Below, one piece after another: positions 1 to 64,000 of a stretch of 64,000 bases of DNA. Numbering within the stretch: position 1 is the first letter of the stretch; each line of letters starts with the position of its first letter. The stretch is from Gemmobacter nectariphilus (lineage in GTDB: Bacteria; Pseudomonadota; Alphaproteobacteria; Rhodobacterales; Rhodobacteraceae): the NCBI GenBank assembly GCA_020721445.1, contig DYMU01000002.1, positions 1 through 64,000 of the forward strand, in the 5' to 3' direction. The notes under the pieces were generated by a model. The model was not told the origin of the DNA and did no database searches. It saw only the letters and a program-made list of their open reading frames with translations. The translations under genes and the position numbers were made by a program.

Positions 1-1
1 C

Positions 2-451
2 AAGGAGAGGTGGGACCGGATCAGGGAGCTCACCGCCGCTGAGGAGAGCCTTGCAACCGTTGACCGCCTGTTCGCCAACCCGATTGCCGTGCTTGCGCGC
101 TCCGGGCTGGGGTCTGCGGAGCGCGTCAACTTCGCCGCCGCTGTCGCCACCTCCGGCCCGGCTGAACTGCGCCAGTTCGCAGAGTTCGCCGTTGCCACCA
201 AGAACCGCGTCTTGGGGGCTGCCCTGCTCAGCCGCTTGGACGCCCTTCCCGCGAAGAACCGCCCGTTCTCGGCACACGAGCTTGCGGACAAGTTGTGCGG
301 GGAGGAGACGCGGGCTGTCCGTGCCAGCATCGACGCTGTCCGCAACGCCACCAACCGCGCCCTCACCGCAAACCGCGCCTTCACTGCGGGCAAGAGCAAC
401 CCGCTGGACACCATCAAGATGGGCCTGCGCGCCCGCAAACAGGAGGACTGA
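2..451 (+). CDS. Hypothetical protein of the mobile element, 5' end outside the window
   Basis: An open frame runs in from the left edge and stops at TGA 449-451, so only the C-terminal ~149 residues are visible. The fragment is hydrophilic, rich in Ala, Arg and Leu, probably alpha-helical, and ends in charged residues (ARKQED). I recognise no domain. Its neighbours (short unknown proteins, a ParA with its own DNA-binding domain, and an attachment site at 6.4-6.6 kb) suggest a gene of an integrated element, but the role is unknown. An AGGAGG sequence sits at 441-446 inside its last codons and appears to serve the next frame. Confidence 0.6.
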   Translation, partial: KERWDRIRELTAAEESLATVDRLFANPIAVLARSGLGSAERVNFAAAVATSGPAELRQFAEFAVATKNRVLGAALLSRLDALPAKNRPFSAHELADKLCGEETRAVRASIDAVRNATNRALTANRAFTAGKSNPLDTIKMGLRARKQED

Positions 452-454
452 AAA

Positions 455-730
455 ATTCCGCTTTACCGCATCTCCCGCTCCGCCAACCCCACCCTTGCCG
501 AGACGCTTGGCACCTCCTCCGGCATTCGCGGCGCTCTGGTTTCGGCCGCATCGCCCGCCGCCGCGATTGTCGCCGCCAACGCACTCGCCTTTGCCCGGGG
601 CTTCAACGATGTGTTCACGCCCGCCGCGTGGGTCATCACCGACATTGCCACCACGCCCGGGGGCTTGCACACCGACACGCTGGTGGATGGCGATTTCAGC
701 ACCGTGCGCGGCATCTGGCCGGGGAAGTGA
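455..730 (+). CDS. Small hypothetical protein with a probable ATT (non-canonical) start codon
   Basis: Between two well-formed genes is a coding-like frame of about 91 codons, beginning IPLYRISRS and ending GIWPGK at TGA 728-730. It is in the same frame as the upstream gene, directly behind that gene's TGA (449-451). No ATG, GTG or TTG opens it. The only well-placed candidate is ATT at 455, eight bases after a strong AGGAGG (441-446). The protein is Ala/Thr-rich with no domain I recognise. Alternatives are readthrough of the TGA, a start at the internal GTG near 611, or a sequencing error. Coding status is inferred from residue composition and its fit between neighbours. Confidence 0.5.
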   Translation: MPLYRISRSANPTLAETLGTSSGIRGALVSAASPAAAIVAANALAFARGFNDVFTPAAWVITDIATTPGGLHTDTLVDGDFSTVRGIWPGK

Positions 731-732
731 CG

Positions 733-1089
733 ATGACCGACCAAGAAATCTTGGACGGCTACGATGTGCTGTTTCCGGCCAACCTCAGGCTTGCCCATGA
801 AGCCGTCCTCACCGCCGCCGCAGAGCTCAGCGATGATGGCTGGCCGACCCCCGCCATGATCGTGAAGTGGGCCAAGTGCTACGATGTTCCGGTGGTGGAG
901 CTCGCAGGCCTGTGCGGAATACTGGTTTCCAAGGTCGGGCGGCGCACCGTGTTCAGTGACTCCCGGCGGCACCCCTACCTCGTGAACCGGCTGAACGCGG
1001 CCCAGTGGAGCCGCCGGGCGCTGGTCTGCTACGGCTTCTACAACGTGGCGGTGGAGATGACGATGCGCGACCGCGCGGCCATCCACTGA
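733..1089 (+). CDS. Hypothetical protein, 118 aa
   Basis: ATG 733 follows the previous stop by two bases, which suggests one transcript and coupled translation. The 118-residue product starts MTDQEILDGYD and is a mixed, soluble-looking protein with several Trp and Cys residues in its middle (WAKCYDV, LAGLCG) and a basic stretch (GRRTVFSDSRRHPY). I recognise no family. It lies in the mobile-element segment between two unknown frames and the glycosyltransferase. Its function cannot be assigned from sequence. Confidence 0.6.
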   Translation: MTDQEILDGYDVLFPANLRLAHEAVLTAAAELSDDGWPTPAMIVKWAKCYDVPVVELAGLCGILVSKVGRRTVFSDSRRHPYLVNRLNAAQWSRRALVCYGFYNVAVEMTMRDRAAIH

Positions 1090-1214
1090 CGCCCACCACA
1101 GGGCGCTTCAAGTGCTTGCTGTGGAACGAAAGTTTCCGCTGTCGCGGCGGTGACGACCCCTAGACGTGCTCCAAGTCGCCCCGCTAGACCGGGGATAGAA
1201 ATGGAGAACAAAAG

Positions 1215-1316
1215 ATGAACACACACCGCTGCCCGAAGGCCACCCGCGCCGCATTCGCCGCCCTGCTGCTGGGCATCATCGCGTCCTGGACCGCCATCGT
1301 CTGGGCGCTCGCATGA
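1215..1316 (+). CDS. 33-residue single-helix membrane peptide
   Basis: A short frame starts at ATG 1215, with a GGAGA-like ribosome site at 1203-1207. It encodes a basic N-terminus (MNTHRCPKATR) followed by one hydrophobic helix (AAFAALLLGIIASWTAIVWALA). Its TGA overlaps the next start as ATGA (1313-1316), so it is probably translationally coupled to the glycosyltransferase gene. Size and topology fit a small membrane partner or regulator of that enzyme, but this is inference. Such a short frame could also be a leader peptide. Confidence 0.5.
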   Translation: MNTHRCPKATRAAFAALLLGIIASWTAIVWALA

Positions 1317-2665
1317 ACGTCATCCCCTTCGCCCGCCACCGGGCCACGGCTTCCGCCGCAACCGCTGCATGGGCAGCGTCCAGCGTCCCGGCTCACCTCT
1401 CCGCCCGGGGGCTAAAGGTCCCGCTTCTGGCCGCGCTGTGCCTCCCGCTGGCGCTCGGCATGGCCGCGCTCGTGCCTTGGGCGTCCTACATCCTAGCCCC
1501 GGCCTTCGCCCTTGCGGCGGCGCTCCGGCTGGCCGCTCTTGTGGGCCTGATCCTGCCCGAGGTCCCCGAACCGCCGCCCCTGCCAGACGCGCACCTGCCA
1601 GCCCTGACCGTGCTGTTGCCGCTCTACCGGGAGGCGGCTGTGCTGCCCGACCTCGTGGCCGCAATGGGGGCCTTGGACTACCCCCGCCACCTCATGCAGA
1701 TCATCGTCTTGTTGGAGGAGGGTGACGCAGAGACGCGCGGCGCGGCGGGCGTCCACGTCCCCCGGGGCCAAGGGTGGCAGGTCATCGTCGTGCCCGTTGG
1801 CAAGCCCCAGACCAAGCCACGGGCGGTCAACGTGGGGCTGGCAGCGGCGCGCGGTGAGGTGGTGGTGATCTATGACGGGGAGGACAGGCCGGAGGTTGAC
1901 CAAGCCCGCCGGGCCGTCGCGGCGCTCATGGCTGACCCCGGCCTTGCAGTGGTGCAATGTGCACTGGCCTGCGACCACGGGGGGCCTTGGTTCACTGTTG
2001 GCTGGCGCACCGAATACGCTGTGTTGTTTGGGGCCATCCTGCCCGTCCTGTCCCGCCTGGGACTGCCGTTCCTGTTCGGCGGGACCTCGCAATTTCTCCG
2101 GCGTGACGCCCTGATGGAGGCCGGGGCCTACTGCGCGCACAACACGACCGAAGATGCTGACCTTGCTGTCCGCATGGCCCGCCTGGGCCACCGCTCCGCC
2201 TTCATCCCGTCAGCCACCTTTGAAGAGGCCCCCGTGACGCTCCGGGCCTTCCTGCACCAGCGCCGCAGATGGATCGCAGGGCACATCATCACCGCCTTGG
2301 TCCACCTTCGCAATCCGGTTGAGACATGGCGGCAGGTCGGCCCGGCGGGGTCCCTGGCCCTGCTGGCGCAGCTTCCTGTGGCGACCTTGTCAACCGCTGC
2401 CCACCCGCTGGGTTTCGCACTCTTTACCTCTGGAGAGCTCCACGGCGCGCTGGGGGCTGTGCTAGCGCTGGGCTACGGGGCAGCCGTCGCGCTTGTCTGG
2501 GCCACGTCGCGGAGCCTCTGGGCGGTGTTCATGCTGCCAGCCTACTGGTGCCTCCACGTCGCTGCGCTGGTGATGGCCCTGCATGACGTGGTGCTCTGTC
2601 CGCAACACTGGTTCAAGACCTCCCATGGCATTGCGGTGCGGCCTGCGATGAAACAGGCCTGTTGA
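1313..2665 (+). CDS. Membrane-bound family 2 glycosyltransferase
   Basis: This 450-residue protein has the layout of processive or membrane GT2 enzymes. Hydrophobic segments at about 35-82 are followed by a GT-A catalytic domain. The domain contains a nucleotide-sugar-binding acidic motif YDGEDRPE (187-194), TEDADL (279-284) carrying the likely catalytic Asp, and QRRRW (316-320), the Q-x-x-R-W acceptor motif. Several more membrane helices follow at about 335-440. Such enzymes polymerise or transfer sugars at the cytoplasmic face. It overlaps the 33-residue membrane peptide by ATGA. Its position in a mobile element raises serotype conversion or envelope modification (receptor masking) as a role; the substrate is unknown. 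Confidence 0.75.
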   Translation: MNVIPFARHRATASAATAAWAASSVPAHLSARGLKVPLLAALCLPLALGMAALVPWASYILAPAFALAAALRLAALVGLILPEVPEPPPLPDAHLPALTVLLPLYREAAVLPDLVAAMGALDYPRHLMQIIVLLEEGDAETRGAAGVHVPRGQGWQVIVVPVGKPQTKPRAVNVGLAAARGEVVVIYDGEDRPEVDQARRAVAALMADPGLAVVQCALACDHGGPWFTVGWRTEYAVLFGAILPVLSRLGLPFLFGGTSQFLRRDALMEAGAYCAHNTTEDADLAVRMARLGHRSAFIPSATFEEAPVTLRAFLHQRRRWIAGHIITALVHLRNPVETWRQVGPAGSLALLAQLPVATLSTAAHPLGFALFTSGELHGALGAVLALGYGAAVALVWATSRSLWAVFMLPAYWCLHVAALVMALHDVVLCPQHWFKTSHGIAVRPAMKQAC

Positions 2666-2689
2666 CAGCCCGACTGTGAACGATGTAAA
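2662..2689 (+). promoter_or_regulatory. Candidate promoter for the element's parA-like gene
   Basis: TTGACA at 2662-2667 is a perfect -35 hexamer. TGTAAA at 2684-2689 is a plausible -10 after a 16-base spacer. The pair lies between the glycosyltransferase stop and the GTG of the ATPase gene, and the -10 falls inside the palindrome at 2674-2714. Repression by a protein bound there is therefore expected. Confidence 0.45.
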
Positions 2690-2714
2690 CACACAGTGTG
2701 TATAGCGTTCACAG
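2674..2714. promoter_or_regulatory. Nested palindromic operator or partition site
   Basis: Perfect 9-bp arms CTGTGAACG (2674-2682) and CGTTCACAG (2706-2714) enclose a second inverted repeat, ACACAC-A-GTGTGT (2689-2701), centred one base away. The array overlaps the likely -10 element and ends 12 bases before the GTG start of the HTH-ParA gene. This is what an autoregulatory operator or a centromere-like site of a plasmid or phage partition cassette would look like. Which of the two it is cannot be told from sequence. Confidence 0.55.
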
Positions 2715-2726
2715 GGAATCAATCGG

Positions 2727-3758
2727 GTGGATGATGAGCTTGTCGGCATCAACGAGATAGCCGAGATGGCCGGAGCCTCCAAACAGGTGGTCGCCAACTG
2801 GCGAGCACGGATTGCCAACTTCCCAAAGCCCATTGCCGTGCTGGCATCGGGCCCAGTGTTCCGCCGATCACAGGTGCGATCATGGCTGCGAAAGAGGAAG
2901 GTTCCAATGGCTCACGTTTTCTCAACAATCAACCTCAAGGGCGGGGTTGGAAAGACGACCACCACAGTCGCGGTGGCCGAAACCCTGTCATCTGAGTTCG
3001 GCAAGAAGGTCCTTGTCATCGACCTTGACCCGCAGACCAACGCCACCACGATGTTGATCGGGGAGGACAAGTGGCGGACCCTGAACGACAGCGGGCGCAC
3101 CCTTGCCCGCCTGTTCAAGGACGCGCTTGAGCCTGACAACAAGCAGTTCAACTTTGACGCTGCGCTCCAGAAGAACGTGTCTGATGTGAGCGGGACGCAC
3201 AAGCTAGACCTCCTCCCGTCCAGCCTTGACCTGATCGACGTTCAGGACCGTCTGGCAGCCGCGCCCAGTGGCAAATACTTCTCCAACAACCCGATTGAAT
3301 TGCTGTGGAAGGCCGTGAAGTCGCGGCTTGATGACTATGACGTTGTGATCGTGGACTGCCCGCCCAACTTGGGCATCATCACGCTGAACGGGCTGCGCAT
3401 CTCCGACGGCTACATCATCCCGACCATCCCGGACATCCTGTCCACCTACGGCATCCCGCAGATCGTGACCCGGGTGCGCGACTTCGCCGATGAGATCGGT
3501 GAGAGCATCGAGCCCTTGGGCATCGTCGTGACCAAGTTCCAAGCCAACTCATCGGTCCATGCAAACGTGATGCGCAACCTCCGCGCTGGAAAAGACGCCC
3601 CCGTGTTTGCCACTGTCATACCGCAGGCAAACAACATCGCGGGCGCGGCTGAACACCAGTCCTACGCGCGCACCCTCAAGCAGAAGTATGGATATGGAGG
3701 GTTGGCTGAATCCTACCGGAGCCTTGCCCAAGAGATCATCACAAAGCTGGAGGCCTGA
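2727..3758 (+). CDS. ParA/Soj-type partition ATPase with N-terminal helix-turn-helix
   Basis: GTG 2727 opens a 343-residue protein; no better start is visible. Residues ~8-28 form a helix-turn-helix of the excisionase/MerR-like type (INEIAEMAGASKQVVANW), extended to about 57. A deviant Walker A, KGGVGKTT, lies at 71-78. DLDPQTNATT and a later DCPPNLG complete the Walker-type ATPase core. Such proteins position or segregate plasmids, phage-plasmids or integrative elements, and those with an N-terminal DNA-binding domain usually repress their own promoter, consistent with the palindrome at 2674-2714. The next gene starts three bases after the stop and may be the partner. It is distinct from the chromosomal parA at 48.8 kb. 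Confidence 0.85.
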   Translation: MDDELVGINEIAEMAGASKQVVANWRARIANFPKPIAVLASGPVFRRSQVRSWLRKRKVPMAHVFSTINLKGGVGKTTTTVAVAETLSSEFGKKVLVIDLDPQTNATTMLIGEDKWRTLNDSGRTLARLFKDALEPDNKQFNFDAALQKNVSDVSGTHKLDLLPSSLDLIDVQDRLAAAPSGKYFSNNPIELLWKAVKSRLDDYDVVIVDCPPNLGIITLNGLRISDGYIIPTIPDILSTYGIPQIVTRVRDFADEIGESIEPLGIVVTKFQANSSVHANVMRNLRAGKDAPVFATVIPQANNIAGAAEHQSYARTLKQKYGYGGLAESYRSLAQEIITKLEA

Positions 3759-3761
3759 GCG

Positions 3762-4148
3762 ATGAAGCTGCGCACCAAGTTGCTGGACCTCGCCAAGGCG
3801 GTAGCCGATGCAGCCGACCGGGACCCGGAGCTTGCCAGCCGCCTTTCTGAAATCTTCGGTGCAGTGCCCGCCGTCCCCAAGCGGCCTGAACCTGTCCCGG
3901 GGCGGGCCAAGAACCGGAGGCCAGCGGCGGTGCTGGACCCGGTGGTGGTCGTGGGCGAAGGGGAGGACGCGCTGCGCAGCCAACTGTCAGCCCTCTCACT
4001 GGACCAGTTGCGCGACGTAGTGGCTGAGTATGGGATGGACCAAGGCAAGCTGGTGATGAAGTGGAAGGACCCGGTGCGCATCATTGACCGCATCGTTGAG
4101 ATTGCGGTTGCCCGTGCGCAGAAGGGACACGCTTTCCGGTCTGAGTGA
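3762..4148 (+). CDS. Small protein in operon with the ParA-like ATPase; possible partition partner
   Basis: ATG 3762 begins three bases after the ATPase stop, so the two are almost certainly cotranscribed. The 128-residue product has a charged helical N-terminus, a Pro/Arg-rich linker (about 36-57) and a C-terminal domain with LSALSLDQLRDVVAEYGM. I do not recognise a ParB, ParR or known centromere-binding family. Position and size fit the small DNA-binding partner of ParA-type cassettes, but this is inference from context only. Confidence 0.6.
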   Translation: MKLRTKLLDLAKAVADAADRDPELASRLSEIFGAVPAVPKRPEPVPGRAKNRRPAAVLDPVVVVGEGEDALRSQLSALSLDQLRDVVAEYGMDQGKLVMKWKDPVRIIDRIVEIAVARAQKGHAFRSE

Positions 4149-4163
4149 ACATCAGCCGTTACG

Positions 4164-5246
4164 TCAGAGGTCATCGCTCCAAGCCTCGTCAAGCGACTTC
4201 GGCGGCGGGAGCTGGCCGTAGAACGCCTGGCGGTGCAGATGGATGTTGATGCGCGCTGAATACATCTTGGGCATTGAGTCGATGGCGAAAGCCTGCCCAT
4301 CAGCAGCTCCCTCTATCAACTGCTCGCCCCAGATGCCCAAGCCGCCGCTCCACTTCCCCGACTTCTCAATGACCCTCTTGGCAGCGGCCTGGAACGACAC
4401 CGGGCTGTCGTTGTCGCGGGCGATGACCCAGCCTTTGTCGGTGGGGTAGTCAATCCTGTTCTTGGGTGCGCTCGCATGTCCGTAGGCCCTGGGCTTGGTG
4501 GAGCCCCAGTCGGCATAGATCATCCTGGGATGGTTTGTCGCCAGCTTGATCTGGGCCAGTAGGTCCCGGTTGGAGAAGCCCAGTTCCTCAATCCCGTCGA
4601 ACACCGTGAAGTCGCTGGGGAATGTGGTGCAGCAGACCGCAATCGGGATTTCAGGCGGTGTCGCTGAGAAGAAGCTCTTGATGTAGCCCGCAGCGACGGG
4701 GGCAACCTCAAGGGCGCTTTGGACAAGCCCGAAGTCGAACACCACCGTGTAGTCCACCGCGCCCTCAGCAGCGAGCTCAGCGACCAGGCTTGGCAACCAA
4801 GTCGGGATGCCTGACCCGGCTACCGCCATGTCCATCCTCAGGCAGAAGGATCGGTCATTCTCACGCGCCCACGCGACCTGTCCTCTGGCGCTCTCAAGCG
4901 TGGATCCATTCATCAGCAGGCACGGGTTGGCATTGGGGTAGGGGAGGAGGAGCGCCTGCCATACGCCCAGGTCAGCGGGGCGCTTGACCAGCTCTGCCCA
5001 GGCGTCCTTCGCCTCGTTGCCGTTGTCGCCTGGGTGGTAGTAGGTGTCCACGTCGATGAAGTAGGGCCTGCCCGGGTAGGCATTCTCAAACTTGTCGATG
5101 GCCTTTGAGAGTGGGTAGGTGGCCATCCAGGGTGCCAGCAGCACGAGCGGCGTGAGCCGGTCCTTTGTGCTGCCGGGAAGCTCCTTCAACCCGCTCAGTT
5201 CGGCGCGGCGGATGCACAGCGTCACCAGGTAATCTGTCACGTCCAT
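4164..5246 (-). CDS. Protein beta family protein (possible defence gene)
   Basis: The frame stays open upstream, but ATG 5246 is the natural start because it lies 16 bases after the protease gene's stop with GAGGGGG before it; the product is 360 aa. Features I associate with the 'beta family protein' group (from memory, Pfam Beta_protein) are the N-terminal YLVTLCIRRAELSGLKEL, then RLTPLVLL, a PYFIDVD strand, and a VVFDFGLV strand in the middle. The biochemical role is not established; members often lie beside ImmA/IrrE-like proteases or in prophages and islands. Here it is last in a three-gene operon with such a protease and a membrane protein, close to an attachment site. Toxin, sensor or effector roles are all possible. 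Confidence 0.6.
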   Translation of the reverse strand: MDVTDYLVTLCIRRAELSGLKELPGSTKDRLTPLVLLAPWMATYPLSKAIDKFENAYPGRPYFIDVDTYYHPGDNGNEAKDAWAELVKRPADLGVWQALLLPYPNANPCLLMNGSTLESARGQVAWARENDRSFCLRMDMAVAGSGIPTWLPSLVAELAAEGAVDYTVVFDFGLVQSALEVAPVAAGYIKSFFSATPPEIPIAVCCTTFPSDFTVFDGIEELGFSNRDLLAQIKLATNHPRMIYADWGSTKPRAYGHASAPKNRIDYPTDKGWVIARDNDSPVSFQAAAKRVIEKSGKWSGGLGIWGEQLIEGAADGQAFAIDSMPKMYSARINIHLHRQAFYGQLPPPKSLDEAWSDDL

Positions 5247-5262
5247 GTGCCGCGCCGCCCCC

Positions 5263-5814
5263 TCACACCATCTGGAGTTTGATTTCCATCGCCGCCGTTG
5301 AGACGCCGAAGCGCCGGGCGAGGTCCTCAATTACCTCGCTGGTCATCGGCCCAGTGTAGTCAGCCGTGGCCTGCGCCAGCAGATGTGACGGAATCACAAG
5401 GTCAGACGCAAGCCGGTTCGCCTCATACTCAATCTGGATTGGCTGGTTGGGCGCGCGGAGGAGGACGTTTTCAGACCAGCCGCCTTCTGCCACGATCCGC
5501 TCCCGGTGCAGCAGGTAGTGGGCCAGTTCGTGGGCAAGCGTGAAGCGCTGCCGGTGCTTCGCCTCGTGGCGGTTGATGCGGATGACGAATTCACCATCCT
5601 CCTGGGCGATCTGCCCAGAGGTCCCGCGCGGCAGGGTGGACAGCAGGACCTTGACCCCAAGCCGCTCAGCTATCGCACCCAGCTTGACCGGATGCTCAGC
5701 AAGGAAGCCGTCAATCTCTTGCCGCACCGCCGGGGCGAGGGTCGTGTATTCACGGGATGGCGACTTCACCTCCCAGCCGCTTGAAGCTGCCATCTTCGTC
5801 ATGCTCCCGTCCAT
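5263..5814 (-). CDS. ImmA/IrrE-family metallo-endopeptidase
   Basis: A start at ATG 5814 is preferred over the in-frame ATG 5838 because AGGAGGGA lies just before it; the product is 183 aa. Residues 92-103 read TLAHELAHYLLH, the zinc HExxH motif (H95, E96, H99). A downstream EYEANRLASDLVIP supplies the third-ligand Glu at about 131, as in ImmA and IrrE. ImmA cleaves the ImmR repressor to switch on ICEBs1, and IrrE/PprI cleaves DdrO after DNA damage. No XRE-type repressor gene is adjacent here. The neighbours are a membrane protein upstream and a beta-family protein downstream, so the substrate may be one of those or a distant repressor. Confidence 0.8.
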   Translation of the reverse strand: MDGSMTKMAASSGWEVKSPSREYTTLAPAVRQEIDGFLAEHPVKLGAIAERLGVKVLLSTLPRGTSGQIAQEDGEFVIRINRHEAKHRQRFTLAHELAHYLLHRERIVAEGGWSENVLLRAPNQPIQIEYEANRLASDLVIPSHLLAQATADYTGPMTSEVIEDLARRFGVSTAAMEIKLQMV

Positions 5815-5834
5815 TGTTGCTCCCTCCTGTTTTG

Positions 5835-6272
5835 TCACGCCTGGTCGCCTGATTCGGGCTCTGGCTCGCCGCTCTGCAACCGCATCGCCACCCGCTCAAA
5901 CACCTCGTCTAGCTCGCCCTTCCGGGCCATCTCGCTCAAGATCGTGTGGCCCAGCCCGGCGGCCATCGTCGCGTTGATCTGCACCGCCGCCGCACCCTTC
6001 GCCTCAGTGGCGGCCTCTGTCTTGATCTCACGCAGCGTCTTGAAGGCCACTAGACCGATGACCAGCGCACCGACAGTGACTGCAAGGCCGATGGCCCCAA
6101 GAAAGATCGTCACCACCGTGAGCAGCAAGTCCACATAGTCAGCCCTGGTCGGATCAACGTGCGCAACCTGGCCGCTACCGGGCAATCCCCACCCGAACCA
6201 GAACACCATGGCAGCCACGGCGGCGAACCCACCGACAATGGAACCCATGAGCGCGGCGCTCACCTTACCCAT
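5835..6272 (-). CDS. Two-helix membrane protein, first gene of the ImmA/beta operon
   Basis: A strong AAGGAGG ribosome site precedes ATG 6272. The 145-residue protein has a hydrophobic segment at about 8-30, a periplasmic loop with several Asp residues (about 35-48), and a second long hydrophobic segment at about 49-78. The C-terminal cytoplasmic tail of about 65 residues is helical and acidic and ends PEPESGDQA. I recognise no family. Twenty bases separate it from the protease gene, with AGGAGGGA in the gap, so the three minus-strand genes form one operon. A membrane-anchored sensor or a membrane-acting effector would both fit. Confidence 0.65.
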   Translation of the reverse strand: MGKVSAALMGSIVGGFAAVAAMVFWFGWGLPGSGQVAHVDPTRADYVDLLLTVVTIFLGAIGLAVTVGALVIGLVAFKTLREIKTEAATEAKGAAAVQINATMAAGLGHTILSEMARKGELDEVFERVAMRLQSGEPEPESGDQA

Positions 6273-6414
6273 GTGACCTCCTTGTGGGAACGAACAGAGA
6301 ACAAATCAAGCCTGATTGTAAACCATCTTGACAAAGGCGTCGATAGGGAATCCACGATGCAACAGGACGCGACTCAGCCAGATGGGCGGTCAACTTGTTG
6401 ATTCTGTGAGGAAA

Positions 6415-6490
6415 TGGTGCCCCAGGAGGGACTCGAACCCCCGACCTCCTCATTACGAATGAGGCGCACTACCAGCTGTGCTACTGGGGC
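6415..6490 (-). tRNA. tRNA-Thr (anticodon CGU), complete, with encoded CCA
   Basis: Read on the minus strand from 6490, the 76 nt fold as a cloverleaf. The acceptor GCCCCAG pairs with CTGGGGC; the D-arm is present; the anticodon stem CCTCA/TGAGG encloses loop TTCGTAA with anticodon CGT; the T-loop is GTTCGAGTC; discriminator A and an encoded CCA follow. The acceptor differs from that of the truncated tRNA at 6578-6616 (GCCGCTG), although both carry the same anticodon loop. It lies on the mobile-element side of that truncation and probably replaces its function. Confidence 0.92.
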
Positions 6491-6504
6491 AAGCCCGTCT
6501 TTTT

Positions 6505-6526
6505 CCGTTTTAGTGCCCCGTTTTAG
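6505..6526. repeat. Direct repeat CCGTTTTAG x2 beside the attachment region
   Basis: CCGTTTTAG occurs at 6505-6513 and again at 6518-6526, 13 bases apart start to start. They lie between the complete and the truncated tRNA-Thr. Short direct repeats spaced about one helical turn apart next to an attachment core are typical of integrase arm-binding or excisionase sites. The assignment is by position only. An AGAGCAC also occurs at 6525-6531 and 6570-6576. Confidence 0.4.
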
Positions 6527-6577
6527 AGCACATCTTTCTGTTTCCCGTCAACCACCTACGCCAGCCGTGAGAGCACT

Positions 6578-6616
6578 ATTACGAATGACGTGCTCTACCA
6601 GCTGAGCTACAGCGGC
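6578..6616 (-). pseudogene. Truncated tRNA-Thr(CGU): 5' 39 nt only, at the element junction
   Basis: On the minus strand from 6616 the sequence reads as a tRNA: acceptor GCCGCTG, TA, a D-arm GCTC/GAGC around AGCTGGTA, A26, the 5' anticodon stem CGTCA, loop TTCGTAA and T39. The match to a tRNA then ends abruptly. The expected TGACG stem, T-arm and CAGCGGC acceptor are not found in the 87 bases before the complete tRNA. The 11-base block TCATTCGTAAT is shared with the complete copy (6452-6462 and 6578-6588, complemented). I read this as one end of a site-specific integration whose crossover lies in the anticodon loop. Confidence 0.75.
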
Positions 6617-6652
6617 ACTTTCTGGTGGGTGTGTCCTATTGCGCCACACCAT

Positions 6653-6693
6653 CCGCGTCAAGCCCGCGTCGGCGGGCTTGACGCGGTGTTTTT
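6653..6693 (+). terminator. Strong 15-bp hairpin with T-tract reading on the + strand
   Basis: CCGCGTCAAGCCCGC (6653-6667) and its exact complement (6672-6686) flank a 4-base loop and are followed by TGTTTTT. As a rho-independent terminator it works in the + direction, yet all genes and tRNAs for about 2.5 kb to its left lie on the minus strand. It also sits 12 bases past the 3' end of hemY, where the stem alone may end or protect the hemY transcript. Confidence 0.6.
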
Positions 6694-6704
6694 CTGTCAA
6701 CCCC

Positions 6705-8138
6705 CTAGGCTGACTTCGGCTCGCTGGTGTCCATCACCTCGGCCGTGGCCTTGATCGGGGCGGGCTGGCCGACGATCAGGGGCATCAGTTCGGTCCCGGT
6801 CGCGGAAGGCCCCGTCATTTCGGGGGCCTCGCGCCAACTGAGCGTATCAAACCCACCGCAATTGTCGCAAATCGGGTGCCATTGGGCATGCACGGCCTGG
6901 CACTTGTCACAGCACCATTGCGGGCCGCGCGGCGCTGTCAACGCCCGGGTCAACCAGCCGCGAACCACGGCATCGTCCTCGCCTTCGCCACGCGCCACGG
7001 CGGCCATGATCGCCAGTGTGCGCTGCGTCGGGTGCTTGGTGACCAGATCGCCAAGATTGCGCTTGGCGGCAGGAAAATCCTCGGCGGCGACGTGCAGTTC
7101 GGCTTGCAGCAGGCGGGTTTGTTCGTCTTCGGGCTTGATCGCGGTCAGGACCTTGAACCGTTTCAGTCGGGCGGTGGCCGTTTCTTCGGGCTCAATCTCG
7201 GCGAAAGCGGCGGCCAGGTCGGGGTGCGGCTGCATGGACCAAGCCTTTTTCAGAACGGCAGTTGCGCCCTTCTTGTCGCCTTTCGCCACCAGACTGCGCG
7301 CGGCCATGGCGGCGGCGGGAATCAGATCAGGCGACAGCCGGTTGGCCTCGATCGCGGCCTCGCGCGCCTCGATGCTGGCTGTATCGTCAATCACGGTCTT
7401 CGCCTCTTGCAGTGCCAGAACCGCATCGCGGCGGCGATAGACATCGCGTGGCAACTCGCCGGCTTTCAGCTTGGCACCAAGGGTCTGACGGGCACCCTTC
7501 CAATCAGAATGCTCTGCTTGCAGTTTCAGCAAGATATCTTGGGTTTCCACATGGCGCGGCTTCATGGCAAAGGCTTTTTCCGCCAATTTCAAGGCGGTAT
7601 CGGTATCACCTTCGGCAAGCTTTTGCTTCATCAGGCCCCGAACACCGACGAAACGGGTCTTTTCATCGCCAAGCAGCTTTTTATACGCATCGCTGGCGCG
7701 CTTGCTGTCGCCCACCGCCTCGGCTGATTGCGCCATCAGCAGCGTGGTCAGTTCCGGTGCGGCCAGATAGCGTTCGGCCCGCTGCGCCCGCGCCAAGGCC
7801 ATCCGGCCATCGCCCGAAGCCAGCGCCAGCAGGCCCTCGGTCAGGGCCTGATAACCTTTGCGCTCGCGGTTGCGATCAAAATACCGCGAAATTGCGGTTT
7901 CATCGCCATTCAGAAAGCGCAGAACCGCGACCAGCAGGCCCACCAGTTTCAGCAAGATCCAGAACGCGCCCAGGATCAGCAGCACCAGGATGACAGCCTG
8001 AAACGGGCCAAGGTTCAATTCCCAGCCCGCAACGGCCACGCGCACCCCGCCATCGGTTTCAAGCAACACGCTTGCCCCATAGGTCAGGCCACCAACGATG
8101 GCCACGAACAGAACGACTTTCAGCAAAGACCAAAGCAT
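6705..8138 (-). CDS. hemY: HemY-family TPR membrane protein with C-terminal zinc ribbon
   Basis: The start at ATG 8138 gives 477 residues. Residues ~1-70 hold two hydrophobic helices (LLKVVLFVAIVGGL and AVILVLLILGAFWILLKLV), the HemY N-terminal domain. A TPR-like helical region runs to about 400. Near the C-terminus a rubredoxin-like CDKC...CDNC pair precedes GGFDTLSW. This is the proteobacterial HemY encoded behind hemD, an inner-membrane scaffold linked to haem synthesis, not the Gram-positive oxidase of the same name. It follows mic60 and hemD on the minus strand, the usual alphaproteobacterial order. Confidence 0.85.
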   Translation of the reverse strand: MLWSLLKVVLFVAIVGGLTYGASVLLETDGGVRVAVAGWELNLGPFQAVILVLLILGAFWILLKLVGLLVAVLRFLNGDETAISRYFDRNRERKGYQALTEGLLALASGDGRMALARAQRAERYLAAPELTTLLMAQSAEAVGDSKRASDAYKKLLGDEKTRFVGVRGLMKQKLAEGDTDTALKLAEKAFAMKPRHVETQDILLKLQAEHSDWKGARQTLGAKLKAGELPRDVYRRRDAVLALQEAKTVIDDTASIEAREAAIEANRLSPDLIPAAAMAARSLVAKGDKKGATAVLKKAWSMQPHPDLAAAFAEIEPEETATARLKRFKVLTAIKPEDEQTRLLQAELHVAAEDFPAAKRNLGDLVTKHPTQRTLAIMAAVARGEGEDDAVVRGWLTRALTAPRGPQWCCDKCQAVHAQWHPICDNCGGFDTLSWREAPEMTGPSATGTELMPLIVGQPAPIKATAEVMDTSEPKSA

Positions 8139-8148
8139 CAGCGCACCC

Positions 8149-9543
8149 TCACCCTTCGACAGCAGCGGCAAGTGCCGCGATGGCACTGGCTGCATCCAGC
8201 CTGTGTTGCGCCATGGCAGACCATTCGGCCATGGCGGCCTTTCCTGCATCGGGCAAGGCCTGCAATTCGGTCAGCGCGGTTTGCAGATCGCCCGCTTTCA
8301 CGGCCGCTTCGGCGCGCGACAACACGGCATCCGGACCATCGCCTTCTTGCGGAGTCAACGACCGCGCGCCGGTAGCGCTGCGCAGGAAAGACGCGGCGCG
8401 GTCGGTCCAGTTGTCGCCGATGTTTGACCGGATCGACGTATCAAGCGCCGCCCGCGCCGCCACCGGGAACCCGGCGATCAAGACCGCCGATGATGGCACG
8501 CCGGTTTCGGCGGACTGGGTCAGAATGTCGGGCACATCAAAGCCCGCCAGATCGGGCAAGGCATCGGCAAACGGGCTGCCGCTTTCCAGCGCGGCCGTCA
8601 GGCGACCGACAGATGCCTTGGCCAAAGCGATGCGTGCGGTTTCTTCGGCTTCGGCCTTCATGGCGGCGGCCGAGGCCTCGGCTTCGGCGATCTGGGCCTT
8701 GGCTTCGTCAACCATGGCCAGAACCCCGGCGCGTGCGTCGCCCTCTTCCAGCTTCAGCACATCCATTTCGGCGCGCAGGGCCTTTACGGTGGCGACCAGA
8801 TCAGAAGGAACACCATCCGCCGAAATGATCGGACCCGCCGCTTCCAGCGTTGCAAGCCGGGCTTCCAGCGCGGCAATCGCATCCGTCACCGGCGCAAGAT
8901 CGGGCTCTGCCGCCACGGGCCGCGACTCAAGCGCTGCGACGCGGTCTGCCAGTGTCGCCTCTTCCAGCGCACCGATTCGCGTTGTCAGCGCCTGCATCGC
9001 CGCCTGTTCTTCGGCAGATGGGGCGGGGGCAGGCAGCAGACCGGGGATCGGGTTGAAGGTGGCCAAGGCATAACCGGCTGCCGCCGCAACAACACCGCCA
9101 AGGGCCATTCCGAAAAATCCGCCGCCCGATTTTTTCGGTGTGGGCGGCGGGGCCGAGGGGGCCGGCGGCGGGGTGGGTTCAGGCCGGGTATCTTCAATGA
9201 TCTCGGCGTCAGTCACATCCGACCGATCTTGCGACTGCGGGCTGTCATCGCCCAAAGCTTCAAGGATTTCATCCGCTTCAACGGTTTCGATAAACTCATC
9301 TGCGCGCTTGCGATCGGCGTCCTCGGCAGCCTGTTCTGCCCAGCTGGCCACCTCGGCATCAAGGATTTTGGACTCATCATCCAGCAAGGCCGGTGTGACC
9401 GTCTCGTCGCCCGGCACCGCCGAGGCCGTGTCGGCAGCGTCAGACGGCGTGTCGGAACTGGGGCTGGCTTCGACCGATTCAGGACCGGTCATCTGGCCAT
9501 CATCGGTTTCGGCCTCTTGGTTTGGGCGGACTGGTGTGGCCAT
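8149..9543 (-). CDS. mic60: Mitofilin/Mic60 homologue of the hemD-hemY cluster
   Basis: ATG 9543, with AGGA nine bases upstream, is preferred over the in-frame ATG 9552. The product has 464 aa. An acidic Glu/Asp/Ser-rich cytoplasmic N-terminus (about 1-130) leads to one transmembrane helix (FFGMALGGVVAAAAGYALATF). A long Ala/Glu-rich coiled coil follows, then a C-terminal mitofilin-like domain. Alphaproteobacterial Mic60 lies beside hemY and shapes intracytoplasmic membranes, as mitochondrial Mic60 shapes cristae. Assignment rests on topology, coiled coil and synteny; sequence identity in this family is low. Confidence 0.75.
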   Translation of the reverse strand: MATPVRPNQEAETDDGQMTGPESVEASPSSDTPSDAADTASAVPGDETVTPALLDDESKILDAEVASWAEQAAEDADRKRADEFIETVEADEILEALGDDSPQSQDRSDVTDAEIIEDTRPEPTPPPAPSAPPPTPKKSGGGFFGMALGGVVAAAAGYALATFNPIPGLLPAPAPSAEEQAAMQALTTRIGALEEATLADRVAALESRPVAAEPDLAPVTDAIAALEARLATLEAAGPIISADGVPSDLVATVKALRAEMDVLKLEEGDARAGVLAMVDEAKAQIAEAEASAAAMKAEAEETARIALAKASVGRLTAALESGSPFADALPDLAGFDVPDILTQSAETGVPSSAVLIAGFPVAARAALDTSIRSNIGDNWTDRAASFLRSATGARSLTPQEGDGPDAVLSRAEAAVKAGDLQTALTELQALPDAGKAAMAEWSAMAQHRLDAASAIAALAAAVEG

Positions 9544-9619
9544 GGTGTACATTCCTGTTTACACTTTGGCAGGCGAGCCTGCGATTTAACGCGATCCTAA
9601 TCCTGCTCGTTAGTGGTCA

Positions 9620-10345
9620 TCAAGCATTCAAAAAGCAATGATCCATCGCAAGAAGCAGGTCTTTCTGTGTCGGGGCGGCGGCAACCTTAACCTGTTGAAC
9701 CTGCATATCTGCAACGGCTTGCGCCACCGCAGGGCTAAGGACCACCACATGCAGCGTGGCATGCAGCGTCAACCCCGCACATGCTGCGCCGAAAAGCCGC
9801 GCACTGCGGGGCGAAAACAGCGGCACGATCACCGGACCACAAGACTGTAAGGTAAACTTGACAGTTTCGTTGAGCGGACTCGGCTCTTGGGCATAGATGA
9901 CCCGGCTTTCCGCCCTCACCCCGCGATCTGCCAGGGCCTGCGCCACATCGCCAACCGAATCACGCCCATGCAGGTGCAGGAAAGGCGCGTCCTCGGGGTG
10001 GTTGGCCAGCATTTGTGCCAGATCACCAGACGCGCCATTTGCCGAAATCGACTCGAAGCCCAGCGCCCTTGCCACCTCGGCGGTGCGATCACCCACGCAA
10101 TAGGCACGCCGTGGCAGCGACAGGTCCAGCGTGCGCGCCGCTTGCACGCCGGTTTCCGAGGTAAAGACCACGGAATGGAAGGCACCGGGTTCGACCTGCG
10201 TTGCCACCACCACCGGGCACAGCAGCGGGCTGAGGATCGGATTGACCTTGTCGCCATAGCGGTCCAGCAAAGCCTGCCGGAACCGCGACGCCTGCGGCTC
10301 GGGCCGGGTGATCAGGACCGGAATGGCGCGGGATTGCGAGACCAT
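9620..10345 (-). CDS. hemD: Uroporphyrinogen-III synthase
   Basis: HemD closes and inverts ring D of hydroxymethylbilane to make uroporphyrinogen III. The 241-residue product begins with the typical [13 protein letters not shown] motif and later has [12 protein letters not shown] and a C-terminal [14 protein letters not shown] 10345 ([10 protein letters not shown]) is favoured because the alternative at 10381 would leave only nine bases to the divergent tsaD start. It heads the hemD-mic60-hemY unit; hemC is not next to it. The family is poorly conserved, so the N-terminal motif and synteny carry the call. Confidence 0.85.
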
Positions 10346-10390
10346 GGCACAGGTGTTACCTGCGACAGACAGATTTCGCAACGGCGGACC

Positions 10391-11482
10391 ATGCGGGCAC
10401 CCCTAACCTTTCTTGGCATCGAATCAAGCTGCGACGACTCGGCCGCTGCCGTCGTGCGCGTGGGCGACCGGGCCGAGGTGCTGTCTTCGGTGGTGGAAGG
10501 CCAGGTGGTTCTGCATGCGGCCTTCGGCGGCGTGGTGCCGGAAATCGCCGCCCGCGCCCATGCCGAACGGCTGGACGGCTGTGTCGAGCGCGCGTTGGAT
10601 CAGGCCGGGCTGACGCTGGCCGATCTGGACGGCATCGCCGTGACCGCAGGGCCGGGGCTGATTGGCGGCGTGCTGTCGGGGGTGATGCTGGCCAAGGGGT
10701 TGGCCGCGGGCACCGGCCTGCCGCTGGTGGGGGTCAACCACCTTGCCGGCCATGCGCTGACGCCGCGGTTGACCGACGGGCTGGCATTTCCCTACCTGAT
10801 GCTGCTGGTATCGGGCGGGCATTGCCAGTTTCTGATCGTGGGCGGGCCCGAGGATTTTCGCCGGATCGGCGGCACCATCGACGATGCACCCGGCGAGGCG
10901 TTTGACAAGACCGCCAAGCTGCTTGGCCTGCCGCAACCCGGTGGCCCAGCGGTCGAGGCCGAGGCCGCGTTTGGCGATGCCGCGCGCTTTGTGCTGCCGC
11001 GCCCGCTGCTGGACCGGCCGGGCTGTGACATGTCGTTTTCCGGGTTGAAAACGGCGCTGCTGCGGGCACGCGATGCGCTGATCGCTGAACAGGGCGGGCT
11101 GATGGTGGCAGACCGGCGCGATCTGTGCGCCGGGTTCCAGACGGCGGTGACCGCGGTTCTGGCCGAGAAAACCCGCCGCGCGCTGGAGGTTTATCTTGAG
11201 ACTACCCCCCCGAACCCGGCTTTTGCCATCGCAGGTGGTGTGGCGGCCAATACCCCCATTCGCGCCGCGTTAGAGACGCTTTGTGCGGGCCATGGCGTGC
11301 GGTTTGTCGCGCCACCCTTGCGGCTGTGCACCGACAATGCTGCGATGATCGCCTATGCCGGTATCGAACGCTTTCGTCTGGGCCATCGGGATGACGCCAC
11401 CCTGTCGGCCCGGCCACGCTGGCCGCTGGACCAGACCGCGCCCGCGATGATCGGGTCGGGCAAGAAGGGGGCCAAGGCATGA
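10391..11482 (+). CDS. tsaD: tRNA N6-adenosine threonylcarbamoyltransferase TsaD
   Basis: TsaD transfers the threonylcarbamoyl group to A37 of ANN-decoding tRNAs. The 363-residue sequence starts at the [15 protein letters not shown] signature and has the iron-binding HAERL and NHLAGH motifs, LVSGGHC, and the C-terminal [13 protein letters not shown] and [12 protein letters not shown]. The start ATG 10391 gives [11 protein letters not shown]. Its TGA overlaps gpsA by ATGA. The partner tsaE is at 23.4 kb in the same window. It is divergent from hemD across a 45-bp gap. Confidence 0.97.
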
Positions 11483-12444
11483 TCGGCATCGCAGGCGCCG
11501 GGGCATTCGGGTCGGCCTTGGCGGTGGCGCTGGGCCATGCCGGGCAAGACGTCACGCTGTGGGCGCGGGATGCGGATCAGGTCAGGCAAATGGCCGAGAC
11601 GCGGCGCAACCCGCGCCATCTGGGCAGCGTCAGCTTGCCGCAAACAGTGTCTGTCACGGCGGAAATGGGCGATTTGCGCCGCGCAAAAGCCGTGCTTCTG
11701 GCGGTTCCGATGCAATCATTGCGCGGCTTCATGGCCGATCACGGCGGCGCGCTGGACGCTGTGCCTTTGGTGGCCTGCTGCAAGGGCATGGACCTTGCGA
11801 CACTGCACGGCCCCACCGCGCTGATCCGGCAAAGCCAGCCACAGGCCACGCTGGCCTGCCTGACCGGCCCCAGTTTCGCGGTGGATATCGCCCATGGCCT
11901 GCCCACCGCCCTGACCCTTGCCTGCGAAAGCGATGCCGGAGAGATGCTTCAGCATCTGCTTTCGACCCCAACCCTGCGGATTTATCGCACCACCGATGTG
12001 ATCGGGGCCGAACTTGGCGGCGCGCTGAAGAATGTAATCGCCATTGCCGCCGGCATTGTCATCGGGGCAGGCTTGGGCGAAAGCGCGCGCGCCGCACTGG
12101 TGACGCGCGGCTTTGCCGAGATGGTGCGGTTTGCCAGCCGCATGGGGGCGCGGCCCGAGACGCTGATGGGCCTGTCAGGTCTGGGCGATCTGGTGCTGAC
12201 CTGCACCTCGGATCAATCGCGCAACTTTCGCCACGGACAGGCGCTGGGTCAGGGCATTGCCCCAGATGCACGCCTGACGGTGGAAGGCGTGGCTACTGCG
12301 CAGGCGATTTTGACCCAGGCATCGCGCCTTGGCATGGCCGCACAAATCCCGGTGACGGCCATGGTGGCGCAGGTTACCTCTGGCCGAATCGGTATTGCCG
12401 AGGCCATTCATGCCCTGATGACCCGCCCCCTGAAAGAGGAATAG
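11479..12444 (+). CDS. gpsA: Glycerol-3-phosphate dehydrogenase [NAD(P)+]
   Basis: GpsA reduces dihydroxyacetone phosphate to sn-glycerol-3-phosphate for phospholipid synthesis. The 321-residue protein opens with the Rossmann motif [13 protein letters not shown] and shows [22 protein letters not shown], the [12 protein letters not shown] helix with the catalytic Lys, and [11 protein letters not shown] with SRNFRHG. The start overlaps the tsaD stop. YciI and EVE genes follow almost without gaps, so tsaD-gpsA-yciI-EVE is probably one operon. Confidence 0.97.
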
Positions 12445-12447
12445 ACC

Positions 12448-12720
12448 ATGCGCGCTGCCCTGATCTGCATTGATAAACCCGGCCATCTGCAAATCCGGCT
12501 GGACACCCGCGCCGCCCATCTGGCCTATGTCGACGCTTCGGGCATGGTCGAAATCGCCGGGCCGTTTCTGGATGCAGACGGCACGATGATCGGCAGCCTT
12601 GTGGTGCTGACCGTCACGTCCATGGATCAGGCGCGGGCCTGGGCCGACGCAGACCCCTATGCCAAGGCCGGATTGTTCGAAAGCGTCGCCATCCATGAAT
12701 GGAAAAAGGTGGTGGGATGA
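12448..12720 (+). CDS. YciI-like small protein
   Basis: This 90-residue protein has the ferredoxin-like YciI fold hallmarks: an early HLAYV region, IAGPFLDADGTMIGSLVVL, and an ADADPYAKAGLFESVAIHEW C-terminus with the conserved DPY. Family members include a dehydrochlorinase relative, but most have no known reaction. It starts three bases after gpsA and overlaps the EVE gene by ATGA, so it is cotranscribed with both. Confidence 0.88.
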   Translation: MRAALICIDKPGHLQIRLDTRAAHLAYVDASGMVEIAGPFLDADGTMIGSLVVLTVTSMDQARAWADADPYAKAGLFESVAIHEWKKVVG

Positions 12721-13145
12721 GGTTCTGGCTGTTCAAATCCGAACCCGAAGCCTGGAGTTGGGACCAGCAGGTCGCAAAGGGGCCGGCGGGCGAGGAATGG
12801 ACAGGCGTTCGCAACTATCAGGCCCGCAACAACATGCGGGCGATGCAGGTGGGCGATCTTGGGTTTTTCTATCACTCCAATGTCGGCAAAGAGATCGTCG
12901 GCATCGTCGAGGTGATCCGGACCAGCGCACCCGACAGCACCACGGACGATCCGCGGTGGGATTGCGTGGTGATCAAGGCGGTCTGCCCCGTCCGGCACCC
13001 GGTCACACTGGACACCTGCAAGCTGCAACCGGGGCTGGAGGGGATGGCGTTGGTCACCAACACCCGCCTGTCGGTGCAACCGGTCAGCGATGCGGAATGG
13101 CGGATTGTCTGCGGTCTGGCAGGGCTTGATCCTATCGGCCTGTAG
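12717..13145 (+). CDS. EVE (PUA-like) domain protein
   Basis: The ATG at 12717 overlaps the upstream stop and gives 142 residues starting MRFWLFKSEPEAWSW, the classic EVE opening. WTGVRNYQARNNMR, GDLGFFYHSN and the IVGIVEV strand follow. EVE domains have a PUA-like pocket and bind modified nucleobases in RNA or DNA. Here the domain stands alone next to YciI and GpsA, as is common in proteobacteria. Its last 14 bases overlap the 3' end of the convergent subtilase-like gene. Confidence 0.93.
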   Translation: MRFWLFKSEPEAWSWDQQVAKGPAGEEWTGVRNYQARNNMRAMQVGDLGFFYHSNVGKEIVGIVEVIRTSAPDSTTDDPRWDCVVIKAVCPVRHPVTLDTCKLQPGLEGMALVTNTRLSVQPVSDAEWRIVCGLAGLDPIGL

Positions 13146-14541
13146 ATCTTTGGCCGGCAATGGCCGCGATCACGGTCTGCGCCTGTTCGGCCAAATGCCG
13201 TTCCTGGGCCTGCGACAAGCGCAATTTGCCTTTGCTGCCCCAGATCGGCAGACCAGCACCTTGCACCGAAGGGTGCAGGCCAAGATCGGCACAATGCGCC
13301 CGAAGCGCCGCGTGCAGGGCCATGACACGCGCCTCGGTGCGCGGTAAAATCGCAAGGTTGGGCGCGGTTTGCAAAAGGCGCGCCAGAAAGCCTGTGGCGA
13401 AGGCAGCGGCCAGAACTGTTCCCGAAACCGTGCGCTGGCCAATATTCAGACCAACGCCGGGGGCCAGAACGTCAAGGCCGCTGCCCGGCGCGCCCCTGCC
13501 AAAGGCAGCAAACCCGTCACCCCCCGCATCGGCAAGAAGGTGCCGGATCGATCGGTCTGCGCTGCGCCCAATGGCGCCAACCCCCAGCACCTCGGGCCAG
13601 GCCGCTGGAAACCGGACGGGGCAACAGGTTTCGCCCACCGGTGCTATGACGACAAGGCCGGCCCCGCGCGCCAATCGCAGCGCGCGCAGCATCCGTGGGT
13701 CAGGATACGGGCAAGACACCGCCAGACAGACAAGATCAAGCTGTTGACGCACGCAGTGGTCCAGCGCCGCGATCAGGTCGGTGACACGCGCCCGCAGCGG
13801 CAATGACAGGTGGTGAATCTCGACGCCCGGCGCGCAACCGCCCAGGATCTGCGTCAGCGCCGAGGTCAAGGGGCTGTGGGTTTCGGGCCGGGCGGGGCAA
13901 GCTTTCGGACGGTTCCAGTCGGTCACCAACTGATCATCGCACAGCGGGGCGATCACACAGCCTTCGCATCCGGCGCGGACCTTGCCCCAGGGATGACAGG
14001 AAATGACGGCGACCCGAACCAAGGATGCGCCCAGCACAGACAGGCTTGGCACCGTGTGCAGGCGCATTGCCTCTAGGCCCCAACAGGGGCGATCATTTTC
14101 CGCCTCTGGGATTGCCTCCAGCACCACGGTGTTGTGCTGCGACAGGGTGGGCCGGGTTTCCAGCAACCTTGGTTTGACCTGTCGCAGCGTGAGGTATCCG
14201 TCGGCTTCGACCAGCAAAAGCGTTTGTGCGGTATCGGGAACGGCCACAACCGAAAGCAAGGCCCGACCCAAGACATCCGTCTCGACGCAATCGCCACCAT
14301 CGGGGATGGCGGTCAGAACGGTGACGGTGGCCCCCGAAACCGGCCGCCCCCGCGCATCGGTTACGCGCAGATCAATCTTGCGCCTTGGGCCATAAACCAA
14401 AGCGGATGCCGGGGCTGCGGCCTTGGTCAGGGTTTCCTGATACAGGCCTTGTGCGGTCAGGGCCTCTTGTTCCGCCAGGATGCCACGACGGATCGGCACC
14501 CAACGGCGTGACCATCCCTTTTCGTGATCCGCACCTGTCAT
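13132..14541 (-). CDS. Subtilase-fold protein with missing catalytic residues
   Basis: A start at ATG 14541 (MTGADHEKGW) gives 469 residues; longer in-frame starts extend into poor coding sequence. Residues ~53-120 look like an Ig-like or carboxypeptidase-regulatory fold (RPVSGATVTVLTA). The rest follows a subtilisin plan. RVAVISCHPWGK (about 176-187) stands where VAVIDTG should be, so the Asp is Ser181. H222 may be the His. APVGE (300-304) stands for AAAGN, and SGTVLAAAFATG (373-384) has Val376 in place of the nucleophile Ser. No signal peptide is evident. I infer an inactive, scaffold-type relative of peptidase family S8. Confidence 0.65.
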   Translation of the reverse strand: MTGADHEKGWSRRWVPIRRGILAEQEALTAQGLYQETLTKAAAPASALVYGPRRKIDLRVTDARGRPVSGATVTVLTAIPDGGDCVETDVLGRALLSVVAVPDTAQTLLLVEADGYLTLRQVKPRLLETRPTLSQHNTVVLEAIPEAENDRPCWGLEAMRLHTVPSLSVLGASLVRVAVISCHPWGKVRAGCEGCVIAPLCDDQLVTDWNRPKACPARPETHSPLTSALTQILGGCAPGVEIHHLSLPLRARVTDLIAALDHCVRQQLDLVCLAVSCPYPDPRMLRALRLARGAGLVVIAPVGETCCPVRFPAAWPEVLGVGAIGRSADRSIRHLLADAGGDGFAAFGRGAPGSGLDVLAPGVGLNIGQRTVSGTVLAAAFATGFLARLLQTAPNLAILPRTEARVMALHAALRAHCADLGLHPSVQGAGLPIWGSKGKLRLSQAQERHLAEQAQTVIAAIAGQRSTGR

Positions 14542-15175
14542 TTCCCTATCCTCACTTACCGTTTTACCGTCGCAATCAACGTCTGGCGAGTCTTTCCGCC
14601 CGCGCCTTCGGACCACACAGGAAAGACGCAATCTGATCTTCCATGGTGCCATACCGGGGCTTTTTGACCGTTTCATGCCGAAGGTAAGGCGCGACCGGCA
14701 CGCGCCTGATGGCAAAGCAGGCTAGTGATGGGTATTTGGCAAGAGAGGCGGGCCGCTTCAAAGGCAAGGCCGCCGCCAGCATGGCTGCCCTGTGACCCCC
14801 TCGGTGCCTTGACCTGCAATGATGCTGGTCCGTCAGCCAGTCACCCTTTTGCGCGGCGCTGGACCACGGCACGGCGGGTGCGCTTCTGACGTGGCGATAC
14901 CTTGGCTGTCGGCCAGCCCGCCACCATTGGGCGTGATCGTAGCCGGCTGTCGATGCTGATTTAGCGTGCCACAGCAGCGCTTTAGTTCACAAATGGTTGT
15001 AAAATGGAGGGCCCCGACCCCAACAGGACCCTCCATCCACCCCACGTGCTCCCCTGGCACCACACGTGTTCTGAAAAAGGGTCCCGGGCATACTGCCCTG
15101 TTCTTGTTACGCTACAGGAGACCAAGGTCGCCGCGCAAGTTCGACAAAGATAAAACTGTAATCTTGGCGGTGTCA
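14542..15175. other. Intergenic stretch without a convincing gene
   Basis: About 630 bases separate the subtilase-like gene from the DUF2853 terminator. Open frames here have poor starts and no recognisable products. The best is a 22-codon frame on the minus strand (14576-14644) starting MEDQIASFL without a ribosome site. The only structured element I see is the hairpin at 15001-15036. Confidence 0.5.
15001..15036 (-). terminator. Minus-strand hairpin followed by TTTT
   Basis: ATGGAGGG (15004-15011) pairs perfectly with CCCTCCAT (15029-15036), and on the minus strand three more pairs extend the stem to 11 bp. The next minus-strand bases are TTTT. This is a fair rho-independent terminator for leftward transcription. 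The DUF2853 gene already has its own terminator about 140 bases earlier, so this one may end a separate small transcript or act as a backup. Confidence 0.45.
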
Positions 15176-15205
15176 CGAAAAAGGCCCCACGGCAGATGGG
15201 GCCTT
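15176..15205 (-). terminator. Rho-independent terminator of the DUF2853 gene
   Basis: AAGGCCCCA (15181-15189) and TGGGGCCTT (15197-15205) form a 9-bp GC-rich stem with a 7-base loop. Read leftward, the stem is followed by a run of T residues. It lies 22 bases beyond the stop of the DUF2853 gene. Confidence 0.85.
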
Positions 15206-15227
15206 TTCGGGTCTTTTCGCGGGCAGC

Positions 15228-15569
15228 TTACTTGTACACGGCTTCCTTGCCGAAATGCTTGGTCAGCATGTAATACACCACAGCGCGGTATTTGCTGCGG
15301 TTTGACCGACCATAGGTGTCAATCACCGCGTGGATTGCTTCCATCAGTCGGGGGCTGTCTTCCAGCCCCAGCTTTTTCATCAGAAAGTTTTTCTTGATCG
15401 TCTCCAACTCGCTGTCATCGGTTCCGGCAACGGTCGAAGCATCATCATTATAGATCGCAGGTCCACAGCCGATGGTCACTTTGGTCAACAGGGCCATGTC
15501 TGGCGTCATGTTGCATTTGGTGGTCAGGTCGTCGGCATATTTCGCAATCAGGTCGTCACGCTTGCTCAT
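15228..15569 (-). CDS. DUF2853 family protein
   Basis: This 113-residue soluble helical protein begins MSKRDDLIAKYADDL and has CGPAIYNDDASTVAG and the conserved YGRSNRSKYRAVVYYMLTKHFGKE end. I recognise it as DUF2853, widespread in Rhodobacterales and Bacteroidetes, with no known function. It stands alone with its own terminator. Confidence 0.88.
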   Translation of the reverse strand: MSKRDDLIAKYADDLTTKCNMTPDMALLTKVTIGCGPAIYNDDASTVAGTDDSELETIKKNFLMKKLGLEDSPRLMEAIHAVIDTYGRSNRSKYRAVVYYMLTKHFGKEAVYK

Positions 15570-15685
15570 GGTTTTTTGTCCCCGTCAGGCTTGCTTTTGG
15601 CCGCTCGGCAAGCTTAGGCGGAAATCCCGCAGCAAACCAAGGGAAAAATCCAGCCGTCTGCGCTCTGGTCGGTGCAAGCGCAAAC

Positions 15686-16246
15686 CTAGCGTTTCAGGGT
15701 GATGATGTATTGGTTCGCCATCAGCCTGAGCTGGGCCCTTTCGCCAAGTTCCAGCATCATCGCCTCGACCGCTGCTTTCACTGGCGCCCCCGAGGCTTCG
15801 GTCTGCCAATTGAAATCGTCGCCGGCGATGATGCCTGTCGGCTTTACCTTTTGCAGGCACAGATGCAGGTCGTTGCCGATAAAGGGCTCGTTGTGATTGC
15901 CATCAATATAAACCCAGTCGAGTGAGGCATCGGGCAAGGTGGCAAGCGCCACTTCCGATGTGGCCCGTTGAACCTTGACCCTTGGATCGTCGGCAAAGCG
16001 CGCCACCACATTCTGATAGCGTTGCTCCATCAGATGTTCGTTCTTTTTCTTGCCAAAGCCGGTGTTCGAAAATTCTGGCAGATACAGCCACGGGTCGATC
16101 AGGTGCAATTCGCTTGGCTGGCAAAGTTCCAGAATGCGCTGGGAAAAATCACCTTCCCAAACCCCGATTTCCGCAACCACTCCGCCCTTCGGCAGGCTTT
16201 GCAACAGCCGTCCCCGAACCATGTCCCGTTTGGTTGCTTCTGTCAT
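15686..16246 (-). CDS. Class I SAM-dependent methyltransferase
   Basis: The start at ATG 16246 (MTEATKRDMV) is preferred. A longer start at 16327 would fall inside the loop of the ahcY terminator. The 186-residue product shows motif I as VVAEIGVWEGDFSQ (SAM-binding GxxxG), an acidic LHLIDPW at motif II, and LDWVYIDGNHNEPF, typical of methyltransferase family 24-like proteins. The substrate is unknown. It lies just downstream of S-adenosylhomocysteine hydrolase, which removes the by-product of such reactions, but a terminator separates them. Confidence 0.8.
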   Translation of the reverse strand: MTEATKRDMVRGRLLQSLPKGGVVAEIGVWEGDFSQRILELCQPSELHLIDPWLYLPEFSNTGFGKKKNEHLMEQRYQNVVARFADDPRVKVQRATSEVALATLPDASLDWVYIDGNHNEPFIGNDLHLCLQKVKPTGIIAGDDFNWQTEASGAPVKAAVEAMMLELGERAQLRLMANQYIITLKR

Positions 16247-16301
16247 GTTTGCCGCCCTGTCACGCACCTGACCGTCGGGCCGACGCTTGATCAAACGCCA
16301 G

Positions 16302-16339
16302 AAAAAAGAAAGCCCGACCAATCGCATGGCCGGGCTTTC
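16302..16339 (-). terminator. Rho-independent terminator of ahcY
   Basis: Read leftward, GAAAGCCCG (complement of 16331-16339) pairs with CGGGCTTTC (complement of 16308-16316) around a 14-base loop and is followed by TTTTTT. It is 19 bases past the ahcY stop and rules out the longer start proposed for the neighbouring methyltransferase. Confidence 0.88.
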
Positions 16340-16358
16340 GTTGCAATGTTGCAGCAGA

Positions 16359-17756
16359 TCAATAGCGATAGTGGTCCGACTTGAACGGCCCGTCGATCGC
16401 AACGCCAATATAGTCGGCCTGATCGCGGCGCAGTTCGGTCAGCTTCACACCGATCTTTTTCAGGTGCAGGCGGGCGACTTTTTCATCCAGCGATTTGGGC
16501 AGGATGTAGACGCCGGGCTTGTATTCGCTGCCCTTGGTCCAAAGCTCGATCTGCGCCAGCACCTGGTTGGTGAACGATGCCGACATCACGAACGACGGAT
16601 GACCCGTGGCATTGCCAAGGTTCAACAGGCGGCCTTCGGACAACAGGATGATGCGATTGCCATTCGGCATCTCGATCATGTCCACCTGTTCCTTGATGTT
16701 GGTCCACTTGTGGTTCTTCAGCGCGGCCACCTGAATTTCATTGTCGAAGTGTCCGATGTTGCCGACAATGGCCATGTCCTTCATCTCGCGCATATGCTCG
16801 ATGCGGATCACGTCCTTGTTGCCGGTGGTGGTGATGAAGATGTCGGCGCTGGCGACCACATCTTCCAGCAACACAACCTCAAACCCGTCCATCGCGGCTT
16901 GCAACGCGCAGATCGGATCGACCTCGGTCACCTTCACGCGGGCACCAGCGCCTTGCAGCGACGCCGCCGAGCCTTTGCCCACATCGCCATAGCCGCAAAC
17001 CACGGCAACCTTGCCGGCCATCATGGTGTCGGTGGCGCGGCGGATGCCGTCGACCAAGGATTCCTTGCACCCGTATTTGTTATCGAACTTCGATTTGGTC
17101 ACACTGTCATTGACGTTGATCGCGGGGAAGGGCAGCAGCCCCTTCTTGTGCAGATCATACAGGCGGTGCACGCCGGTGGTGGTTTCTTCCGAAACACCCT
17201 TGATCTCGTCGCGCTGTTTGGTGAACCAACCGGGGCTGGCCTTCAACCGCTTCTTGATCTGGTTGAACAGGCAAACCTCTTCTTCCGAGGTCGGAACCTC
17301 GATCAGGTCGGTTTCACCCGCCTCAACCCGCGCGCCCAAAAGGATATACAGCGTGGCATCGCCGCCATCATCAAGGATCATGTTGCAGGTGCCGCCTTCA
17401 CCACCAAACTGGAAGATACGGTCGGTATAGTCCCAGTATTCCTCAAGGCTTTCGCCCTTGATCGCAAACACCGGGATGCCCGATTTGGCGATGGCGGCGG
17501 CGGCATGGTCCTGGGTCGAGAAGATGTTGCACGACGCCCAGCGCACATCGGCGCCAAGCGCTGCCAGGGTTTCGATCAGCACGGCGGTTTGAATGGTCAT
17601 GTGCAGCGATCCGGAAATCCGCGCGCCAGTCAACGGCTTGGTGGTGCCAAACTCTTCCCGGCAGGCCATCAGACCCGGCATTTCGGTTTCCGCGATCGTC
17701 AGTTCCTTGCGCCCGAACTCGGCAAGCGCGATGTCTTTTACGATGTAGTCAGCCAT
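16359..17756 (-). CDS. ahcY: Adenosylhomocysteinase (S-adenosylhomocysteine hydrolase)
   Basis: AhcY splits S-adenosylhomocysteine to adenosine and homocysteine with tightly bound NAD. ATG 17756 ([12 protein letters not shown]) gives 465 residues; TTG 17762 is also in frame. Motifs include [45 protein letters not shown], the NAD fold [13 protein letters not shown] and the C-terminal KSDHYRY. In related Rhodobacter genomes ahcY follows hvrA in the regA region. Here an HD-domain gene on the other strand intervenes. It ends in its own terminator. Confidence 0.97.
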
Positions 17757-17920
17757 GTTCAATTCGTCTCCTGATCTGTCGAGGGGGCTTTATCACCGCC
17801 GGACCCCAAAAACAACGAGCATTGCCCTTGCCCGCCCGGGCCGAAGGGTCGAGGGCATTTGCACGCAGCCTGCCAAGGCGCTAAATGCTGCAATGAAAAC
17901 CAAAGAAAAGGGCAACGCTG

Positions 17921-18514
17921 ATGGCAAAGCCGCAACGCGCATGGCAACGCATGCTGTCAGGTCGGCGGCTTGATCTGCTGGACCCCACGCCGATGGATAT
18001 CGAGATCGAGGATATCGCCCACGGGCTTGCCTTTGTCGCGCGGTGGAATGGCCAGACCCATGGTGACTGGCCCTATTCCGTCGCTGAACATTCGCTGTTG
18101 GTTGAGGCACTCTTTTCGCGGCTGAACCCTGGGTGCGCAGACAGATGGCGATTGGCCGCCTTGCTGCATGATGCGCCCGAATATGTGATCGGCGACATGA
18201 TTTCACCCGTCAAGGCGGCGGTCGGGCCTGCCTATGGTGCGCTGGATGAACGGCTGACGGCGGCGGTGCATCTGCGATTTGGCTTGCCGGCACGCCTACC
18301 CGCGGCCATCAAGAAACAGATCAAGTCCGCAGATCGGATCTCCGCCTGGATGGAGGCTGTTCACATCGCCGGGTTTTCGCAAACCGAGGCCGACCGGTTT
18401 TTCAACCGCCCCGACCCTGCGTTGATTTCCGGGTTGGAAATCCGGTTGCGTCCCGCATCGGCGGTAAAGGCCGATTTTGTTGCCCGACACGCGGCCTTGC
18501 TGGCAGCGTGCTGA
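17921..18514 (+). CDS. HD-domain phosphohydrolase (YfbR-like)
   Basis: The 197-residue protein carries the HD metal motifs: H in VAEHSLLVEALF, HD in AALLHDAPEYVIGDM, and a later Asp in SADRISAWMEA. The arrangement matches YfbR/YedJ-type hydrolases, which include 5'-deoxynucleotidases. The exact substrate cannot be read from the sequence. It sits alone on the plus strand between hvrA and ahcY. Confidence 0.82.
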   Translation: MAKPQRAWQRMLSGRRLDLLDPTPMDIEIEDIAHGLAFVARWNGQTHGDWPYSVAEHSLLVEALFSRLNPGCADRWRLAALLHDAPEYVIGDMISPVKAAVGPAYGALDERLTAAVHLRFGLPARLPAAIKKQIKSADRISAWMEAVHIAGFSQTEADRFFNRPDPALISGLEIRLRPASAVKADFVARHAALLAAC

Positions 18515-18561
18515 TAAGGAAATATGGCCACATTTGCCGCCTGCCACGCGGCCTGAAGCGG

Positions 18562-18876
18562 TCAGATCGCCATATCTTCCGGTTTGGCGCCGGACTTCAG
18601 GGCCGCGTCAAACCACCGTGGCTTGCGCCCGCGGCCAGACCACGTCTCTGCCGCATTCGCCGGGTTGGCGTATTTAGCCACCGCGGGTGCGCGTTTTTTC
18701 GGGCCCGTCACACCTATCAATTCGGAAAGGGAAAAACCCATCGCGCGGGCATTCTCTTCAAGCTGGGCGACAGCCTCTTTCTTGCGACGATCTTCAAAAG
18801 ATGCAATCGCCTTGGCGACTTGCGATTGAAGATCCTTCAAGTCTTTCAGGGACAGATCATTCAGATTGACATCCAT
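18562..18876 (-). CDS. hvrA: H-NS family DNA-binding protein HvrA
   Basis: The start at ATG 18876 (MDVNLNDLSL), with AGGA nine bases upstream, gives 104 residues. An N-terminal coiled coil for dimerisation (about 5-50) is joined to a C-terminal H-NS core with KYANPANAAETWSGRGRKPRWF. HvrA in Rhodobacter capsulatus is a regulator of photosynthesis and nitrogen fixation genes encoded after regA; here it follows senC and regA in the same order. The TWSGRGRKP motif is diagnostic of the family. Confidence 0.9.
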   Translation of the reverse strand: MDVNLNDLSLKDLKDLQSQVAKAIASFEDRRKKEAVAQLEENARAMGFSLSELIGVTGPKKRAPAVAKYANPANAAETWSGRGRKPRWFDAALKSGAKPEDMAI

Positions 18877-18956
18877 TCCCACGGTCCTTTTATTTATTGC
18901 CATCCTGACCAGATAGAATGTCTTTGGCAGAAGCACAACAATTCGTTAAATGCTTT

Positions 18957-19511
18957 TTAACGTGGGCTGCGTTTTGCCAGGATCCGCTGAAGCGTCCGGC
19001 GGTGCATCGAAAGGCGGCGTGCGGTTTCAGATACATTGCGGTCGCACATTTCAAATACCCGCTGAATATGCTCCCACCGCACACGGTCTGCCGACATCGG
19101 GTTTTCCGGCGGTGCGGGCATGGCTTCGCCCTTGGCCAGAAGGGCATTGGTCACGTCATTGGCATCGGCGGGTTTGGACAGATAGTCGATCGCCCCGATC
19201 TTGACCGCCGCAACCGCCGTGGCAATCGCGCCATAGCCGGTCAGAACGACAATCCGGCAATCGGGCCGGCGTTCACGCAGGGCCTCGACCACGTCCAGCC
19301 CGTTGCCATCTTCCAATCGCAGGTCAACCACCGCATAGGCCGGCGGGCGGCTTTGCGCGATGGCCTTGCCGACGGCGACGCTTTCCGCGGTTTCGGTGAC
19401 AAAGCCCCGGCGCTCCATGGCGCGGGCCAGCCGTTTGACGAACGGCTCGTCATCATCCACCAGCAGAAGGGTTTTATCCGGACCCAAGTCTGCCATCATC
19501 TCATCTGCCAT
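18957..19511 (-). CDS. regA: Redox response regulator RegA/PrrA
   Basis: The 184-residue regulator has LLLVDDDEPF at the start of the receiver domain, phospho-acceptor D63 in VVDLRLEDGNG, and the Fis-like C-terminal HTH NVSETARRLSMHRRTLQRIL, nearly invariant in RegA/PrrA/ActR. With RegB it controls photosynthesis, respiration, carbon and nitrogen fixation in response to redox state. It lies between senC and hvrA, all on the minus strand, opposite regB, as in Rhodobacter. No photosynthesis genes are in the window. Confidence 0.95.
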   Translation of the reverse strand: MADEMMADLGPDKTLLLVDDDEPFVKRLARAMERRGFVTETAESVAVGKAIAQSRPPAYAVVDLRLEDGNGLDVVEALRERRPDCRIVVLTGYGAIATAVAAVKIGAIDYLSKPADANDVTNALLAKGEAMPAPPENPMSADRVRWEHIQRVFEMCDRNVSETARRLSMHRRTLQRILAKRSPR

Positions 19512-19572
19512 CGTTTTGGTCCTTGCGTATTTGCCGCGTAGACCCGGAACCTAGGGGCTTTGCGGCGCAGGG

Positions 19573-20208
19573 TCAATTTTTCTGCGCGCCGGGTGCATTT
19601 TTCACAAAGCAGGCCACCTGATCGGCCATCTGATCTGACAGATCTTCACGCCGGAAAGCGTAGACAAAACCGATACCCGGCAAGGTCAGATAGGTAGAGG
19701 TCGAGTGGTCGATCAGATAATATTCGGGGTCGCCGTCTTCCTGCCTCTTGTAAAAAGTCTTGTAGGCCTGCGACGCGGCCTTCACCTGCTCGGGCGTTCC
19801 GGTCAGCCCGACCATCTGCTGATGCAGGTTGTCGGTAAACTCGGCAAGCGCTTCGGGCGTATCGCGCTCGGGGTCGATCGAGATGAACACCGGCTGCACC
19901 TCTATGCCGCGGCTTTCCAGAATATCCACGGCTTCGGCATTGCGGGCATTGTCCAGCGGGCAGACATCGGGACAAAAGGTATAGCCGAAATAGACCAGAG
20001 ATGGTTTGGTCAGCACGTCGGCATCGGTGACGGTGGCGCCGGTTTCGTCGATCAGCGTAAACGGACCGCCGATCTGGCCACCCGCGATCTGGCCACCACG
20101 ACATTCGGCAAAGGCATCGCCCTCGGTCGGTTGCAAGAGATAAAGGGCGGTGCCACCCAACAAGGCCACCACGACGGCCGCTGCAAGGGCCGCGGTTGTT
20201 TTTGTCAT
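19573..20208 (-). CDS. senC: SCO1/SenC family copper chaperone (PrrC)
   Basis: A start at ATG 20208 (MTKTTAAL) gives 211 residues with an uncleaved N-terminal membrane anchor (about 5-26) and a periplasmic thioredoxin-like domain. The copper-binding CPDVC is present within YFGYTFCPDVCPLD, and the distal His lies in LIDHSTSTYL. SCO proteins deliver copper to cytochrome c oxidase. In this cluster SenC/PrrC is linked to redox signalling to RegB. It is the first gene of senC-regA-hvrA and diverges from regB across about 100 bases. Confidence 0.93.
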   Translation of the reverse strand: MTKTTAALAAAVVVALLGGTALYLLQPTEGDAFAECRGGQIAGGQIGGPFTLIDETGATVTDADVLTKPSLVYFGYTFCPDVCPLDNARNAEAVDILESRGIEVQPVFISIDPERDTPEALAEFTDNLHQQMVGLTGTPEQVKAASQAYKTFYKRQEDGDPEYYLIDHSTSTYLTLPGIGFVYAFRREDLSDQMADQVACFVKNAPGAQKN

Positions 20209-20307
20209 CGGTTCGATCCCTTGCATGCTTCTGACTTCGGACGGCATTGATCCCACGGGCCTGCCCGCCTAGGCTTGGCACGATAATGGCTTTGCCGGAA
20301 AGATACC

Positions 20308-21696
20308 ATGTTTTCCCCCACCCCCGGACTTCTGTCTCGTGATACCCGCAGCGATTGGGTTCGCCTGCGCACGTTGATCTTGCTGCGCTGGACGGCGATC
20401 GTGGGGCAATTGGCCGCAATCACGGTGGCTGACCGCTATTACGACATCCAGCTTCCATTGGGGCTTTGCTATCTGGCGGTCGGGGCCTCGATCATCGCCA
20501 ACCTTGTGTCGATCTTCGTGTTTCCGGAAAACAAGCGTCTGTCCGAAGTCGAAGCGATGATGACGCTGCTGTTTGACCTGACGCAGCTGTCGTTTCTTCT
20601 GTATCTGACCGGCGGGCTGGCCAATCCCTTCGCACTGCTGATCCTTGCGCCGGTCACGATTTCCGCCTCGGCGCTGGAGTTGCGCACCACCATCTTTCTG
20701 GGCAGCCTGTCGATCATTCTGGTGACGCTGACGGCTTTTGTCCACGTGCCCTTGCGCTTGGCCGATGGCACCATTCTCACCGCGCCGGCGCTGTTCGAGT
20801 TTGGGTTCTGGCTGTCCATCGTCATTGGCATCCTGTTCCTTGGCCTGTATTCGCGGCGGGTGGCCACCGAAATACGGTCAATGTCCGAGGCGCTGCTGGC
20901 CACCCAGATGGCCTTGGCCCGCGAACAGAAACTGACCGATCTGGGCGGCGTGGTTGCCGCCGCAGCACATGAGCTTGGCACCCCGCTGGCGACCATCACA
21001 CTGGTATCTGCCGAGATGATGGATCAGTTGGACAAAGGGTCCGAGCTTTACGATGACGCCAAGCTGATCCGCGATCAGGCCGACCGTTGCCGCGATATCC
21101 TGCGGTCGATGGGGCGGATCGGCAAGGATGACCTGCACATGCGAACCACCCCGTTCGAGATGCTGGTCCGCGAAGCCGCCGAACCGCATCAGTCGCGGGG
21201 CAAGACCCTGCACTTCAGCTTTTTAGCGGGGGTTGACGGCCATGACCGGCAGCCCTTGGTCACCCGCAGGCCCGAGGTGATCCACGGTCTGCGCAACCTT
21301 ATTCAGAACGCCGTCGATTTTGCCCGCACCTCGGTCTGGCTGGATGGAGAATGGACCGCCGACACCCTGACCCTGCGGATCATCGACGATGGCGAGGGCT
21401 TTCCGTCGCAAGTGATCGGCCGCATCGGTGACCCGTTCGTGCGCAGTCGCCGGTCGGCGCAAGATCTGGCGCGGCGGCCCGAGTATGAGGGGATGGGCCT
21501 TGGTCTGTTCATTGCCAAGACCCTGCTGGAACGCACCGGCGCCGAGTTGACCTTTGCCAACGCCTCCGACCCGTTCCTGACCCCGGAAGAACGCCCGGAA
21601 CGCAGCGGGGCGATCGTCGAGGTGGTCTGGCCCCTTAACCGGCTGGTGCCACCGGCCCAAGCCGGTCTGGGTCAGAACGCCCCGTTCGAAATATAG
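20308..21696 (+). CDS. regB: Redox sensor histidine kinase RegB/PrrB
   Basis: The 462-residue kinase has six predicted membrane helices (about 25-185) with the quinone-binding GGLANPF at 102-108. The H-box AAAAHELGTPLA has phospho-acceptor H221. The redox-active Cys is at 261 in DQADRCRDILRSMG. The catalytic part has NLIQNAVDFAR, DDGEGF and GMGLGLFIAK. RegB phosphorylates RegA when the quinone pool is reduced. It diverges from senC-regA-hvrA, the conserved arrangement. Confidence 0.95.
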   Translation: MFSPTPGLLSRDTRSDWVRLRTLILLRWTAIVGQLAAITVADRYYDIQLPLGLCYLAVGASIIANLVSIFVFPENKRLSEVEAMMTLLFDLTQLSFLLYLTGGLANPFALLILAPVTISASALELRTTIFLGSLSIILVTLTAFVHVPLRLADGTILTAPALFEFGFWLSIVIGILFLGLYSRRVATEIRSMSEALLATQMALAREQKLTDLGGVVAAAAHELGTPLATITLVSAEMMDQLDKGSELYDDAKLIRDQADRCRDILRSMGRIGKDDLHMRTTPFEMLVREAAEPHQSRGKTLHFSFLAGVDGHDRQPLVTRRPEVIHGLRNLIQNAVDFARTSVWLDGEWTADTLTLRIIDDGEGFPSQVIGRIGDPFVRSRRSAQDLARRPEYEGMGLGLFIAKTLLERTGAELTFANASDPFLTPEERPERSGAIVEVVWPLNRLVPPAQAGLGQNAPFEI

Positions 21697-21804
21697 CGTT
21701 TGACCGGCATTAATCTGATGCTCGCCTTTTTCCTCGCCTTTAGATTAACTTTGCATTAATACACTCCCCATTAGGTTGTAAGACGAATGCGGCGAGGTCG
21801 ACCG

Positions 21805-23379
21805 ATGGAGTCACACCTTTTGTTTGGGATCGGCCTTGGGGTGACGGCCATCTTGGCGTCGCTGGGAAGCTTGATGTTGCTGACCGCCTTTCAGGCCCGC
21901 CGCAGGCCCGCCCGGCAGTCCATCTTTGATGACCGACAGAAAGCCACGTTGTTCCTGTTTGATGGCGAGTCGCTGGTGGATTGCACACCTGGCGGCCGCG
22001 CAGTTCTGTCTGCCTCGCCCGCCGAGGGCAGCGCCTGGGTCAAGCTGGTGGCGCATCTTGGCGCAACCTTCCCAGAGATTGACAAGCATCTGGCGCGGCT
22101 GGAAACCGAAGGCACCGTGACCCTGGCCACCGAAGACAGCGCGGGTCAGCCCTTGTTGCTGCAGGCTGAACAGCGGGGCGGCCTGACCCGGATCACCCTG
22201 ATCGACCCGGAAACCGACCCTGCCCCGCCCGGACTTGACCCCTTGGCGCATCGCGCGATGACCGAAGAACTGACCTTCCTTCGCGCCATGCTGGCGCAGG
22301 CCCCGATCCTTGCCTGGCGCGAGCGCGACGATGGCGCGGTGATCTGGGCCAATGCCGCCTATATGATGCGCGCCGCCGATCTGTTGCCGCAGGGGCAAGA
22401 CCTGTCATGGCCCCTTCCCCACCTGTTTGAACGAAACGCCATCCATCAGGGTGCTGCAGGCCAGCGGCAAAAACTGCGCTTTCCGGATGGGGCCACTGCC
22501 TGGTTCGATCTGGTCAGCACACCCGATGGCACCGGGCGGCGGGTCTATGCCTTGCGTGCGGACGCGGCAGTTCAGGCGGAAACCACACTGCGCGACTTCA
22601 TGCAGACCTTGACCAAGACCTTTGCCCATCTGCCCATCGGGCTGGCGATCTTTGACAATCAGCGCGCCTTGCAGATGTTCAATCCGGCGCTGCTGGATCT
22701 GACCGGGCTTCCGCCCGATTTTCTGTCACGGCGCCCGTCACTGGTTTCGGTTCTGGATGCGTTGCGCGACCAGAACATGGTGCCCGAGCCGAAGGATTAT
22801 CGCAATTGGCGGCAACAGATCACCGATCTGGAGCGCGCGGCGGCATCGGGCATCTATGAAGAGACCTGGAACCTGCCAGGCGGGCAGACCTACAAGGTGA
22901 TCGGACGCCCCCACCCCAACGGGGCCCTTGCCCTGATGATTGAAGATATCTCGACCGAGATCACCCGCACCCGGCGCTACCGCGCCGATCTTGAATTGGG
23001 CCAATCGGTCATAGACTCGCTGGAAGAGGCGGTCTGCGTGTTTTCGGAAACCGGGCTTTTGGTGATGACCAACGCGGCCTATGCCAGGCTTTGGCAGCAC
23101 GATCCGGCCGAGGCCGTCTCGGTGGGCGGGGTCACCTCGCTGTGCCAGCACTGGCGCAGCCAGTCCGCGCCCAACCCGCTGTGGGCCGAGGCCGAGGAAT
23201 TCGTGTCCACCGTGGGCGACCGGACAAACTGGGCCGCAGATGCGCGGCTTCTGGACGGCCGCATGGTCACCTGCCGCTTTGCGCCGCTCTCCGGGGGGGC
23301 AACCCTTGTCGGGTTTCGGGTCGTTCAGCCCGAAAAGGGGTCGCGTCCTGCGCTGCCGTCCAAGCGGCGCAGCGCCTGA
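21805..23379 (+). CDS. Membrane-anchored PAS-domain protein without a recognisable kinase core
   Basis: ATG 21805, eight bases after GAGG, is chosen over the in-frame ATG 21787. The 524-residue protein starts with a membrane helix (about 5-28). A divergent N-terminal sensor region follows, then at least two PAS-like modules, around residues 275-390 (LPIGLAIFDNQRALQMFNPA) and 400-500 (VIDSLEEAVCVFSETGLLVM). I see no H-box, ATPase domain or GGDEF/EAL output. Related roseobacter genes lie ahead of tsaE. It may be a decayed kinase or a signalling scaffold. It follows regB by about 110 bases, but a functional link is unproven. Confidence 0.75.
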   Translation: MESHLLFGIGLGVTAILASLGSLMLLTAFQARRRPARQSIFDDRQKATLFLFDGESLVDCTPGGRAVLSASPAEGSAWVKLVAHLGATFPEIDKHLARLETEGTVTLATEDSAGQPLLLQAEQRGGLTRITLIDPETDPAPPGLDPLAHRAMTEELTFLRAMLAQAPILAWRERDDGAVIWANAAYMMRAADLLPQGQDLSWPLPHLFERNAIHQGAAGQRQKLRFPDGATAWFDLVSTPDGTGRRVYALRADAAVQAETTLRDFMQTLTKTFAHLPIGLAIFDNQRALQMFNPALLDLTGLPPDFLSRRPSLVSVLDALRDQNMVPEPKDYRNWRQQITDLERAAASGIYEETWNLPGGQTYKVIGRPHPNGALALMIEDISTEITRTRRYRADLELGQSVIDSLEEAVCVFSETGLLVMTNAAYARLWQHDPAEAVSVGGVTSLCQHWRSQSAPNPLWAEAEEFVSTVGDRTNWAADARLLDGRMVTCRFAPLSGGATLVGFRVVQPEKGSRPALPSKRRSA

Positions 23380-23424
23380 CCGGATCGGCTTGCCACGGCG
23401 GACAGGGGCGGTAAAACTGCCGCC

Positions 23425-23922
23425 ATGTCACACCCCGCCCCACTGCTGATTGTTCTGGCCACCGAGGCTGATACCGATGCCCTTGGCAGGCTTCTGGCCG
23501 ACCATCTGCACCCGGGCGACACGCTGCTGCTTGGCGGGCCGATCGGTGCCGGCAAATCGCATCTGGCCCGCGCCGTCATTCGCCAGCGGCTGGGCCGCAT
23601 GGAAGACGTGCCCTCGCCAAGTTTCACGCTGGTGCAAACCTATGAACACCCGGCGGGCGATATCTGGCACGCCGACCTTTACCGCCTGTCGCACCCCGAT
23701 GAGGTGATGGAACTGGGTCTGGAGGATGCCTTTGCCAGCGCGATCTGCCTTGTCGAATGGCCCGACCGGCTTGGCCGTCTCGCCCCCATTGACGCCATTC
23801 ACCTTACCCTGTCGCATCACGGTGACGGCCGGTTGGCCGAGATACGCTTTGCCGGTCGCGGTGCGCTGCGCAGGGCCTTGGCCCATTTCTGCCCGCCCGA
23901 TGCCAGCCAAGCTGATGACTGA
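23425..23922 (+). CDS. tsaE: tRNA threonylcarbamoyladenosine biosynthesis ATPase TsaE
   Basis: This 165-residue protein has the TsaE P-loop LLLGGPIGAGKSHLARA, the SPSFTLVQTYE segment and HADLYRLSHPDEVMELGLED followed by CLVEWPDRLG. TsaE is the ATPase of the t6A complex with TsaB and TsaD; tsaD is at 10.4 kb. It starts the run tsaE-amgK-murU-addB-addA, in which each gene overlaps the next. Confidence 0.95.
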   Translation: MSHPAPLLIVLATEADTDALGRLLADHLHPGDTLLLGGPIGAGKSHLARAVIRQRLGRMEDVPSPSFTLVQTYEHPAGDIWHADLYRLSHPDEVMELGLEDAFASAICLVEWPDRLGRLAPIDAIHLTLSHHGDGRLAEIRFAGRGALRRALAHFCPPDASQADD

Positions 23923-24928
23923 CCGCGCCGCCTTGTCGCAGGCCTTTTTGTCCGCCCATGGCTGGGGTGATGCGGATCGGCGTTTTCTGGCGGGCGATGC
24001 GTCGGACCGCAGCTATGACCGGCTGACAAGGGGCAGCAAGACTGCCGTGCTGATGGATGCGCCACCCGGCAGGGGCGACGATCCGGCCCGATTTGTCGCC
24101 ATTGCCGCGCACCTTAACGGCATCGGACTGTCACCTCCGGCGATTTATGCGCAGGATCTGGTGCGTGGCTTCTTGCTGATCGAAGATCTTGGCGACCAGC
24201 TTTTCGCCCGCGTCCTGACCGTCGATCCGCAGCGTGAGGCCCCGCTTTACCGTGCCGCGACCGATGTTCTGGTGCATGTGCAGCGCTTTCCCGCACCCGC
24301 CGGCCTGCCGGATCTTTCGGCGCAGGATTGGGCGACCGCCGCCGGCTTTGCCCTTGACTGGTATGCCTTTGCCGCCACCGGGCAACGGCCCGACGCCACC
24401 GCCTTTGTCGCAACCCTGACAGCCGCCCTGCTGGCCCATGCCGATGGCCCGCGCGTGATGATCCTGCGCGATTATCACGCCGAGAACCTGCTGCACCTGC
24501 CGGGGCGGCATGGGGTTGCCGCCGTGGGGCTGCTGGATTTCCAACTGGGCCAGATGGGGCAGCCGGGCTATGATCTGGTGTCGCTGGTGCAAGATGCGCG
24601 GCGCGATGTATCGCCCGAGGTGGCCGCCGCGATGATTGCGCATTTTGCCGCCCAGACCGGCCGCGATCTGGCGGCGTTTCAAACCTCGTGCGCGGTGTTG
24701 GGTGCCCAGCGCGCATTGCGGATTATGGGTATGTTCGCGCGGCTTTGTCTGGTTGATGGCAAGCCCGGTTATCTGCGGCTGATGCCAAGGGTCTGGCAGC
24801 AGTTGCAGACAAACCTTGCACATCCGGCCCTGTCGGATCTGCGCGATCTGTGCGACACCCTGTTGCCCGCCCCCACCGAGGCCGTCTTGCAAACCATAGG
24901 GACGAAATGCGCGCTCCATTCCCTCTGA
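23915..24928 (+). CDS. amgK: Amino-sugar kinase AmgK (phosphotransferase family)
   Basis: ATG 23915 overlaps the tsaE stop; an earlier ATG at 23900 is also possible. The 337-residue product has an aminoglycoside-phosphotransferase fold: FLAGDASDRSYDRL, the catalytic LRDYHAENLLHLPGR (Brenner-like HxxN), and LLDFQLGQMGQPGYDL with the metal-binding Asp. AmgK phosphorylates N-acetylmuramic acid and GlcNAc at the anomeric position. The next gene is the matching uridylyltransferase, which makes the peptidoglycan-recycling assignment strong. Confidence 0.88.
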   Translation: MTDRAALSQAFLSAHGWGDADRRFLAGDASDRSYDRLTRGSKTAVLMDAPPGRGDDPARFVAIAAHLNGIGLSPPAIYAQDLVRGFLLIEDLGDQLFARVLTVDPQREAPLYRAATDVLVHVQRFPAPAGLPDLSAQDWATAAGFALDWYAFAATGQRPDATAFVATLTAALLAHADGPRVMILRDYHAENLLHLPGRHGVAAVGLLDFQLGQMGQPGYDLVSLVQDARRDVSPEVAAAMIAHFAAQTGRDLAAFQTSCAVLGAQRALRIMGMFARLCLVDGKPGYLRLMPRVWQQLQTNLAHPALSDLRDLCDTLLPAPTEAVLQTIGTKCALHSL

Positions 24929-25614
24929 TGCTGCTTGCCGCCGGTTTTGGCACCCGGATGGGCGCGCTGACCGCCACCCGGCCCAAACCGCTGATCAAGG
25001 TCGCCGGACGCGCGCTGATCGACCATGCCCTTGCCATCGCTGATGGCGCAGGCATCACGCGGCGGGTGGTGAACCTGCACTATCTGGGTGACCAGTTGGC
25101 CGCGCATCTGGCGGGTGCCGGTGTTGCCCTGTCGTGGGAAAGGGATACGATCCTTGATACCGGCGGCGGCCTGAAGGCGGCGCTGCGTTTGCTGGGCGAC
25201 GGTCCGGTTCTGACGCTGAACACCGATGCGGTCTGGACCGGGGCCAACCCGTTGGTGCAGCTGATGCAGGCGTGGGACGCAGACCGGATGGACCAGCTGT
25301 TCCTGCTGTTGCCCGCCGCACAGGCGCACAGCGCCACCGGGCGGTCGGATTTCGTGATGGATGCAGCGGGCCGCGTCGATTGGGCCAAGGGGCGCGACGG
25401 CTTTCATTATCTGGGGGCGCAGATCATTCATCCGCGTCTTCTGACCGAAACCGAACAGGTGTTTTCATTGCACGCACCTTGGACACGGGCCATGACGGCA
25501 GGCCGCGCTTACGGTGTGCTGCATCAGGGCGAGTGGTGCGATATCGGGCACCCCAGCGGCATCGCGCAGGCCGAAGACATGCTGCGCCAGGCCGGGGAAG
25601 GGCCCGATGTTTGA
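24907..25614 (+). CDS. murU: N-acetylmuramate-1-phosphate uridylyltransferase MurU
   Basis: The ATG at 24907 (MRAPFPLMLLAAGFGTRMG) overlaps amgK by 22 bases and gives 235 residues. The nucleotidyltransferase motif LAAGFGTRMGALTATRPKPLIKV, then DTGGGLKAAL and LNTDAVW (metal-binding Asp) are clear. With AmgK it forms UDP-MurNAc directly from recycled MurNAc, bypassing MurA-targeted synthesis; in Pseudomonas this shunt gives fosfomycin tolerance. It overlaps addB by eight bases. Confidence 0.9.
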   Translation: MRAPFPLMLLAAGFGTRMGALTATRPKPLIKVAGRALIDHALAIADGAGITRRVVNLHYLGDQLAAHLAGAGVALSWERDTILDTGGGLKAALRLLGDGPVLTLNTDAVWTGANPLVQLMQAWDADRMDQLFLLLPAAQAHSATGRSDFVMDAAGRVDWAKGRDGFHYLGAQIIHPRLLTETEQVFSLHAPWTRAMTAGRAYGVLHQGEWCDIGHPSGIAQAEDMLRQAGEGPDV

Positions 25615-28564
25615 CGCGGGCAGCCCGCGCCTGTTTGCCCTGCCGCCGGGGGTGGATTTTCCGCAGGCACTGGTGGCCGGGCTGCGCGCCCGCATGGCCG
25701 GCCAGCCACCCGAGGCGATGGCGCGGGTCACGCTGTATCTGAACACCACACGGATGCGCAGGCGGGTGGTGCAGATCTTTGGCCAGCAGGGCGCGGGCTT
25801 TCTGCCGCGCATCCGGCTTGTCACCGATCTTGGTGCCGATCTGATCGCCCCCGACCTGCCGCCCGCGATTCCCGCCCTGCGGCGCAAGCTGCAACTGACG
25901 GTGTTGATCGGGCGTTTGCTGGACGCAGCCCCTGACCTTGCGCCGCGATCCGCGCTGGCCGATCTGGCCGAAAGCCTGTCGGCGCTGATGTCGGAAATGC
26001 AGGGCGAAGGCGTCGGGCCTGACCGGGTGGCCGGGCTGGACGTGGCAGACCATTCCGAGCATTGGGCGCGGACGCGGGCCTTCCTGACCATCATCGCGCC
26101 GTTTTTCACCGATGCCGAGGAACCCGATGCCGAAGGCCGCCAACGCCGTCTGGCGCTGATGTTGGCCGATCTTTGGGCCAAGGCGCCGCCCTCTGACCCT
26201 GTGATCGTGGCAGGCTCTACCGGGTCGCGCGGCACCACGGCCTTGTTCATGCAGGCGGTGGCGCGGCTGCCGCAGGGCGCGTTGGTACTGCCCGGGTTTG
26301 ATTTTGACATGCCGGGTGTGGTCTGGGACGGGCTGCATGATGCGCTGACATCCGAGGACCACCCGCAATACCGCTTTCGCCGCCTGATGGACCTGACCGG
26401 AACCGCCCCCAGCGACGTGCGCCCGTGGCATGACACGCAGCCCCCCAGCCCGGCGCGCAACCGCGTGCTGTCGCTGGCGTTGCGCCCTGCCCCCGTCACC
26501 GATCAATGGCTGGTCGAAGGGCCAGACCTGCCCGACCTGCCGCAAGCGATGGAGGGGGTGTCGCTGATCGAAGCCCCCTCCCCCCGGAATGAGGCCTTGG
26601 CGATTGCCCTGATCCTACGCGAGGCGGCGGAGGTTGGGCAAACGGCGGCGCTGATTTCGCCCGACCGGGTGCTGACGCGGCAAGTTGCGGCCGCGCTGGA
26701 CCGTTGGGGCATCCGCGCCGATGACAGCGCCGGGCTGCCGTTGACCCAATCGGCACCGGGCCGGTTCTTGCGCCATGTGGTGCGGTTGTTCGGGCAACGG
26801 CTGACGTCGGATGCCTTGCTGACGGTGCTGAAGCATCCGCTGACCGCCTCGGCCATGGACCGGGGCCAGCACTTGCTGCTGACCCGAGACCTTGAGCTGA
26901 CCCTGCGCGAAAAGGGCCCGGCCTTCCCCACCGGCCCCGATCTGATCGCCTGGGCGATGGCGCAGCGCAACGAACACGCCTTGGGCTGGGCCACCGCCCT
27001 TGCCGGGGCGCTGCATGGGTTGGACGCGGCGGGCAGTGCGCCCTTGGCCGACCATCTGGCCCGCACCCGGCTGCTGGCCGAACGGCTGGCGCGCGGCCCG
27101 GCCCCCGAAGGCACCGGCGAGTTGTGGAAGGAAGAACCCGGCATCAAGGCGCGGGACTTCCTGACCGGGCTGGAGGCCGAGGCCCGGCATGCAAGCACGC
27201 TGACCCCGTCCGAGTTTCGCGATCTGTTTGACGGGCTGATCGGGCTGGAACAGGTGCGCGATGCGACCATCGCGCATCCCGGCATCATGATCTGGGGCAC
27301 CATTGAAGCGCGGGTTCAGGGGGCCGATCTGGTGATTTTGGGCGGGCTGAACGATGGCACCTGGCCCGGCCTGCCGCCGCCAGACCCGTGGCTGAACCGC
27401 AAGATGCGGCAGGATGCGGGCCTGTTGCTGCCCGAACGGCGCATTGGCCTTTCGGCGCATGACTTTCAGCAGGCGATCGCCGCTCCGCGCGTGATCCTGT
27501 CGCGCGCCTTGCGCAGCGTGGATGCGGAAACCGTGCCGTCACGCTGGCTGAACCGCCTGACCAACCTGATGGACGGCCTGCCGATGCGCGACGGGCCAGC
27601 GGCCTTGGCGCAGATGCGGGCGCGGGGTGGGGTTTGGCTAGCGCGGGCGGCGGCGATGGACCGGCCCTTGCCAAACCCTGCACCGGATATGCTGCCCGCC
27701 AAACGCCCCTCGCCCCGCCCGCCGCTGGACGCGCGGCCGAAATCGCTGTCGCTGACGCGGATTGAGGTGTTGATCCGCGATCCCTATGCCATCTACGCCG
27801 ACAAGGTGCTGCGCTTGCGGCCGTTGAAACCCCTGCGCCAGATGCCCGATGCGCGCGACCGGGGCACGGTTGTGCATGCCATTCTGGAAAGCTTCGTAAA
27901 GGAAAGACCCGGGCAAGAGGCGCGGCCCGACGCCCACGCCCGGCTGCTGGCCATCACCGAAACCGTGCTGGCCGAACAGGTGCCCTGGCCCGCTGCCCGC
28001 GCGCTGTGGGCGGCGCGAATGGCGCGCGCAGCTGACCATTTCCTGACCGTCGATGCCCGCGACGATGGGGAAACCCTGCTGATCGAAGGGCGCGGCGAAC
28101 TGCTGCTGGACGACCTGGGCTTTACCCTGTTCGGCACCCCCGACCGGATTGACCGGCTGCCCGATGGCCGCCTGCATCTGATCGACTACAAAACCGGATC
28201 GCCACCCACCAAAGAGCAGCAGAAATCCTATGCCAAGCAATTGCATCTGGCGGCGCTGCTGGCCGAAGAAGGCGGCTTCAAGACGCTTGGCCCGCAACAG
28301 GTGGCAAAGATCAGCTATGTCGGCCTTGGGTCAGGGGGCAAGGTGACCGGGGATGAAATTTCCGATGCGGTGATCGAAACGGTGCGCGATGGCTTGCGCA
28401 AGCTGATTGGCAGTTATGCCGTGCGGGCGCAGGGCTATACCTCGCGCCGGGCGGTGTTTTCCGAACGTTTCCCCGGCGATTATGATCACCTTGCGCGGTT
28501 TGGCGAATGGGAAATGACAGATGCGCCCTGCCCCGAAGATGTCGGCCAAGGCGGCAACACATGA
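25607..28564 (+). CDS. addB: Double-strand break repair nuclease subunit AddB
   Basis: ATG 25607 (MFDAGSPRLF) overlaps the murU stop and gives 985 residues. The N-terminal part is a helicase-like domain without an obvious Walker A, as in alphaproteobacterial AddB. The centre has LVILGGLNDGTWPGLPPPDPWLNR. The C-terminus is a RecB-like nuclease domain with HAILESFVKE and the catalytic LHLIDYKTGS. AddAB resects double-strand breaks to Chi-like sites for RecA loading. It overlaps addA as ATGA. Confidence 0.95.
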   Translation: MFDAGSPRLFALPPGVDFPQALVAGLRARMAGQPPEAMARVTLYLNTTRMRRRVVQIFGQQGAGFLPRIRLVTDLGADLIAPDLPPAIPALRRKLQLTVLIGRLLDAAPDLAPRSALADLAESLSALMSEMQGEGVGPDRVAGLDVADHSEHWARTRAFLTIIAPFFTDAEEPDAEGRQRRLALMLADLWAKAPPSDPVIVAGSTGSRGTTALFMQAVARLPQGALVLPGFDFDMPGVVWDGLHDALTSEDHPQYRFRRLMDLTGTAPSDVRPWHDTQPPSPARNRVLSLALRPAPVTDQWLVEGPDLPDLPQAMEGVSLIEAPSPRNEALAIALILREAAEVGQTAALISPDRVLTRQVAAALDRWGIRADDSAGLPLTQSAPGRFLRHVVRLFGQRLTSDALLTVLKHPLTASAMDRGQHLLLTRDLELTLREKGPAFPTGPDLIAWAMAQRNEHALGWATALAGALHGLDAAGSAPLADHLARTRLLAERLARGPAPEGTGELWKEEPGIKARDFLTGLEAEARHASTLTPSEFRDLFDGLIGLEQVRDATIAHPGIMIWGTIEARVQGADLVILGGLNDGTWPGLPPPDPWLNRKMRQDAGLLLPERRIGLSAHDFQQAIAAPRVILSRALRSVDAETVPSRWLNRLTNLMDGLPMRDGPAALAQMRARGGVWLARAAAMDRPLPNPAPDMLPAKRPSPRPPLDARPKSLSLTRIEVLIRDPYAIYADKVLRLRPLKPLRQMPDARDRGTVVHAILESFVKERPGQEARPDAHARLLAITETVLAEQVPWPAARALWAARMARAADHFLTVDARDDGETLLIEGRGELLLDDLGFTLFGTPDRIDRLPDGRLHLIDYKTGSPPTKEQQKSYAKQLHLAALLAEEGGFKTLGPQQVAKISYVGLGSGGKVTGDEISDAVIETVRDGLRKLIGSYAVRAQGYTSRRAVFSERFPGDYDHLARFGEWEMTDAPCPEDVGQGGNT

Positions 28565-31500
28565 CCCATGATGCCAGCCTTGCCCAGATTGCCGCCGCGC
28601 AACCGGCTTTGTCGACATGGCTTTCGGCCAATGCCGGGTCGGGCAAGACGCGGGTTCTGACCGACCGGGTGGCGCGGCTGCTTCTGAACCGGGTGCAGCC
28701 ACAGCACATCTTGTGCCTGACCTATACCAAGGCCGCCGCGACCGAGATGCAGAACCGCCTGTTCCGCCGTCTGGGCGCATGGGCGATGAAGCCCGATGCC
28801 GATCTGCGCGCCGATCTGATGGACCTTGGCGAAGGGGCCGCACTGGACGCCGACCAGTTGGCACTGGCGCGGCAGTTGTTCGCCCGCGCGATTGAAACGC
28901 CGGGCGGTTTGCGTATTCAGACCATCCACAGCTTTTGTGCCACGCTTCTGCGCCGCTATCCGCTTGAGTCGGGCGTGACCCCCGGTTTCAAGGAAATGGA
29001 CGACCGCACGGCAAAGGCGTTGCGCGATGCCATCGTGCAGGACATGGCCGACCGGTTGGCACCCGATGCCGTGGCCGACCTTGCCCGCCACTACACCGCC
29101 GAAGATTTTGACGCGCTGATGGCCGAGATTTGCAGCCGAGCCGATGATTTCGCCGCACCGCTGGACCGGGTGGCGGCCTTGGCACGCTTCGGGCTGGGCC
29201 CTGACACCACGGCCCACAGCATTCTGGACGCGGTGTTTCTGGGCGATGAGACGGATATTCTGGCCGAGCTTGTGGCACGGTTGGCGACCGGCAGCGTCAC
29301 CGACCAGAAAGCCGCAAACCGCCTGTCAGGCCTTGACCCGCTGACCCCGGACCTGCGCAGCTTGCAGGTGTTCGAAGACGTGTTCCTGTTCCAGACCGGT
29401 GCCCGCGCCATGCAGGCCAAGGTTGGCGACTTTCCGACCAAAGACCTGCGCAACGCGCTTGGTCCGCTGCAGGGCCGGCTGGAAAAGCTGATGCTGCGGG
29501 TCGAGTCGGCACGGGCGGCGCGCATCGGGCTGATGGCCGCCGAAAAGACGCTGGCCCTGCACGGCTTTGCCCGGGTGTTCCTGCGGCTATATGCGGGCCG
29601 CAAGGCGCAGTTCGGCTATCTGGATTTTGACGATCTGATCCGCAAGGCGGGGTTGTTGCTGAACGATCCCGGACTTGCGGCCTGGGTTCTGTTCCGGCTG
29701 GATGGCGGCATTGATCATATTCTGGTGGATGAGGCGCAAGACACCTCTCCGGCGCAATGGGCGGTGATCGAAAAGCTGACGGCCGAGTTTACGGCAGGCC
29801 AAAGCGCCAGTGACAAGCTGCGCACGCTGTTCGTGGTGGGTGACAAGAAGCAGTCGATCTATTCGTTTCAGGGCGCTGACCTTTCGGCCTTTGATGCCAA
29901 GCGCCACGATTTTTCCCGCAAGTTCGAGGCGGTTGGCCAGCCGATGCAGGACCGGACGCTGGACTATTCCTTCCGGTCATCGCGCGCCGTGCTGGATGTG
30001 GTGGACGCCACCTTTGGCAGCGCCTTTCCCGCCGCTTTGGGCGACCCGCCGCGCCACCTTGCGTTCTTTGACGGTTTGCCGGGGCGGGTGGATTTGTGGC
30101 CCCTGATCCCCAAATCGGGCAGCACCCAGGATCAGGATGGCTGGGACCCGGTTGACCTGATGTCGGACAGTCACGAACGTGTGGAACTGGCCCGCATGAT
30201 CGCCGCCGAGATCAGGGCGATGATCGACAGCGGGGTGCAAATCCCGATCTCGGCCAGCGAAAGCCGCGCCATGCAGGCGGGCGATGTGCTGATCCTGGTG
30301 CAAACGCGGGGCACGCTGTTTGAGCAGATCATCCGCGCCTGCAAGCAGGAAGGCCTTCCCATCGCCGGGGCAGACCGGCTGAAACTGGGAGAGGAGCTGG
30401 CGGTCAAGGATCTGACCGCACTTCTGGCGTTTCTGGCCACACCCGAAGACAGCCTTTCCTTGGCCGCCGCGTTGCGCTCACCGCTGTTCAGCTGGTCCGA
30501 AGACCGGCTGTATCGGCTGGCCCACGGTCGCAAAGAGCATTTGTGGGAGGCGCTGCGCAACGCCGATGAGCCAGACACGCTGGCCATTCTGCACGACCTG
30601 CGCAACCAGACCGATTTCCAGCGCCCCTACGAAATCCTTGACCGCATGCTGACCCGCCACAAGGGCCGTGAACGCCTGCTGACCCGGTTGGGGCCCGAGG
30701 CCGAGGATGGCATCGACGAATTGCTTAATCAGGCGCTGGCCTATGAACAAACCGATGTGCCCAGCCTGACCGGCTTTCTGATCTGGCTGGAAAGCGATGT
30801 GGTCGAGGTGAAGCGGCAGTTGGACAGCGGCGGGTCAAGCATCCGGGTGATGACGGTGCATGGCGCCAAGGGGCTGGAGGCACCCATCGTCATCCTGCCC
30901 GACACCGCCGACCGCAGCCCGCGCGACCGGGCCGAGATTTACAAGCTGGAAGATGGCTTGCCGGTATGGAGGACTGCATCCGAACAAAGCCCCCCCGACA
31001 TCGCCCTTGCCCGCGCCCGGCGCCAGGTGAAGTCGGGCGAGGAAAACCTGCGACTGCTGTATGTGGCGCTGACGCGGGCGCGCTGCTGGCTGATCATCGC
31101 AGGCGCGGGCGAGGCCAAGGTGACATCGGGCAAAGGCGCAAAACCGCGCGAGGATTGGGCGTGGTATCGGCAGGTAGAGGCCGGGTTGGCAGCACTTGGG
31201 GCGCAACCTGTGCAGGACGGGCGGTCGCGGCACACCTTTGGCGTCTGGCCGGAAAATCGCCTGTCTGACCACGCGATTGTGCCGCCTGTGGCGCTGCCCG
31301 ACTGGACCCGCCAGCCTGCACCAGAAGCGCCCCGCGACCTTGGGCCGATCAGCCCGTCAGATCTTGGCGGTGCCAAGGCCCTGCCCGGTGAAGGCGACCC
31401 GGTCGAGGTGGCGCTGGCCCGCGGCACCGCCCTTCACCGGCTGTTGGAACATTTGCCCGCCACCGACCCCGCCAACTGGCCCGCGCTGGCCCGTGCTGTC

Positions 31501-31899
31501 ACGCCCGATGGCATCGACGCCGGCGCACTGCTGGCCGAGGCAGCCGGGGTGCTGGCCGCGCCAGACCTTGCCGTGCTGTTTGCGCCCGGATCGCTGGCCG
31601 AAGTGTCGGTGACTGCCACGCTGAACGGGCGCCAGATCGAAGGCACGCTGGACCGGGTGATTGTTACGGCCGATCGGGTGCTGGCGGTGGATTTCAAGAC
31701 CAACCGTATGGTGCCCGACCGGCCCGATCAGGTGCCCGAGGGCATCTTGCGGCAGATGGGGGCCTATGCGCATGCCTTGGCGCAAATCTACCCGGACCGG
31801 CGGATTGAAACGGCGATCTTGTGGACGGTAACGCCGAATTTGATGCCGCTACATCCCGATATGGTGACTGCGGCACTGGCACGCGCCACCATAGCTTGA
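28561..31899 (+). CDS. addA: Double-strand break repair helicase-nuclease subunit AddA
   Basis: ATG 28561 gives 1,112 residues. Superfamily 1 helicase motifs are clear: Walker [12 protein letters not shown] near the N-terminus, [30 protein letters not shown], and [19 protein letters not shown]. The C-terminal PD-(D/E)xK nuclease has [12 protein letters not shown]. It is the motor of the AddAB complex. Its start overlaps the addB stop, ensuring balanced synthesis. Confidence 0.97.
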
Positions 31900-31958
31900 C
31901 GTTTCCCACAGCTCTCCTTAGCTTTGGAGGTGATAAATTCCTTTCAGGAGATATGAAC

Positions 31959-32285
31959 ATGGGCGCTGCGACAATCGCCGTAACCGACGCCACCTTCGAT
32001 GCCGAGGTCCGCAAATCGGACATTCCGGTCGTGGTGGATTTCTGGGCCGAATGGTGCGGGCCCTGCCGTCAGATCGGCCCGGCCTTGGAAGAACTGGCCG
32101 TTGAATACGCCGGCAAGGTCAAGATCGTGAAGGTCAACGTCGACGACAACCCCGACAGCCCGGCCATGCTGGGCGTGCGCGGCATTCCGGCGCTGTTCAT
32201 GTTCAAGGACGGTCAGGTTGTATCGAACAAGGTGGGTGCCGCGCCGAAGGCCGCCCTTGCAACCTGGATTCAATCCGCGATCTGA
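31959..32285 (+). CDS. trxA: Thioredoxin
   Basis: ATG 31959 lies eight bases after AGGAG (31946-31950); the ATG at 31953 is too close to it. The 108-residue product has [23 protein letters not shown] with the WCGPC redox site, the cis-Pro [11 protein letters not shown] and a conserved C-terminal helix. It follows addA by about 60 bases and is followed by a terminator. Confidence 0.97.
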
Positions 32286-32303
32286 TTATGTCGCAGATGG
32301 CAC

Positions 32304-32336
32304 AAGGGGCGGTCCATTGGGCCGCCCTTTTGTTTT
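32304..32336 (+). terminator. Rho-independent terminator after trxA
   Basis: GGGCGG and CCGCCC form the core of a stem around 32308-32327 with flanking AAGG/CTTTT pairs, followed by TTTTGTTTT. It is about 20 bases past the trxA stop. Confidence 0.8.
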
Positions 32337-32381
32337 GCATGCACAGCCGCCATATTGGGGCAAAGCGGCGGGAGGGGTTTC

Positions 32382-32942
32382 ATGGCTGACGACAGGTTTC
32401 CGGGTTGGCACGGCACCACCATTCTGGCGGTTCGGCGCGGTGGTGAGGTGGTGGTGGCCGGTGACGGCCAGGTGTCACTGGGCCAGACCGTGATCAAGGG
32501 CACCGCCCGCAAGGTGCGCCGCCTGTCGCCCGGCGGGCATGACGTGGTCTGCGGCTTTGCCGGGTCCACCGCAGATGCCTTTACCCTGCTGGAGCGGCTG
32601 GAGAAAAAGCTTGAGGCAGCGCCCGGCCAGCTTGGCCGAGCCTGCGTTGATCTGGCCAAGGACTGGCGCATGGACAAATACCTGCGCAACCTTGAGGCCA
32701 TGCTGATCGTGACCGATGGCAGCGATCTTTACGTCATCACCGGCGCGGGCGACGTGCTGGAACCGGAACACGACATCGCCGCCATCGGGTCGGGCGGCAA
32801 CTTCGCCCTTGCCGCCGCGCGCGGGCTGATGGAAACCGACCTGCCCGCCGAAGACGTGGCCCGCCGCGCCATGGCGATTGCCGCCGACATCTGCGTTTAT
32901 ACCAACGGAAACCTGACGGTGGAACGGATCAGCGCGACATGA
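32382..32942 (+). CDS. hslV: ATP-dependent protease proteolytic subunit HslV
   Basis: ATG 32382, with GGAGGGG just upstream, gives 186 residues. After a propeptide [11 protein letters not shown] comes [10 protein letters not shown], whose first Thr becomes the catalytic N-terminal nucleophile. [11 protein letters not shown] and [16 protein letters not shown] follow. HslV forms the ClpQ peptidase core with HslU ATPase. A membrane-protein gene lies between hslV and hslU, with ATGA overlaps on each side. Confidence 0.96.
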
Positions 32943-33994
32943 TCACGCCCCATGACCTTCGCGCCGCCGTTCAGCGCGGGCTGATTACCGAGGCGCAGGC
33001 GGCGGGGTTGACCGGCCTTGCCGAGGCACGGCGGCAGGCGGTGGCCGGGGTCGAGCCCGGGGAAGAGCCGTTTGTGCTGTTCAAAGGCTTCAACGAGATC
33101 TTCATCGTCATCGGCCTGACCATCCTGTTCACAGGCTGGGTCGGTATTGCCGCGCTGATGGGGGCCGAAGTGTTTGCGCCCGGTGGCTTGGACACGGTTC
33201 TGGTGGCACTGGCGACGCTGGCCGGATTGGCGGCGGCGCAGCGTTATTTCACCATCACCCGCAGGATGATTGCGCCATCTATCGCGCTGGCGATCATGTC
33301 GGCACTGACGGCTTTGGTGCTTGGCTGGGCTTTGGCCGATCTGGCGGGACTGCGCGATCTGGCCGCTTCGGCGGTGTCGTCTGCCGTGGTGGCGGCGGTG
33401 ATCGTGCTGCATTACCGGACCTTCCGGGTGCCGTTTGATGCGGCGATCATTGCCACGGCGCTGTTTTCAGCCATTTGGGCGGTGCTGGCGGGGCGGGGGA
33501 TCTTGCCCAGCGATGGCACGGGGCTTTTGCATCTGTCGGGCAGGGGGTCGCTCGCGGTGTTGTCGCTGCTGTTCGGGCTGGTGACCTTTGCCATGGCAAT
33601 GCGGTTTGACATGTCAGACCCGCTGCGGGTGTCTACCCGCAGCACCACCGGGTTTTGGCTGCATGTCACCGCGGCCCCGGCGATTGTGAACACCATTGCC
33701 ATAAATCTTCTGGGCAAGGGGCAGGGCGGCGAATTGTTGCTGTTTGCCTTTCTGCTGGCCATTGCCTGCGTCGCCTTGGTGATTGACCGGCGATCATTTC
33801 TGGTGTCGGGCGCGGGCTATGCGGTCTGGCTGATCTTTGCCTTGTTTGACGGGTCGGCCCTGACGATCCTGTTTCTTGGTCTTGGCCTTGTATTCCTTGG
33901 GGCGCAGTGGGACCGTCTGCGCTCTGCCTTGATGCGGGCCTTGCCTGATTTTCCCGGCAAGGACCGCCTTCCCCCCTATGGGAGCACAGCATGA
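32939..33994 (+). CDS. Polytopic membrane protein inserted between hslV and hslU
   Basis: The 351-residue product starts with a soluble helical stretch (about 1-50, [18 protein letters not shown]) and has about 10 hydrophobic segments from residue 55 onward. The C-terminus [14 protein letters not shown] is soluble. The N-terminal helix followed by many short membrane spans recalls DUF2157-type proteins, but I am not certain of the family. It overlaps hslV and hslU by four bases each, so it is translated with the protease. No direct role with HslUV is known to me. Confidence 0.75.
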
Positions 33995-35286
33995 CTGACC
34001 TGACCCCCCGCGAAATCGTGTCGGAACTTGACCGATTCATCATTGGCCAGAACGACGCCAAGCGCGCCGTGGCCGTGGCCCTGCGCAACCGCTGGCGGCG
34101 CAAGCAACTGGCCGATGATCTGCGCGATGAGGTGTATCCGAAGAACATCCTGATGATCGGGCCGACCGGCGTGGGCAAGACCGAAATCAGCCGCCGTCTG
34201 GCCAAGCTGGCAAAGGCGCCATTCCTGAAGGTCGAGGCGACGAAGTTCACCGAGGTGGGCTATGTCGGCCGCGATGTCGACAGCATCATCCGCGATCTGG
34301 TGGATGCCGCGATGGTCGATACCCGCGCCCGGATGCGCGAAGACGTGAAGGCGCGCGCGCAACAGGCGGCCGAGGACCGGGTGATTGAGGCGCTGGCCGG
34401 CAAGGATGCACGCGAGCAGACCCGCGAGCTGTTCCGTGGCAAGCTGCGCCGGGGTGAGCTGGACGCTACGGTGATTGAACTGGAGCTGGTCGACAGCTCT
34501 GGCCCGATGCCGATGATGGGCATGCCGGGGATGGAAACCCAGATGCAGGGGCTGCAAGACCTGTTCAAGGCGTTTGGCACCCGCACCGTGCGCAAGAAGG
34601 TGACGGTGGCCGACAGCTATGACCTGCTGATCGGGCAAGAAGCCGACAAGCTGCTGGATGATGAGGCGGTGAAGGCCACCGCGCTGGAGGCGGTGCAGGA
34701 AAACGGCATCGTGTTTCTGGACGAGATCGACAAGATCTGCGCGCGCAGCGATGCGCGTGGCGCCGATGTCAGTCGCGAAGGCGTACAGCGCGACCTGCTG
34801 CCGCTGATCGAGGGCACGACCGTTTCCACCAAATACGGGCCGATCAAGACCGACCATATCCTGTTCATCGCCAGCGGCGCCTTCCATATTGCCAAGCCGT
34901 CAGACCTGCTGCCGGAATTGCAGGGCCGCTTGCCGATACGGGTCGAGTTGAAACCGCTGACCGAGGGCGATTTCGTGCGCATCCTGACCGAAACCGACAA
35001 TGCGCTGACCCTGCAATATTCCGCGTTGATGGCCACCGAACAGGTCACGGTGACCTTTACCACCGATGGCATTGCCGCCTTGGCGCGCATCGCGGCTGAT
35101 GTGAACCGATCCGTTGAAAACATCGGTGCGCGGCGGCTGTATACCATTCTTGAACGGGTGTTCGAGGAGCTGAGCTTTACCGCGCCCGACAGGTCCGGCC
35201 AGTCGGTCACGGTGGACGCCGATTTCGTCGAGGCTAACGTAGGGGCACTGGCCCGCTCGGCCGATCTGTCGCGCTACGTTCTTTAG
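33991..35286 (+). CDS. hslU: HslUV protease ATPase subunit HslU
   Basis: The 431-residue AAA+ unfoldase begins [20 protein letters not shown] and has Walker [19 protein letters not shown], the pore-loop region [12 protein letters not shown], Walker [12 protein letters not shown], sensor region [15 protein letters not shown] and the C-terminal LSRYVL that inserts into HslV. It acts in the cytoplasm under heat stress. ATG 33991 overlaps the upstream membrane-protein gene. Confidence 0.97.
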
Positions 35287-35393
35287 GGTGGTTCGGCACT
35301 GAAATGCCTTTGTGTCTGGCAGGCCGCTTGACGAGCGCCGCCTAAGCCGCAAAAGCTGTCGGCATTTGCCAGAGTGGGGTTCTTGTTTTGCGT

Positions 35394-36500
35394 GTGTCAA
35401 AACTGCTGCTGATGCTTGCACTGGGCGTTCTGGCGGCTTGCACCCAACGCGGGCGGCTGACCCTTGCACCCGAGGCCCACAGCATCGGGGCGCAGCGCGA
35501 GGTGTTTGTCGGGTCCACCCGTGGACTGGATGACGCTGGAAACTATGACGGGTCGCGGGTAGAGGCGGTCAGTTTCGGGCGCTATGACATCTCGATCCCG
35601 CCCGACCGGCAACCGGGTGAAATTGCCTGGCCACCCCGATCGGGCAAGATTGACCCCAAGACCCAGTTCCTGACCACCTCTGCCACGCGCTATCCGTCCG
35701 ACAAGCAGTTTCGCAGCGCTTTGGCGTCGGACCTGCGCCTGCACGACGATGAGGCGGTGATCTTTGTGCATGGCTTCAACAACACCTTTTCTGAAGGCGT
35801 CTATCGCATCGCCCAGATGTCGTATGATCTGGGTCTGCCCGGGTCTGTGGTGCATTATTCCTGGCCCTCAGCAGCGCAACCGCTTGGCTATGTCTATGAC
35901 CGCGACTCGGCGCTGTTCGCGCGCGATGGGTTGGAGCGCCTGCTGCTTGAGGTGGAGGCGGCAGGTGCCAGACGGGTGGTGCTGGTGGCGCATTCCATGG
36001 GCAGCGCGCTGGTAATGGAAACCCTGCGCCAGATTGCCATTCGCGGCGAAAGCCGGGTTCTGGCGCGTATCGGCGGAGTGGTTCTGATCTCGCCCGATAT
36101 CGACGTGGATGTGTTCCGCGCACAGGCCCTTGCCATCCCGCGATTGCCACAACCGTTCATCGTGTTTTCGTCCGAGCGCGACAGGGTCCTGCGCCTGTCC
36201 GCCACCCTGACCGGGCAACGCGACAGGCTTGGAACGCTGGTTGATGTCTCCAAGGTCAGCGATTTGCCGATCACCTTTCTGGACACGGCGGCCTACAGCA
36301 GCGGGGCGGGGCATTTCAATCTGGGGGATTCGCCCAGTTTGCTGCGCCTGCTGGACGGGATCTTGTCGGTCGATGCCGCATTTGACACTGATCGCACGGC
36401 CCGCACCGGACTGTTGCCGGGGGTGGTCTTGACGGTTCAAAGCGCGACGCGGATAGTTCTAAGCCCGGTTGTCGCCATCAGCAACGAGTTGCAACGGTAA
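35394..36500 (+). CDS. Alpha/beta-hydrolase lipoprotein (DUF900 type)
   Basis: GTG 35394 gives 368 residues starting MSKLLLMLALGVLAAC, a lipoprotein signal with lipobox LAAC (Cys16); TTG 35388 is a possible alternative. The domain contains FVHGFNNTFSEGVYR and the nucleophile elbow VLVAHSMGSALV (G-x-S-x-G type). A catalytic Asp is likely in ISPDIDVD and the His in GAGHFNLG. DUF900 hydrolases are secreted or membrane-tethered esterases of unknown substrate. It is monocistronic and converges with the Smr gene. Confidence 0.82.
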   Translation: MSKLLLMLALGVLAACTQRGRLTLAPEAHSIGAQREVFVGSTRGLDDAGNYDGSRVEAVSFGRYDISIPPDRQPGEIAWPPRSGKIDPKTQFLTTSATRYPSDKQFRSALASDLRLHDDEAVIFVHGFNNTFSEGVYRIAQMSYDLGLPGSVVHYSWPSAAQPLGYVYDRDSALFARDGLERLLLEVEAAGARRVVLVAHSMGSALVMETLRQIAIRGESRVLARIGGVVLISPDIDVDVFRAQALAIPRLPQPFIVFSSERDRVLRLSATLTGQRDRLGTLVDVSKVSDLPITFLDTAAYSSGAGHFNLGDSPSLLRLLDGILSVDAAFDTDRTARTGLLPGVVLTVQSATRIVLSPVVAISNELQR

Positions 36501-36513
36501 AACTGCGTCAGGT

Positions 36514-37125
36514 TCATCGACCCCGACGCAAATAAACGTAGTAGGCCCCCGCGCCGCCATGGCGCAGGTGCGCCTCGGCCACTTGCAGGATCAGCGGACC
36601 CAGCGGTGGCAGGCGCAGCCATTGCGGCACCTGATGGCGCAGCACCCCGATGCGGGTGGGGATGGGGCCATGGTCGGGCTTGGCCTTGCCCTTGCCGGTG
36701 ATCACCAGGACCAGACGCATCCCTTGTGCATGGGCGTTCAGGATAAACCGGATCAGATCGGGGTGGGCCTCGGCCAGCGTCATGCCGTGCAGGTCAATCC
36801 GGGCCTCGGGCACCAGTTTGCCGCGCGTCATGCGGCCATAGGCCTTGGCATCCATCTGCTTGGGCGCATTGGCAAGCGCCTGCGACAGCGTGGGGGCCAG
36901 ATCATGGCCGCTGGCGGGCTTGGCCTTTTCGCCCAACCGAAACGCCATCGGCCGTTGCGGCAGAACCGGCACCACGGGTTCTTTCGGGTGAAACGGGCTG
37001 GTGTCCTTGGTTTGGTCTTTCGGGTGCAGGATCGACGTGCCGTTCGAATGCATCGGCCGCGCGGTGCGGGCCACGGCTTGCCAGATTTCCTCTTCTTCCG
37101 GGCGCAGGTTGCGGCGGCGGGCCAT
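36514..37125 (-). CDS. Smr-domain protein
   Basis: ATG 37125 (MARRRNLRPEEEEIW) starts one base after the mltA stop and gives 203 residues. A basic, Pro-rich N-terminus leads to the Smr domain with ARIDLHGMTLAEAH and LVLVITGKGKAK, followed by VPQWL and the C-terminal GAYYVYLRR. Smr domains are small nucleases or nucleic-acid binders related to the MutS2 C-terminus. It is cotranscribed with mltA. Confidence 0.9.
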   Translation of the reverse strand: MARRRNLRPEEEEIWQAVARTARPMHSNGTSILHPKDQTKDTSPFHPKEPVVPVLPQRPMAFRLGEKAKPASGHDLAPTLSQALANAPKQMDAKAYGRMTRGKLVPEARIDLHGMTLAEAHPDLIRFILNAHAQGMRLVLVITGKGKAKPDHGPIPTRIGVLRHQVPQWLRLPPLGPLILQVAEAHLRHGGAGAYYVYLRRGR

Positions 37126-37126
37126 G

Positions 37127-38158
37127 TCAGCCGTCCGACAGCATGGCATAGGCGCGGTCGATCGGCAAAAGCTGGATCAAGCGCCCACCATCCTTGATCC
37201 GCCCGGCGGCTTCACCGGCATCAAGGCCGGTGCCATAGAAAATATCCGCCCGTTGCGCACCCTTGATCGCGCCGCCGGTATCTTGCGCGATCATCAGGCG
37301 GCGAAACGGCTGCCGCCCGTCCTTTTCGATCCACACCGGCGCACCAAGCGGAACATGGTCCGGGTCGATGGCCACCGACCGCAGGCTGGTGATCGACCGG
37401 CCCATCGCGCCAATCGGGCCGCTTTCGGCGGGCAGGCGGTCCAGCACCCGGAAGAACACGAAAGACGGGTTTGAGTTCAGCAACTGGCGCCCCGCATCCG
37501 GGTTGGCGCGCACCCAGGCCTTGATATCCTGCGCCGAGACATCCGCCATCGACGCCCCGCGCCGGATCAGTTCCTGCCCGATCGACCGATAGGGATGCCC
37601 GTTCTTGCCCGCATAACCGACGCGCATCACCCGCCCGTCGGGCAGGCGGATACGGCCAGAGCCTTGAACTTGCAGGAAATACACTTCGACCGGGTCATCC
37701 AGCCAGACAAGCTCCAGCCCGCGCCCGCGCAAGACACCGGAGTCAATCGCCGCGCGGTCGTGATAGACCTGCCCCTCGGCCAACTCTGGCGGTTTGCGAT
37801 ACAGCGGATAGGCAAAGCGCGGGGTGCGGGTCAGCGATCCCTTCAGTTCCGGTTCGTAATAGCCGGTGAACAGGGCGGGCGGGGTGCCAACCAGAACCGG
37901 GCGAAACAGCAGTTCAAAAAACTGCCGGGCGGCGGCGGGGCTGGTGCCCGCATCGGCGGCAAGGTTGCAGATCGGCCGCCAGTCGGGGTCCTGCAACAGG
38001 GCGCAGGTGCTGCGAAAGGTGGCAAGTGCAGCGCTGTGGTCGTCCTGCGCCCAACCGTCAAGATCCTGAAACGACAGAACCTGCGCCGGGGCTGCTGGCG
38101 CGGCCATCAGCGCCGCACCCAGAAGAAGGCCATGTAGGGCATCGCGCAGCCGGGCCAC
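37127..38158 (-). CDS. mltA: Membrane-bound lytic murein transglycosylase A
   Basis: This 343-residue protein has a signal peptide (about 1-25, ALMAAPAAPAQ) and no obvious lipobox Cys. The MltA domain shows LFTGYYEPELKGS, the VQGSGRIRLPDGRVMRVGYAGKNG segment and the C-terminal 3D domain RSVAIDPDHVPLGAPVWI with DTGGAIKGAQRADIFYG, which holds the catalytic Asp. It cleaves peptidoglycan to 1,6-anhydro-MurNAc products, which the amgK/murU route could recycle. It follows the Tim44-like gene by about ten bases. Confidence 0.95.
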   Translation of the reverse strand: MARLRDALHGLLLGAALMAAPAAPAQVLSFQDLDGWAQDDHSAALATFRSTCALLQDPDWRPICNLAADAGTSPAAARQFFELLFRPVLVGTPPALFTGYYEPELKGSLTRTPRFAYPLYRKPPELAEGQVYHDRAAIDSGVLRGRGLELVWLDDPVEVYFLQVQGSGRIRLPDGRVMRVGYAGKNGHPYRSIGQELIRRGASMADVSAQDIKAWVRANPDAGRQLLNSNPSFVFFRVLDRLPAESGPIGAMGRSITSLRSVAIDPDHVPLGAPVWIEKDGRQPFRRLMIAQDTGGAIKGAQRADIFYGTGLDAGEAAGRIKDGGRLIQLLPIDRAYAMLSDG

Positions 38159-38167
38159 AAGGCAACC

Positions 38168-38827
38168 TTAGTCGCCGGTGGCGACAAGTTGCCAGTTCGG
38201 ATCGGCCGACCCCATCACGCGGGCAAAGGTCCAGACATCGCGCTGACGCTTGATTTCCTTCGGGTTGCCTTCGACGATCTCGCCGGCCTTGTTGCGAATG
38301 GCGGAATACAGCTCGCCGACATAGCGCACCGAAACCTCGGCGCGTTTGGTGTCACGGTCAAACGTTGCGTCTTGCAACGCCATTTCCTTCAGCCCGACAA
38401 AGGTGGCTTCAACCGTCAGACCCGCAGCCTCACGCGCATTGATGGCCTGGGCAAAGGCGGCCTCGATCTCGTCATCCAGAAACGGGCGGATCGCGTCGAG
38501 ATTGCCATGTTCAAATGCCATCAGGATCATCTCATAGGCGCCACGGGCGCCTTGCAGGAAGGTGTTCACCGAAAAACTCGGCTCGGCCATTTTCATCGCG
38601 GCAAGGGCCTTTGCGGCATTTGACCCATCGGCCACGTGATCGGTGATATCGTGATCGGCACCACCTTCGATCACCTCGAAATCGCGTTTGACGCGCGGGC
38701 GCAGTTCTTCCACCGGCACGGCAGGCTTTTCAAACCCGTCGCGGGTGCCAAGAACCGAGCGCAGCTTCAGAATCAGGAAAATGGCGATCCCGGCAAGGAC
38801 AAGCAGCTGGATCAGGGAAGAGTTCAT
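38168..38827 (-). CDS. Tim44-like domain protein
   Basis: ATG 38827 (MNSSLIQLLVLAGIAIFLILKLR) gives 219 residues with one N-terminal membrane anchor. The Tim44-like C-terminal domain has FLQGARGAYEMILMAFEHGNLDAIRPFL and later SVRYVGELYSAIRN with DVWTFARVMGSADPNW. Alphaproteobacterial members (TimA) are the bacterial relatives of mitochondrial Tim44. It diverges from fxsA and sits close to secB, so it may share an envelope-biogenesis setting. Confidence 0.9.
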   Translation of the reverse strand: MNSSLIQLLVLAGIAIFLILKLRSVLGTRDGFEKPAVPVEELRPRVKRDFEVIEGGADHDITDHVADGSNAAKALAAMKMAEPSFSVNTFLQGARGAYEMILMAFEHGNLDAIRPFLDDEIEAAFAQAINAREAAGLTVEATFVGLKEMALQDATFDRDTKRAEVSVRYVGELYSAIRNKAGEIVEGNPKEIKRQRDVWTFARVMGSADPNWQLVATGD

Positions 38828-38967
38828 GAAAAACCTCGATCGGGTATCCCGGGTGGGTCCGGGCGGCATTGCGGGTTGGTAACTGATACCATTAGCCCTT
38901 ATGTAGGGCCGAGTGGGGGATGTGTCTACCGCCCCCCCCTGCGCAATTGCCTGTGAAGGAGGCTGCA

Positions 38968-39438
38968 ATGTGGCTTTTCAGCTTGTTCCTGATCATTCCG
39001 CTGATCGAGATCGCGCTTTTCATCACGGTTGGCGGCTGGCTGACCCTGTGGCCGACGCTGGGCCTGGTGCTGCTGACCGGCATTCTTGGAACCGTCCTGA
39101 TGCGGTGGCAGGGGCTTAAGGTCTTGTCGCAACTGCGGGGCGACATGGGGCAGCTGAAAAACCCGCTGTCGCCACTGGCGCATGGCGCCTTGATCGTGGT
39201 GGCGGGTCTGCTGTTGCTGACGCCCGGATTTTTCACCGACAGCATCGGCTTTCTGCTGATGGTGCCAAGGGTGCGCAGTTTCCTGATCGCGCAGATCGGC
39301 GCGCGGGTTCAGGTGCAAAGCTTTGGCATGGCGGCGGGACCGTCCCGAACAGACGGGGTCACGGTCATTGACGGTGAATTCTTTGAGGTCGACGAAAATA
39401 CACCGCGCCGCGGCCCATCCGGCTGGACCCGGGATTGA
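38968..39438 (+). CDS. fxsA: FxsA family membrane protein
   Basis: ATG 38968 follows AAGGAGG closely and gives 156 residues. The first 100 residues hold three or four membrane segments with the family hallmarks LFLIIPLIEIALFITVGGWL and LLLLTPGFFTDSIGFLLMVP. FxsA of E. coli is linked to exclusion of phage T7 by F-plasmid PifA. Elsewhere its role is unknown. The acidic cytoplasmic tail ends GPSGWTRD. Confidence 0.92.
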   Translation: MWLFSLFLIIPLIEIALFITVGGWLTLWPTLGLVLLTGILGTVLMRWQGLKVLSQLRGDMGQLKNPLSPLAHGALIVVAGLLLLTPGFFTDSIGFLLMVPRVRSFLIAQIGARVQVQSFGMAAGPSRTDGVTVIDGEFFEVDENTPRRGPSGWTRD

Positions 39439-39499
39439 GCGGCGCGCCATGACCTGCTAGGAACCGAAGCGAAGTGTTTTCAACAGGGAAAAACTGATC

Positions 39500-40006
39500 A
39501 TGGCCGAGGAAAATGGCGCCGACGCGCAACCGCAGGCCCAGCCGCAGATCAAGATGCAGGTGCTGGCGCAATTCATTCGTGACTTGTCATTCGAAAACGC
39601 CGTCGCGCAAAAGGGCCTGACCGGCGGCGAAGTTCAGCCCGACATTCAGGTGTCGGTCAGTCTGGACGTGCGCAAGCGCCCGGCGGACCACCAGTTCGAA
39701 GTGATCCAGAAGTTCCGCGTCACCTCGAAGAACCGCGCCACCAATGACACGCTGTTCCTGTTGGAAGTCGATTATGGCGGCATCTTCCACGTCGAAGGCG
39801 TGCCGGAAGAACAGATGCACCCGTTCTTGTTGATCGAGTGTCCGCGCCTGTTGTTTCCGTTCATCCGGCGGATCATTTCCGACGTGACGCGCGACGGTGG
39901 CTTCCCGCCGCTGAACATCGACACGGTGGATTACCTGGCGCTGTATCGTCAGGAACTGGCGCGGCGCGCCCAGCAGGCACAGGCCGAAACCGCCCATCCG
40001 AACTGA
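39500..40006 (+). CDS. secB: Protein-export chaperone SecB
   Basis: The 168-residue protein has a Gln/Pro-rich N-terminus, then IRDLSFENA, the FLLEVDYGGIFHVEG strand and IECPRLLFPFIRRIISDVTRDGGFPPLNIDTVDYLALY, typical of SecB. It holds exported proteins unfolded and passes them to SecA. It precedes a bidirectional terminator shared with dnaQ. Confidence 0.97.
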   Translation: MAEENGADAQPQAQPQIKMQVLAQFIRDLSFENAVAQKGLTGGEVQPDIQVSVSLDVRKRPADHQFEVIQKFRVTSKNRATNDTLFLLEVDYGGIFHVEGVPEEQMHPFLLIECPRLLFPFIRRIISDVTRDGGFPPLNIDTVDYLALYRQELARRAQQAQAETAHPN

Positions 40007-40009
40007 CTG

Positions 40010-40038
40010 AAAAGGCCGATCCTCTGGGTCGGCCTTTT
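40010..40038. terminator. Bidirectional terminator between secB and dnaQ
   Basis: AAAAGGCCGA (40010-40019) and TCGGCCTTTT (40029-40038) form a 10-bp stem with a 9-base loop. The T-runs on both strands suit the convergent secB and dnaQ transcripts. Confidence 0.85.
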
Positions 40039-40042
40039 GCTT

Positions 40043-40744
40043 TCAAAGACGCTTTTTCCAGATCGCAGCCTCGCCCAGCTTGGCAACAAATGCAGCATGG
40101 GCGGCGGTTTCGTCTTCGGTCATCCGGGGGGACAGCGGCACCGGGCGTGGACGCGGGCGCCAGTCCTGCGACAGGCCGGATGCGCCGTCTTGTCGCGGGT
40201 TGGTGCTGGCGGCGGACAAGGCAAAGTCAGGCTGTCGGCCGCCCACAAGTTCCAGATAGACTTCGGCCAAAATCTCGGAATCAAGCAGCGCGCCGTGCTT
40301 TTCGCGGGCAGAGTTATCGACCCCAAAGCGGCGGCACAGCGCATCCAGCGATGCAGGTGAGCCCGGATATTTTTGCCGGGCAATCAGCAGGGTATCGGTG
40401 GCACGGTGCAGGGGAAGGACGGGCAGTCCGGCACGCTGCAGCTCATGGTTCAGGAACTTCATGTCGAAGGCGGCATTGTGGATCACAAGCTGTGCCTCTC
40501 CGATAAACTGCAAAAACGCCGTGCCAATCGTGCTGAACACCGGCTTGTCGCGCAGAAAGTCATCGCCAAGGCCATGCACGTCGAACGCGTCTTTCGGCAT
40601 GGCGCGTTCGGGGTTGATGTATTGATGATAGGTGCGGCCCGTGGGCAGGTGGTTGAACAATTCCACAGCACCGATTTCCACGATGCGGTGGCCTTCGGAC
40701 GGCTCAAACCCGGTGGTTTCTGTATCAAGGACAATTTCACGCAT
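40043..40744 (-). CDS. dnaQ: DNA polymerase III epsilon subunit
   Basis: The 233-residue proofreading exonuclease shows the DEDDh motifs: ExoI VLDTETTGFEP, ExoII VIHNAAFDMKFL and ExoIII REKHGALLDSEILAEVYLEL. A C-terminal tail probably binds the alpha subunit. Its start overlaps coaE by eight bases in the operon maf-aroE-coaE-dnaQ beside the origin, the order also seen in Caulobacter. Confidence 0.97.
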   Translation of the reverse strand: MREIVLDTETTGFEPSEGHRIVEIGAVELFNHLPTGRTYHQYINPERAMPKDAFDVHGLGDDFLRDKPVFSTIGTAFLQFIGEAQLVIHNAAFDMKFLNHELQRAGLPVLPLHRATDTLLIARQKYPGSPASLDALCRRFGVDNSAREKHGALLDSEILAEVYLELVGGRQPDFALSAASTNPRQDGASGLSQDWRPRPRPVPLSPRMTEDETAAHAAFVAKLGEAAIWKKRL

Positions 40745-41327
40745 GCAGGCCCCGGATATAGCGGATCAGTGCCTGCACATAGGCACGGGTCTGGTCGATG
40801 GACAGGGTTTCGACGATATGGTTGGCGCGCGCGCGCTTTTCGGCATCCGGCATCTGGCGCGACAGGATCAGCGCGAATTGCGCCTCCGTCATGCCGGGGC
40901 GTGACAGAACACGCTGGCGTTGCACAGCGGCAGGCGCGGTGACCAGAAGCGTGGCATCCATCCCAGCGTTGCCGCCCGTTTCAAACAGCAAGGGAATATC
41001 GAACACCGCAAGATCAGAGACGTATTTTTGGGCAAAGGCCGCGCGGTCGGCGGCCACAAGCGGGTGAACCACGGCTTCCAGACGGCCCAGGGCGGCCGGG
41101 TCGGCGGCAATGGCGGCGCGCAGGGCGGCGCGGTCAATAGCACCATCCGACAGCGCTGCGGGGAAAAGCGCGGCCACGGCGGCAACCGCCGCGCCCCCGG
41201 CGGCATAGGCGCGGTGCACGGCGGCATCGGCATCCCAGACCGGAACGCCTTCGGCGGCAAACAGCGCTGCCGTGGTGCTTTTGCCCATGCCGATAGACCC
41301 GGTCATGCCAAGGCGAAACACCGTCAT
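40737..41327 (-). CDS. coaE: Dephospho-CoA kinase
   Basis: CoaE carries out the last step of CoA synthesis. The 196-residue protein has the P-loop LGMTGSIGMGKST, the VWDADAAVHRAY segment, HPLVAADRAAF and the VFDIPLLFETGG strand. It overlaps aroE upstream by ATGA and dnaQ downstream. Confidence 0.96.
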   Translation of the reverse strand: MTVFRLGMTGSIGMGKSTTAALFAAEGVPVWDADAAVHRAYAAGGAAVAAVAALFPAALSDGAIDRAALRAAIAADPAALGRLEAVVHPLVAADRAAFAQKYVSDLAVFDIPLLFETGGNAGMDATLLVTAPAAVQRQRVLSRPGMTEAQFALILSRQMPDAEKRARANHIVETLSIDQTRAYVQALIRYIRGLHA

Positions 41328-42163
41328 GCCGACAGAACCGCCCGGCGGGTGGCGTCATCGACCTGTGGTCGCTGGCCAAACCAGCGTTCAAAGCCGGGGG
41401 CGGCCTGATGCAGCAACATGCCCAGACCATCAACCACCGTGCAGCCCTTTTCCTGCGCTTCGATCAGGAATTGCGTCATCAGCGGCGCATAGACCAGATC
41501 GGTAACCACCGCGCGGGGGTTCAGGCCATCCAGCGGCACCCGAAACTCGGGCTTGCCGGTCATGCCCAGCGAGGTGGTGTTGACCACTGTCGTGGCCCCG
41601 TCCAGCATGTTGGCGGCTTGCACCCATTCGCTGACGATCAGCTTGGCACCTAAGTCTGAGCGCAATGCCTCGGCCCGCGGGCGCGTGCGGTTGGCGATGC
41701 GGATCTCGGGCACGCCGACCTCAATCAGCGCCGCAACCACGGCCCGCGCAGCACCACCAGCCCCAAAGACCACCGCCGGGCCACTGCCGGGCTGCCAGTG
41801 CGGCGCATTCTGGCGCAGGTTCGCGATGAAACCCGCACCATCGGTGTTGTCGGCCTGAATCCGGCCATCCTTGCGAAAGATCAGCGTGTTGGCAGCGCCG
41901 ATAAGGGCGGCGCGGTCGGTGACGACATCGGCGATCTGCAGGATCGCTTCCTTGTGGGGAATGGTGATGTTGACACCGACAAACCCCATCAGCGGCAGGG
42001 TCTGCAACACATGGGCAAGGTCGGTTGGGGAGACATCAAGCGGCACGTAATGGCCCCGGATGCCATAGCGTTGCAGCCAGTAACCATGCAGCGCCGGAGA
42101 CCGGCTGTGCGCGATCGGGTGGCCGATGACACCGGCAAGGGGGATGCGGGGATGATCTGTCAT
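41324..42163 (-). CDS. aroE: Shikimate dehydrogenase
   Basis: AroE reduces 3-dehydroshikimate with NADPH in aromatic amino acid synthesis. The 279-residue protein has [28 protein letters not shown] with the catalytic Lys, DNTDGAGF, the NADP fold [15 protein letters not shown] and the RTRPRAEAL loop. It overlaps maf by four bases. Confidence 0.97.
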
Positions 42164-42753
42164 GTCGGGATGCTGCCTCTGTCGCCCAGATAGCCCAAAA
42201 GCGGCAAAAGGGGAAGTCCGAGCACCGTGAAGTAGTCACCTTCGATGGCAGAAAACAGCCGCGCGCCTTCCTCCTCCAGCTTGTAACCGCCCAGGCTGTG
42301 GCGGATGCTGGACCAGTTGCGATCAACATAATCCGCCAGATAGGCATCTGACAGCGGCCGCATGGTCAGGCGTGCCTCGGCGGTGTGACGCCAGATCGGC
42401 CGGGCATGATGATACAGCACGGCGGCCGACAACAGACTGTGCGTTTGCCCGCGCAGGCGGTGCAGTTGTGACAGCGCATCCTGGGGGCTTTCGGGTTTTG
42501 CCCATACATCGGCCTTGAAAGCCAGCACCTGATCGCAGCCCAGAACAAGATCATCGGGGCGGTTTTCTGCGACCTTGCGGGCCTTCATCTCGGCCAGGGT
42601 ATCGGCGATGTCTGCTGGCGGCGCGGCCTCGGCCTGAAGTGCCCGACGAATGCTGTCTTCATCCACACGCGCGGGGATGGCCATGACCGCAACGCCCGCG
42701 GCTTGCAGCAGGCGGATACGGATGTGGGATGCAGAGGCAAGGATCAGTGTCAT
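42160..42753 (-). CDS. maf: Maf-type nucleoside triphosphate pyrophosphatase
   Basis: Maf proteins hydrolyse non-canonical or excess nucleoside triphosphates to monophosphates. The 197-residue product opens [18 protein letters not shown], has [10 protein letters not shown] and [10 protein letters not shown], and [20 protein letters not shown] near the C-terminus. It is the first gene of the maf-aroE-coaE-dnaQ operon and its start borders the predicted origin. Confidence 0.9.
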
Positions 42754-43171
42754 CGGTCATAAGAACCTTGTGGGTAAACGCGGTTTGTTCTTGGGTCGGG
42801 TTGTGTGGGCCAGAGGGTGCCGCGCGCAGAAGGTGCCGGCCTGCGCTGATATGTCAACAGCGCCAAAACAGATATCCCGATGTGCGCGAGTTTTGATCGG
42901 GGTTGTGGGCCACTGGGTTGCGGCGATGGTTAAAGGGGTGGCCTGTGCGCTTTCGGTGACCGGACACTTTTCCTTTACCGTATGTTTTTGTTACATTTAA
43001 ATTAACTTATCCACTGATCGTACTACTTTTCCACCAGGTTATCCCAGCGCCCCGTAATGTGGAGAAGTGTCGTGATGATCCGGGATAGCCTGTTCTCCAC
43101 AAGACCTACATCATCATTCCCTTTTTCTTTCTCTTTTTATAAAGAAGGGTCAAACGAAAGGTAGGGGCACG
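42754..43171. other. Predicted chromosomal replication origin (oriC)
   Basis: This 418-bp gap between maf and hemJ has no gene. Near-consensus DnaA boxes, each one mismatch from TTATCCACA, are TTACCCACA (minus, 42769-42777), TTATCCACT (43007-43015), TTCTCCACA (minus, 43058-43066) and TTCTCCACA (43093-43101). Weaker matches lie at 43027-43035 and 43039-43047. An AT-rich stretch at about 42967-43010 could be the unwinding element. Position supports the call: maf-aroE-coaE-dnaQ on one side, and rho-mnmE-mnmG-rsmG-parAB with parS sites on the other, as around alphaproteobacterial origins. Confidence 0.7.
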
Positions 43172-43621
43172 ATGGGCGGTTATCTGGTCGAGTGGTATCC
43201 TTGGATCAAATCGATGCATGTGGTGTCTGTTTTGGCTTGGATGGCCGGGCTGTTCTATCTGCCACGCCTGTTTGTGTATCATGTCGAAGTCGTAGAGACG
43301 GGCAGTGGCACGGATGAGCTGTTTCAGACAATGGAACGACGATTGTTGCACGCGATCATGAACCCGGCGATGATCTCGACTTGGATTTTCGGGCTGGCCT
43401 TGGTGTTTACCCCGGGCATTGTGGATTGGACGATGGTGTGGCCCTGGCTGAAAGGGGCATCGATTCTGGCAATGACATGGTTTCACATGTGGCTTGCCGG
43501 ACGCCGCAAGGATTTTGTCACGGCGAGTAACACGCGCAGCGGGCGAAGCTATCGGATGATGAACGAACTGCCGACGATCTTGATGCTGGTCATCGTGTTC
43601 TCGGTGATTGTGAAGTTCTGA
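43172..43621 (+). CDS. hemJ: Protoporphyrinogen oxidase HemJ
   Basis: This 149-residue membrane protein has four hydrophobic helices and the HemJ signatures [27 protein letters not shown] with conserved His and Arg, and [11 protein letters not shown]. HemJ oxidises protoporphyrinogen IX in most alphaproteobacteria that lack HemG/HemY-type oxidases. It is the first gene to the right of the origin and lies about 120 bases ahead of rho. Confidence 0.93.
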
Positions 43622-43742
43622 TTTCTTGACATTTGCAGTCTGGGCGCATAATGCAGCGCGGGTAATGCCGTCCGGCACTTGCCTTCCCCCTGATCATTTT
43701 GTGCAGACCCTGCGTGCAGCGGGGCATGTCAAGGACCATTCG

Positions 43743-45014
43743 ATGACCGTTGAACGCTTGAACCTGTCTGATCTGAAAGCCAAGACACCTGCCGATCTGC
43801 TGGCGATGGCGGAAGAGTGGGAGATTGAAAACGCCCCCAGCATGCGCAAGGGCGAGATGATGTTCCAGATCTTGAAGGAACATGCCGAGGAAGGCTTTGA
43901 GATCGGTGGCGATGGTGTTCTGGAGTGTTTGCAGGACGGATTTGGCTTCCTTCGCAGCCCTTCGGCGAACTATCTGCCGGGGCCGGACGACATTTATGTC
44001 AGCCCGGAAATGATTAGACAGTTTTCTTTGCGAACTGGCGATTCGATTGAAGGGGTTATCCAGGCCCCGCGGGACAATGAGCGCTATTTTAGTCTGGTGA
44101 AGGCGACAAAGATCAACTTTGACGACCCGGAACGGGCACGGCACAAGGTGCATTTTGACAACCTGACGCCGCTGTATCCGGATGAGCGCTTGAAGATGGA
44201 GGTCGAAGATCCGACCGTCAAGGACCGATCAGCGCGGATCATTGATCTGGTCTGTCCGATCGGCAAGGGTCAACGGGCACTGATCGTGGCACCGCCGCGC
44301 ACCGGCAAGACGGTGCTGTTGCAAAACATTGCCCATTCGGTGGCCACCAACCATCCGGAATGTTATCTGATTGTCCTGCTGATTGATGAACGGCCGGAAG
44401 AGGTGACGGACATGCAGCGCAGCGTCAGAGGTGAGGTTGTGTCGTCGACTTTTGACGAGCCGGCAACACGGCATGTGGCGGTTGCCGAAATGGTGATCGA
44501 AAAGGCCAAGCGGTTGGTGGAGCACAAGCGCGATGTGGTGATCTTGCTTGATTCGATCACGCGCCTGGGTCGGGCCTTCAACACGGTGGTGCCGTCCTCG
44601 GGCAAGGTGTTGACCGGGGGTGTGGATGCCAATGCCTTGCAGCGGCCCAAGCGGTTCTTTGGCGCTGCGCGGAACATTGAAGAGGGTGGGTCGCTGACCA
44701 TTATCGCCACCGCCCTGATCGATACCGGCAGCCGGATGGATGAGGTGATCTTTGAAGAATTCAAAGGGACCGGCAACAGCGAGATCGTGCTGGATCGCAA
44801 AGTGGCCGACAAGCGTGTGTTCCCGGCGATTGACATTCTGAAGTCAGGGACGCGGAAGGAAGACCTGCTGGTCGAAAAGACCGATTTGCAGAAAACCTAT
44901 GTCTTGCGGCGTATTCTGAACCCGATGGGGACGACCGACGCGATTGAATTCCTGATCTCGAAGCTGAAGCAGACCAAGTCGAATTCGGAGTTCTTCGAGT
45001 CAATGAACACCTGA
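43743..45014 (+). CDS. rho: Transcription termination factor Rho
   Basis: ATG 43743 ([11 protein letters not shown]) gives 423 residues, the usual length; the longer open frame upstream has no support. An N-terminal Rho domain precedes the RNA-binding cold-shock-like fold with [23 protein letters not shown]. The ATPase has Walker [28 protein letters not shown], the Q-loop and [15 protein letters not shown]. It is a hexameric RNA helicase that ends untranslated transcripts. Confidence 0.98.
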
Positions 45015-45042
45015 TCGCGCAAAATCGGTGTGAAGGTGGGCG

Positions 45043-46332
45043 ATGATGACTGAGACCATTTTCGCGCTGGCCACAGCGCGGGGCAAAGCAGGTGTTGCCG
45101 TCATTCGCATATCGGGACCTTGCGCTGTAGCCGCCGCTGCATCGCTTGGGGCGGTGGGACTTGAGCCGCGCCGGGCAGCTTTGCGTCGGCTGGTGCTGCG
45201 CGGGGATGTGCTGGATGACGCTTTGGTGCTGCACTTTCCCAAAGGCGCAAGTTTCACGGGTGAAGATGTCGTTGAAATTCAGGCGCATGGCAGTGTGTCG
45301 GTGGTGGCGGCTTTGCTTTCGGCCCTTGGGTCAATGCCCGGCCTGCGCATGGCCGAGCCGGGTGAGTTTACCCGTCGGGCGCTGGAAAACGGCAGGTTGG
45401 ATCTGACACAGGTTGAAGGGCTTGCAGACCTGATCGACGCGGAAACCGAAAGTCAGCGCAAGCAGGCGCAAAGGGTGTTGTCGGGTGCTTTGGGCGCTCG
45501 GGTGGAAACTTGGCGGCAGGATCTGATTCGTGCAGCCGCCCTGATTGAGGCCGTGATAGATTTTGTTGACGAAGACGTGCCGGTGGATGTGACCCTTGAG
45601 GTGCGGGCGGTGCTCGATCGATTGATCGCTGCGTTTCGGTCGGAGTTGCAGGCGGGAAAGGTGGCAGAGCGCATCAGGGTTGGCTTTGAGGTTGCAATCG
45701 TTGGCAGCCCAAATGTTGGTAAATCAAGCCTTATCAATGTGTTATCGGGTAGAGAGGCCGCTATCACCTCGGCGATCGCGGGCACGACGCGGGACGTGAT
45801 TGAAGTCAGGATGGACATTGGCGGCTTTGCTGTCACGTTGTTGGATACGGCGGGTTTGCGCGAAACCGAGGATGAAATCGAGAAGTTGGGCATCGCCCGG
45901 GCAAAAGAGCGGGCGATGATGGCGGATTTGCGGATTGTCTTGCTGGACCCGCACGAAGAACGGCCGCAGGTTGGGCTGGACAGTCGCGACATTGTGGTGT
46001 GGTCGAAGGCGGATTTGGTCCAGCGCCCTGCGGCGATTTCCAGCAAGACCGGGCTGGGTCTGGATTGGCTTTTGGCAGAGGTTGAGCGCCGTTTATCCAG
46101 TATGAATGCTGACAGCGGACTCATCATACGGGAGCGTCACAGGATCGCGATAGAGAGGGCGCTTGGAGCTTTGGAACTGGCGCAAGGGATGCTAACGAGT
46201 CATAGTGAGGCGCTGGAATTGGTGGCCGCTGACCTGAGAGACGCATTGTCACATCTTGAGCTGTTGGTCGGCAAGGTCCATGTCGAAGTCTTGCTGGACG
46301 AAATCTTCGCTAGCTTCTGTATCGGAAAGTAG
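45043..46332 (+). CDS. mnmE: tRNA modification GTPase MnmE
   Basis: The 429-residue protein has an N-terminal tetrahydrofolate-binding domain ([21 protein letters not shown]), a helical domain split by the G domain (G1 [13 protein letters not shown]3 [10 protein letters not shown]) and the terminal CIGK. With MnmG it modifies wobble uridines to cmnm5U. It lies between rho and mnmG, with only two bases to the annotated mnmG open frame. Confidence 0.97.
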
Positions 46333-46335
46333 GAG

Positions 46336-46351
46336 TGTTTCACGTGAAACA
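46336..46351. other. parS site 1 (TGTTTCACGTGAAACA) at the start of mnmG
   Basis: A perfect 16-bp palindrome identical to the bacterial parS consensus bound by chromosomal ParB. It covers the spacer and start codon of mnmG. ParB would load here and spread to form the partition complex pulled by ParA. Two more exact copies lie at 48239 and 51785. Confidence 0.9.
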
Positions 46352-48209
46352 TTTTGACGTGATCGTGATCGGTGGTGGCCACGCGGGAACCGAAGCGGCG
46401 GCGGCCGCGGCGCGCGTCGGCGCATCGGTTGCCCTGATCACACAGAATGCGCAGAAGATCGGTGTGATGTCGTGCAATCCGGCAATCGGCGGGTTGGGAA
46501 AGGGCCACCTTGTCCGTGAGATTGACGCCCTTGATGGCATTATGGGACGGGCCGCTGACGACGCAGGTATCCAGTTTCGATTGTTGAACCGCAGAAAGGG
46601 CCCGGCAGTCCAGGGCCCACGGGCGCAAACGGATCGGGAACTCTATGCAAAAGCGGTGCAGCAGTATCTGCGGCACCAGCGAAAACTGGTGATTGTGGAA
46701 GGTGAAGTCGTCGATATTGTGTCGCAGAACCATTGCGTCACGGGCGTGGTCTTGTCGGGTGACCAGCGCCTTACCGCAAAAGCGGTTGTCGTGACGGTAG
46801 GGACGTTTCTAAACGGGGTCATTCACATTGGATCAGATACTTCGCGTGGCGGCAGAATGGGGGATGGCCCATCGATCCGGTTGGCTGCAATGCTGCGGGA
46901 TCTGGGGCTTGCACAAGGGCGCCTGAAGACCGGGACACCGCCGAGGTTGGACGGAAAAACGATTGCTTGGGACAGGATAGACCAACAAGAAGGCGACGAC
47001 GAAGCCAGCCTATTCTCTTTCCTTAGCGATGGCCCGAGGGTCAGGCAAATCGCCTGTGGAGTTACCCACACGAATGAGGCGACCCATGCGATCATTCGAA
47101 CGAACCTGTCCAAATCTGCAATGTACGGCGGAAATATTGAGGGTGTTGGCCCTCGGTACTGCCCATCAATTGAAGACAAAGTGGTTCGGTTTTCAGAAAA
47201 GACGTCCCATCAAGTTTTTCTTGAACCCGAGGGATTGACCACTGATACCGTGTATCCGAACGGCATCTCGTCTTCCTTGCCCATCGACGTTCAGGCAGAA
47301 TATGTGCGCAGCATTGCCGGGTTGGAGGATGTAAAAATACTGCAACCTGGCTATGCCATTGAATATGATTACTTTGACCCGCGCGACATGAAGTCGTCGC
47401 TGGAGCGGAAGGAGCTTTCCGGGCTTTTCTTCGCGGGTCAGATCAACGGTACGACTGGCTATGAAGAAGCTGCCGCGCAGGGCCTGGTCGCAGGGCTTAA
47501 TGCAGCACATTGCGCCCAAGGCAAAGACCCCGTTCATTTTCATCGCTCGGAAAGCTACATTGGGGTGCTGATTGACGATCTGATCATGCGCGGTGTCACT
47601 GAGCCCTATCGGATGTTTACCTCGCGGGCAGAATACCGCCTGCATTTGCGTGCGGATAATGCAGACCAGCGTTTGACCGAATTCGGTATTTCAATGGGAT
47701 TGGTGGGTGAGGCTCGGGCACAGCGTTTTCACGCCAAGGCTGAAAAGCTTACGATGGCGCGATCAACCCTGGAGGCCCACAGCTTCACAAACAAGGAACT
47801 GCGTGACAACAATATTGCAGTCAGTTCGGATGGGGCCCGGCGGAATGGCTTTGAGGTGATTGGTGCCTTCAACTTGGCGCCGTTGGAATGTGAGCGGCTT
47901 TTGCCGGAACTATGTGCACTTGACGCCGATATCCGCGCACAGATCTATCGTGATGCGTTGTATGATCGCTATCTTGACCGCCAACGCACGTCCATTGAAC
48001 ACCTTCGCAAAGACGAGCACTTGCAAATTCCGCGAAGCTTGGATTATGCGGGCATGTCCGGTCTGTCGACTGAATTGGCGATAAAGCTCCAACGTATCCT
48101 GCCATCCAACCTTGCGCAGGCGGCCCAGATCGAGGGGATGACACCATCGGCGATGGCTCTCCTTCACGCCAAGATCAAACGCGTTGACGCTTCCAGAAGC
48201 CGTGTGTGA
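46344..48209 (+). CDS. mnmG: tRNA uridine-5-carboxymethylaminomethyl modification enzyme MnmG
   Basis: GTG 46344 is placed eight bases after AGGAG (46331-46335); an in-frame GTG at 46335 would overlap that site. The 621-residue flavoprotein has [20 protein letters not shown] for [61 protein letters not shown] and [17 protein letters not shown]. It works with MnmE on tRNA wobble uridine. A parS site overlaps its start. Confidence 0.97.
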
Positions 48210-48212
48210 CCC

Positions 48213-48833
48213 ATGGACCGCCTGGTTGGACAGCAGAGTGTTTCACGTGAAACATCCGAGATGCTCTTCGCGTTCAAGACAATCGTTTTGCGGTGGAACA
48301 ATGCCATCAATCTGGTGTCTGCCAAAAGCGCGGAAGAGATTGATCGCCGCCATATCACAGACTCGCTTCAACTGTGCGAGCTGGTGAAGTTCCCAGTCCG
48401 ACGTTGGTGCGATATCGGAAGCGGCGCTGGTTTTCCTGGGATTGTTGCGGCAATTTACTTCCACACCGCTGGCAAGGCTGTAGATATGCACTTGATTGAA
48501 GCTGATGCCCGAAAAGCAGTGTTTCTGCGAGAGGCCGCAAGGCAGCTGGGGCTAAAGGTGACGGTCCATAACAAAAGAATCGAGGATCTGGACCCGTTGG
48601 AGGCCGATGTTGTGTCAGCGCGGGCATTGGCGCCGCTTTCAACGCTGTGCGCTATGGCCTTGCCACATCTTTCATCTGGGGGGATTTGCATTTTTCCGAA
48701 GGGCAAGACCTATCGCGATGAACTCGGTCTGGCATATAAGGACTACAGCTTCAGCCTTGAGACTGTTCCCAGTCAAACCGACGAAAATGCGGTGATCCTG
48801 TTGTTGAGGGAGTTGTGTTGTGTCACCAAATGA
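48213..48833 (+). CDS. rsmG: 16S rRNA (guanine527-N7)-methyltransferase RsmG
   Basis: ATG 48213 is four bases after mnmG and gives 206 residues. The N-terminus contains SVSRETSEML, the translation of an embedded parS site. The Rossmann methyltransferase has WCDIGSGAGFPGIVAA (SAM motif I), LIEADARKAVFLREAAR and VVSARALAPL. It methylates G527 of 16S rRNA. Its 3' end overlaps parA. Confidence 0.96.
   Translation: MDRLVGQQSVSRETSEMLFAFKTIVLRWNNAINLVSAKSAEEIDRRHITDSLQLCELVKFPVRRWCDIGSGAGFPGIVAAIYFHTAGKAVDMHLIEADARKAVFLREAARQLGLKVTVHNKRIEDLDPLEADVVSARALAPLSTLCAMALPHLSSGGICIFPKGKTYRDELGLAYKDYSFSLETVPSQTDENAVILLLRELCCVTK
48239..48254. other. parS site 2 inside the rsmG coding region
   Basis: TGTTTCACGTGAAACA is exact and lies within codons 9-14 of rsmG, where it is read as VSRET. 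The site must satisfy both ParB binding and the protein N-terminus, which seems tolerant of it. Confidence 0.9.
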
Positions 48834-49656
48834 AGGCTTGAAGACAGCGCGCATCATTGCAGTGGCAAACCAAAAGGGTGGCGTGGGAAAGACAACCACC
48901 ACGATCAACGTCGCCGCCGCGTTTGCAGAGTTCGGTTATCGGACGCTTGTTATTGATATGGATCCGCAAGGCAACGCATCAACCGGTCTGGGGGTTGGCG
49001 CTGAGATGCGGGCCAAAACAAGTTACGACCTGCTTCTGGAAAAGGCTCATCTGGTTGATTTGCTTCAACAATCCTCAGTCCCAAACATCTTGGTCTGTCC
49101 AGCCAATGCAGATCTGTCCTCGGCGGATATCGAGCTTGTGGCCAGCGAAAAGCGGTCCTTTCTGCTCAGGGATGCGATCAACGATCCAAAGTTTTCTGCA
49201 CTGGGTTTTGACTTTGTGCTTATCGATTGTCCGCCGTCGCTGTCACTTCTGACCGTTAATGCCCTCGTCGCCGCACATTCCGTACTTGTCCCGCTGCAAA
49301 GTGAGTTTTTTGCGCTTGAAGGCCTGTCGCAGTTGATGCTCACGGTGCGCGACATCCGCAAAAAGGCCAATCCTGGCCTCAGGATTGAAGGTATCGCAGT
49401 CACCATGACCGACAGCAGAAATCGTCTGTCACAACAAGTAGAAGCAGATGCGCGGGAAAATCTGGGTGAACTCGTCTTCTCGACCACCATCCCTAGAAAT
49501 GTGCGGGTGTCCGAAGCTCCGTCTTTTGCCCTACCAGTGTTACAATATGAACCGACGTCAAAAGGCGCCGAGGCCTATCGCAAGCTCGCGCTCGAAATAA
49601 TTGCACGAAAACCCGTGGGCCGTGCGACAAAGAGAGAAGCAGTCGAACATGGATAA
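48820..49656 (+). CDS. parA: Chromosome partitioning ATPase ParA
   Basis: GTG 48820 overlaps the end of rsmG and gives 278 residues. The deviant Walker A is VANQKGGVGKTTTTINVA, followed by VIDMDPQGNASTGLG and LIDCPPSLSLLTVNAL. ParA forms ATP-dependent gradients that move ParB-parS complexes to the new pole. The gene overlaps parB, and three parS sites lie within 8 kb, close to the predicted origin. Confidence 0.97.
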   Translation: MSPNEGLKTARIIAVANQKGGVGKTTTTINVAAAFAEFGYRTLVIDMDPQGNASTGLGVGAEMRAKTSYDLLLEKAHLVDLLQQSSVPNILVCPANADLSSADIELVASEKRSFLLRDAINDPKFSALGFDFVLIDCPPSLSLLTVNALVAAHSVLVPLQSEFFALEGLSQLMLTVRDIRKKANPGLRIEGIAVTMTDSRNRLSQQVEADARENLGELVFSTTIPRNVRVSEAPSFALPVLQYEPTSKGAEAYRKLALEIIARKPVGRATKREAVEHG

Positions 49657-50566
49657 AAAGCTGGAACGTAGGGGCCTTGGGCGTGGCTTGTCGGCCCTGA
49701 TGGCGGATGTCAATCTTGGGTCCGATGCTGTATCAGATGCAGCGCAGCGCTATCCTGCCGCAGACCTTATGATTTCCATCGAGCGTATTCGCCCCAATCC
49801 GAAGCAACCGCGCAGGGATTTCGACCAGACAGCCTTGGAAGAGTTGGCAGGCTCGATTCGGTCAAGGGGCATTATCCAGCCCATCATTGTGCGTCCGATC
49901 GCGGATGAAGATGATTTTGAGATTGTGGCTGGCGAAAGGCGTTGGCGCGCAGCTCAATTGGCACATCTGCACCAGGTGCCCGTTGTGGTTCGGTCGTTTT
50001 CAGACGCCGAAATGCTTGAAATTGCAATCATCGAGAACATTCAGCGTGCGGATCTGAACGCCGTCGAAGAGGCGCTTGGCTTTAAACAGTTGATGGAGAA
50101 TTTTGGCCACACTCAGGAAAAACTGGCCGAGGCACTGTCGAAAAGCAGGTCTCACATTGCCAATACCTTGCGCCTTCTGTCGCTTCCAGATGACGTGTTG
50201 CGCTTGATCCGCAGCGGTAAACTGACCGCCGGGCATGCGCGGGCCTTGATTGGTGCAGCCGATCCCCTCGCTCTTGCGACAAAGGTTATAGGTGCCGGAT
50301 TGTCCGTGCGCGAAACCGAAAAGTTGGCCAAGCGTGTCATGCACAAGCCTGACAGAAGCAGCGTTGGTGGAAAGGCCACAGAGAAGGACGCCGATACGCG
50401 CGCCATCGAAGCCGACCTCAGCGCAAACCTCGGGATGAGTGTGGCGATTGACCACGATCCTGCTGGTGAGGGAGGAACGATAAAGGTGCGTTATCGCACG
50501 TTGGAACAATTGGACATGTTGTGTCAGGTACTATCGGTCATTCCGCGCGACTTCAGCGCAGAATGA
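49649..50566 (+). CDS. parB: Chromosome partitioning protein ParB
   Basis: ATG 49649 overlaps the parA stop and gives 305 residues. It starts MDKKLERRGLGRGLSALM, has the CTP-binding IIVRPIADED...VAGERRWRAAQLA region, IIENIQRADLNAVEEALG, the HTH KLAEALSKSRSHIANTLRLL that reads parS, and a C-terminal dimer domain. It binds parS as a CTP-dependent sliding clamp. Confidence 0.97.
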   Translation: MDKKLERRGLGRGLSALMADVNLGSDAVSDAAQRYPAADLMISIERIRPNPKQPRRDFDQTALEELAGSIRSRGIIQPIIVRPIADEDDFEIVAGERRWRAAQLAHLHQVPVVVRSFSDAEMLEIAIIENIQRADLNAVEEALGFKQLMENFGHTQEKLAEALSKSRSHIANTLRLLSLPDDVLRLIRSGKLTAGHARALIGAADPLALATKVIGAGLSVRETEKLAKRVMHKPDRSSVGGKATEKDADTRAIEADLSANLGMSVAIDHDPAGEGGTIKVRYRTLEQLDMLCQVLSVIPRDFSAE

Positions 50567-50575
50567 TCTCTGCGC

Positions 50576-51757
50576 CTACGTCAGAAGGTGTCGAATCACA
50601 CTGTTCAGCACAAGTCGTCCTTGCAAACTGGTGTGCAGACGCGGGCCACTAAGGTTCACAAGACCAAGGTCGATCAGATCCTTGATCTTCTTCGACTGAA
50701 TCTTCTGTCCGGTGATCGACTCGTATAGGTCCAGGTCAAGGCCAGAAGACACCCGCAACCCCATGACCAGCAACTCATGGCCCTGATCTTCGGCCGTCAA
50801 GCGCTCTCGCGGTTCTTCGCCATTCCCGCTTGTTGCCATCTGGTCAAGCCATTGCGTTGGGGATGCCGGGCAGAAGGTGGCAAACCTGGCGCTTTGCTCC
50901 AAGGTTATTCGCCCGTGCGCACCGGGTCCGATGCCCAGATAGTCGCCTCCGCGCCAGTAGACCATGTTGTGCCTTGAGAACGACCCCGCCCTTGCATGAT
51001 TGGAAACCTCATATGCAGGCAGGCCCGCGGCGTTGCAAATATCTTGTGTAGCCAAGTACATGTCAGCGGACAGGCCCTCGTCCGGCAGGCCACGCAACTG
51101 CCCGCGGGCATGACGTTCGCCAAAGACGGTCTCCGGCTCGACGGTCAGTTGATATAGCGAGAGGTGGTCACCAGCCATGTCCAATGCGATCGCAAGTTCG
51201 GTTTGCCAATCGGCAAGAGATTGATCCTGGCGGGCATAAATCAGATCAAAGCTTGACCTCGGAAAGATCCGCTGGCCGAGTGCAATGGCCGACCGGGCCT
51301 CTGACGCGGTGTGCATGCGACCAAGCCGACGCAGATCTTCGTCGTTCAGCGCCTGTATCCCGACCGAAACGCGGTTCACGCCCGCAGTTCGATACCCGGC
51401 AAAGCGGCCTGCTTCCACCGAGGTTGGGTTTGCCTCCAGCGTGATTTCTATGTCATTGGCCGGTGTCCAAAGACTGGTTGCCGCGTCAATGATCGCTGCA
51501 ACCAAAGAGGGCATCATCAATGATGGCGTCCCTCCGCCGAAGAAGATGCTTTGCAGTACGCGGCCTTCGGTTTCAAGCGCAAGACGCTGCAGTTCAGAAA
51601 CATAGAACCGCTGCCAAAGCGCCTGATCGACATGGGAAGAGACATGGCTGTTAAAGTCGCAATATGGGCATTTTGACTGGCAGAATGGCCAATGCACGTA
51701 AAGCGCAAAGCCCGTCTGCTGCCAGCGCTCCAAAGCCGCACCGTTCTGTTTCATCAT
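50576..51757 (-). CDS. hemW: Radical SAM haem chaperone HemW
   Basis: The 393-residue protein begins near FALYVHWPFCQSKCPYCDFNSH with the CxxxCxxC cluster motif, then IFFGGGTPSLM and EITLEANPTS. HemW is often annotated as coproporphyrinogen III oxidase, but it lacks that enzyme's extra Cys and acts as a haem-insertion chaperone. Convergent with parB, nine bases apart. It is the last gene of a minus-strand set rph-rdgB-hemW. Confidence 0.9.
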   Translation of the reverse strand: MMKQNGAALERWQQTGFALYVHWPFCQSKCPYCDFNSHVSSHVDQALWQRFYVSELQRLALETEGRVLQSIFFGGGTPSLMMPSLVAAIIDAATSLWTPANDIEITLEANPTSVEAGRFAGYRTAGVNRVSVGIQALNDEDLRRLGRMHTASEARSAIALGQRIFPRSSFDLIYARQDQSLADWQTELAIALDMAGDHLSLYQLTVEPETVFGERHARGQLRGLPDEGLSADMYLATQDICNAAGLPAYEVSNHARAGSFSRHNMVYWRGGDYLGIGPGAHGRITLEQSARFATFCPASPTQWLDQMATSGNGEEPRERLTAEDQGHELLVMGLRVSSGLDLDLYESITGQKIQSKKIKDLIDLGLVNLSGPRLHTSLQGRLVLNSVIRHLLT

Positions 51758-51784
51758 CGATCACCCCACCTGACGCTGCTTGGG

Positions 51785-51800
51785 TGTTTCACGTGAAACA
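51785..51800. other. parS site 3 overlapping the 3' end of rdgB
   Basis: A third exact TGTTTCACGTGAAACA. It includes the rdgB stop codon (51789-51791) and the last codons, read as ACFT-stop, and extends into the 31-bp gap before hemW. Confidence 0.9.
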
Positions 51801-52397
51801 GGCCGCAACCAGCTTGCGGAACGCATCGGCCCGATGGCTGATCTGGTTTTTCAACTCACCCGCCATTTCGGCAAATGTCTGGTCGTATCCGTCCGGCTGA
51901 AACATTGGGTCATAGCCATGCCCGTGAAGTCCACGGGGCGGCCAAACCAAGACGCCCGGCATCACCCCCTCGAAAACCTGATCGCTCCCGTCGGGATGGG
52001 CGATCACCAGGGTGCAGCGAAACTGGGCGCGCCTTGGCTCCGGCGCGCCAGCGGCCTCACAGGCCTCCCAGGTTCTGGACATTGCCAGGCCAAAGTCGCG
52101 ACCAGACGCCGTTTCGGCCCAATCGGCTGTCCAAACGCCTGGTGCCCCATCCAGCGCATCAACACAAATCCCCGAGTCATCTGCCAAAGATGGCAACCCG
52201 GTCGCCCGCGCGGCAAAATGCGCCTTGATCCGCGCATTGCCCACAAAGGTGTCCTCAGTCTCTTCGGGCTCTGTCAATCCAAACGCCGCCGCCGGCACAA
52301 TCTCAACGCCAAACGGCTCTAGCAAGGCGGAAATCTCCGCCAGCTTGCCAGCATTATGGGTGGCGATCACCAGTTTCGGCCCGATGCTCTTTCGCAT
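51789..52397 (-). CDS. rdgB: RdgB/HAM1 family non-canonical purine NTP pyrophosphatase
   Basis: ATG 52397 (MRKSIGPKLVIATHNAGKLAEI) gives 202 residues, though the frame is open far upstream. LADDSGICVDALDGAPGVWTA and GHGYDPMFQPDG are family hallmarks. The enzyme clears dITP and XTP. It starts two bases after the rph stop. Its own stop lies in a parS site. Confidence 0.96.
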   Translation of the reverse strand: MRKSIGPKLVIATHNAGKLAEISALLEPFGVEIVPAAAFGLTEPEETEDTFVGNARIKAHFAARATGLPSLADDSGICVDALDGAPGVWTADWAETASGRDFGLAMSRTWEACEAAGAPEPRRAQFRCTLVIAHPDGSDQVFEGVMPGVLVWPPRGLHGHGYDPMFQPDGYDQTFAEMAGELKNQISHRADAFRKLVAACFT

Positions 52398-52399
52398 TG

Positions 52400-53116
52400 T
52401 CACAGTCCTAAAGCTGCTTTCTGCGCGGCCACCAAGGACGCAATGCCAAGGTCCGCCAAGTCCAGCAACTCGCCCATTTCGGCGCGGGAAAACGTGGCGC
52501 CCTCTGCTGACATCTGAACCTCGATCAACCGCCCGCGACCGGTCAGAACAAAGTTTCCATCCGTGCCAGCGGTCGAGTCTTCCGGATAATCCAGGTCCAG
52601 AACCGGCTGCCCGGCAAACACACCGCAGGAAATCGCGGCCACATGGTCGACAATCGGATCGCTGACAATCGCTCCTGTCGCCAACAGCTTGTTGACCGCC
52701 AACCGCAGCGCAACCCAGCCGCCGGTGATTGACGCACAGCGTGTGCCGCCATCGGCCTGCAAAACATCGCAATCCACCACGATCTGACGTTCGCCCAACG
52801 CGCTGCGATCAACCCCCGCCCGCAAGGAACGACCGATAAGCCTTTGAATTTCTTGTGTTCTTCCGCTTTGCTTGCCAGCGGCCGCCTCTCTGCGAGTCCG
52901 GCTGTTGGTGGCCCGTGGCAGCATGCCGTATTCCGCCGTCACCCAGCCAAGCCCGGTATTCTTCAGAAACGGCGGTGCCTTGTCCTCTATGGTTGCCGAA
53001 CACAGAACATGCGTATCCCCCATCTTGATCAGGCAAGACCCCTCGGCATGCCGCATCACGTCGATTTCAATGGTAATCGGGCGGGTCTCGTTCAACTTCC
53101 GGCCAGAGGGGCGCAT
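52400..53116 (-). CDS. rph: Ribonuclease PH
   Basis: ATG 53116 ([14 protein letters not shown]) gives 238 residues. It has [34 protein letters not shown]-like [27 protein letters not shown] with phosphate-binding Arg residues, and [18 protein letters not shown]. It trims tRNA 3' ends phosphorolytically. It diverges from hrcA. Confidence 0.97.
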
Positions 53117-53178
53117 CACAGGTCCTTTCCATAGGGTCACACCTGATATGCGCCCGACCTGCGCCGATGCAACCCCGA

Positions 53179-53206
53179 TTGACGCCCCCGCCATTCGGAA
53201 TACTCT
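53179..53206 (+). promoter_or_regulatory. Candidate promoter for hrcA-grpE
   Basis: TTGACG (53179-53184), a 16-base spacer and TACTCT (53201-53206) form a sigma-70-like promoter 24 bases before the hrcA ATG. I find no CIRCE inverted repeat (TTAGCACTC/GAGTGCTAA) here, so HrcA does not obviously repress its own gene. Confidence 0.35.
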
Positions 53207-53229
53207 GCCACGCCAAAGTAGGAGTGCGC

Positions 53230-54300
53230 ATGTCTGAAGGATCGAAGCTTCTTGCCGAAATGAACGATCGCTCGCGCGAGGTGTTTCGCAAGGTGGTCGA
53301 AGGCTACCTCACCTCTGGCGATCCGGTTGGGTCGCGCAGCCTGACCCGCACGATGTCCGAAAAGGTTTCCGCCGCCACCATCCGCAATGTCATGCAGGAT
53401 CTCGAATTTCTGGGCCTGCTTGACAGCCCGCATGTTTCGGCAGGCCGCATCCCCACCCAACTTGGCCTGCGAATGTTCGTCGATGGCCTGCTCGAGGTCG
53501 GAACGGTCGCCGATGAAGACCGCGAGCGGATTGACGCCACCATGGGCAGCAATGACCGCGACGTTGCCTCGCTGCTCGATCAGGTTGGCGCCGCACTGTC
53601 TGGTATCACCCGCGGCGCCAGTCTGGTTCTGTCGCCCAAGCACGAAGCCCCGATCCGCCATATCGAATTCGTCAGCCTCGGACCGGATCGCGCGCTGGTC
53701 GTGCTGGTCTTTGCCGATGGCCATGTTGAAAACCGCCTGTTCACGCCACCGCCCGGCCAGACGCCGTCTTCCATGCGTGAGGCGGCCAATTTTCTGAACG
53801 CCCTTGCCGAAGGCCGCACCCTGTCAGACCTGCGCCGGACGATGGCCCAGGACATTGCGCTGCATCGGCGGGAAATTGACAGCCTCGCCCGTGACCTTGT
53901 GGAAAGCGGGTTTGCGGTCTGGGAAAACAGCACCGAGCGTCGCGAACGGTTAATCGTGCGCGGCCGTGCCAATCTGCTGGAAGGGGCGACCGAAGCCGCC
54001 GATGTCGACCGCATCCGCACCCTGTTCGATGACCTTGAACGCAAGCGCGACATTGCCGATTTTCTGGAACTGACCGAATCCGGTGAAGGTGTGCGCATTT
54101 TTATCGGCTCCGAGAACAAACTCTTCTCACTTTCGGGTTCCTCTCTGGTGGTCTCTCCCTATATGAACGCTGATCGCAAGATCATCGGTGCCGTTGGCGT
54201 CATTGGTCCGACTCGGCTGAACTATGGCCGCATCGTGCCGATTGTTGACTACACGGCGCAGCTTGTCGGTCGGATCGTGTCCGAGCGTGGCGGTGGATGA
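53230..54300 (+). CDS. hrcA: Heat-inducible transcription repressor HrcA
   Basis: ATG 53230 ([19 protein letters not shown]) after AGGAG gives 356 residues. The winged-helix domain shows [53 protein letters not shown]-like domain follows with [22 protein letters not shown] and [24 protein letters not shown]. It represses groESL through CIRCE in many bacteria. grpE follows directly. Confidence 0.96.
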
Positions 54301-54332
54301 TCACAACGGACAAAAGGCAAGGAAGACGGACC

Positions 54333-54872
54333 ATGGCGCAGGATATTCCCAGCACCGAAAACACCCAGACGGAACAGATGGCCGAGGCGGCAGAGTACAT
54401 CGCCGCCGAAGAGCTTGAGGCCCTGCGCGCCGAACGCGACGATCTTCGCGATCGTTTCATGCGCGCACTTGCCGATGCCGAAAATTCCCGCAAACGCGCC
54501 GACCGTGATCGGCGCGAGGCCGAGCAATACGGCTCCACCCGGCTGGCGCGGGATCTTCTGCCGGTTTACGACAATCTCAAGCGCGCGCTTGATGCCGCAA
54601 GTGAAGAAACCCGCAGTCTGGACGCCGCCATGATCGAGGGCGTCGAATTGACCCTGCGCGAATTGACCCGTGTCATGACAAAGCACGGCGTGACCCCGAT
54701 TTCGCCAGCCGTGGGTGACGCGTTTGATCCGCAACAGCATCAGGCAATGTTCGAAGCCCCGGTTCCCGGCACCAAGGCGGGTCAGATCATCCAGGTGATG
54801 ACCGAGGGCTTCTTGCTGCATGACCGGCTGTTGCGGCCCGCACAGGTTGGCGTGTCGTCGACGGTTGGCTGA
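54333..54872 (+). CDS. grpE: Nucleotide exchange factor GrpE
   Basis: ATG 54333 after AGGAAG gives 179 residues; an in-frame ATG at 54297 overlaps hrcA. A long N-terminal coiled coil (LEALRAERDDLRDRFMRALADAENSRKRADRD) is followed by ARDLLPVYDNLKRAL and the beta-domain FDPQQHQAMFEAPVPGTKAGQIIQVMTEGFLLHDRLLRPAQVGVS. GrpE releases ADP from DnaK. Confidence 0.97.
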   Translation: MAQDIPSTENTQTEQMAEAAEYIAAEELEALRAERDDLRDRFMRALADAENSRKRADRDRREAEQYGSTRLARDLLPVYDNLKRALDAASEETRSLDAAMIEGVELTLRELTRVMTKHGVTPISPAVGDAFDPQQHQAMFEAPVPGTKAGQIIQVMTEGFLLHDRLLRPAQVGVSSTVG

Positions 54873-54942
54873 AACGGTCGGTTGAAACCCGCCGAATCGC
54901 GTCAGGGCAGCAGCCGATCAGGCCGCCGCCCTGGCCCGCTTG

Positions 54943-56085
54943 TCAGCCCACGCGCTTGCCTTGCACCCAAACCCCGCGCACAGCACCTGCGGCGCCCAAC
55001 CGCGTGACCCTGATCACATCCGCCCTTGCGCCGGGCCCCAGATGGCCCCGGTCCTGCAACCCGGTGGCATCGGCGGGGGCGGCGGTGACCGTCGCAATGC
55101 CGCGCGCCATGTTCCCCCACAGATCGCCCAGCATCAGCGCGGCCGACAGCAGCGACGATGGCACATAGTCAGACGACACAATGTCCAGCAAATCCGCCTC
55201 GGCCAGATCACGCGCCGCCACATTGCCAGAGTGCGATCCGCCCCGGATCAGGTTTGGCGCACCCATCATCACCTTGATCCCCTGCGCACGGCAGGCCGCG
55301 GCTGCCTCGGCGGTGGTTGGAAACTCGGCAAAATGCACACCATGCCGCGCACTGACCGCGACCTGTGCTGCCGTGGTGTCGTCGTGGCTGGCCAGTGTCG
55401 CGCCATAGCGCCGCGATTCCGCCACTGCCGTCGCCTCGTGCAGCGCGCCAAGCCTGTCCCGCAGCGCGCGCAGGCTGGCAACGTGCTCGACAAATTCTTC
55501 CTCCGACAGACCCTGCTTGCCGCAGACATAGTCCTTCAACTTCGACACATCGCGAAACTGCCGCTCTCCGGGTGTGTGGTCCATCAGGCTGACAATGCCG
55601 ATCCGGTCATCGGGGCCGAACTTGGCCATTTCCTCGACCAGCGTTTCCGAACAGACCTCGGCCCGCAGGTGCAGGAAATGGCTGATCCGCAGCGTGCCTT
55701 GCGCCCGCAACTCCAGGATCTCATCCGCCAAAGCGCGGGCATATTCGCCATAGTTCGCCTTGCCGTTCGACACCACCGACCCCACGCGCAGGGCATCATA
55801 GACCGTGGTGATCCCGACGCTTGCCAGTTCGGCATCATGCGCAATGATTGCGGCCTGATGCGGCCAGTTCACGCGCGGACGCGGTTCGATGTGACGCTCC
55901 AGATTGTCGGTGTGCAACTCGATCAAGCCCGGCATCACCAGATCACCCGCGCAATCAATCGCGCCCGCCGGAACAGCGTTCCCGTCTACGATGTCAACAA
56001 TGCGGCCCCCCTGCATGCGCACGGCGCCTTTGCGCACCTCATCGGGCAAAACCAGCGTCGCGTTGGCAAGGATAGTGTCGGTCAT
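54943..56085 (-). CDS. phnM: Alpha-D-ribose 1-methylphosphonate 5-triphosphate diphosphatase PhnM
   Basis: ATG 56085 (MTDTILANATLVL) gives 380 residues. PhnM is an amidohydrolase-fold enzyme that removes pyrophosphate before C-P cleavage. Motifs include MPGLIELHTDNLERHIEPRPRV with metal-binding residues, ISHFLHLRAEVC, IVSLMDHTPGERQFRD and TLASHDDTTAA. It is separated from the phnG-N operon by the DUF1045 gene on the other strand. Confidence 0.94.
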   Translation of the reverse strand: MTDTILANATLVLPDEVRKGAVRMQGGRIVDIVDGNAVPAGAIDCAGDLVMPGLIELHTDNLERHIEPRPRVNWPHQAAIIAHDAELASVGITTVYDALRVGSVVSNGKANYGEYARALADEILELRAQGTLRISHFLHLRAEVCSETLVEEMAKFGPDDRIGIVSLMDHTPGERQFRDVSKLKDYVCGKQGLSEEEFVEHVASLRALRDRLGALHEATAVAESRRYGATLASHDDTTAAQVAVSARHGVHFAEFPTTAEAAAACRAQGIKVMMGAPNLIRGGSHSGNVAARDLAEADLLDIVSSDYVPSSLLSAALMLGDLWGNMARGIATVTAAPADATGLQDRGHLGPGARADVIRVTRLGAAGAVRGVWVQGKRVG

Positions 56086-56189
56086 GGTAGAACGTCCTGT
56101 CTTGAAGTTTTTGTGGTAAGCGCGCCGCATGACACGGCCCCGTCACACCGGTGTGACATTGCCTGCCTATCCCGCCCGGAATGGAACAG

Positions 56190-56870
56190 ATGAAACGCTA
56201 CGCCGTGTATTATGCCCCACGTCCCGGCGCCTTTGCCAGCCGCGCCGCCGCTTGGCTGGGCTGGGATGTGGCCCTTGGTCAGCCGGTGGCGCAGCCCGAT
56301 CTGCCCGGTCTTCCCGTGCCTGCTGCGGCTTTGACCACTGATCCGCGCAAATACGGCTTCCACGGCACAATCCGCGCACCCTTTCGCCCGGCTGACGGGC
56401 TGACCGGCGCCGACATTGCCGCCACCGTGGCACGGCTTGCCAGCACCCTGCCGCCCTGTGTCTGCGATGGCCTGCATCTGGAAATCCTGCACGGCTTTCT
56501 GGCGCTGACGCCGATGGGCGACGAAACCGCCCTGCTGGCGCTGGGGGCGGGCGTGGTTGAAGGCACCAATGCCCTGCGCGCACCGCTGACCGCGGCCGAG
56601 ATCACCAAGCGCCGCCCCGAAAAGCTTAACCCCCGCCAGCGCGAACTGCTGGATCGTTGGGGTTATCCGCATGTGATGGAGGCGTTTCGCTTTCACCTGA
56701 CCCTGACCAGCCGCCTGGCCGCCGATCACGCCGATCAGGCCGCCAAGGTTCTGCGTGATCATTTCGCCCCGGTCCTGCCGCAGCCTTTTGTCATCGAAGA
56801 CCTGTGCCTGTTCGGCGAAGACGCCGCTGGCCGGTTTCATCTGCTGCACCGCTATCCCCTGTCGGGCTGA
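56190..56870 (+). CDS. DUF1045 phosphonate-locus protein, 2H phosphoesterase fold
   Basis: ATG 56190 (MKRYAVYYAPRPGAF) gives 226 residues; ATG 56181 is in frame and possible. Two H-x-T/S-type motifs, FHGTIRAPF and FHLTLTSRL, are the hallmark of 2H phosphoesterases related to RNA 2',5' ligase/phosphodiesterases. DUF1045 genes are tied to C-P lyase clusters. No phnP is visible in this window, and this protein could hydrolyse the cyclic ribose phosphate that C-P lyase makes; that is inference. Its 3' end overlaps the convergent phnN by 19 bases. Confidence 0.8.
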   Translation: MKRYAVYYAPRPGAFASRAAAWLGWDVALGQPVAQPDLPGLPVPAAALTTDPRKYGFHGTIRAPFRPADGLTGADIAATVARLASTLPPCVCDGLHLEILHGFLALTPMGDETALLALGAGVVEGTNALRAPLTAAEITKRRPEKLNPRQRELLDRWGYPHVMEAFRFHLTLTSRLAADHADQAAKVLRDHFAPVLPQPFVIEDLCLFGEDAAGRFHLLHRYPLSG

Positions 56871-57376
56871 AACGCAGCCAACAGCCGCTCCACGCCCACC
56901 TCCTGGCTTGCATCGTTCATCACCACGCGCGGCACAATCCCCTCGGGCAGGGTAAAACTGGCCCGCGCCAGCCTTGCCTTGATGTCCACCACATCCTCGC
57001 GTCCGCGCGCTGCCAGGCGTGCGGCAAGAATGTCATCGGGCGCGGTCACCAGCACCACCACCAGACCCGGCAGCCGGTCCCGCGCCTCGGCCAATGCCGC
57101 GCGCGAGCCGTTGAACACCACATCCCCCGGCAGCGCCAGTTGCGCCTTCGGGATGCCATAGCGCAGCCCGTGCGCGTGCCAGTCCAGGGCAAACTCCCCC
57201 GCCTCCAGCCGCCGCTGGAAGGCATCCTCGCTGACCGCTTCAAACGGCTCGCCGCCGGCGTCGGCGCTGCGGGTAATCACCCGGCGCACGATGTGCAGGT
57301 CAGGCCGCCGTGCCACAGCGCCTGCCAGCAGCGTGTCTTTCCCGGCACCAGACGGGCCGACCACGGCAAAGATCAT
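56852..57376 (-). CDS. phnN: Ribose 1,5-bisphosphate phosphokinase PhnN
   Basis: The 174-residue kinase has the P-loop FAVVGPSGAGKDTLLAGA, the guanylate-kinase-like RRVITRSADAGGEPFEAVSE and WHAHGLRYGIP. It phosphorylates ribose 1,5-bisphosphate to PRPP, returning the sugar of phosphonate breakdown to nucleotide synthesis. It overlaps phnL by ATGA at the end of the phn operon. Confidence 0.94.
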   Translation of the reverse strand: MIFAVVGPSGAGKDTLLAGAVARRPDLHIVRRVITRSADAGGEPFEAVSEDAFQRRLEAGEFALDWHAHGLRYGIPKAQLALPGDVVFNGSRAALAEARDRLPGLVVVLVTAPDDILAARLAARGREDVVDIKARLARASFTLPEGIVPRVVMNDASQEVGVERLLAAFQPDRG

Positions 57377-58065
57377 GCGGCAACCTTTGGCGTAAACCCC
57401 GTCACATCCACCAGCCGGTCACAGACCCGGCCCCGCGCGCCTTCGTCGTGAAAGATGCCCAGAATCGCCGCGCCACGCGCCTTTGCCTCTTCGATCAGGC
57501 TCAGCACAACCTCGCGGTTCACCGCATCCAGACTGGCGGTCGGCTCGTCCAGCAACAGCACCGGATAGGGGTGGGCAAAGCCGCGCGCGATGTTCACCCG
57601 CTGCTGTTCGCCGCCGGAAAACGTGGTGGGCGACAGGCTCCACAACCGCTGCGGAATGTTCAGCCGCGCAAGCAGCGTCTCGGCCCGCGCCCGTGCAACT
57701 TCGGCCGTCACCCCCAGTTGCAGCAGCGGGTCGGCCACCACATCCACCGTTGGCACCCGGGGCACCACCCGCAGGAACTGGCTGACATAGCCAAGCGTCT
57801 CGCGCCGCAGCCGGATGATCTGGCGCGGGCTGGCGGTCGCCACGTCAAGGCCCGCCACCCGCAGGCTGCCGCTGGCGGCCAGATAGTTGCCGTAAACCAT
57901 CCGCATCAGGGTTGATTTGCCCGCACCCGATTGGCCGGTCAGCCCGACACATTCACCGGGTGCCACCGCAAGGGCCGCGCCCGCCATCACCGGAATGACG
58001 GCGCTGCCCTGATTGTGCAGGGTGAACGATTTCGACAGGCCGGAAATCTCGATCAATGCTGTCAC
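57373..58065 (-). CDS. phnL: C-P lyase accessory ABC-type ATPase PhnL
   Basis: GTG 58065 overlaps the corA stop (GTGA) and gives 230 residues. Walker A GLTGQSGAGKSTLMRMVYG, the signature FSGGEQQRVNIARGF and Walker B VLLLDEPTASLD are present, followed by GIFHDEGARGRVCDR. PhnL works with PhnGHIJ in coupling phosphonate to ATP. It ends in overlap with phnN. Confidence 0.94.
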   Translation of the reverse strand: MTALIEISGLSKSFTLHNQGSAVIPVMAGAALAVAPGECVGLTGQSGAGKSTLMRMVYGNYLAASGSLRVAGLDVATASPRQIIRLRRETLGYVSQFLRVVPRVPTVDVVADPLLQLGVTAEVARARAETLLARLNIPQRLWSLSPTTFSGGEQQRVNIARGFAHPYPVLLLDEPTASLDAVNREVVLSLIEEAKARGAAILGIFHDEGARGRVCDRLVDVTGFTPKVAA

Positions 58066-59021
58066 AGCCAGCGCCTCCATTTGAAAAACAGATAAGTTCC
58101 CACCCCCGACGCCACCATCAAACCGATGGCCATCGGATAGCCCCAGACCCATTTCAGCTCGGGCATCACCTCAAAGTTCATGCCATAGGCGCTTGCGATC
58201 ACCGTCGGGGGCAGAAACACCACCGCCACAATCGACACGATCTTGATGGTCTGGTTCTGGCTCAGGTTGATCATGCCCATGGTCGAATCGCTTGCCAGCG
58301 CCACCCGCGCCGACAGGTGGTCGGCATGCACCTCCAGCGCGTGAATGTCGCGCATCAGCCCCTTGACCGGCGCCTTCAGCACCGTGCCGCGCTGCTCATC
58401 GGTCAGGGTTTGGCCAAAGTAGCTGACCGCCCGCTCGATGGTCAGCAAAGACAGCCGAACGCGCGCAATCTGCTCACCCTCGCGCCCGGTTCGGCGCAGC
58501 ACGGCCTGCAATTGATCGCCATCGGTGGTGCCGGTGTCGCCATAGACCTCGCGGGCCAGAACATCCAGCGCCCGGCCCGAACTTTCCAGCAAATCCGCCA
58601 GCCGCCCGATGATCTCTTCGATCAGGCTCAGAAACAGCCGCCCGGAATCGCCGATTCCGGGCCCCACCTTGTCGGCCCGTTCGGGGTAGGTCGTGAACGG
58701 TCGCGGGTCATGGTGGCGCACGGTGAACAGCCGATCCGGCTTCATCACAAAGGTCACCGGCCCCGACATCGCCTCTTTGGTGTCGGACAGTCCAGGGAGC
58801 GCCACTGTCATGTAGTCGATGCCATCTTCGCGATACAGCCGGTTCGAGATTTCGATCTCTTCCATGTCGGCCAATGTCGGCACTTCGATGCCAAAGGCCT
58901 GCGCCGCCTCCACCTGCGTCGGGATCGGGCGATAGAGGTCAATCCAGATCGCATCGTCCAGTGACTGATCGGCCTCCAGCCTTTGCAGCTTTGCGCCCTG
59001 CGCCTGATAGGCAAACAACAT
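58062..59021 (-). CDS. corA: CorA-family magnesium transporter inside the phn operon
   Basis: The 319-residue protein has a soluble N-terminal funnel domain (about 1-255) and two C-terminal membrane helices flanking the GMN signature in ASAYGMNFEVMPELKW. It ends in a basic KWRRWL tail. CorA forms a pentameric Mg2+ channel. It lies three bases after phnK and overlaps phnL, so it is cotranscribed with C-P lyase genes. The reason for a metal transporter there is not known to me; metal supply for the ATP-dependent Phn enzymes is one guess. Confidence 0.93.
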   Translation of the reverse strand: MLFAYQAQGAKLQRLEADQSLDDAIWIDLYRPIPTQVEAAQAFGIEVPTLADMEEIEISNRLYREDGIDYMTVALPGLSDTKEAMSGPVTFVMKPDRLFTVRHHDPRPFTTYPERADKVGPGIGDSGRLFLSLIEEIIGRLADLLESSGRALDVLAREVYGDTGTTDGDQLQAVLRRTGREGEQIARVRLSLLTIERAVSYFGQTLTDEQRGTVLKAPVKGLMRDIHALEVHADHLSARVALASDSTMGMINLSQNQTIKIVSIVAVVFLPPTVIASAYGMNFEVMPELKWVWGYPMAIGLMVASGVGTYLFFKWRRWL

Positions 59022-59024
59022 CTC

Positions 59025-59819
59025 TCACACCTGCAAGACTGAAGATACAAGCAACTGGCTATAGGCATGCTGCGGGTCGTCCAGCACCTGATCGGTCAGC
59101 CCCTGTTCCACCACGCGCCCGTCCTTCATCACCATCAAGCGGTCGGCCAACAGCCGCACCACCGCCAGATCATGCGTCACGATGATCACCGAAAGCCCCA
59201 GATCGCGCACCAGCCCGCGCAACAGATCCAGCAGACGCGCCTGAACCGAAACGTCAAGTCCCCCGGTCGGCTCGTCCATGAACACCAGCCGCGGCCCGGT
59301 CACCAGATTGCGCGCGATCTGCAACCGTTGCTGCATCCCGCCCGAAAAGGCGCTTGGCCGGTCGTCAATCCGGTCGGCGGCAATTTCCACCCGGCCCAGC
59401 CAGTCGGTCGCGGTGTCGCGGATCGTGCCGTAATGCCGCGCGCCGATGGCCATCAGCCGTTCGCCCACATTGCCGCCGGCAGAAACCCCCATCCGCAACC
59501 CGTCACGCGGGTTCTGGTGGACATAGGCCCATTCTGTGCGGCTCAGCTTGCGCCGCTCGGTTTCGGCCATCGCCAGGACATCGCGCCCGTCATAGATCAC
59601 GCTGCCCAGATCGGGCCGCAGATGCCCGGCAAGGCACGACAGCAGCGTGGATTTGCCCGACCCGCTTTCGCCGACAATCCCCAGCACCTCGCCGGGGAAC
59701 AGGTCAAACGACACATCGACACAGCCGATCCGGTTGCCATAGTATTTGGTCAACCCCTCCACCTGAAACAGGGGCTGCTCATTCCTCTTGGTCCAAATAC
59801 CCATATCCACCGACCCCAT
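59025..59819 (-). CDS. phnK: C-P lyase ABC-type ATPase PhnK
   Basis: ATG 59819 shares one base with the phnJ stop and gives 264 residues. Walker A GIVGESGSGKSTLLSCLAGHL, SGGMQQRLQIARNL and LVFMDEPTGGLD are clear, as are RTEWAYVHQNPRDGLRM and VIIVTHDLAVVR. PhnK binds the PhnGHIJ core. A downstream in-frame ATG (MGIWTKRNEQ) is an alternative start. Confidence 0.96.
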   Translation of the reverse strand: MGSVDMGIWTKRNEQPLFQVEGLTKYYGNRIGCVDVSFDLFPGEVLGIVGESGSGKSTLLSCLAGHLRPDLGSVIYDGRDVLAMAETERRKLSRTEWAYVHQNPRDGLRMGVSAGGNVGERLMAIGARHYGTIRDTATDWLGRVEIAADRIDDRPSAFSGGMQQRLQIARNLVTGPRLVFMDEPTGGLDVSVQARLLDLLRGLVRDLGLSVIIVTHDLAVVRLLADRLMVMKDGRVVEQGLTDQVLDDPQHAYSQLLVSSVLQV

Positions 59820-60709
59820 CACGCGCTTCCGTCTGCCATTGCCACACCCAACCGCCCCACATGCCCCGCCGCACGGCGGCCCGCGCAGAAATCGGTGTCC
59901 GAACAGACATACATCCGCGACCCGGCATCGTCGGTGATCACCTCGTCCAGATAGCTGCCCTTGGCCCCACACAGATCGCAGTCATGCGGGGCCTTGCTGG
60001 CGGTGAACGGGTGGTCGTCGAAATCCAGACTGACAACGCGCGTATAGGGCGGCACCGCATAGATCCGCTGCTCGCGCCCCGCGCCAAACAACTGGATCGC
60101 GGCATTGTCGCCCAGCTTGGGGTTGTCAAACTTCGGAATGGGCGAGGGGTCCATGACATAGCGCCCCTCTACCTTGACCGGATAGGCATAGCTGGTGGCG
60201 ATCTCGCCATGTCGGGCGATATCCTCATACAGTTTCACATGCATCAGCCCGTATTCTTCCAGCTCATGCATCTTGCGCGTCTCGGTCTCGCGCGGCTCCA
60301 GAAACCGCAAGGGTTCGGGGATCGGCACCTGATAGACCACAATCTGCCCCTCGCGCAGCGGCGTTTCGGGTATCCGGTGGCGGGTCTGGATTACCGTCGC
60401 CTCGATCGTGGCTTCGGTCACCGCCACCCCCGCGGTGCGCTGAAAGAACTTGCGGATGCTGACCGCGTTCGTCGTGTCATCGGCACCTTGGTCGATTACC
60501 TTCAGCCGGTCTTCGGGCACCAGACAAGCGGCTGTCACCTGCACCCCTCCGGTGCCCCAGCCGTAAGGCATCGGCATTTCCCGGCTGGCAAACGGCACCT
60601 GATAGCCGGGCACCGCGACGCCTTTCAGGATCGCACGGCGGATCATCCGCTTGGTCTGTTCGTCCAGATAGGCGAAGTTATAGGCCCCGGTTTCAAAAAG
60701 CTCGGTCAT
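59819..60709 (-). CDS. phnJ: Alpha-D-ribose 1-methylphosphonate 5-phosphate C-P lyase PhnJ
   Basis: PhnJ is the radical SAM enzyme that breaks the carbon-phosphorus bond. The 296 residues carry Cys244 and Cys247 in DCDLCGAKG, Cys269 in MYVCSDTD and Cys275, matching the spacing of E. coli C241, C244, C266 and C272, which bind the 4Fe-4S cluster and act in catalysis. It overlaps phnI and phnK. Confidence 0.97.
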   Translation of the reverse strand: MTELFETGAYNFAYLDEQTKRMIRRAILKGVAVPGYQVPFASREMPMPYGWGTGGVQVTAACLVPEDRLKVIDQGADDTTNAVSIRKFFQRTAGVAVTEATIEATVIQTRHRIPETPLREGQIVVYQVPIPEPLRFLEPRETETRKMHELEEYGLMHVKLYEDIARHGEIATSYAYPVKVEGRYVMDPSPIPKFDNPKLGDNAAIQLFGAGREQRIYAVPPYTRVVSLDFDDHPFTASKAPHDCDLCGAKGSYLDEVITDDAGSRMYVCSDTDFCAGRRAAGHVGRLGVAMADGSA

Positions 60710-61788
60710 TCTGCCGCCTCCTGCATCGTCATCGCCTCGGCCCGCAGACGCCGCACCAGCTCCAGTTCCGACTGGAAATCCACGTAATGTGGCAGCTTGA
60801 TATGCTCCAGAAACCCGGTCGCCTGAATGTTGTCGCAGTGATACAGCACAAACTCGGCATCCTGTGCCGGGGCGCCGATGTTGTCTTCGCCCAACTCTTT
60901 CCAGCGCAGCGCCCGGTCTACCAGTGACATGGCAATCGCCTTGCGCTCGGTCTTGCCGAACACCAGACCATAGCCACGGGTAAACTGCGGCGGCTCGGTC
61001 TTGCTGCCCTTGAACTGGTTGACGGTCTCACATTCCGTCAGCTCAACCTCGCCGATCTCGACGGCAAAGCCCAGTTCGGGGATATCCATCTCTACCGCCA
61101 CCCGGCCAATCCGCAACTCGCCGACAAAGGCATGGGTGCGCCCGTATCCGCGCTGCGTGGAATAGGCCATCGACAGGATGAACCCTTCATCCCCTCGCGT
61201 GATCGCCTGCAACCGCAAGGGCCGGTCGGCGGGCAGTTCCAGCGGGGTTCGGGTCAGATCGGCAGGCGTCGCATCGTCGCGGGGTTCTTCCTCGATCAGC
61301 CCGTCGCGGTTCAAAAAACCCGTCACATGCGGCACCGGGCCGGGGGTGGCGGGCGCCTTGGCGGCGGCCGGGGCCTCGCCCTCGGCGGCAAGGGCAAAGT
61401 CCAGCAGCCGGTGGGTGTAGTCGAACGTCGGCCCCAGAACCTGCCCGCCGGGCAAATCCTTGAACGTCGCGCTGATCCGCCGATCCACCGCCATTTGGGC
61501 GGTATCCACTGGCACCGAGGTGCCCAGCCGGGGCAGGGTGGTGCGATAGGCGCGGATCAGGAAAATCGCCTCGATCAGATCGCCGCGTGCCTGCTTGATC
61601 GCCAAAGCCGCCAGATCAGGGTCGAAAAGTGACCCCTCGGCCATCACCCGGTTCACCGCCAGCTTTAACTGTTCGCGAATCTGCGGCAGCGTCAGTTCGG
61701 CAACAGCAGGATCGCCCCGGCGCTCTTCGGCAAGCCAGGCATGGGCGTTGTCGATGGCGCGCTCGCCCCCTTTGACGGCGACATACAT
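60706..61788 (-). CDS. phnI: C-P lyase core subunit PhnI
   Basis: ATG 61788 (MYVAVKGGERAIDNAHAW) shares one base with the phnH stop and gives 360 residues. The N-terminal MYVAVKGGE...A, the LGFAVEIGEVELTECETVNQFKGSK-type region and YHCDNIQATGFLEHIKLPHYVDFQ near the end match PhnI. It catalyses displacement of adenine from ATP by phosphonate together with PhnGHL. Confidence 0.96.
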   Translation of the reverse strand: MYVAVKGGERAIDNAHAWLAEERRGDPAVAELTLPQIREQLKLAVNRVMAEGSLFDPDLAALAIKQARGDLIEAIFLIRAYRTTLPRLGTSVPVDTAQMAVDRRISATFKDLPGGQVLGPTFDYTHRLLDFALAAEGEAPAAAKAPATPGPVPHVTGFLNRDGLIEEEPRDDATPADLTRTPLELPADRPLRLQAITRGDEGFILSMAYSTQRGYGRTHAFVGELRIGRVAVEMDIPELGFAVEIGEVELTECETVNQFKGSKTEPPQFTRGYGLVFGKTERKAIAMSLVDRALRWKELGEDNIGAPAQDAEFVLYHCDNIQATGFLEHIKLPHYVDFQSELELVRRLRAEAMTMQEAAE

Positions 61789-62357
61789 CAGACATCCTCC
61801 ACGATGGTTGATCGGGGCAACCCGGCAACGCGGGCACCGCAAGTCAGCAGACAGTCGAACCCCAGCGGAAACAGCGCCCGATTGGCCCGGAACGCCGCCA
61901 CCTCGGGCAACGACAGATGCGCTGCGTCCTTGATGCCCGGCCCGGTCAGCCGTGGCCCCTGGGCCTTCAGCCGATCAACCTCGACAATCAGCGTGGCGGA
62001 TCGGTCGGGGTAATCCGGCAGGCCAATCCGGAAACGGTTCAGCGGGTGCAGATCTTCCCAGCGCCCCAATGCAAAATCGGCGTCTTCGGCCCGCACCAAC
62101 GGCGCGCCGATGTGGAACGTCACCCAGTCGCGCACCGCAGGACAGTTAGCCGCACCGGCCAGATGCACTGACGTGGTGCCGTCAGCGAGGGTCAGAAGCG
62201 CAACCCCCGCCGCAACCGACAGCGGGGCCGGCGGGGCCGCGCCCTCCAGCAGATGAAGGGTGCCGGGCCGGGCCATCGCCTCCAGCACCCCACGAAAGGC
62301 GCGGGCCGATTGTTGCGGGGCGGCGGCAAAGCCACCCATCAGGGCATCTGGTGTCAT
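61788..62357 (-). CDS. phnH: C-P lyase subunit PhnH
   Basis: The 189-residue protein has the family motifs FRGVLEAMARPG, LLTLADGTTSVHL, FHIGAPLV, ADFALGRWEDL and the C-terminal FPLGFDCLLTCGARVAGLPRST. It is part of the PhnGHIJ core. It overlaps phnG upstream by four bases. Confidence 0.95.
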   Translation of the reverse strand: MTPDALMGGFAAAPQQSARAFRGVLEAMARPGTLHLLEGAAPPAPLSVAAGVALLTLADGTTSVHLAGAANCPAVRDWVTFHIGAPLVRAEDADFALGRWEDLHPLNRFRIGLPDYPDRSATLIVEVDRLKAQGPRLTGPGIKDAAHLSLPEVAAFRANRALFPLGFDCLLTCGARVAGLPRSTIVEDV

Positions 62358-62782
62358 TGATCCTCTCCGCGCACCATGGTGAAGAAATCAACCTTCGTAG
62401 CTGCAGCCTTTTCGGCTCTGTCATGGCGTAAAGCACCTGCCTCGGCCGCCAGCACAGTCACCACATCCGATTGTAGCCGTGGCGCGGCATCGGTCTGCAT
62501 CAAGGCATCCACGACCGCAGCGCGGGTGGCGTGGGTCTTGTCACGGCCTTGTACATAGGCGTGGCCCACCGGGCCGTCCTCCAACCGGACCGAACAGCGC
62601 GTCACCGTCATTTCGCCCAGATTGAACGCCGCCCCGGTGCCGCCGACCCGGCCCTGCACCATCACCGACCCGATTTCGGGCGGTCGCAAATAGCTGTGGT
62701 TGGGCAGATCGGGCAGCAAAGCGGCCAACCGCGCGGGCGGGGCCTTGGCCAACACCGACATCCAGCCTTTTCGATCCATCAT
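62354..62782 (-). CDS. phnG: C-P lyase subunit PhnG
   Basis: The 142-residue product has WMSVLAKAPPARLAALL, VMVQGRVGGTGAAFNLGEMTVTRCSVRL and VGHAYVQGRDKTHATRAAVVDAL, typical of PhnG. It is first in the operon phnGHIJK-corA-phnL-phnN and starts 24 bases left of the palindrome shared with phnF. ATG 62779 is one codon later and equally possible. Confidence 0.95.
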   Translation of the reverse strand: MMDRKGWMSVLAKAPPARLAALLPDLPNHSYLRPPEIGSVMVQGRVGGTGAAFNLGEMTVTRCSVRLEDGPVGHAYVQGRDKTHATRAAVVDALMQTDAAPRLQSDVVTVLAAEAGALRHDRAEKAAATKVDFFTMVRGEDQ

Positions 62783-62806
62783 TTTGTGGTCCTCGACAGC
62801 TTGCAG

Positions 62807-62838
62807 ATTTGTCTAGATTACTATACAACTAGACAAAT
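62807..62838. promoter_or_regulatory. PhnF operator candidate between phnG and phnF
   Basis: ATTTGTCTAG (62807-62816) and its exact complement CTAGACAAAT (62829-62838) are separated by 12 bases. A 10-bp perfect inverted repeat in the divergent gap is what a dimeric GntR/HutC regulator such as PhnF would bind. It overlaps the likely phnG -10 element, so repression of the operon is expected. Confidence 0.65.
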
Positions 62839-62865
62839 ACTACGCACAGAACCGGTCCGGCTCAA
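62837..62865 (-). promoter_or_regulatory. Candidate phnG promoter
   Basis: On the minus strand TTGAGC (complement of 62860-62865), a 17-base spacer and TAGTAT (complement of 62837-62842) each match four of six sigma-70 consensus bases. The -10 touches the palindrome. No clear Pho box was seen. Confidence 0.3.
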
Positions 62866-62886
62866 CCCCCTGCCTGTGAAGTTTTG

Positions 62887-63609
62887 ATGACAAAAATCAC
62901 CGCCCGACAGCCGATCTGGAAATCCATCGCCGACACCTTGTCGGCCGAGATTGCCCAAGGCCACTATCGCCCCGGTGACAAACTGCCAACCGAGGCGCAG
63001 TTGGCCAGCCGATTCGGGGTCAACCGGCACACGATACGCCACGCGCTTGCCGGGCTGGCTGATCTGGGCACGGTGCATTCGCGGCGTGGATCGGGGGTGT
63101 TTGTGGCCAGTCAGCCGACCGACTATCCGCTGGGCCGCCGGGTGCGGTTTCAACAAAACCTCGCGGCAAGCGGGCGCAGCGCCTCGCGCAGCATCAGTCG
63201 CCGCGAAACCCGGCCCTGCGACGCACGTGAGGCCGAGGCGTTGCGCCTGACCGCTGGTGCCCCGGTGCATATCGTCGAAGGGCTGTCGCTGGCGGATGGT
63301 CAGCCGCTTGCGGCGTTCCGATCGGTTTTTCCAGCACAGCGGTTCCCTGAACTGCTGACCCATCTGGAGCAGACCCCGTCGATCACCGCCGCGCTGTCGG
63401 CCTGCGGGTTGGCCGACTATACCCGCGAGTCGACCCGGATCACCGCCAAACTGGCCCCGGCCGTTCTGGCACTGTCGCTGCAAATCCCTGAAGGCGCGCC
63501 GATCCTGCGCTCGGTTGCGATCAACGTCGATGCAGATGGGGTTCCGGTGGAATATGGCACAACATGGTTTGCCGGCGACAGGGTGACGCTGACCCACTCG
63601 CCTGATTGA
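62887..63609 (+). CDS. phnF: Phosphonate operon regulator PhnF (GntR/HutC family)
   Basis: ATG 62887 gives 240 residues. The winged HTH has PIWKSIADTLSAEIAQGHYRPGDKLPTEAQLASRFGVNRHTIRHAL and GTVHSRRGSGVFV. A UTRA ligand-binding domain follows with VHIVEGLSLADGQPLA and the C-terminal PVEYGTTWFAGDRVTL. It is divergent from phnG with a perfect palindrome between them and probably represses the operon until a ligand binds. Confidence 0.95.
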   Translation: MTKITARQPIWKSIADTLSAEIAQGHYRPGDKLPTEAQLASRFGVNRHTIRHALAGLADLGTVHSRRGSGVFVASQPTDYPLGRRVRFQQNLAASGRSASRSISRRETRPCDAREAEALRLTAGAPVHIVEGLSLADGQPLAAFRSVFPAQRFPELLTHLEQTPSITAALSACGLADYTRESTRITAKLAPAVLALSLQIPEGAPILRSVAINVDADGVPVEYGTTWFAGDRVTLTHSPD

Positions 63610-64000
63610 TCAGCCGTTGTGTTTCTCCAGAAACGCCTCGGCCTTGAGGCTGCGGAAATCCATCAGCGCGGCACGCAGGCGGGAATGGTCCCAGTCCCAC
63701 CACGCCAGCGCCATCAGGCGGTCGGCAATGCCCGCGCTGAACCGCGGGCGCATCGGGGTGGCGGGGACGCCGGCCACGATCATGTAAGGCGGCACGTCCT
63801 TGGTCACCACCGCGCCCGAGGCGATGATTGCCCCGGCGCCAATGGTCACCTCGGGCTTGATGATCGCGCCGTGGCCGACCCAGGTGTCAGGGCCGATGAC
63901 CGTGCGGCGGGCGGCGCGGGCGGTAACGGTCGCGGGGTCGTCGGTCGCGTCGTCCCAGTAATAGCTGGAGCGGTAGAGGAAATGGTGCAGGCTGGCATGG
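63610..64000 (-). CDS. Left-handed beta-helix acetyltransferase, N-terminus outside the window
   Basis: The frame stays open to the right edge; about 130 C-terminal residues are visible. Hexapeptide repeats (TVIGPDTWVGHGAIIKPEVTIGAGAIIASGAVVTKDVPPYMIVAGVPA) define the left-handed beta-helix of CoA-dependent acyltransferases. The preceding HHFLYRSSYYW resembles xenobiotic/chloramphenicol acetyltransferase relatives often found in phn clusters. It may acetylate aminophosphonates, but that is inference. It ends one base from the convergent phnF stop. Confidence 0.8.
   Translation of the reverse strand, partial: HASLHHFLYRSSYYWDDATDDPATVTARAARRTVIGPDTWVGHGAIIKPEVTIGAGAIIASGAVVTKDVPPYMIVAGVPATPMRPRFSAGIADRLMALAWWDWDHSRLRAALMDFRSLKAEAFLEKHNG

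Follow-up and report, generated by a model that had tools for sequence, protein, structure and literature searches.

An integrase island in Gemmobacter nectariphilus that probably cuts the host tRNA-Thr(CGU) gene and supplies a whole foreign replacement

In tRNA-dependent lysogeny, demonstrated experimentally for the actinobacteriophages Fionnbharth and Gaia and for Gordonia phages, the prophage provides the tRNA whose gene it has interrupted (Guerrero-Bustamante and Hatfull, 2024; PMC10865867). That report asked how prevalent the strategy is outside the actinobacteriophages and how it relates to ordinary restoration of the tRNA gene (PMC10865867). In Lo5R7ANS-like prophages of Sinorhizobium meliloti, the host tRNA-Leu(UAG) is described as inactivated, its place being taken by an island tRNA that is more like those of other Alphaproteobacteria (PMC11476347), and prophages that do not use tRNA replacement have also been reported (PMC12429752).

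The window analyzed here is a stretch of 64,000 nucleotides from Gemmobacter nectariphilus (Rhodobacteraceae) at the start of contig C45. Very probably, an island of about 14 kb with a tyrosine integrase has cut the host tRNA-Thr(CGU) gene in this genome and supplies a whole foreign replacement. As far as sequence can demonstrate it, this reading is borne by the sequences at the two junctions and at the empty site, by the integrase and the repeats, by the finding of a single complete tRNA gene and by the recurrence of the layout. The features are collected in Table 1.

Table 1. Features of the island and of its junctions with the host (window coordinates unless another contig is named).
Feature	Position	Strand	Basis or remark
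Right part of the integrated element	1..6577	.	55-bp contig-end overlap and synteny with related elements
Rest of the element, with integrase and attL	G000:C12:1-7520 (7,520 bp)		displaced 3' half next to it at C12:7521-7566
Partial element gene, appears to run on into C12	2..448	+	matches related elements beside the C12 gene end
Family 2 glycosyltransferase, element cargo	1313..2665	+	Pfam Glyco_trans_2_3, E 4.6e-21
ParA-like partition ATPase	2727..3758	+	Pfam AAA_31, E 6.8e-38; phrog_164, E 7.8e-54
'Beta protein' PF14350, candidate anti-phage cargo	4164..5330	-	Pfam, E 3.8e-45; PADLOC 'beta', E 8.5e-29
IrrE/ImmA-like metallopeptidase (Peptidase_M78)	5263..5838	-	Pfam, E 3.5e-20
Complete carried replacement tRNA-Thr(CGU), GCCCCAG acceptor type	6415..6490	-	ARAGORN (sole tRNA in the window)
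attP P' arm (87 bp, from core to carried tRNA)	6491..6577	-	three WARRACGG repeats
Putative integrase arm-type site 3, AAAGACGG	6495..6502	-	WARRACGG motif
Putative integrase arm-type site 2, TAAAACGG	6505..6512	-	WARRACGG motif
Putative integrase arm-type site 1, TAAAACGG	6518..6525	-	WARRACGG motif
9-bp common core, ATTCGTAAT	6578-6586	-	comparison of the two junctions
Truncated host tRNA-Thr(CGU) gene, 5' half (39 nt), attR junction	6578..6616	-	sequence and comparison with G006
Host hemY, first right-flank gene, outside the element	6705..8249	-	Pfam HemY_N, E 9.5e-23; contiguous with the intact tRNA in G006

The host gene is broken one base past its 7-base anticodon loop. The first-pass annotation of the window had described a complete tRNA-Thr(CGU) lying 87 bp from a 39-nt fragment of another; ARAGORN and direct measurement of the gap bear out both the pair and its spacing. 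Its statement that the two tRNAs share only TCATTCGTAAT was too strong, since they are identical at 33 of 39 positions over the 5' half and at 63 of 76 overall. A pattern search of the whole genome located the missing 3' half of the host gene at the end of another contig, C12; the 3'-half pattern occurs in exactly two places in this genome, the carried tRNA and C12:7521. The displaced half begins ATTCGTAAT and ends CAGCGGCACCA, and the host tRNA rebuilt from the two halves matches the intact tRNA-Thr(CGU) of the close relative G006 at 76 of 76 positions. Only 9 bp are common to both junctions, namely the anticodon loop with one base on each side. After the host 5' half comes AGTGCTCTCACGG, and ARAGORN finds no tRNA formed by that half together with the adjoining element sequence.

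Among 15 genus relatives searched, the 3'-half pattern occurs once in each of 13 and is absent from G008 (82% complete) and G011 (87% complete); ARAGORN predicts a single complete tRNA-Thr(CGT) at each of those 13 loci. The empty site is seen in G006, where the right flank (89% over 1,509 bp) runs uninterrupted into the whole tRNA. The left flank is rearranged, with nagA reversed relative to the tRNA between G006 and the window's genome (L003 7787-8938 vs L010); this is a host rearrangement. A strong terminator-like stem of 15 pairs lies on the plus strand at 6653-6686, between hemY and the cut host tRNA.

These results also answer to what the first-pass annotation had predicted from the window: a matching 3' half at the far end of the element, running from the anticodon loop to CAGCGGC-A-CCA, was found on C12; an integrase gene was found beside it; and an empty site with one intact tRNA was found in a close relative. 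Relatives holding a complete tRNA together with a fragment, which would have spoken against insertion, were not encountered with a pattern blind to a lone 5' fragment (one 3'-half place in 13 of the 15, none in two). The suggestion that the target is destroyed and replaced by a whole second tRNA is right at the level of sequence.

The other end of the element is absent from the window's contig because the window starts at the contig end. C12 and C45 begin with the same 55 bases in opposite orientation, without a mismatch, and the order of proteins in related elements continues across the join; from this overlap and synteny the element is placed at about 14.04 kb (7,520 + 6,577 - 55 = 14,042 bp). 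The integrase is a tyrosine integrase with Arm-DNA-bind_3 and Phage_integrase domains, which in its longest ORF reading lies 124 bp from the displaced 3' half. It had no match in phages, two distant integrases as matches in plasmids, and eight distant, mostly partial matches in viral contigs. No Pfam family was found for the partial gene at the contig end. Ten element proteins were scanned against PHROGs; there were no capsid, tail or portal families among them and one weak match to a terminase small subunit, so that by these proteins the element does not classify as a temperate phage. The combination of an integrase and primase backbone without structural genes, among the proteins scanned, is that of a P4-like element. 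Neither a relaxase nor conjugation genes were seen among the element proteins scanned, a subset of its ORFs.

The lambda-type attP consists of a P arm, a core and a P' arm. The attP reconstructed for the window element has this layout, with the carried tRNA directly after the P' arm. Three more WARRACGG repeats are present in the P arm, which extends over 148 bp up to the core, on the side of the integrase (C12, 7373-7520). The motif, defined after the repeats had been noticed, thus occurs six times in the 235 bp of attP and never in the 13,770 bp of the element's interior (0.04 expected from its frequency in the rest of the window and C12). A relative that restores its tRNA, G115, has the same repeats, three in P' and two in P.

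The proposed course of events is that attP, having only the anticodon-loop core in common with the host tRNA-Thr(CGU), would direct integration that cuts the gene at the loop. The element has no sequence that completes the host 5' half, and the host 3' half lies displaced at its far end, beside the integrase. The whole foreign tRNA-Thr(CGU) just beyond the P' arm, in the same direction as the host 5' half, would let the host keep this tRNA, and the carried copy is presumably both expressed and needed. ACG might also be read through wobble by other threonine tRNAs, in which case the replacement may be of help to the host without being vital.

By two pattern searches the carried tRNA is the only complete tRNA-Thr(CGU) in the window's genome. 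The pattern for the complete gene gave exactly one match in each of 22 genomes tested, 14 of which have the replacement layout; in those 14 the single match is the carried copy. This count rests on one pattern, which a tRNA-Thr(CGU) gene of another form would escape. The carried tRNA is identical, at 76 of 76 positions, to the sole tRNA-Thr(CGU) found in G126, G375 and G400, which belong to other genera. No cut half was present in the 17-19 kb read around the gene in these three genomes, so by origin the carried tRNA looks like a chromosomal gene of other bacteria. Its 3' flank agrees with that of G126 at 16 of 18 bases, a match equaled by none of 5,000 shuffles. This hint at a donor is only suggestive, because among 44 flanks compared an unrelated one scored 13 against 14.

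Integrases matching that of the window at E<=1e-20 were found in 16 of 394 family genomes, its own included. Each of the five nearest integrase relatives has a displaced tRNA 3' half beside the integrase, derived from tRNA-Thr(UGU) in G115, tRNA-Asn in G095, G235 and G111, and tRNA-Arg(ACG) in G037 (isotypes read by eye; the complete tRNAs agree for four). Four of the five (G115, G095, G235 and G111) carry a complete tRNA at the other end, as ordinary restoring islands do; no such tRNA turned up in the sequence read for the G037 element. The integrase genes of G235 and G037 are broken (a stop was counted for G235). Backbone genes are common to the window element and the four restoring elements, and G037 yields an integrase match only.

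The same anticodon-loop cut is seen again in other genera. Patterns found a tRNA-Thr(CGU) 5' half cut after the loop in 9 of the 394 family genomes and, in 11, displaced 3' halves at a total of 13 places. The window's genome is one of 14 among the 394 that have the replacement layout; this count is a lower bound, as the patterns require ATTCGTAAT, and G143, G351, G057, G280 and G113 were added by inspection. G380, which has a displaced half and a complete tRNA without a cut 5' half or P' arm, was left out of the count. A reading of the G057 5' half as decayed was dropped when the same GCCTCAA type was met as a whole carried tRNA elsewhere.

The other 13 layout genomes represent a second integrase family. 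Its integrase was found in 10 of them (not for G085, G258 and G137) and is 26-30% identical to that of the window. In the six elements in which both are on one contig (G107, G211, G154, G143, G351 and G127), it lies about 3-15 kb from the displaced half. Repeats of the TAGTAGGG type occur in the P' arm and also on the P side at all 11 junctions examined, which include G380 and two each from G085 and G351, with the same two distances in nine of the 11. The core is separated from the carried tRNA by 86-97 bp. The cargo of three second-family elements (G107, G143 and G113) includes type I restriction-modification, a PtuA-like ATPase and helicases, and those of G107 and G113 have DUF5906 or Prim-Pol primases.

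In an integrase tree the window element clusters with those that restore, and the second family stands separate, with branch support of 70/40 and long branches flagged. The tree has 16 rows, three of them unlabeled, one of which, G113, has the replacement layout; the broken integrases L029 and L031, and the same genes in L059 and L061, were omitted. The P' arms of the window element and of the second family are similar in length, 87 bp as against 86-97 bp, and differ by eye. Since they differ in this way, and since the window's backbone matches restoring elements, two origins of the layout are favored over one, although the tree is compatible with one origin too.

Several features of individual second-family loci deserve record. 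The P-arm repeats stay beside the displaced half although the integrase is about 3-15 kb off (L120-L125, L128, L133 and L135). A conserved CCA-N5-TT block stands between the core and the arm repeats of the P' arms; judged by its sequence, it could be a candidate IHF-type bend site. On contig C7 of G085 (L126/L127; 9548, 19968 and 29606) elements are stacked, with the replacing element inside a tRNA whose 3' half is CCGCGGC and an outer displaced half CAGCGGC; by reading, the CCGCGGC half has one mispaired base against the host acceptor and could come from an earlier restoring element. In G380 (C16, 1387376 and 1418314; L129/L130) a second-family P arm and displaced half accompany the complete tRNA that no cut half or P' arm precedes, and there is no TAGTAGG repeat in the 20 kb of L129; the locus may be an island that became locked when cut half and carried copy recombined. 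Second-family integrases have a tRNA-Thr(GGU) gene as a near neighbor in L137 (G280:C15, about 50.6-53.7 kb) and L138 (G028:C1), and in G280 the integrase is outside the cut 5' half. Two displaced tRNA-Thr(CGU) 3' halves occur on two contigs of G351 (L133 and L134), perhaps as two elements in one genome.

The distribution of the second-family layout was extended by scanning a 19-bp motif of its P' arm in genome_contigs, which holds one genome for each of 84,980 species. The motif was found in 72 stretches, in 65 of which a complete tRNA follows 7-19 bp on; in all 65 it is tRNA-Thr(CGT). The remaining seven comprise three in unrelated organisms (L164, L175 and L210), which are probably chance matches, two at a contig edge (L192 and L197) and two in which the carried tRNA is cut short (L177 and L190). 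The cut in L177, from Primorskyibacter aestuariivivens, falls exactly at the loop, at ATTCGTAAT, which would fit use of the carried tRNA as an attB by another incoming element. The core TTCGTAA stands at -68 in 58 of the 65 loci and at -69 in one, and in the other six it is mutated (four) or outside the sequence examined (two). The carriers are mostly Rhodobacteraceae or Rhodobacterales, with one Pelagibacterium (Hyphomicrobiales). Twelve of the scan loci are among those already met in the 394-genome family sample, so that the two sets are not independent. Neither the second-family arm motif nor the 5' part of the carried tRNA had a match in viral_contigs.

A whole tRNA would be favored over a 3' half if a foreign 3' half often fails to pair with the host acceptor stem. 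The acceptor of the host 5' half differs from that of the carried copy in 32 of 59 readable loci, a few of these differences being due to indels that shift the reading; 11 of the host halves are altered. Among the 48 unaltered halves, 20 would mispair with the carried 3' half, 11 of them at one position, four at two and five at three. In the window, a hybrid of the host 5' half and the carried 3' half would have two acceptor mismatches. The carried tRNAs themselves pair fully in the acceptor, G-U allowed, in 63 of 65 cases, and two are mispaired. With the whole gene carried, there would therefore be no need to match the host acceptor. Against this argument, the carried 3' half would be compatible with 28 of the 48 unaltered host halves in any case.

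Two accounts of how the carried copy is expressed compete within the same replacement. It is found downstream of the cut 5' half and codirectional with it in the 14 layout genomes and at 59 of 65 scan loci, those with a readable core. Transcription from the host tRNA promoter would read through the cut half and the P' arm, and the product would then be trimmed like other tRNA precursors; the chances that the carried tRNA is transcribed in this way are about even. The other account, which falls just short of an even chance, has the carried tRNA driven by a promoter within the P' arm and not by the host tRNA promoter. TTGACG is present upstream of the cut half and also in the window's P' arm, where it speaks for a promoter of the arm's own, as does the report that the Fionnbharth phage tRNA has its own promoter by reporter assay (PMC10865867). 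Scores against a general promoter consensus, out of 12, were 6.86 vs 6.37 in shuffles for native genes, 6.55 vs 6.51 for cut halves and 6.52 vs 6.64 for carried copies; those upstream of the cut halves are close to shuffles, so the general consensus gives no support for a kept host promoter, a further point for a P'-arm promoter.

Other evidence weighs against a promoter in the P' arm. A scan of the window from 6300 to 6800 found no sigma-70-like site in that arm, nor upstream of the cut half. The promoter-like TGCTA precedes 9 of 34 native genes, 19 of 58 cut host halves and none of 58 carried copies, against 1.1, 1.7 and 1.5 expected from shuffles, the second-family P' arms being without it; these 58 arms are homologous, which makes the last count nearly one observation. 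The looser TGNTA precedes 11 native genes, 27 cut halves and four carried copies. The carried copy also adjoins the host half and is in line with it.

It is very unlikely that the carried tRNA mainly resists tRNA-cutting defenses of phage or host, or fits the codon use of the element, and does not serve to rescue the host. The islands examined do carry defense-type genes, and phage tRNAs have been proposed to counter tRNA-cutting defenses (PMC10865867). Against such a role, wherever the tRNA is complete, at 65 of 65 loci, the carried isotype is that of the cut gene (six of these loci have a cut half with an unreadable core), and the carried tRNA is the sole complete copy found in the 14 layout genomes tested. 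That the element is an ordinary restoring island, which completes the gene from a 3' half of its own while the second tRNA is a passenger, is extremely unlikely. Four of the five nearest relatives restore in this manner, G115 a tRNA-Thr(UGU) and G095, G235 and G111 a tRNA-Asn; in the window, the sequence following the host 5' half makes no tRNA with it and the junctions have no more than the 9-bp core in common, and this junction sequence refutes ordinary restoration. Almost no credence attaches to tandem host tRNA genes of which one decayed after duplication with no part played by an element, an idea invited by two related tRNA-Thr sequences 87 bp apart on the same strand, opposed by a break at the anticodon loop, by the displaced 3' half and integrase at the other end, by repeats like integrase arm sites between the two and by the one tRNA of relatives, and refuted by the single intact gene in G006 and the matching 3' half on C12.

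Replacement of the cut gene by the island's tRNA may have wider meaning. It is tentatively proposed, with a probability appreciably below even, that small defense-carrying islands follow a general strategy in which a promoterless tRNA cassette is placed at the outer edge of the P' arm (of the intasome), where integration puts it under the host tRNA promoter, and that this arose at least twice, in two integrase lineages. If so, the strategy would free an island from matching host acceptor stems and allow it to move between species, while the host's only tRNA-Thr(CGU) would be swapped for a foreign one and the host made dependent on the island. Replacement may have a simple explanation in the failure of 20 of 48 foreign half-pairings, as against self-pairing in 63 of 65 whole tRNAs. 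Mobile islands can evidently swap between genera a tRNA gene of which each of 22 tested genomes has one copy, and annotators may take a tRNA next to a fragment of one as a possible sign of an island boundary. The large natural set of islands, none of them a recognized phage and most from Rhodobacteraceae, with restoring relatives on the window element's backbone, makes testable both of the questions raised for the phages, prevalence and relation to ordinary restoration.

Searches of the open-licence literature gave no recognizable precedent for tRNA replacement among satellite-like islands, within Rhodobacteraceae, or with the carried tRNA docked next to the P' arm. The principle is already known from phages; what appears to be new, as not found in print, is its use by satellite-like, defense-carrying islands whose spare tRNA sits at the attP edge, collinear with the cut gene. 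Islander-type restoring islands have in common with the window element a tyrosine integrase, integration in a tRNA gene and a displaced fragment at the far end (PMC4383910); they differ in that the window element has no 3' half in its attP, and the gene is replaced, not restored. The likeness to P4-like satellites and defense islands is one of gene content and lies in the integrase, an HTH_17/excisionase-like protein, a DUF5906 or Prim-Pol primase and candidate defense cargo, with a weak terminase small-subunit match. The Lo5R7ANS-like elements, which also exchange a host tRNA for an island one, are prophages and involve another isotype (PMC11476347). Closest is tRNA-dependent lysogeny, with which the island shares a tyrosine integrase and an attB in a tRNA gene (here by homology and junctions), a short core that does not rebuild the tRNA (8-17 bp there, 9 bp here) and close relatives that do rebuild it (PMC10865867). 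The systems reported there are temperate phages of Actinobacteria that use tRNA-Lys, tRNA-Ile2 and tRNA-Leu, and the tRNA of Fionnbharth overlaps gene 37 and has a promoter of its own (PMC10865867). Here, in contrast, the carrier is an island of about 14 kb with no structural genes among the proteins scanned, the gene is tRNA-Thr(CGU), and the spare tRNA stands at the edge of attP, in line with the gene that was cut.
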